Origin: Pseudomonadota bacterium
GTDB lineage: Bacteria; Pseudomonadota; Gammaproteobacteria; Burkholderiales; Gallionellaceae
Length of the DNA stretch: 13,142 nucleotides
Direction: 5' to 3'
Assembly (NCBI GenBank): GCA_021783855.1
Contig: JAJXTL010000072.1
Location: 1 to 13,142 of the forward strand
Position 1 is the first letter of the stretch. Each line of letters starts with the position of its first letter. Below, in pieces: positions 1-13,142 of this stretch. The position numbers and the translations under genes are program-made. The notes below the pieces were generated by a model, which searched no databases, was not told the DNA's origin, and worked only from the letters and a program-made list of their open reading frames with translations.

Positions 1-1
1 G

Positions 2-2608
2 ATCGCCTGCCATCAGGCCGGCCGACTGAATGACGCCGAGCGCCTTTATCGTGGGATTCTCCAGGTTGATCAGAATCATGCGGATGTAAATTTCAATCTG
101 GGCGTTTTGTCGGTGCAGATGAAGCAGCCTGCTGCGGGTCTGCCCCATTTCATCACTGCATTGAATGCCGACCCGACTCGCCGTCAATATTGGTTGGGCT
201 ACATCGATGCATTGCTTCAGTCTGATAAGCCGGAAGATGCAAGGGAAGTGCTGGAACTTGCGAGGCAGTATGGACTGGATGGAGATGAGATTGATGTGTT
301 GGCTGGGCGCGCAAGAGCGCAAATCGAGGAACAATCGAATGTAAAAACTTTGCATGCCGACAGGAAAACGCCGGTTCAGCAGGGAAGCCAAAAAAAAGCC
401 AAGCAGAAATTTGACCGGAATAAACATCCCGCCCCTGAAGAGATCAATGCATTGATCCTTCTGTTCAATCAAGGACGTCTTGCAGAGGTGGTGGATATCG
501 CGCGAAAAATGACCATGCGATATCCTTTATATGGATTTGGCTGGAAGGCGTTGGGCACGTCATTGAGGCAGACGGGAAAAAGACCCGATGCATTGGCTGC
601 CATGCAAAAGGCGGTAAGGTTAATGCCGGGCGATGCAGAAACCCATAGTAATTTGGGGCTTGTACTCAATGATATGAACCGATTGGATGAGGCCGAAGCA
701 AGCTATCTTAGAGCCTTGCAAATCAAACCTGATTATGCCGAGGCGCACAGCAACTTGGGCACTCTGTTGCATGATAAAAAACATTATAGCGACGCTGAAA
801 TTCATTTGCGCAAGGCGATATCGCTAAATCCTCATTTAGCCGAGGCGCATTACAATTTGGCCAATACGTTAAAAGAGATGGAGCGTCTGGTTGAGGCGGA
901 GGCAAGCTACCGGCAGGCCATTCAGATCAGGCCTGATTATGCTGAGGCGCACAACAATATGGGTGTTGTCCTCATGCTGGTCAACCGGCTGGATGAGGCT
1001 GAAGCCAGCTGCCGCCAGGCAATAAAGATCAATCCGGCTTTTGCCTGGGCACATAACAATCTGGGCATCATCCTGAATGATTTGAAGAGGCCGAACGAGG
1101 CGATATCCAGTTACATGAAGGCCTTGGAGATCAATCCGGATTCAGCCGCCGAGATATACAATAATCTGGCAGGTGCGATGCGCAAGCCGGACGATGCCAT
1201 GGAGTGTTTGCGCATGGCGATAAAAATCAAGCCGGATTATGCGCAGGCGTATAACACCATGGGCAATGCAGAGTTGATGCGCGGGCGGCTCGATGATTCT
1301 GTTGCATGCTTTCGCAATGCGCTCAAATATAAGCCCGATTTTGCGATGGCGCACAGCAACCTGATCTATACCCTGGACCTGATGACCTCCGAAGATGTAG
1401 TTTCTTTACAGGCTGCGCGCAAGCGTTGGGATGACGCGCATGGTGCGCCTTTTTATAAACAGCGGCCGCATGGTAACAACCCGGACCCGCAAAGGCGGCT
1501 GCGCGTAGGTTATGTATCAGCCGACATCAAGGATCACTCCGCGACCAAAGTCTTTGGCGGCATGCTGACGCGTTTTGACCGCGCGCAATTCGAAGTGTTT
1601 GCATATTCCAATTTCAAGGGGCAAGATGACAGATCTACCGAATTTTTCAAACAGCACGTGACGGTTTGGCGCAGCGTCGTCGGTTTGTCGGACGATGCGG
1701 CGGCAAAGATGATCAGGGAAGATGAAATAGATATACTGGTCGATCTGTCCGGTCACAGCGCAGGCAACCGACTGCTGGTTTTTGCGAGGAAGCCTGCGCC
1801 GATCCAGATTACAGCATGGGGTTATGCATCGGGCACGGGGATGCGCGCAATGGATGTGTTCTTTAGCGATCCTGTGATGGTGCCGCCCGATGAGAAGCAC
1901 TATTTTTCCGAAGAGGTCAGATATCTGCCCTGCGTGATAGGCGCATTTTACAACGACCCGTTCCCTGACGTTGATGAACTGCCGGCATTGTCTGAAGGTG
2001 TCATCACGTTCGGAACGCTTAACCGATTGACGAAATTATCGCCGGAAGCCTGCCTGGTGTGGGCTAAAGTATTGCTGGCGATACCCAATAGCAGGTTGCT
2101 GCTGAAATCCCCGGAATCGCAGGATGCGGCGACACGGGAGCGGATTGTCGGGCATTTCACAAAGGCAGGGGTTTCGGCGAAGCGGATTGTCATGCAGGGT
2201 GGCTCATCCTGGCATGAGCATATGCGTGCTTACAATCAGATCGATATTGCGCTGGATCCATTTCCGCATGGCGGCGGAGTAACTTCTTTGGAAAGCCTGA
2301 TGATGGGCGTGCCTGTTCTGACCCAACTTTGGCCGACGATGCCGGGTCGGGTTTCGGCGTCGATCATGACGGTTTTGGGTTTGAGCGACTGGATTGCTGG
2401 GACGTCGGAGGAATATGTTGATCTGGCTGTTAGAAAGGCGCAGGATTTGAAATCGCTATCAGAGCTACGTCGGCAGTTGAGAAGCATTTTCACGTCGTCT
2501 ATCGTAGGCGATCAGGATGCGTATGTAAGGGCTGTAGAGCAGGAATACCGCACGCTCTGGCGCGAATGGTGTTCAAGTCAATCGAGTAAGGATTCCCATG
2601 CGCACTGA
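2..2608 (+). CDS. TPR-repeat GT41 (OGT-like) glycosyltransferase, 5'-truncated by window edge
   Basis: The reading frame is open from base 2, so the start codon lies left of the window. A TTG at 107 could initiate, but the residues before it (starting IACHQAGRLNDAE) continue a TPR unit homologous to the N termini of the next two genes, so it is unlikely to be the true start. Visible order: one TPR-like unit, a segment with YWLGYIDALL, a Lys/Gln-rich linker (about 330-430), about eight 34-residue TPR units (about 530-1345), then a GT41 catalytic domain (about 1495-2575). In GT41 enzymes this domain transfers a sugar, usually GlcNAc, from UDP-sugar to Ser/Thr of cytoplasmic proteins, and the TPRs bind the acceptor. 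The candidate catalytic His (DHS, codon 1535-1537) and the Lys matching the OGT active-site Lys (LTKLSP, codon 2033-2035) are present. The nucleotide-binding stretch reads HGGG (2267-2278) rather than the usual YNGGTT/YNGHTT. One TPR unit (about 1140-1240) is about three residues short. Donor and acceptor are unknown. Confidence 0.9.
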   Translation: MACHQAGRLNDAERLYRGILQVDQNHADVNFNLGVLSVQMKQPAAGLPHFITALNADPTRRQYWLGYIDALLQSDKPEDAREVLELARQYGLDGDEIDVLAGRARAQIEEQSNVKTLHADRKTPVQQGSQKKAKQKFDRNKHPAPEEINALILLFNQGRLAEVVDIARKMTMRYPLYGFGWKALGTSLRQTGKRPDALAAMQKAVRLMPGDAETHSNLGLVLNDMNRLDEAEASYLRALQIKPDYAEAHSNLGTLLHDKKHYSDAEIHLRKAISLNPHLAEAHYNLANTLKEMERLVEAEASYRQAIQIRPDYAEAHNNMGVVLMLVNRLDEAEASCRQAIKINPAFAWAHNNLGIILNDLKRPNEAISSYMKALEINPDSAAEIYNNLAGAMRKPDDAMECLRMAIKIKPDYAQAYNTMGNAELMRGRLDDSVACFRNALKYKPDFAMAHSNLIYTLDLMTSEDVVSLQAARKRWDDAHGAPFYKQRPHGNNPDPQRRLRVGYVSADIKDHSATKVFGGMLTRFDRAQFEVFAYSNFKGQDDRSTEFFKQHVTVWRSVVGLSDDAAAKMIREDEIDILVDLSGHSAGNRLLVFARKPAPIQITAWGYASGTGMRAMDVFFSDPVMVPPDEKHYFSEEVRYLPCVIGAFYNDPFPDVDELPALSEGVITFGTLNRLTKLSPEACLVWAKVLLAIPNSRLLLKSPESQDAATRERIVGHFTKAGVSAKRIVMQGGSSWHEHMRAYNQIDIALDPFPHGGGVTSLESLMMGVPVLTQLWPTMPGRVSASIMTVLGLSDWIAGTSEEYVDLAVRKAQDLKSLSELRRQLRSIFTSSIVGDQDAYVRAVEQEYRTLWREWCSSQSSKDSHAH
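2588..2592 (+). promoter_or_regulatory. Ribosome binding site of second GT41 gene
   Basis: AAGGA lies 5 nt before the ATG at 2598, inside the last codons of the preceding gene. It supports ATG 2598 as the start and an 11-bp overlap with the first gene, which suggests translational coupling. Confidence 0.6.
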
Positions 2609-5468
2609 TCATCCTGCCGTGACGGTCGATGAACTGTTGAGACAGGCCATTGCATTTCATCAGGCGGGGCAATTGCAGGAAGCGCAGGCGCAATATGCCG
2701 CAATTTTGCAATCCGATCCCAATCATGCGGTGGCGCACCACAATCTGGGGATTTTGCTTGTACAGCAGAACCGGGCAGCGGACGGTCTGCCTTATTTTGT
2801 GGCGGCGCTTCAGGCCGATCCTGCACAGGGTCAATACTGGTTGAATTATATCGATGCGCTGTTTCAGGCCGGACAAATGGATGAGGCGAGGCAGACCCTG
2901 ATGATGGCCCGCGAGCATGGGCTGCAGGGGGCTCAGGTTGAGGCGCTGGCAGAACGACTGGCGCGCCGCGAAGGTCCCGGCAATCAGGAGATGGATGAAC
3001 TGGTTGCCTTGTTTTCTCAAGGACGATATGAAGACGCGGCGGCTCGGGCCGAGAAGCTGACAGTGCAATTTCCCGGTCATGAATTTGGCTGGAAGGCGCT
3101 GGGGGTTGCTTACAAGGAACTGGGAAGGACTGAGGACGCATTAGTCCCCATGCAGAAGGCGGCGCTGCTGTCGCCTTCCGATGTCGAGGCGCATTACAAC
3201 TTGGGCGTTGTTCTTCAGGCGCTGAATCGGCCAGATGAGGCAGAGGCAAGCTATCGGAAAGCGCTTGAGATACAGCCGGATTATGTGGATGCACATATGA
3301 ATCTGGGCGTTTTGCTGCATGAGTCTAAACGGTTTGAAGATGCAGAGCGGAGTCTGAGACGTGCGCTTGAAATCATGCCTCAGAGTGAGAAGGCTATATT
3401 CAACCTGGGCAATGTGCTGTTGAAGCTGGGTAAGCTCGACGAAGCCGAACGGATTTTCAAAAGCGCGCTGAAGCTGACGGGCAGTGAAGGCGAGGCGCAT
3501 TTCGGGCTGGGCAGGACGCTCAAGGAATCGGGGCGTTTGGATGAGGCGGAGGCTGCATACAGGCAGTCGCTGCTGTTCAATCCTGACAATGCGAACGTGC
3601 ATTACAACCTGGGCAATCTTCTCAAGGATGGGGAGCAGATGGATGAGGCTGAGTCAAGCTATCGGAAGGCGATAAATATCGATCCAGGCTTGGCCCTTGC
3701 ACATTACAACCTGGGCAATATCCTAAAGGACATGGACCGGCTGGAGGAAGCAGAGGAATTCTGCCGTCGAGCTGTTGAATTAAAGCCGGATCATGTCGAG
3801 GCGCATTGTAGTTTAGGTATGCTTTTGAGTAGCAAAGGTAACTTGGAAGAGGCAGAAGCTAGTTTACGCAAGGCGTTGCAACTCAGTCCGGATCATGCGG
3901 ATGCGTATTGCATTCTGGGCATCGTTTTTTTAGTCACAAAGCGATTAGAAGAGGCTGAAGCCAGTTTACGCAGGGCATTGCAGATCGAACCGGATTTTGT
4001 TGAGGCACATAACAACCTAGGGGTTGTTCTCAAGGAGATGGGGTGTCTAGATGCGGCAGAAACCAGTTTACGCAGGGCATTGCAGATCAAAGTGGATTAT
4101 GATGAAGCATTGTGCAATTTGGGCGGTGTGCTTATTCGTTCTGGCCATGTGCATGAGTCAATCCAATGCTTACGAAAAGCGCTAGAGCACAAGCCCAATT
4201 TTGCGCTGGCGCACAGTAATCTGATCTATGCGCTGGATCTGATGGATAGCGAAGACGTTGAGTCCCTGCAGGCAGAGAGAAGAAATTGGGATGCTGCGCA
4301 CGGTGCGCCTTTTTATAAGCACTGGGCGCATGCAAATAAGCCCAACCCTGAGCGTAAACTGCGCATAGGCTATGTTTCGGCCGACATCAAGGATCATTCT
4401 GCTGCGAAAGTGTTTGGCGGCATGTTGACGCGTTTTGACCGCGCGCAATTCGACGTGTTTGCGTATTCCAATTTCAAAGGGCAGGATGACAAATCTACCG
4501 AATTTTTCAAACAGTACGTGACGGTTTGGCGAAGCATCGTCGGGCAGTCAGACGATGCGGCTGCAGATATGATCAGGAATGACGGGATAGACATATTGGT
4601 GGATCTTTCTGGTCACAGCGCAGGAAACCGCCTTCAGGTGTTTGCAAGGAAGCCGGCGCCGATCCAGATCACTGCATGGGGTTATGCATCGGGTACGGGG
4701 ATGGGCGCGATGGATGTGTTTTTCAGCGATCCCGTGATGGTGCCACCGCATGAGAAAAAGTATTTCGCCGAAGAGGTCAGGTATCTGCCTTGTGTGGTGG
4801 GGGCTTTTTACAATGAGACATTTCCTGATGTGAATGAACTGCCGGCATTGGGGCAGGGGATAATCACTTTCGGCTCGCATAACCGGCTGACCAAATTGTC
4901 GCCTACAGCCTGTCGCGTGTGGGCTGAAGTTTTGCTTGGTGTTCCTGACAGCAGGCTGATATTGAAGTCCCCTGAAACGCAGGACTTTTCAACCAGAGAG
5001 AGAATTACAGGGCATTTCACAAGGGCTGGAGTGACATCTGAGCGTATCATCATGCAGGGGGGGGCGCCCTGGTACGAGCACATGCAGGCATACAACCAGA
5101 TCGACATCGCTTTGGATCCGTTTCCGCATGGAGGCGGCGTGACAACAGTGGAAGGCCTGATGATGGGTGTGCCGGTAGTGACCCAGCTCTGGCCGACGAT
5201 GCCGGGTCGCGTATCGGCGTCGATCATGACGGCATTGGGTTTGACAGACTGGATTGCTGGGACGTCGGAGGAATATGTTGATCTGGCTGTTCGCAAGGCT
5301 GCGGACCTGCAATCGCTTTCCAAGCTGCGTCAACAACTGCGAGGTATTTTTACTTCATCAATCATTGGTGATCAGGATGCGTATGTAAGGGCTGTAGAGC
5401 AGGAATACCGCACGCTCTGGCGCGAGTGGTGCAAAAAGCGCATGTCAAATGAGGACCATAAAGTTTAA
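2598..5468 (+). CDS. TPR-repeat GT41 (OGT-like) glycosyltransferase, 956 aa
   Basis: Second gene of the array; it starts inside the end of the first gene. The N terminus (residues 1-130) has a TPR pair and the YWLNYIDALF segment. About eleven consecutive 34-residue TPR units follow (residues about 163-536), then a GT41 domain (about 585-950). The presumed catalytic His is 600 (KDHSAAK) and the active-site Lys is 766 (RLTKLSP). The UDP-binding stretch is DPFPHGGGVTTVEGLMMGVP, as in the first gene, so these two form a subfamily distinct from gene 3. No signal peptide or membrane segment is visible, so the protein should be cytoplasmic. Its N-terminal DNA is nearly identical to gene 3, while patches of its C-terminal DNA are identical to gene 1. 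TPR units 8-10 look recently duplicated. A G8 run (5057-5064) sits in the catalytic domain. It probably glycosylates protein Ser/Thr; the substrate is unknown. Confidence 0.92.
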   Translation: MRTDHPAVTVDELLRQAIAFHQAGQLQEAQAQYAAILQSDPNHAVAHHNLGILLVQQNRAADGLPYFVAALQADPAQGQYWLNYIDALFQAGQMDEARQTLMMAREHGLQGAQVEALAERLARREGPGNQEMDELVALFSQGRYEDAAARAEKLTVQFPGHEFGWKALGVAYKELGRTEDALVPMQKAALLSPSDVEAHYNLGVVLQALNRPDEAEASYRKALEIQPDYVDAHMNLGVLLHESKRFEDAERSLRRALEIMPQSEKAIFNLGNVLLKLGKLDEAERIFKSALKLTGSEGEAHFGLGRTLKESGRLDEAEAAYRQSLLFNPDNANVHYNLGNLLKDGEQMDEAESSYRKAINIDPGLALAHYNLGNILKDMDRLEEAEEFCRRAVELKPDHVEAHCSLGMLLSSKGNLEEAEASLRKALQLSPDHADAYCILGIVFLVTKRLEEAEASLRRALQIEPDFVEAHNNLGVVLKEMGCLDAAETSLRRALQIKVDYDEALCNLGGVLIRSGHVHESIQCLRKALEHKPNFALAHSNLIYALDLMDSEDVESLQAERRNWDAAHGAPFYKHWAHANKPNPERKLRIGYVSADIKDHSAAKVFGGMLTRFDRAQFDVFAYSNFKGQDDKSTEFFKQYVTVWRSIVGQSDDAAADMIRNDGIDILVDLSGHSAGNRLQVFARKPAPIQITAWGYASGTGMGAMDVFFSDPVMVPPHEKKYFAEEVRYLPCVVGAFYNETFPDVNELPALGQGIITFGSHNRLTKLSPTACRVWAEVLLGVPDSRLILKSPETQDFSTRERITGHFTRAGVTSERIIMQGGAPWYEHMQAYNQIDIALDPFPHGGGVTTVEGLMMGVPVVTQLWPTMPGRVSASIMTALGLTDWIAGTSEEYVDLAVRKAADLQSLSKLRQQLRGIFTSSIIGDQDAYVRAVEQEYRTLWREWCKKRMSNEDHKV
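2722..3253 (+). repeat. Long direct repeat, copy 1 (N-terminal coding region of gene 2)
   Basis: This 532-bp stretch aligns without gaps to 5583-6114 (offset 2861). I counted about 22 mismatches by eye, or about 96% identity. It covers the second TPR unit, the YWLNYIDALF segment and the first two units of the main TPR array. Weaker similarity continues to about 3630. It marks a recent duplication or gene conversion between genes 2 and 3. Confidence 0.88.
3859..4088 (+). repeat. 102-bp tandem repeat units within TPR array
   Basis: The string AGTTTACGCA recurs at 3861, 3963 and 4065, exactly 102 bp (34 codons, one TPR unit) apart. The last two copies share 26 identical bases (3961-3986 and 4063-4088). 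These units encode the eighth to tenth TPRs of gene 2 and look like a recent in-frame expansion. This is not a CRISPR array: the repeats are coding and have no unique spacers. Confidence 0.75.
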
Positions 5469-5479
5469 GGTGCGCTGAT

Positions 5480-8089
5480 ATGACGGCAGATCAACATTTG
5501 CAACTTGCAATTAAATCCCATCAGTCAGGGCAGTATGCAGAAGCCGAGAATCATTATCTTGCGGCGCTGAAGGCTGATCCGCATCATGCGGTGGCGCACC
5601 ACAATCTGGGGATTTTGCTTGTGCAGCAGAACCGGGTAACGGACGGTCTGCCTTATTTTGTGGCAGCGTTGCAGGCCGATCCTGCACAGGGTCAATACTG
5701 GTTGAATTATATCGATGCGCTGTTTCAGGCCGGACAAATGGATGAGGCGAGGCAGACCCTGATGATGGCCCGCGAGCATGGGCTGCAGGGAGCTCAGGTT
5801 GAGGCGCTGGCAGAACGACTGGCGCGCCGCGAAGGTCCCGGCAATCAGGAGATGGATGAACTGGTTGCCTTGTTTTCTCAAGGACGATATGAAGACGTGG
5901 TGGCTCGGGCCGAGAAGCTGACAGTGCAATTTCCTGGCCATGAATTTGGCTGGAAGGCGCTGGGAGTTGCATACAAGGAACTGGGAAGGAATGAGGATGC
6001 GCTGGAGCCCATGCAGAAGGCGGCGCAGCTGTCGCCTTCCGATGTCGAGGCGCATTACAACTTGGGCGTTGTTCTTCAGGCGCTGAATCGGCCGGATGAG
6101 GCAGAGGCAAGCTACCGCAAGGCGCTCGAGATACAAACCGATTATGCAGATGCGCAGGCCAACCTGGGTGTCGTGCTGCATGCGATCGAACGCCTGGATG
6201 AAGCGGAGAAGCATCTGCGCCTTGCGTTGCAGATCAGACCGGATCATGCCAAGGCGATCTACAATCTTGGTAATGTGCTGATGGAGCTGGGCAAGCACGA
6301 AGAGGCGGAACGGATTTTCAGGCATGCGCTGCAGATCAGGGAAGATAGCGAGGCGTATTTCGGACTGGGCAGGGCACTCAAGGAGCTGGGTCGTTTGGAT
6401 GAAGCGGAGGCTGCATACAGACAGTCGCTGCAGTTGAGTCCTGATAATGCGAACGTGTATTATAATTTGGGCAATCTTTTCGTCCAGCAGGGTCGTATGG
6501 ATGAAGCTGAAATTTGCTACCGGAAGTCATTGGCATCCAGCCCGGATTTTGCAAAAGCCTACAATAATCTGGCATTGACGCTAAAAGACCGAGGCGAACT
6601 AAAAGAAGCTGAAAGGGCTTGCCGTTTTGCAATGTCTATCAATCCAGATCTTCAGGAAGCGCACAACAGCCTGGGATTGACCCTGAAGAGCCAGGGGCGT
6701 CTGGACGATGCGTGTGAATGCTTTCTGCATGCGATTGATCTCAAACCCGATGATGCCGCAGCGCTCAACAATCTGGGCAATGTGTACAAGGATACAGGCA
6801 GGCTGGATGAGGCCGTCGATTGTTATCGACGGGCCGTTGCAGCCGACCCCAGGGACACACAAGCGCACAGCAACCTCGTCTATTCGATTTATTTTCATCC
6901 CGCATACGACGAGCAGGCAATACGGGAAGAGGCGGAAAAATTTGCACTATCCCATAGACCGCCCGCTTTGAGACTGCACAAAGATTATGACCGCACGCCG
7001 GATCGGCGTTTGCGCATCGGTTATGTTTCCCCGAATTTCAGGGGGCATTGTCAATCTTTCTTCACTGTCCCACTGCTATCCAATCACAATCACAACAGTT
7101 TTGAGATTTTCTGCTATGCGCAGTTGCTGCGCGAGGACGAGGTGAGCCTGCGTTTGAAGGGTTATGCGGATGTATGGCGGAGCACGCAAGGCAGGAGCGA
7201 TGCGCAACTGGCGGACATGATAGCCGGGGATGGCATAGACATACTTGTCGACCTGACCATGCACATGGACAAGGGAAGGCCTATGCTGTTTGCAGCCAAG
7301 CCGGCGCCAGTGCAGATTTCCTGGCTTGCCTATCCTGGAACCACTGGAATTCCGCAGATCGACTATCGGCTGACAGATCCATGGCTCGATCCAGTCGAAT
7401 CTGACGATAGGCGCTACACAGAGAAATCGATCAGACTGCCTCATACGTTCTGGTGTTACGATCCGCTGATATCCGGGCTTCAACCCAATCCACTACCGGC
7501 GCTGAGCGCAGGCCATGTTACTTTCGGCTGTCTCAACAATTTCTGCAAGGTCACGGACGATACGTTAAAACACTGGGGAAAAGTCCTGGCAAGTGTGGAG
7601 GGCTCGCGCCTGCTCCTGCTGTCTCCATTGGGTTCACATCGCCAGCGCGTTCTGGATGTGCTGTCGGATGATGGCGTCCTTGCCGATCGGGTGGAGTTCG
7701 TCGAACCGATGTCGCGGGAACAATATCTGAAAACCTATCACCGCATCGACATCTGCCTGGATACCTTGCCCTACAACGGCCATACCACGAGCCTCGATGC
7801 ATACTGGATGGGCGTGCCGGTGGTGACCCAGATTGGCTCGACCGTCGTCGGCAGGGCAGGATGGAGCCAGCTCAACAATCTGGGGCTAACTGAACTTGCA
7901 GCCCTCGATGAAAAATCTTTCGTGAGAATTGCGGCTGAGCTTGCAGCGGATTTACCTAAGCTTGATCATCTCAGGAAAACTCTGCGGGATATCATGGAAT
8001 CAAGCCCACTGATGGATGGAAAGGGTTTTGCAGGCGCGATGGAGACCATCTATCGAGGTATCTGGCAGAACTGGTGCACGGAGCGCTGA
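5480..8089 (+). CDS. TPR-repeat GT41 glycosyltransferase with canonical OGT-type domain, 869 aa
   Basis: Third gene of the array, 11 nt after gene 2. ATG 5480 is preceded by TAAGG at 5466-5470. The N-terminal half is a near copy of gene 2: a TPR pair, YWLNYIDALF, then about nine TPR units (residues about 155-460), the fourth being one residue short. The C-terminal domain (about 510-865) is a different, more canonical GT41 version. It has GYVSPNFRGH with candidate catalytic His523, DLTMHMDKGRP, WLAYPGTTGIPQIDYRLTDP, active-site Lys690 (NNFCKVT), and a UDP-binding stretch with YNGHTTSLDAYWMGVPVVT starting at residue 765. It should be a cytoplasmic enzyme moving a sugar from a UDP donor to protein Ser/Thr, with the TPR superhelix selecting acceptors. 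The sharp change in relatedness between its halves suggests a chimera formed by recombination. It ends 12 bp from the stop of the oppositely oriented cyclase gene, with no clear terminator between them. Confidence 0.93.
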   Translation: MTADQHLQLAIKSHQSGQYAEAENHYLAALKADPHHAVAHHNLGILLVQQNRVTDGLPYFVAALQADPAQGQYWLNYIDALFQAGQMDEARQTLMMAREHGLQGAQVEALAERLARREGPGNQEMDELVALFSQGRYEDVVARAEKLTVQFPGHEFGWKALGVAYKELGRNEDALEPMQKAAQLSPSDVEAHYNLGVVLQALNRPDEAEASYRKALEIQTDYADAQANLGVVLHAIERLDEAEKHLRLALQIRPDHAKAIYNLGNVLMELGKHEEAERIFRHALQIREDSEAYFGLGRALKELGRLDEAEAAYRQSLQLSPDNANVYYNLGNLFVQQGRMDEAEICYRKSLASSPDFAKAYNNLALTLKDRGELKEAERACRFAMSINPDLQEAHNSLGLTLKSQGRLDDACECFLHAIDLKPDDAAALNNLGNVYKDTGRLDEAVDCYRRAVAADPRDTQAHSNLVYSIYFHPAYDEQAIREEAEKFALSHRPPALRLHKDYDRTPDRRLRIGYVSPNFRGHCQSFFTVPLLSNHNHNSFEIFCYAQLLREDEVSLRLKGYADVWRSTQGRSDAQLADMIAGDGIDILVDLTMHMDKGRPMLFAAKPAPVQISWLAYPGTTGIPQIDYRLTDPWLDPVESDDRRYTEKSIRLPHTFWCYDPLISGLQPNPLPALSAGHVTFGCLNNFCKVTDDTLKHWGKVLASVEGSRLLLLSPLGSHRQRVLDVLSDDGVLADRVEFVEPMSREQYLKTYHRIDICLDTLPYNGHTTSLDAYWMGVPVVTQIGSTVVGRAGWSQLNNLGLTELAALDEKSFVRIAAELAADLPKLDHLRKTLRDIMESSPLMDGKGFAGAMETIYRGIWQNWCTER
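5583..6114 (+). repeat. Long direct repeat, copy 2 (N-terminal coding region of gene 3)
   Basis: Partner of 2722-3253 at about 96% identity without gaps. After about 6114 the similarity falls quickly. It lingers through the sixth TPR unit (around 6480) and then ends. Confidence 0.88.
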
Positions 8090-8101
8090 CTGAAAATTGA
8101 T

Positions 8102-9850
8102 TCAGGTTGCAACCACCACGCGATTCTTGCCTGCGCGCTTGGCCTGATACATCGCCTTGTCGGCGCGTCCGATGACTTCCTCCTGAGGCTCTGCCTCTTC
8201 GCGCTGTGCAACACCCGCGCTGAAAGTCACCAGCACGCGTTCGTTCTCGTGCATGAAGAATTGTCTGGTGAGTTCGCGTTGCAATCGCTCCACGATGCCT
8301 GACGCTTCCTCCGCCGCGATATCCGGCAGCACGATCACGAATTCCTCGCCGCCATATCTTGCGACAGCATCGGAAGGACGCAGCGTATCCTTGATCACGT
8401 TGCAAAGATGGACAAGCGCCTTGTCGCCCACCTGATGACCCATGTTGTCGTTCAGCCTTTTGAAATCGTCGATGTCGAGCAGCGCCACGCAAAGCGGCGC
8501 GTGGCTGCGATCGACGCGCGTGGATTCGCGTTCGAATGCCTCGTCCAGTCCGCGCCGGTTGAGTGCGCCCGTCAACTGGTCCTGGTGCACCAGTTCGCTG
8601 ATCTCCGAGAGCTCCTGTTCCAGCTGTGCAATCCTGGCTTCCGCTTCTTCAACCTGGCGGCGCGTATCGAGCAGCTCTTCGTGTGAACGCAAGGCGCTTG
8701 CCTGTATGACGCGCGTATCCTGCATGATGTCTTCGAGCAGGTTGCCAAGCTCGTTGAGGTTGTTGGTGCTGGCGATTTTCTGGCTGTAGCCTTCGATTTT
8801 CTGGTGATAATCGCCTGTGCTGGTAGTGATGACGCTTAAGCGGTCGATGAAGGTGGTCATCAGGTTTTTCAGCGTGGACTTGGCATCCGTCAGGCTCTTT
8901 TTTAAAAGGCTCTGCTTGATGATCGCCTCGCGCAGACTGCGTTCGGCATCGGCGATCACGTGTTTGTCGAGCGGCTTGCTGATGATCTCGCTCAAGGCAT
9001 TGATCTGTCCGTGCAGCCATTCCTCGTCTTCGACCATTTCGCTGACGTTTTCCACGAGCAGCCGCAAAAGGCGCACCAGTCCTTCCTGTATCTTGGTTTT
9101 GTCGGTGCCGCGCAATTCGACCTTGAGCCATAAGTGGCGCAGTTTCTGGTTCAATTCGCTGACCTGTTCAACCGTTCTGATTTTCCGCACCTGTGCGCTT
9201 AACTGGCGCACCTCGTCGGCAAGCTCGGGCTGTGCGCTGATCGTGCTTTCCAGCGTTTGCGCAAGCAGCTCAGCAAGCTTTACGATCAACTCGCTGCCTT
9301 TGCCCGCAGGCAAGGCGGGTGAGGCCGGTGCGGCAGCCTGAGTTGCTTCTGTCACGGCTGGAATGGCATCGACCAGCGTTTCGGCCATGGGCGATGCCGA
9401 CCAGGAACGGATCAGGTTGTGCAGTTTTTCAAACAGCACTTCCGGCTTGGACGAGAAGCGCGCAAGCACAGTGTCCACGCCTTCTCTCTTGCGCGTGACG
9501 GTCAATCCCTTGTGAGGCAGGTCGATCTGGCGCAGCAGGTTTTTGATCAGGCCGGGCCAGGCTTGTGCGTCCGAACCCTTGGGCAATATTTTCTCGATTT
9601 CCTTTAAACACTGATCCCAGTTTTCATCCGAGAGTGTTTTCTTGAGCGCAAGACCCGTGGCAGCAGACTGATCGGACGCGAGCAGATGTTCAGCCAGGCG
9701 CTTCAGTACCTGTTCGGCGCCATTGCTGTCGGGTGTCGCTTCACCGCTGATCTCGGCGAAAATTTTCGCGTACTGGTCTGGTGTGGGTGCGAGCTTGCGC
9801 TGCGCCAAAAGCTTCAGGGTTTCACGGGCGATTTCAGATGGGTTTTTCAT
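8102..9850 (-). CDS. Diguanylate cyclase (GGDEF domain), soluble, 582 aa
   Basis: Makes cyclic di-GMP from two GTP. The C-terminal GGDEF domain (residues about 424-582) opens with DQLTGALNRRG. It contains the metal-binding LLDIDDFKRLND (from about 457) and the active-site GGEEF at 500-504 (bases 8339-8353). An RxxD inhibitory site, RPSD 491-494, sits exactly five residues before GGEEF, so product inhibition is expected. A coiled coil (about 387-423) precedes the domain and could drive dimerisation. The first 380 residues are helical and charged, with no recognisable PAS, GAF or REC domain and no membrane segment, so the input signal is unknown. The start ATG gives a sensible N terminus (MKNPSEIARETLK) with only a weak GAGA upstream. 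The response regulator gene lies upstream in the same direction across a 179-bp gap, so a shared transcript is possible but not shown. Confidence 0.93.
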   Translation of the reverse strand: MKNPSEIARETLKLLAQRKLAPTPDQYAKIFAEISGEATPDSNGAEQVLKRLAEHLLASDQSAATGLALKKTLSDENWDQCLKEIEKILPKGSDAQAWPGLIKNLLRQIDLPHKGLTVTRKREGVDTVLARFSSKPEVLFEKLHNLIRSWSASPMAETLVDAIPAVTEATQAAAPASPALPAGKGSELIVKLAELLAQTLESTISAQPELADEVRQLSAQVRKIRTVEQVSELNQKLRHLWLKVELRGTDKTKIQEGLVRLLRLLVENVSEMVEDEEWLHGQINALSEIISKPLDKHVIADAERSLREAIIKQSLLKKSLTDAKSTLKNLMTTFIDRLSVITTSTGDYHQKIEGYSQKIASTNNLNELGNLLEDIMQDTRVIQASALRSHEELLDTRRQVEEAEARIAQLEQELSEISELVHQDQLTGALNRRGLDEAFERESTRVDRSHAPLCVALLDIDDFKRLNDNMGHQVGDKALVHLCNVIKDTLRPSDAVARYGGEEFVIVLPDIAAEEASGIVERLQRELTRQFFMHENERVLVTFSAGVAQREEAEPQEEVIGRADKAMYQAKRAGKNRVVVAT

Positions 9851-9900
9851 GATTCAATCTCGCAATAGTCAGGGCTTAAGGGCTGTGCTATAAACTCTTC

Positions 9901-9960
9901 ATTCCCGCGAAAGCGGGAATCCAGCTAGTTGATTTGACTGGGCTTCCGCTTTCGCGGGAG
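9901..9960. repeat. Paired inverted REP / dRS3-like elements
   Basis: The first element, ATTCCCGCGAAAGCGGGAAT (9901-9920), is a perfect 8-bp stem with a GAAA loop and fits the Neisseria dRS3 pattern ATTCCC-N8-GGGAAT. The second (9943-9960) is a 7-bp stem with one wobble pair and a TTTC loop. Read on the other strand it shares the core TCCCGCGAAAGCGG and a trailing CAG with the first, so the two face each other like a REP doublet. They sit between the response regulator stop (10030) and the cyclase start (9850). No T-run follows on either strand, so a Rho-independent terminator is unlikely. The rest of the gap (9851-10029) shows no gene. Confidence 0.75.
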
Positions 9961-10029
9961 CGACGAAAATGCATTCTTAGGGATCCCCTTAATCTATGGG
10001 GTGAGCAAACAGAAAGATGGTGTTTCATT

Positions 10030-10671
10030 TCAATCCTGGGTGTCGACCAGATGATGGCTGATAGCATAGTGTATCGCCTCTGCATTGTTGGTAAAACCCA
10101 TTTTGGCCAGCATGCGTCCGCGATATACGCTCACGGTCTTGGGGCTCAGACTCATGATCTGCGAGATGTCGCTCAATGATTTCCCCGAGGCCATCAGGCA
10201 CAGGGTCTGGTATTCGCGGTTGGACAGGGTCTGGTGCATGAGTTCCTGTGATTCGCCGATCAGGTTGTTCAAGAGCTGTTCTGCAAGCGTCTCGCTGATG
10301 TATTTTTTTCCACTGATGACCTGGCGGATCGCGTGTATCAGCACATCCGCTGCGCTTTGCTTGTTGATATAGCCCATCGCACCCGCCTTCAACGCACGCA
10401 CGCCATAGTGGTCCTCGGGGTACATGCTGAGCACGATGATCTTGAGATCGGGTTGTTCGGACTTGAACTGCTTCAACACTTCTATGCCGTGCTTGTCAGG
10501 CAGGTTGATGTCCAAAAGCAGCAGGTCGTAAGGCTGCGCGCGCAGCATCGCAATGGCCTGTGCGCCGCTGGCGGCTTCTCCTGCGATATTGAGATCGGGA
10601 TTGTCCTCAAGCAGTTGCTTCAACCCTTTGCGGATCAATGCGTGATCGTCAACGACAAGAATGTTGATCAT
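10030..10671 (-). CDS. NarL/FixJ-family response regulator with LuxR-type HTH, 213 aa
   Basis: A DNA-binding transcription regulator of a two-component system. The receiver domain (residues 1-120) has the acidic pair Asp8-Asp9, phosphoacceptor Asp54 (LLLDINLPD), the switch Ser82 (IIVLSMY) and Lys104, so phosphorylation should work. The C-terminal LuxR-type helix-turn-helix (about 149-205) has LSNREYQTL, SLSDISQIMSLSPKTVSVYRG and a normal recognition helix. Length is typical of the UvrY/GacA/NarL group, but I cannot assign it to a named member. No histidine kinase lies in the window, so it is an orphan here. It diverges from the Ser/Thr kinase gene and reads toward the diguanylate cyclase, either of which it might control. 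The ATG gives a canonical N terminus (MINILVVDDHALIRKG). No strong ribosome binding site is visible. Confidence 0.93.
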   Translation of the reverse strand: MINILVVDDHALIRKGLKQLLEDNPDLNIAGEAASGAQAIAMLRAQPYDLLLLDINLPDKHGIEVLKQFKSEQPDLKIIVLSMYPEDHYGVRALKAGAMGYINKQSAADVLIHAIRQVISGKKYISETLAEQLLNNLIGESQELMHQTLSNREYQTLCLMASGKSLSDISQIMSLSPKTVSVYRGRMLAKMGFTNNAEAIHYAISHHLVDTQD

Positions 10672-10722
10672 ATTGTTTCAAAATTTTTTAATCGGCAGCC
10701 TGCCATAAGTCGAGCTCATCCC

Positions 10723-10753
10723 TTGACTGCATGCGTTTTGGGCGCAACATGAT
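10723..10753 (+). promoter_or_regulatory. Possible promoter of Ser/Thr kinase gene
   Basis: TTGACT (10723-10728) is a good -35 match, with CATGAT (10748-10753) as a weak -10 after a long 19-bp spacer. It lies in the 156-bp divergent gap between the response regulator and the kinase. I see no equally good promoter for the response regulator, and the rest of the gap holds no other recognisable element. Confidence 0.3.
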
Positions 10754-10827
10754 TCTTGATTCTACCTCAGAACGGGGATTGCGCGGTGCCGATTGCGGAT
10801 TTGTCTTCTGCCAGCTACATTAGCCAT

Positions 10828-12495
10828 ATGAACAATCCAGACATGCTGGGCAAGTATAAAATCATCGGGGAGCTGGGGCGGGGCGCGATGGGCGTCGTGT
10901 ACGAGGCGTTTGATACGCTGATCGAGCGCAGGGTTGCCATCAAGACGATCCTGAAATCCAGCGTCAACCCGCATGACTCCGACGATACTTTCAGCCGTTT
11001 CCGCCGCGAGGCCATGGCGGCCGGCCGCCTGTCACACGCAAAAATCATCGGTGTCTACGAATATGAAGAGAACGACGAGATGGCGTATATCGTCATGGAA
11101 CTGGTGCGCGGCAGGGAATTGTCCGACTACTTCGATCAGGGCAGGCTGATCTCCATCACGGATGGGCTGCGCATCGTGATGCAGCTTCTGGATGCGCTGG
11201 ATTATCTGCATGCGCATGGTATCGTCCACCGCGACATCAAGCCGGCCAATATCATGCTGACAGAGGATGGGCAGGTCAAGCTCGCGGACTTCGGCATAGC
11301 CAAGATAGATGCTGCCGAACAGACCCAAGCAGGCGTAGTGCTGGGCACACCAACCTATATGGCGCCAGAACAATTCATGGGGCAGGGGGTGGATTTGAGG
11401 GCAGACCTTTATGCCGCCGGCGTGATTCTGTACCTCGTGCTGACAGGGGAACGTCCCTTCGTGGGCAGCGTGATTTCCATCATGCATCAGGCGATGCATC
11501 GGGAGGCGGCACCACCCTCCGAGCTCAACCAAAATATAAGCCGTGAACTCGATGACGTGGTCAAAAAGGCGATGGCCAAGCGCGCTGCAGAGCGCTTCCA
11601 GAGTGCCGATGAATTCCTTTCCGCGCTGAAGTATGCCTTGCGCACATTGCCGGAATCAAATCGCAAAGATGTCAGGATGCGCCATGCCGATAACATGCAT
11701 ACCCATGAAGAGACGCTGGAACTGCCGGGTTTATTGAATGCTGTGTGGCGCGATGAAGATATTGCGGCATGGCAGACCATTTCCCATAGCCACGATCCTG
11801 CGGATTTCACGCGTTATCTCGTTGAATTTCCGGATGGAGGCTATGCAGAACAGGCAAGGTTGCGCATAAGCTCATTGGAAAAGGCCACACGCTGGGAGGC
11901 TGAACAGCGCGCAACGCATGAGACAGAGGAAAAAACAGAGGCAAAAGCCCAGAACCGCATCAGGCTTGAAAGGGAAGAAAGAGCGCTATGGGTGAGTCGC
12001 CTGGCCGAAATAAAAAACGAGACTATAAAAGCCCAGCAACAGCAGGCGGCAAAGCAGGAGCTTCATCAGGTGCAGCACGCAAGGGTGCTGACTGATGCAA
12101 ATGCCGAGCGCGCCAACCGGTTCGCCAGGCTGGTCTCGGACAGGGAAAAAGCCAGCGAGCTTGAGCGCAGGATGAAAATGGAGCAGAAGCAGAAGCTCGA
12201 AGAAGTCGCGCGGCAGAGAGGGCAGTTGCGCTTTAACCGGGAGTCGGCTGAATTGCGGGCAGAGGCCGAGGCGCTTGCAAAGTTGCAGCAGGAGGAGGCC
12301 GAACAGGCAGCCCGCAACGAGGCCATCGTTGTTGCAAAGGCGCAGGCTGAAAGAGCCGAGCGCATGAGAATGGCGGCCGAAAAGGATGCGGCGATCGAAC
12401 GGCAACAGGCCGACAGAAAGATGTTGCTGATCGGCATATTCCTTTTCCTGCTGATGATAGGCATCGTGTTCGGGCTGTTTCCATCAGCCAGATAG
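10828..12495 (+). CDS. Eukaryotic-like Ser/Thr protein kinase, C-terminal membrane anchor, 555 aa
   Basis: Phosphorylates proteins on Ser/Thr. Residues (numbered from ATG 10828) show a complete Hanks-type kinase domain (about 10-275): glycine loop GRGAMG 17-22, Lys39 in VAIK, Glu61 in the C-helix, HRDIKPAN with catalytic Asp136, DFG 154-156, activation-loop threonines around 166-176, and APE 179-181. Next is a short motif (about 310-352; AWQTISHSHDPADF..YLVEFP) like the W..DF..YL..FP repeat seen beside other bacterial effector domains. A long Glu/Arg/Gln/Ala-rich coiled coil (about 353-530) follows. A 20-residue hydrophobic segment (532-551) then ends the protein with only PSAR after it. There is therefore no extracytoplasmic sensor such as PASTA; the kinase should hang in the cytoplasm from a tail anchor. 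The frame stays open upstream: GTG 10786 and TTG 10756 are alternative starts. ATG 10828 is preferred because little precedes the kinase fold, though it lacks a clear ribosome binding site. Confidence 0.9.
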   Translation: MNNPDMLGKYKIIGELGRGAMGVVYEAFDTLIERRVAIKTILKSSVNPHDSDDTFSRFRREAMAAGRLSHAKIIGVYEYEENDEMAYIVMELVRGRELSDYFDQGRLISITDGLRIVMQLLDALDYLHAHGIVHRDIKPANIMLTEDGQVKLADFGIAKIDAAEQTQAGVVLGTPTYMAPEQFMGQGVDLRADLYAAGVILYLVLTGERPFVGSVISIMHQAMHREAAPPSELNQNISRELDDVVKKAMAKRAAERFQSADEFLSALKYALRTLPESNRKDVRMRHADNMHTHEETLELPGLLNAVWRDEDIAAWQTISHSHDPADFTRYLVEFPDGGYAEQARLRISSLEKATRWEAEQRATHETEEKTEAKAQNRIRLEREERALWVSRLAEIKNETIKAQQQQAAKQELHQVQHARVLTDANAERANRFARLVSDREKASELERRMKMEQKQKLEEVARQRGQLRFNRESAELRAEAEALAKLQQEEAEQAARNEAIVVAKAQAERAERMRMAAEKDAAIERQQADRKMLLIGIFLFLLMIGIVFGLFPSAR

Positions 12496-12522
12496 CGCTT
12501 TGATCGGTCAGGATTTTTATGG

Positions 12523-12536
12523 TTGATTTAAATCAA
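12523..12536. promoter_or_regulatory. FNR/Anr/Dnr-type binding site
   Basis: TTGATTTAAATCAA is a perfect 14-bp palindrome and matches the full FNR consensus TTGAT-N4-ATCAA. FNR-family regulators (FNR, Anr, Dnr, FixK) bind such sites under low oxygen or with nitric oxide. Its left half also serves as a possible -35 (TTGATT, 12523-12528), with TAATAT (12546-12551) as -10 after a 17-bp spacer. That would start RNA near 12558. With that geometry the site is centred near -28, which would favour repression. A class II activation start at 12571 would have a poor -10 (AATGCG). Direction of control is therefore open. Confidence 0.6.
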
Positions 12537-12555
12537 GTACCATAGTAATATGCTC

Positions 12556-12640
12556 GGGAATGCGGCTTGAAACCTATCCCCCTTTGAGCCGGCAGGCCCC
12601 CTGCTTGAAAAACCCCCGGACTTCATCCGGGGTTTTTTTT
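12556..12640 (+). ncRNA. Candidate C-rich small RNA with three hairpins
   Basis: Between the FNR-type site and the terminator lie about 85 nt without a convincing gene. Three successive hairpins can be drawn. Hairpin 1 pairs 12563-12571 with 12583-12591 (9 bp, two G-U) around the loop ACCUAUCCCCC. Hairpin 2 pairs GCAGG 12592-12596 with CCUGC 12600-12604 around a CCC loop. The terminator stem 12614-12632 ends in U8. C-rich loops can pair with the G-rich ribosome binding sites of mRNAs, as known for several C-rich regulatory RNAs, so a post-transcriptional regulator is plausible. The 5' end is inferred from the -10 at 12546-12551 and may be off by about 10 nt. It could instead be simply the 3' untranslated region of the kinase mRNA, or be processed from it. 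No Rfam family was recognised. Confidence 0.42.
12614..12640 (+). terminator. Rho-independent terminator
   Basis: CCCCGGA (12614-12620) pairs with TCCGGGG (12626-12632) over a CTTCA loop, followed by eight T. It ends transcription from the kinase gene and/or the candidate small RNA just before the transporter promoter. Confidence 0.92.
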
Positions 12641-12642
12641 GG

Positions 12643-12673
12643 TTGAAAGCGAAGATGGCGGCAATGTTATAAT
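12643..12673 (+). promoter_or_regulatory. Promoter of ZIP transporter gene
   Basis: A perfect -10 TATAAT (12668-12673) follows a -35-like TTGAAA (12643-12648) with a 19-bp spacer, somewhat longer than ideal. RNA would start near 12680, giving a leader of only about 13-22 nt. It lies directly after the terminator, so the transporter is transcribed independently of the kinase. No Zur- or Fur-like palindrome was recognised here. Confidence 0.6.
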
Positions 12674-12701
12674 GAACGGTCCTGATTTTTGAATGTATCC
12701 C

Positions 12702-13142
12702 ATGACCGTTCTGCTTTGGATAGTCGCATCCAGCCTTTTGGGCGGCGCGCTGAGTGTTGCCTGTGCAGCGTTGTTTGCGCTCAATGCTCGCGCGCACTGG
12801 CTGAATGCGCTGGTAAGCTATGCGATCGGTGCGCTCCTGGGTGCGGTATTTCTCGACATCCTGCCTGAGGCGATTCATCTGACCAGGAATGGCGCGGCGT
12901 TGAGCGGCACGATACTCGCTGGCATCCTGCTGTTTTTCATACTCGAGAAGCTGCTGCTGTGGCGGCATTGCCATCACGATCACTGCGAGGTGCATGAGCC
13001 GGAAAAAAAACACGCCTATGGACGCAGCGGCCTGATGATCCTGTTCGGCGGCACCTTTCATAATTTTGTCGATGGCGTAATCATCGCCGCGGCATTCCTG
13101 ACCGATGTGCATCTGGGTATAGTGACGTCGCTTGCGATCATC
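12702..13142 (+). CDS. ZIP-family metal transporter, 3'-truncated by window edge
   Basis: Inner-membrane carrier that takes up or moves divalent metals such as zinc, iron or manganese. The 147 visible residues hold hydrophobic helices at about 3-26, 34-55 and 67-87, then a His-rich cytoplasmic loop (RHCHHDHCEVHE, about 88-99). Next comes a helix with the ZIP-family metal-site motif HNFVDG (residues 120-125). LDILPEA near residue 51 is also typical of the family. The remainder, including the second half of the metal site, lies beyond the window. ATG 12702 is used because it opens directly on the first helix (MTVLLWIVASS). An in-frame ATG at 12693 would add three residues, and neither has a clear ribosome binding site. 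The metal specificity cannot be read from this fragment. Confidence 0.88.
   Translation, partial: MTVLLWIVASSLLGGALSVACAALFALNARAHWLNALVSYAIGALLGAVFLDILPEAIHLTRNGAALSGTILAGILLFFILEKLLLWRHCHHDHCEVHEPEKKHAYGRSGLMILFGGTFHNFVDGVIIAAAFLTDVHLGIVTSLAII

Follow-up and report, generated by a model that had tools for sequence, protein, structure and literature searches.

A covariation-supported small RNA gene between kinase and ZIP transporter genes in Gallionellaceae, probably a divergent sibling of anti-hemB RNA

The nearest known kind of RNA to the one described here is anti-hemB (Rfam RF02837), also termed Burkholderia RNA 7 and, in B. cenocepacia, ncS04; this RNA and the double-hairpin RNAs of the same organism are described as expressed small RNAs (PMC5688073). 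The betaproteobacterial double-hairpin or ‘toxic’ RNAs (RF02278; ncS27) are, as portrayed in the accounts cited, short and endowed with CU-rich unpaired stretches, complementary to ribosome-binding sites (PMC5688073) and proposed to cover them (PMC5688073, PMC11722255). NcS27 is presented as a regulator of metabolic shutdown upon nutrient loss (PMC10987360), while Bordetella S17, whose 5′ end is reported to be similar to RF02278, is credited with direct repression of one target through a pairing expected to disrupt ribosome binding (PMC11722255). In Rhizobiales, the alpha-r14/NfeR1 or ‘cuckoo’ RNAs are described as successive hairpins exposing an anti-Shine-Dalgarno motif, with NfeR1 silencing ntrB via anti-Shine-Dalgarno loops that block its start region (PMC10746234). 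The literature searched gave no account of the function of anti-hemB RNA (in PMC6515984 ‘anti-hemB’ is the name of an antibody), and a search for Gallionella small RNAs turned up one paper, which concerns Paracoccus.

The window analyzed here, a stretch of 13,142 nucleotides of a Gallionellaceae contig (JAJXTL010000072.1), contains in the gap between a kinase gene and a ZIP gene a block for which an initial annotation had proposed a new regulatory RNA gene with C-rich loops, its own promoter and terminator, and control by FNR. FnrS of E. coli and AniS of Neisseria, small RNAs with an FNR box at the promoter, were the likeness in mind; in FNR-activated promoters the site is centered at about -41.5. 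The proposal as a whole is partly supported: conservation, covariation and a common promoter back the RNA gene, and FNR control does not emerge as its defining feature. We consider it likely that the block encodes a stand-alone, trans-acting small RNA, a probable divergent paralog of anti-hemB, that would block the ribosome-binding sites of a few mRNAs.

The upstream syntenic neighbor of the block is a Ser/Thr protein kinase gene (10756..12495, forward strand; PF00069), and downstream lies a ZIP-family metal transporter gene (12693..13142, forward strand; PF02535), cut by the end of the window and preceded by a TATAAT at 12668-12673; positions 12500-12640 were read directly. A sigma70-like promoter on the forward strand (12523..12551) combines a -35 box TTGATT (12523-12528), 17 nt, and a -10 box TAATAT (12546-12551). 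Agreement with the consensus extends to 8 of 12 positions, one fewer than the nine required by an automated promoter scan, which therefore missed it. As annotated, this promoter overlaps the palindrome TTGATTTAAATCAA (12523..12536, not assigned to a strand), whose left half is the -35 box and which is the sole exact occurrence in the window of TTGATNNNNATCAA, the FNR consensus. From the conserved -10 box we infer a likely start at 12558-12559, 6-8 nt downstream of it, which places the center of the palindrome at about -28.5 and gives a predicted RNA of about 83 nt (12558..12640, forward strand) supported by the conserved block, matches of the covariance models R1 and R2 (see below), and covariation.

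All the structural elements originally noted are present, each on the forward strand. Hairpin 1 (12563..12591) has nine pairs, two of them G-U, and a C-rich loop ACCUAUCCCCC at 12572-12582, the proposed pairing seed; hairpin 2 (12592..12604) reads GCAGG-CCC-CCUGC; and the intrinsic terminator (12614..12640) consists of a stem (12614-12632) followed by U8 (12633-12640). The segment folds more stably than shuffled sequences, with z-scores of -2.66 for 12555-12640 and -2.85 for 12552-12640, and single-sequence folds of 13 sequences ranged from -2.85 to -6.87 (L159 being folded in part). In the window’s own minimum-energy fold hairpin 2 is replaced by another pairing, and the lower stem of hairpin 1 is missing 5 nt in the window when set against the copies L001, L002 and L020. 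In one copy, at L122:1401-1513 (genome G013), the loop of hairpin 1 contains a nested small hairpin with a CUCCC loop of its own. A scan of the window with Rfam returned zero families at the gathering threshold; NsiR1, which tops the 22 rows below threshold with 24.1 bits, was taken to be a terminator-driven chance match.

Copies of the block occur at the same locus in relatives and elsewhere. The ZIP protein matched 194 places, the best being L001 (97% identical); among the best 80 of these, the named ones belong to the Gallionella group or Nitrosomonadales, with the exception of L078 (Anaerolineaceae). Among the upstream regions listed, the block stands ahead of the ZIP gene in L001 (genome G001, the nearest relative), L002 (metagenome-assembled genome, MAG, G002) and L020 (MAG G004), preceded in each by the kinase gene (85, 69 and 68% identity, respectively), and at L003 (ZIP 88% identical) there is a terminator upstream in sequence otherwise unlike the block. 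DNA similarity across 158 genomes from the same family as G001 yielded matches in nine at E <= 0.01, of which those in G001, G002, G004 and G051 (L110) were real by eye; the remaining five matches, L084 and L111-L114, fell on terminators or in coding sequence. A covariance model built from five copies, R1, run on the window, the 80 best ZIP loci (some with short upstream stretches) and L110, found full copies (>=73 bits) only in the window, L001, L002, L020 and L110, the next score being 25.5. Run on the 158 family genomes, R1 gave matches in 65 at E <= 1; among 14 loci examined, L145 and L146 (both in G029), L147 (G120) and L122 (G013) were judged real, seven were terminators or coding sequence, and the truncated loci L123, L125 and L128 were kept outside the accepted copies. 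The second model, R2, contributed L159 in G012. Six copies thus lie beyond the kinase-ZIP locus, in G051, G120, G029 (two), G013 and G012, and the window-type set comprises ten (window, L001, L002, L020, L110, L147, L122, L145, L146 and L159). A further match, L082 (G002:C19), was not counted: it is identical across 1745 nt to the L083 region (G004:C8) and was handled for that reason as a probably contaminating contig. At the level of the order, 399 genomes were drawn and nine gave matches at E <= 0.001: G001 and G134 are in the family, L155 in G534 is an anti-hemB copy (55.9 bits), and L150, L151, L153, L154, L156 and L157 were unrelated by eye. Sequences with a terminator only reach comparable R2 scores (L174, 30.5; L154, 32.1; L150 and L151, 34.2 bits).

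When the ten copies are aligned, standard pairs fill 94.3% of the paired cells, and changes on both sides of a pair occur in 19 of 27 pairs: in 8 of the 13 family-helix pairs of hairpin 1 (12563-12591 in the window), all five of hairpin 2, and six of nine in the terminator. Such changes fill 52 cells versus 19.2 +/- 3.4 in shuffled alignments and at most six in controls with slid partners. With 29 sequences (28 distinct, anti-hemB-like ones included), 90.8% of cells are paired, and both-side changes extend to 24 of 27 pairs and 164 cells. These alignments were fitted to the structure and are hence biased towards it, but so large a difference, together with the z-scores of the single-sequence folds, makes an artefact unlikely. 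On these comparative grounds a small-RNA gene at the block is well supported, and the conservation of its structure and promoter and the distribution of the family can be read from the sequences. Conservation, which the initial annotation had set as a test of its proposal, divides: the stems are kept and covary, and the palindrome is full in only two of eight aligned promoters.

Eight of the ten copies keep the promoter boxes and their spacing, and their promoters can be aligned without gaps as TTGAYN-17 nt-TANNNT (window, L001, L002, L020, L110, L147, L122 and L159), with the first four -35 bases, the tenth and last two bases of the spacer, and three -10 positions invariant. Those of L145 and L146 do not align and show only weak promoter-like matches; the 110 nt upstream of them contain neither an FNR-like site (<=2 mismatches) nor GAACT, and a TTGT...ACAA-type inverted repeat lies ahead of hairpin 1. 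The conserved promoter bears on whether the block might instead belong to the kinase gene as its 3′ untranslated region and terminator, giving at most a processed fragment. Its position directly after the kinase, on the same strand, in the window, L001, L002 and L020 would fit that explanation; yet the promoter is conserved, other loci too carry copies whose promoter can be aligned (the one in L110 follows pgeF), and a kinase homolog was not found at L110, L147, L122, L145, L146 or L159 (some of these loci being short), and we judge it very improbable. Still less credence can be given to activation of the RNA by FNR at low oxygen, as for FnrS and AniS, the original suggestion. The exact consensus at the promoter, found in the window and L001 only, is the likeness to these RNAs, and FNR is present in relatives, but the box is unconserved among orthologs, being absent from most copies, and is misplaced for activation: a center at -41.5 rather than about -28.5 would need a -10 box at 12559-12564 (AATGCG) and a start inside hairpin 1.

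The position of the site suits repression, and FNR might repress the RNA in one sub-lineage when oxygen is lacking: the ancestor common to the window and L001 would have acquired a box on top of its -35 element, and the RNA of this sub-lineage would thereby respond to oxygen. FNR is encoded in G001, G002 and G004 (L223, L221 and L222; NF008365 over the NCBIfam cut-off), so that lineage-specific repression is possible, and its consensus seems to be in use: exact sites number seven in G001 (in 2.7 Mb) and three each in G002 and G004, and one in each of these three relatives precedes genes with similar N-termini (L219, L210 and L209) and is likely genuine. Across the eight promoters, in the order given above, the right half-site matches 5, 5, 3, 4, 3, 1, 2 and 2 of 5 positions. 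The palindrome is exact in the window and L001 and 9/10 in L020, but its right half reaches no more than 3/5 in L002, L110, L147, L122 and L159, and L145 and L146 have no site. One half being already required as the -35 box and the spacer being AT-rich, a full palindrome arises easily by chance; the initial estimate of one exact site per 80 windows is correct as plain 4^10 arithmetic, but the count in G001 gives about one per 29. The supposed FNR site is probably, for the most part, one half of an ordinary promoter; an FNR input in the window and L001 sub-lineage, most simply repression, is possible, and the full scenario of a gained repressor box is, in our estimation, unlikely.

The stand-alone RNA shares with anti-hemB a hairpin 1 whose loop is C-rich and whose 3′ side carries GAGC, a hairpin 2 and a terminator, and differs in loop 1 (AUCCCCC in the window type, ACCUAUCCCCC in the window itself, versus CUCCUCCC in the RF02837 consensus), in promoter (sigma70 versus a GGAACTA-N16-TCTGA-like element) and in location (between the kinase and ZIP genes, whereas the one anti-hemB copy checked, that of G001, lies between engB and hemB). 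By Rfam’s rule it is not a member, the window scoring 16.0 bits against a gathering cut-off of 49.5; the arrangement of two hairpins and a terminator with a C-rich loop 1 is found in the family structure, and the window’s minimum-energy fold lacks hairpin 2. RF02837 itself exceeds its cut-off in 142 of the 158 family genomes; all 14 control genomes stay below it. An anti-hemB over the cut-off, together with a second match of 36-48 bits, accompanies the window-type copy in six of the eight genomes that have one, G012 and G013 being without this combination. Scored directly with RF02837, window-type loci gave 29.9 (G013), 25.9 (G120), 24.8 (G001), 21.1 (G012) and 16.5 bits (G002), with the copies of G004, G051 and G029 absent from that listing; since 11 of the 14 controls also have matches at E <= 1 (zero over the cut-off), only the scores of G013, G120 and G001 were counted. 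Under laxer filters L146 (G029) scored 30.1 bits, the best of any window-type locus, and L110 (G051) 27.8. The match begins inside loop 1 in G001, G013 and L110, so the score there is carried by hairpin 2 and the terminator. RF02278 and the ‘cuckoo’ RNAs are more distant: the former, with two hairpins to the window’s three, scored 12.2 bits against a cut-off of 50; the latter, compared by description, are alphaproteobacterial, reported as Hfq-independent, and carry in three hairpins the motif CCUCCUCCC, absent from the window loops ACCUAUCCCCC and CCC (PMC10746234).

Could the likeness to anti-hemB reflect convergence of C-rich hairpins and terminators, the window type being an independent family? 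The score of 16.0 bits, the different loop and promoter class, and the several RF02837 matches that omit the 5′ side of hairpin 1 all speak for this. Against it stand the RF02837 scores graded from 60 to 27 bits across intermediates that share a similar hairpin 2 and, in hairpin 1, a 3′-side GAGC, and the composition of the R2 matches. At E <= 0.003 these comprise 47 rows, 10 of them window-type (one the contaminant) and 37 others; RF02837 places are enriched among the latter, matching 24 (13 over its cut-off). Within the remaining 13, L161 has the architecture by eye and zero RF02837 match, and L174 and L176 are terminators. Convergence thus strikes us as rather unlikely, and the window RNA is a probable divergent sibling, or paralog, of anti-hemB.

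Anti-hemB matches often number several per Gallionellaceae genome, with seven in G070 at E <= 0.1. Upstream of these RNAs (L179-L208) lies a shared TGGAACTATTT...TCTGA-like element, similar to the consensus of ECF/sigmaE promoters. Among 30 anti-hemB loci, 24 have full flanks: GAACT is present upstream in all 24, and GAACT(T/A) followed after 13-19 nt by a TCTGA-like box in 16 (TCTGA itself in 11). The anti-hemB copies L238, L239 and L240 scored 29-31 bits with RF02278 (cut-off 50), a hint of kinship between the families.

As to function, the sigma70 housekeeping-type promoter would start the stand-alone RNA of about 83 nt, which its own terminator would end, leaving hairpin 1 to expose the C-rich loop ACCUAUCCCCC and hairpin 2 a second C-rich loop. 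The RNA would act in trans, probably with Hfq, which was found in six of the eight window-type genomes (in G001 and G012, of completeness not given, it was not found); the RNA has a U8 tail. By analogy with the published RNAs, the loop should pair with G-rich start regions, and translation of a few mRNAs would be blocked at their ribosome-binding sites. A screen of 665 start regions in 800 kb of G001 (about 30% of the genome, with naive start calls) counted 7-nt matches in 13 for the window loop, versus a mean of 13.6 for permuted loops, and in 20 for the G001 version of the loop versus 12.8, a level reached by 15 of 100 permutations. The anti-hemB loop matched 30 regions versus 12.1 (1 of 100 permutations), behaving like the 16S anti-Shine-Dalgarno sequence (25 versus 10.9). 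A role of the window type as a general ribosome-site blocker was accordingly rejected, as its loop did not outperform permutations with an identical composition, which implies few targets if pairing occurs.

The best candidate among these is the start region of a response regulator, which ranks first of the 665 with the window loop (-21.9 kcal/mol) and which we take to be pilG; Pfam and NCBIfam identify a receiver domain alone, with no NCBIfam family over its cut-off among the matches listed. With their own loops, the candidate site scores -15.8 in G001 (rank 5 of 665) and -25.6 in G004; the G002 loop pairs weakly with its own site (-14.4, a strength equaled by 29 of 665 G001 regions). The site is kept also in G003, where searches found a terminator but no RNA copy. 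Having been picked post hoc, and given this conservation where a copy is lacking, the pilG-like target is a lead only. The start region of an M23 peptidase was discarded as a target, its site not being kept in relatives.

A covariation-supported small RNA missed by Rfam is thereby added in a family of iron oxidisers, and the widespread anti-hemB RNA is suggested to be one of a group of siblings that are distinguished by their loops and by the class of their promoters, which makes it testable which of these two features determines what each sibling does. More speculatively, and with considerable doubt, the Gallionellaceae anti-hemB RNAs might form a sibling set with split input and output: the parent driven by an ECF/sigmaE-type promoter, its loop directed broadly against ribosome-binding sites, the window type with a sigma70 promoter, an AUCCCCC loop, narrow targets (the pilG-like candidate) and FNR repression in one sub-lineage. 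If true, this would tie the window-type RNA to oxygen in microaerophilic iron oxidisers. Elsewhere in the window, positions 2-8089 encode three adjoining large proteins on the same strand, each combining TPR repeats with an OGT-like domain of glycosyltransferase family 41.
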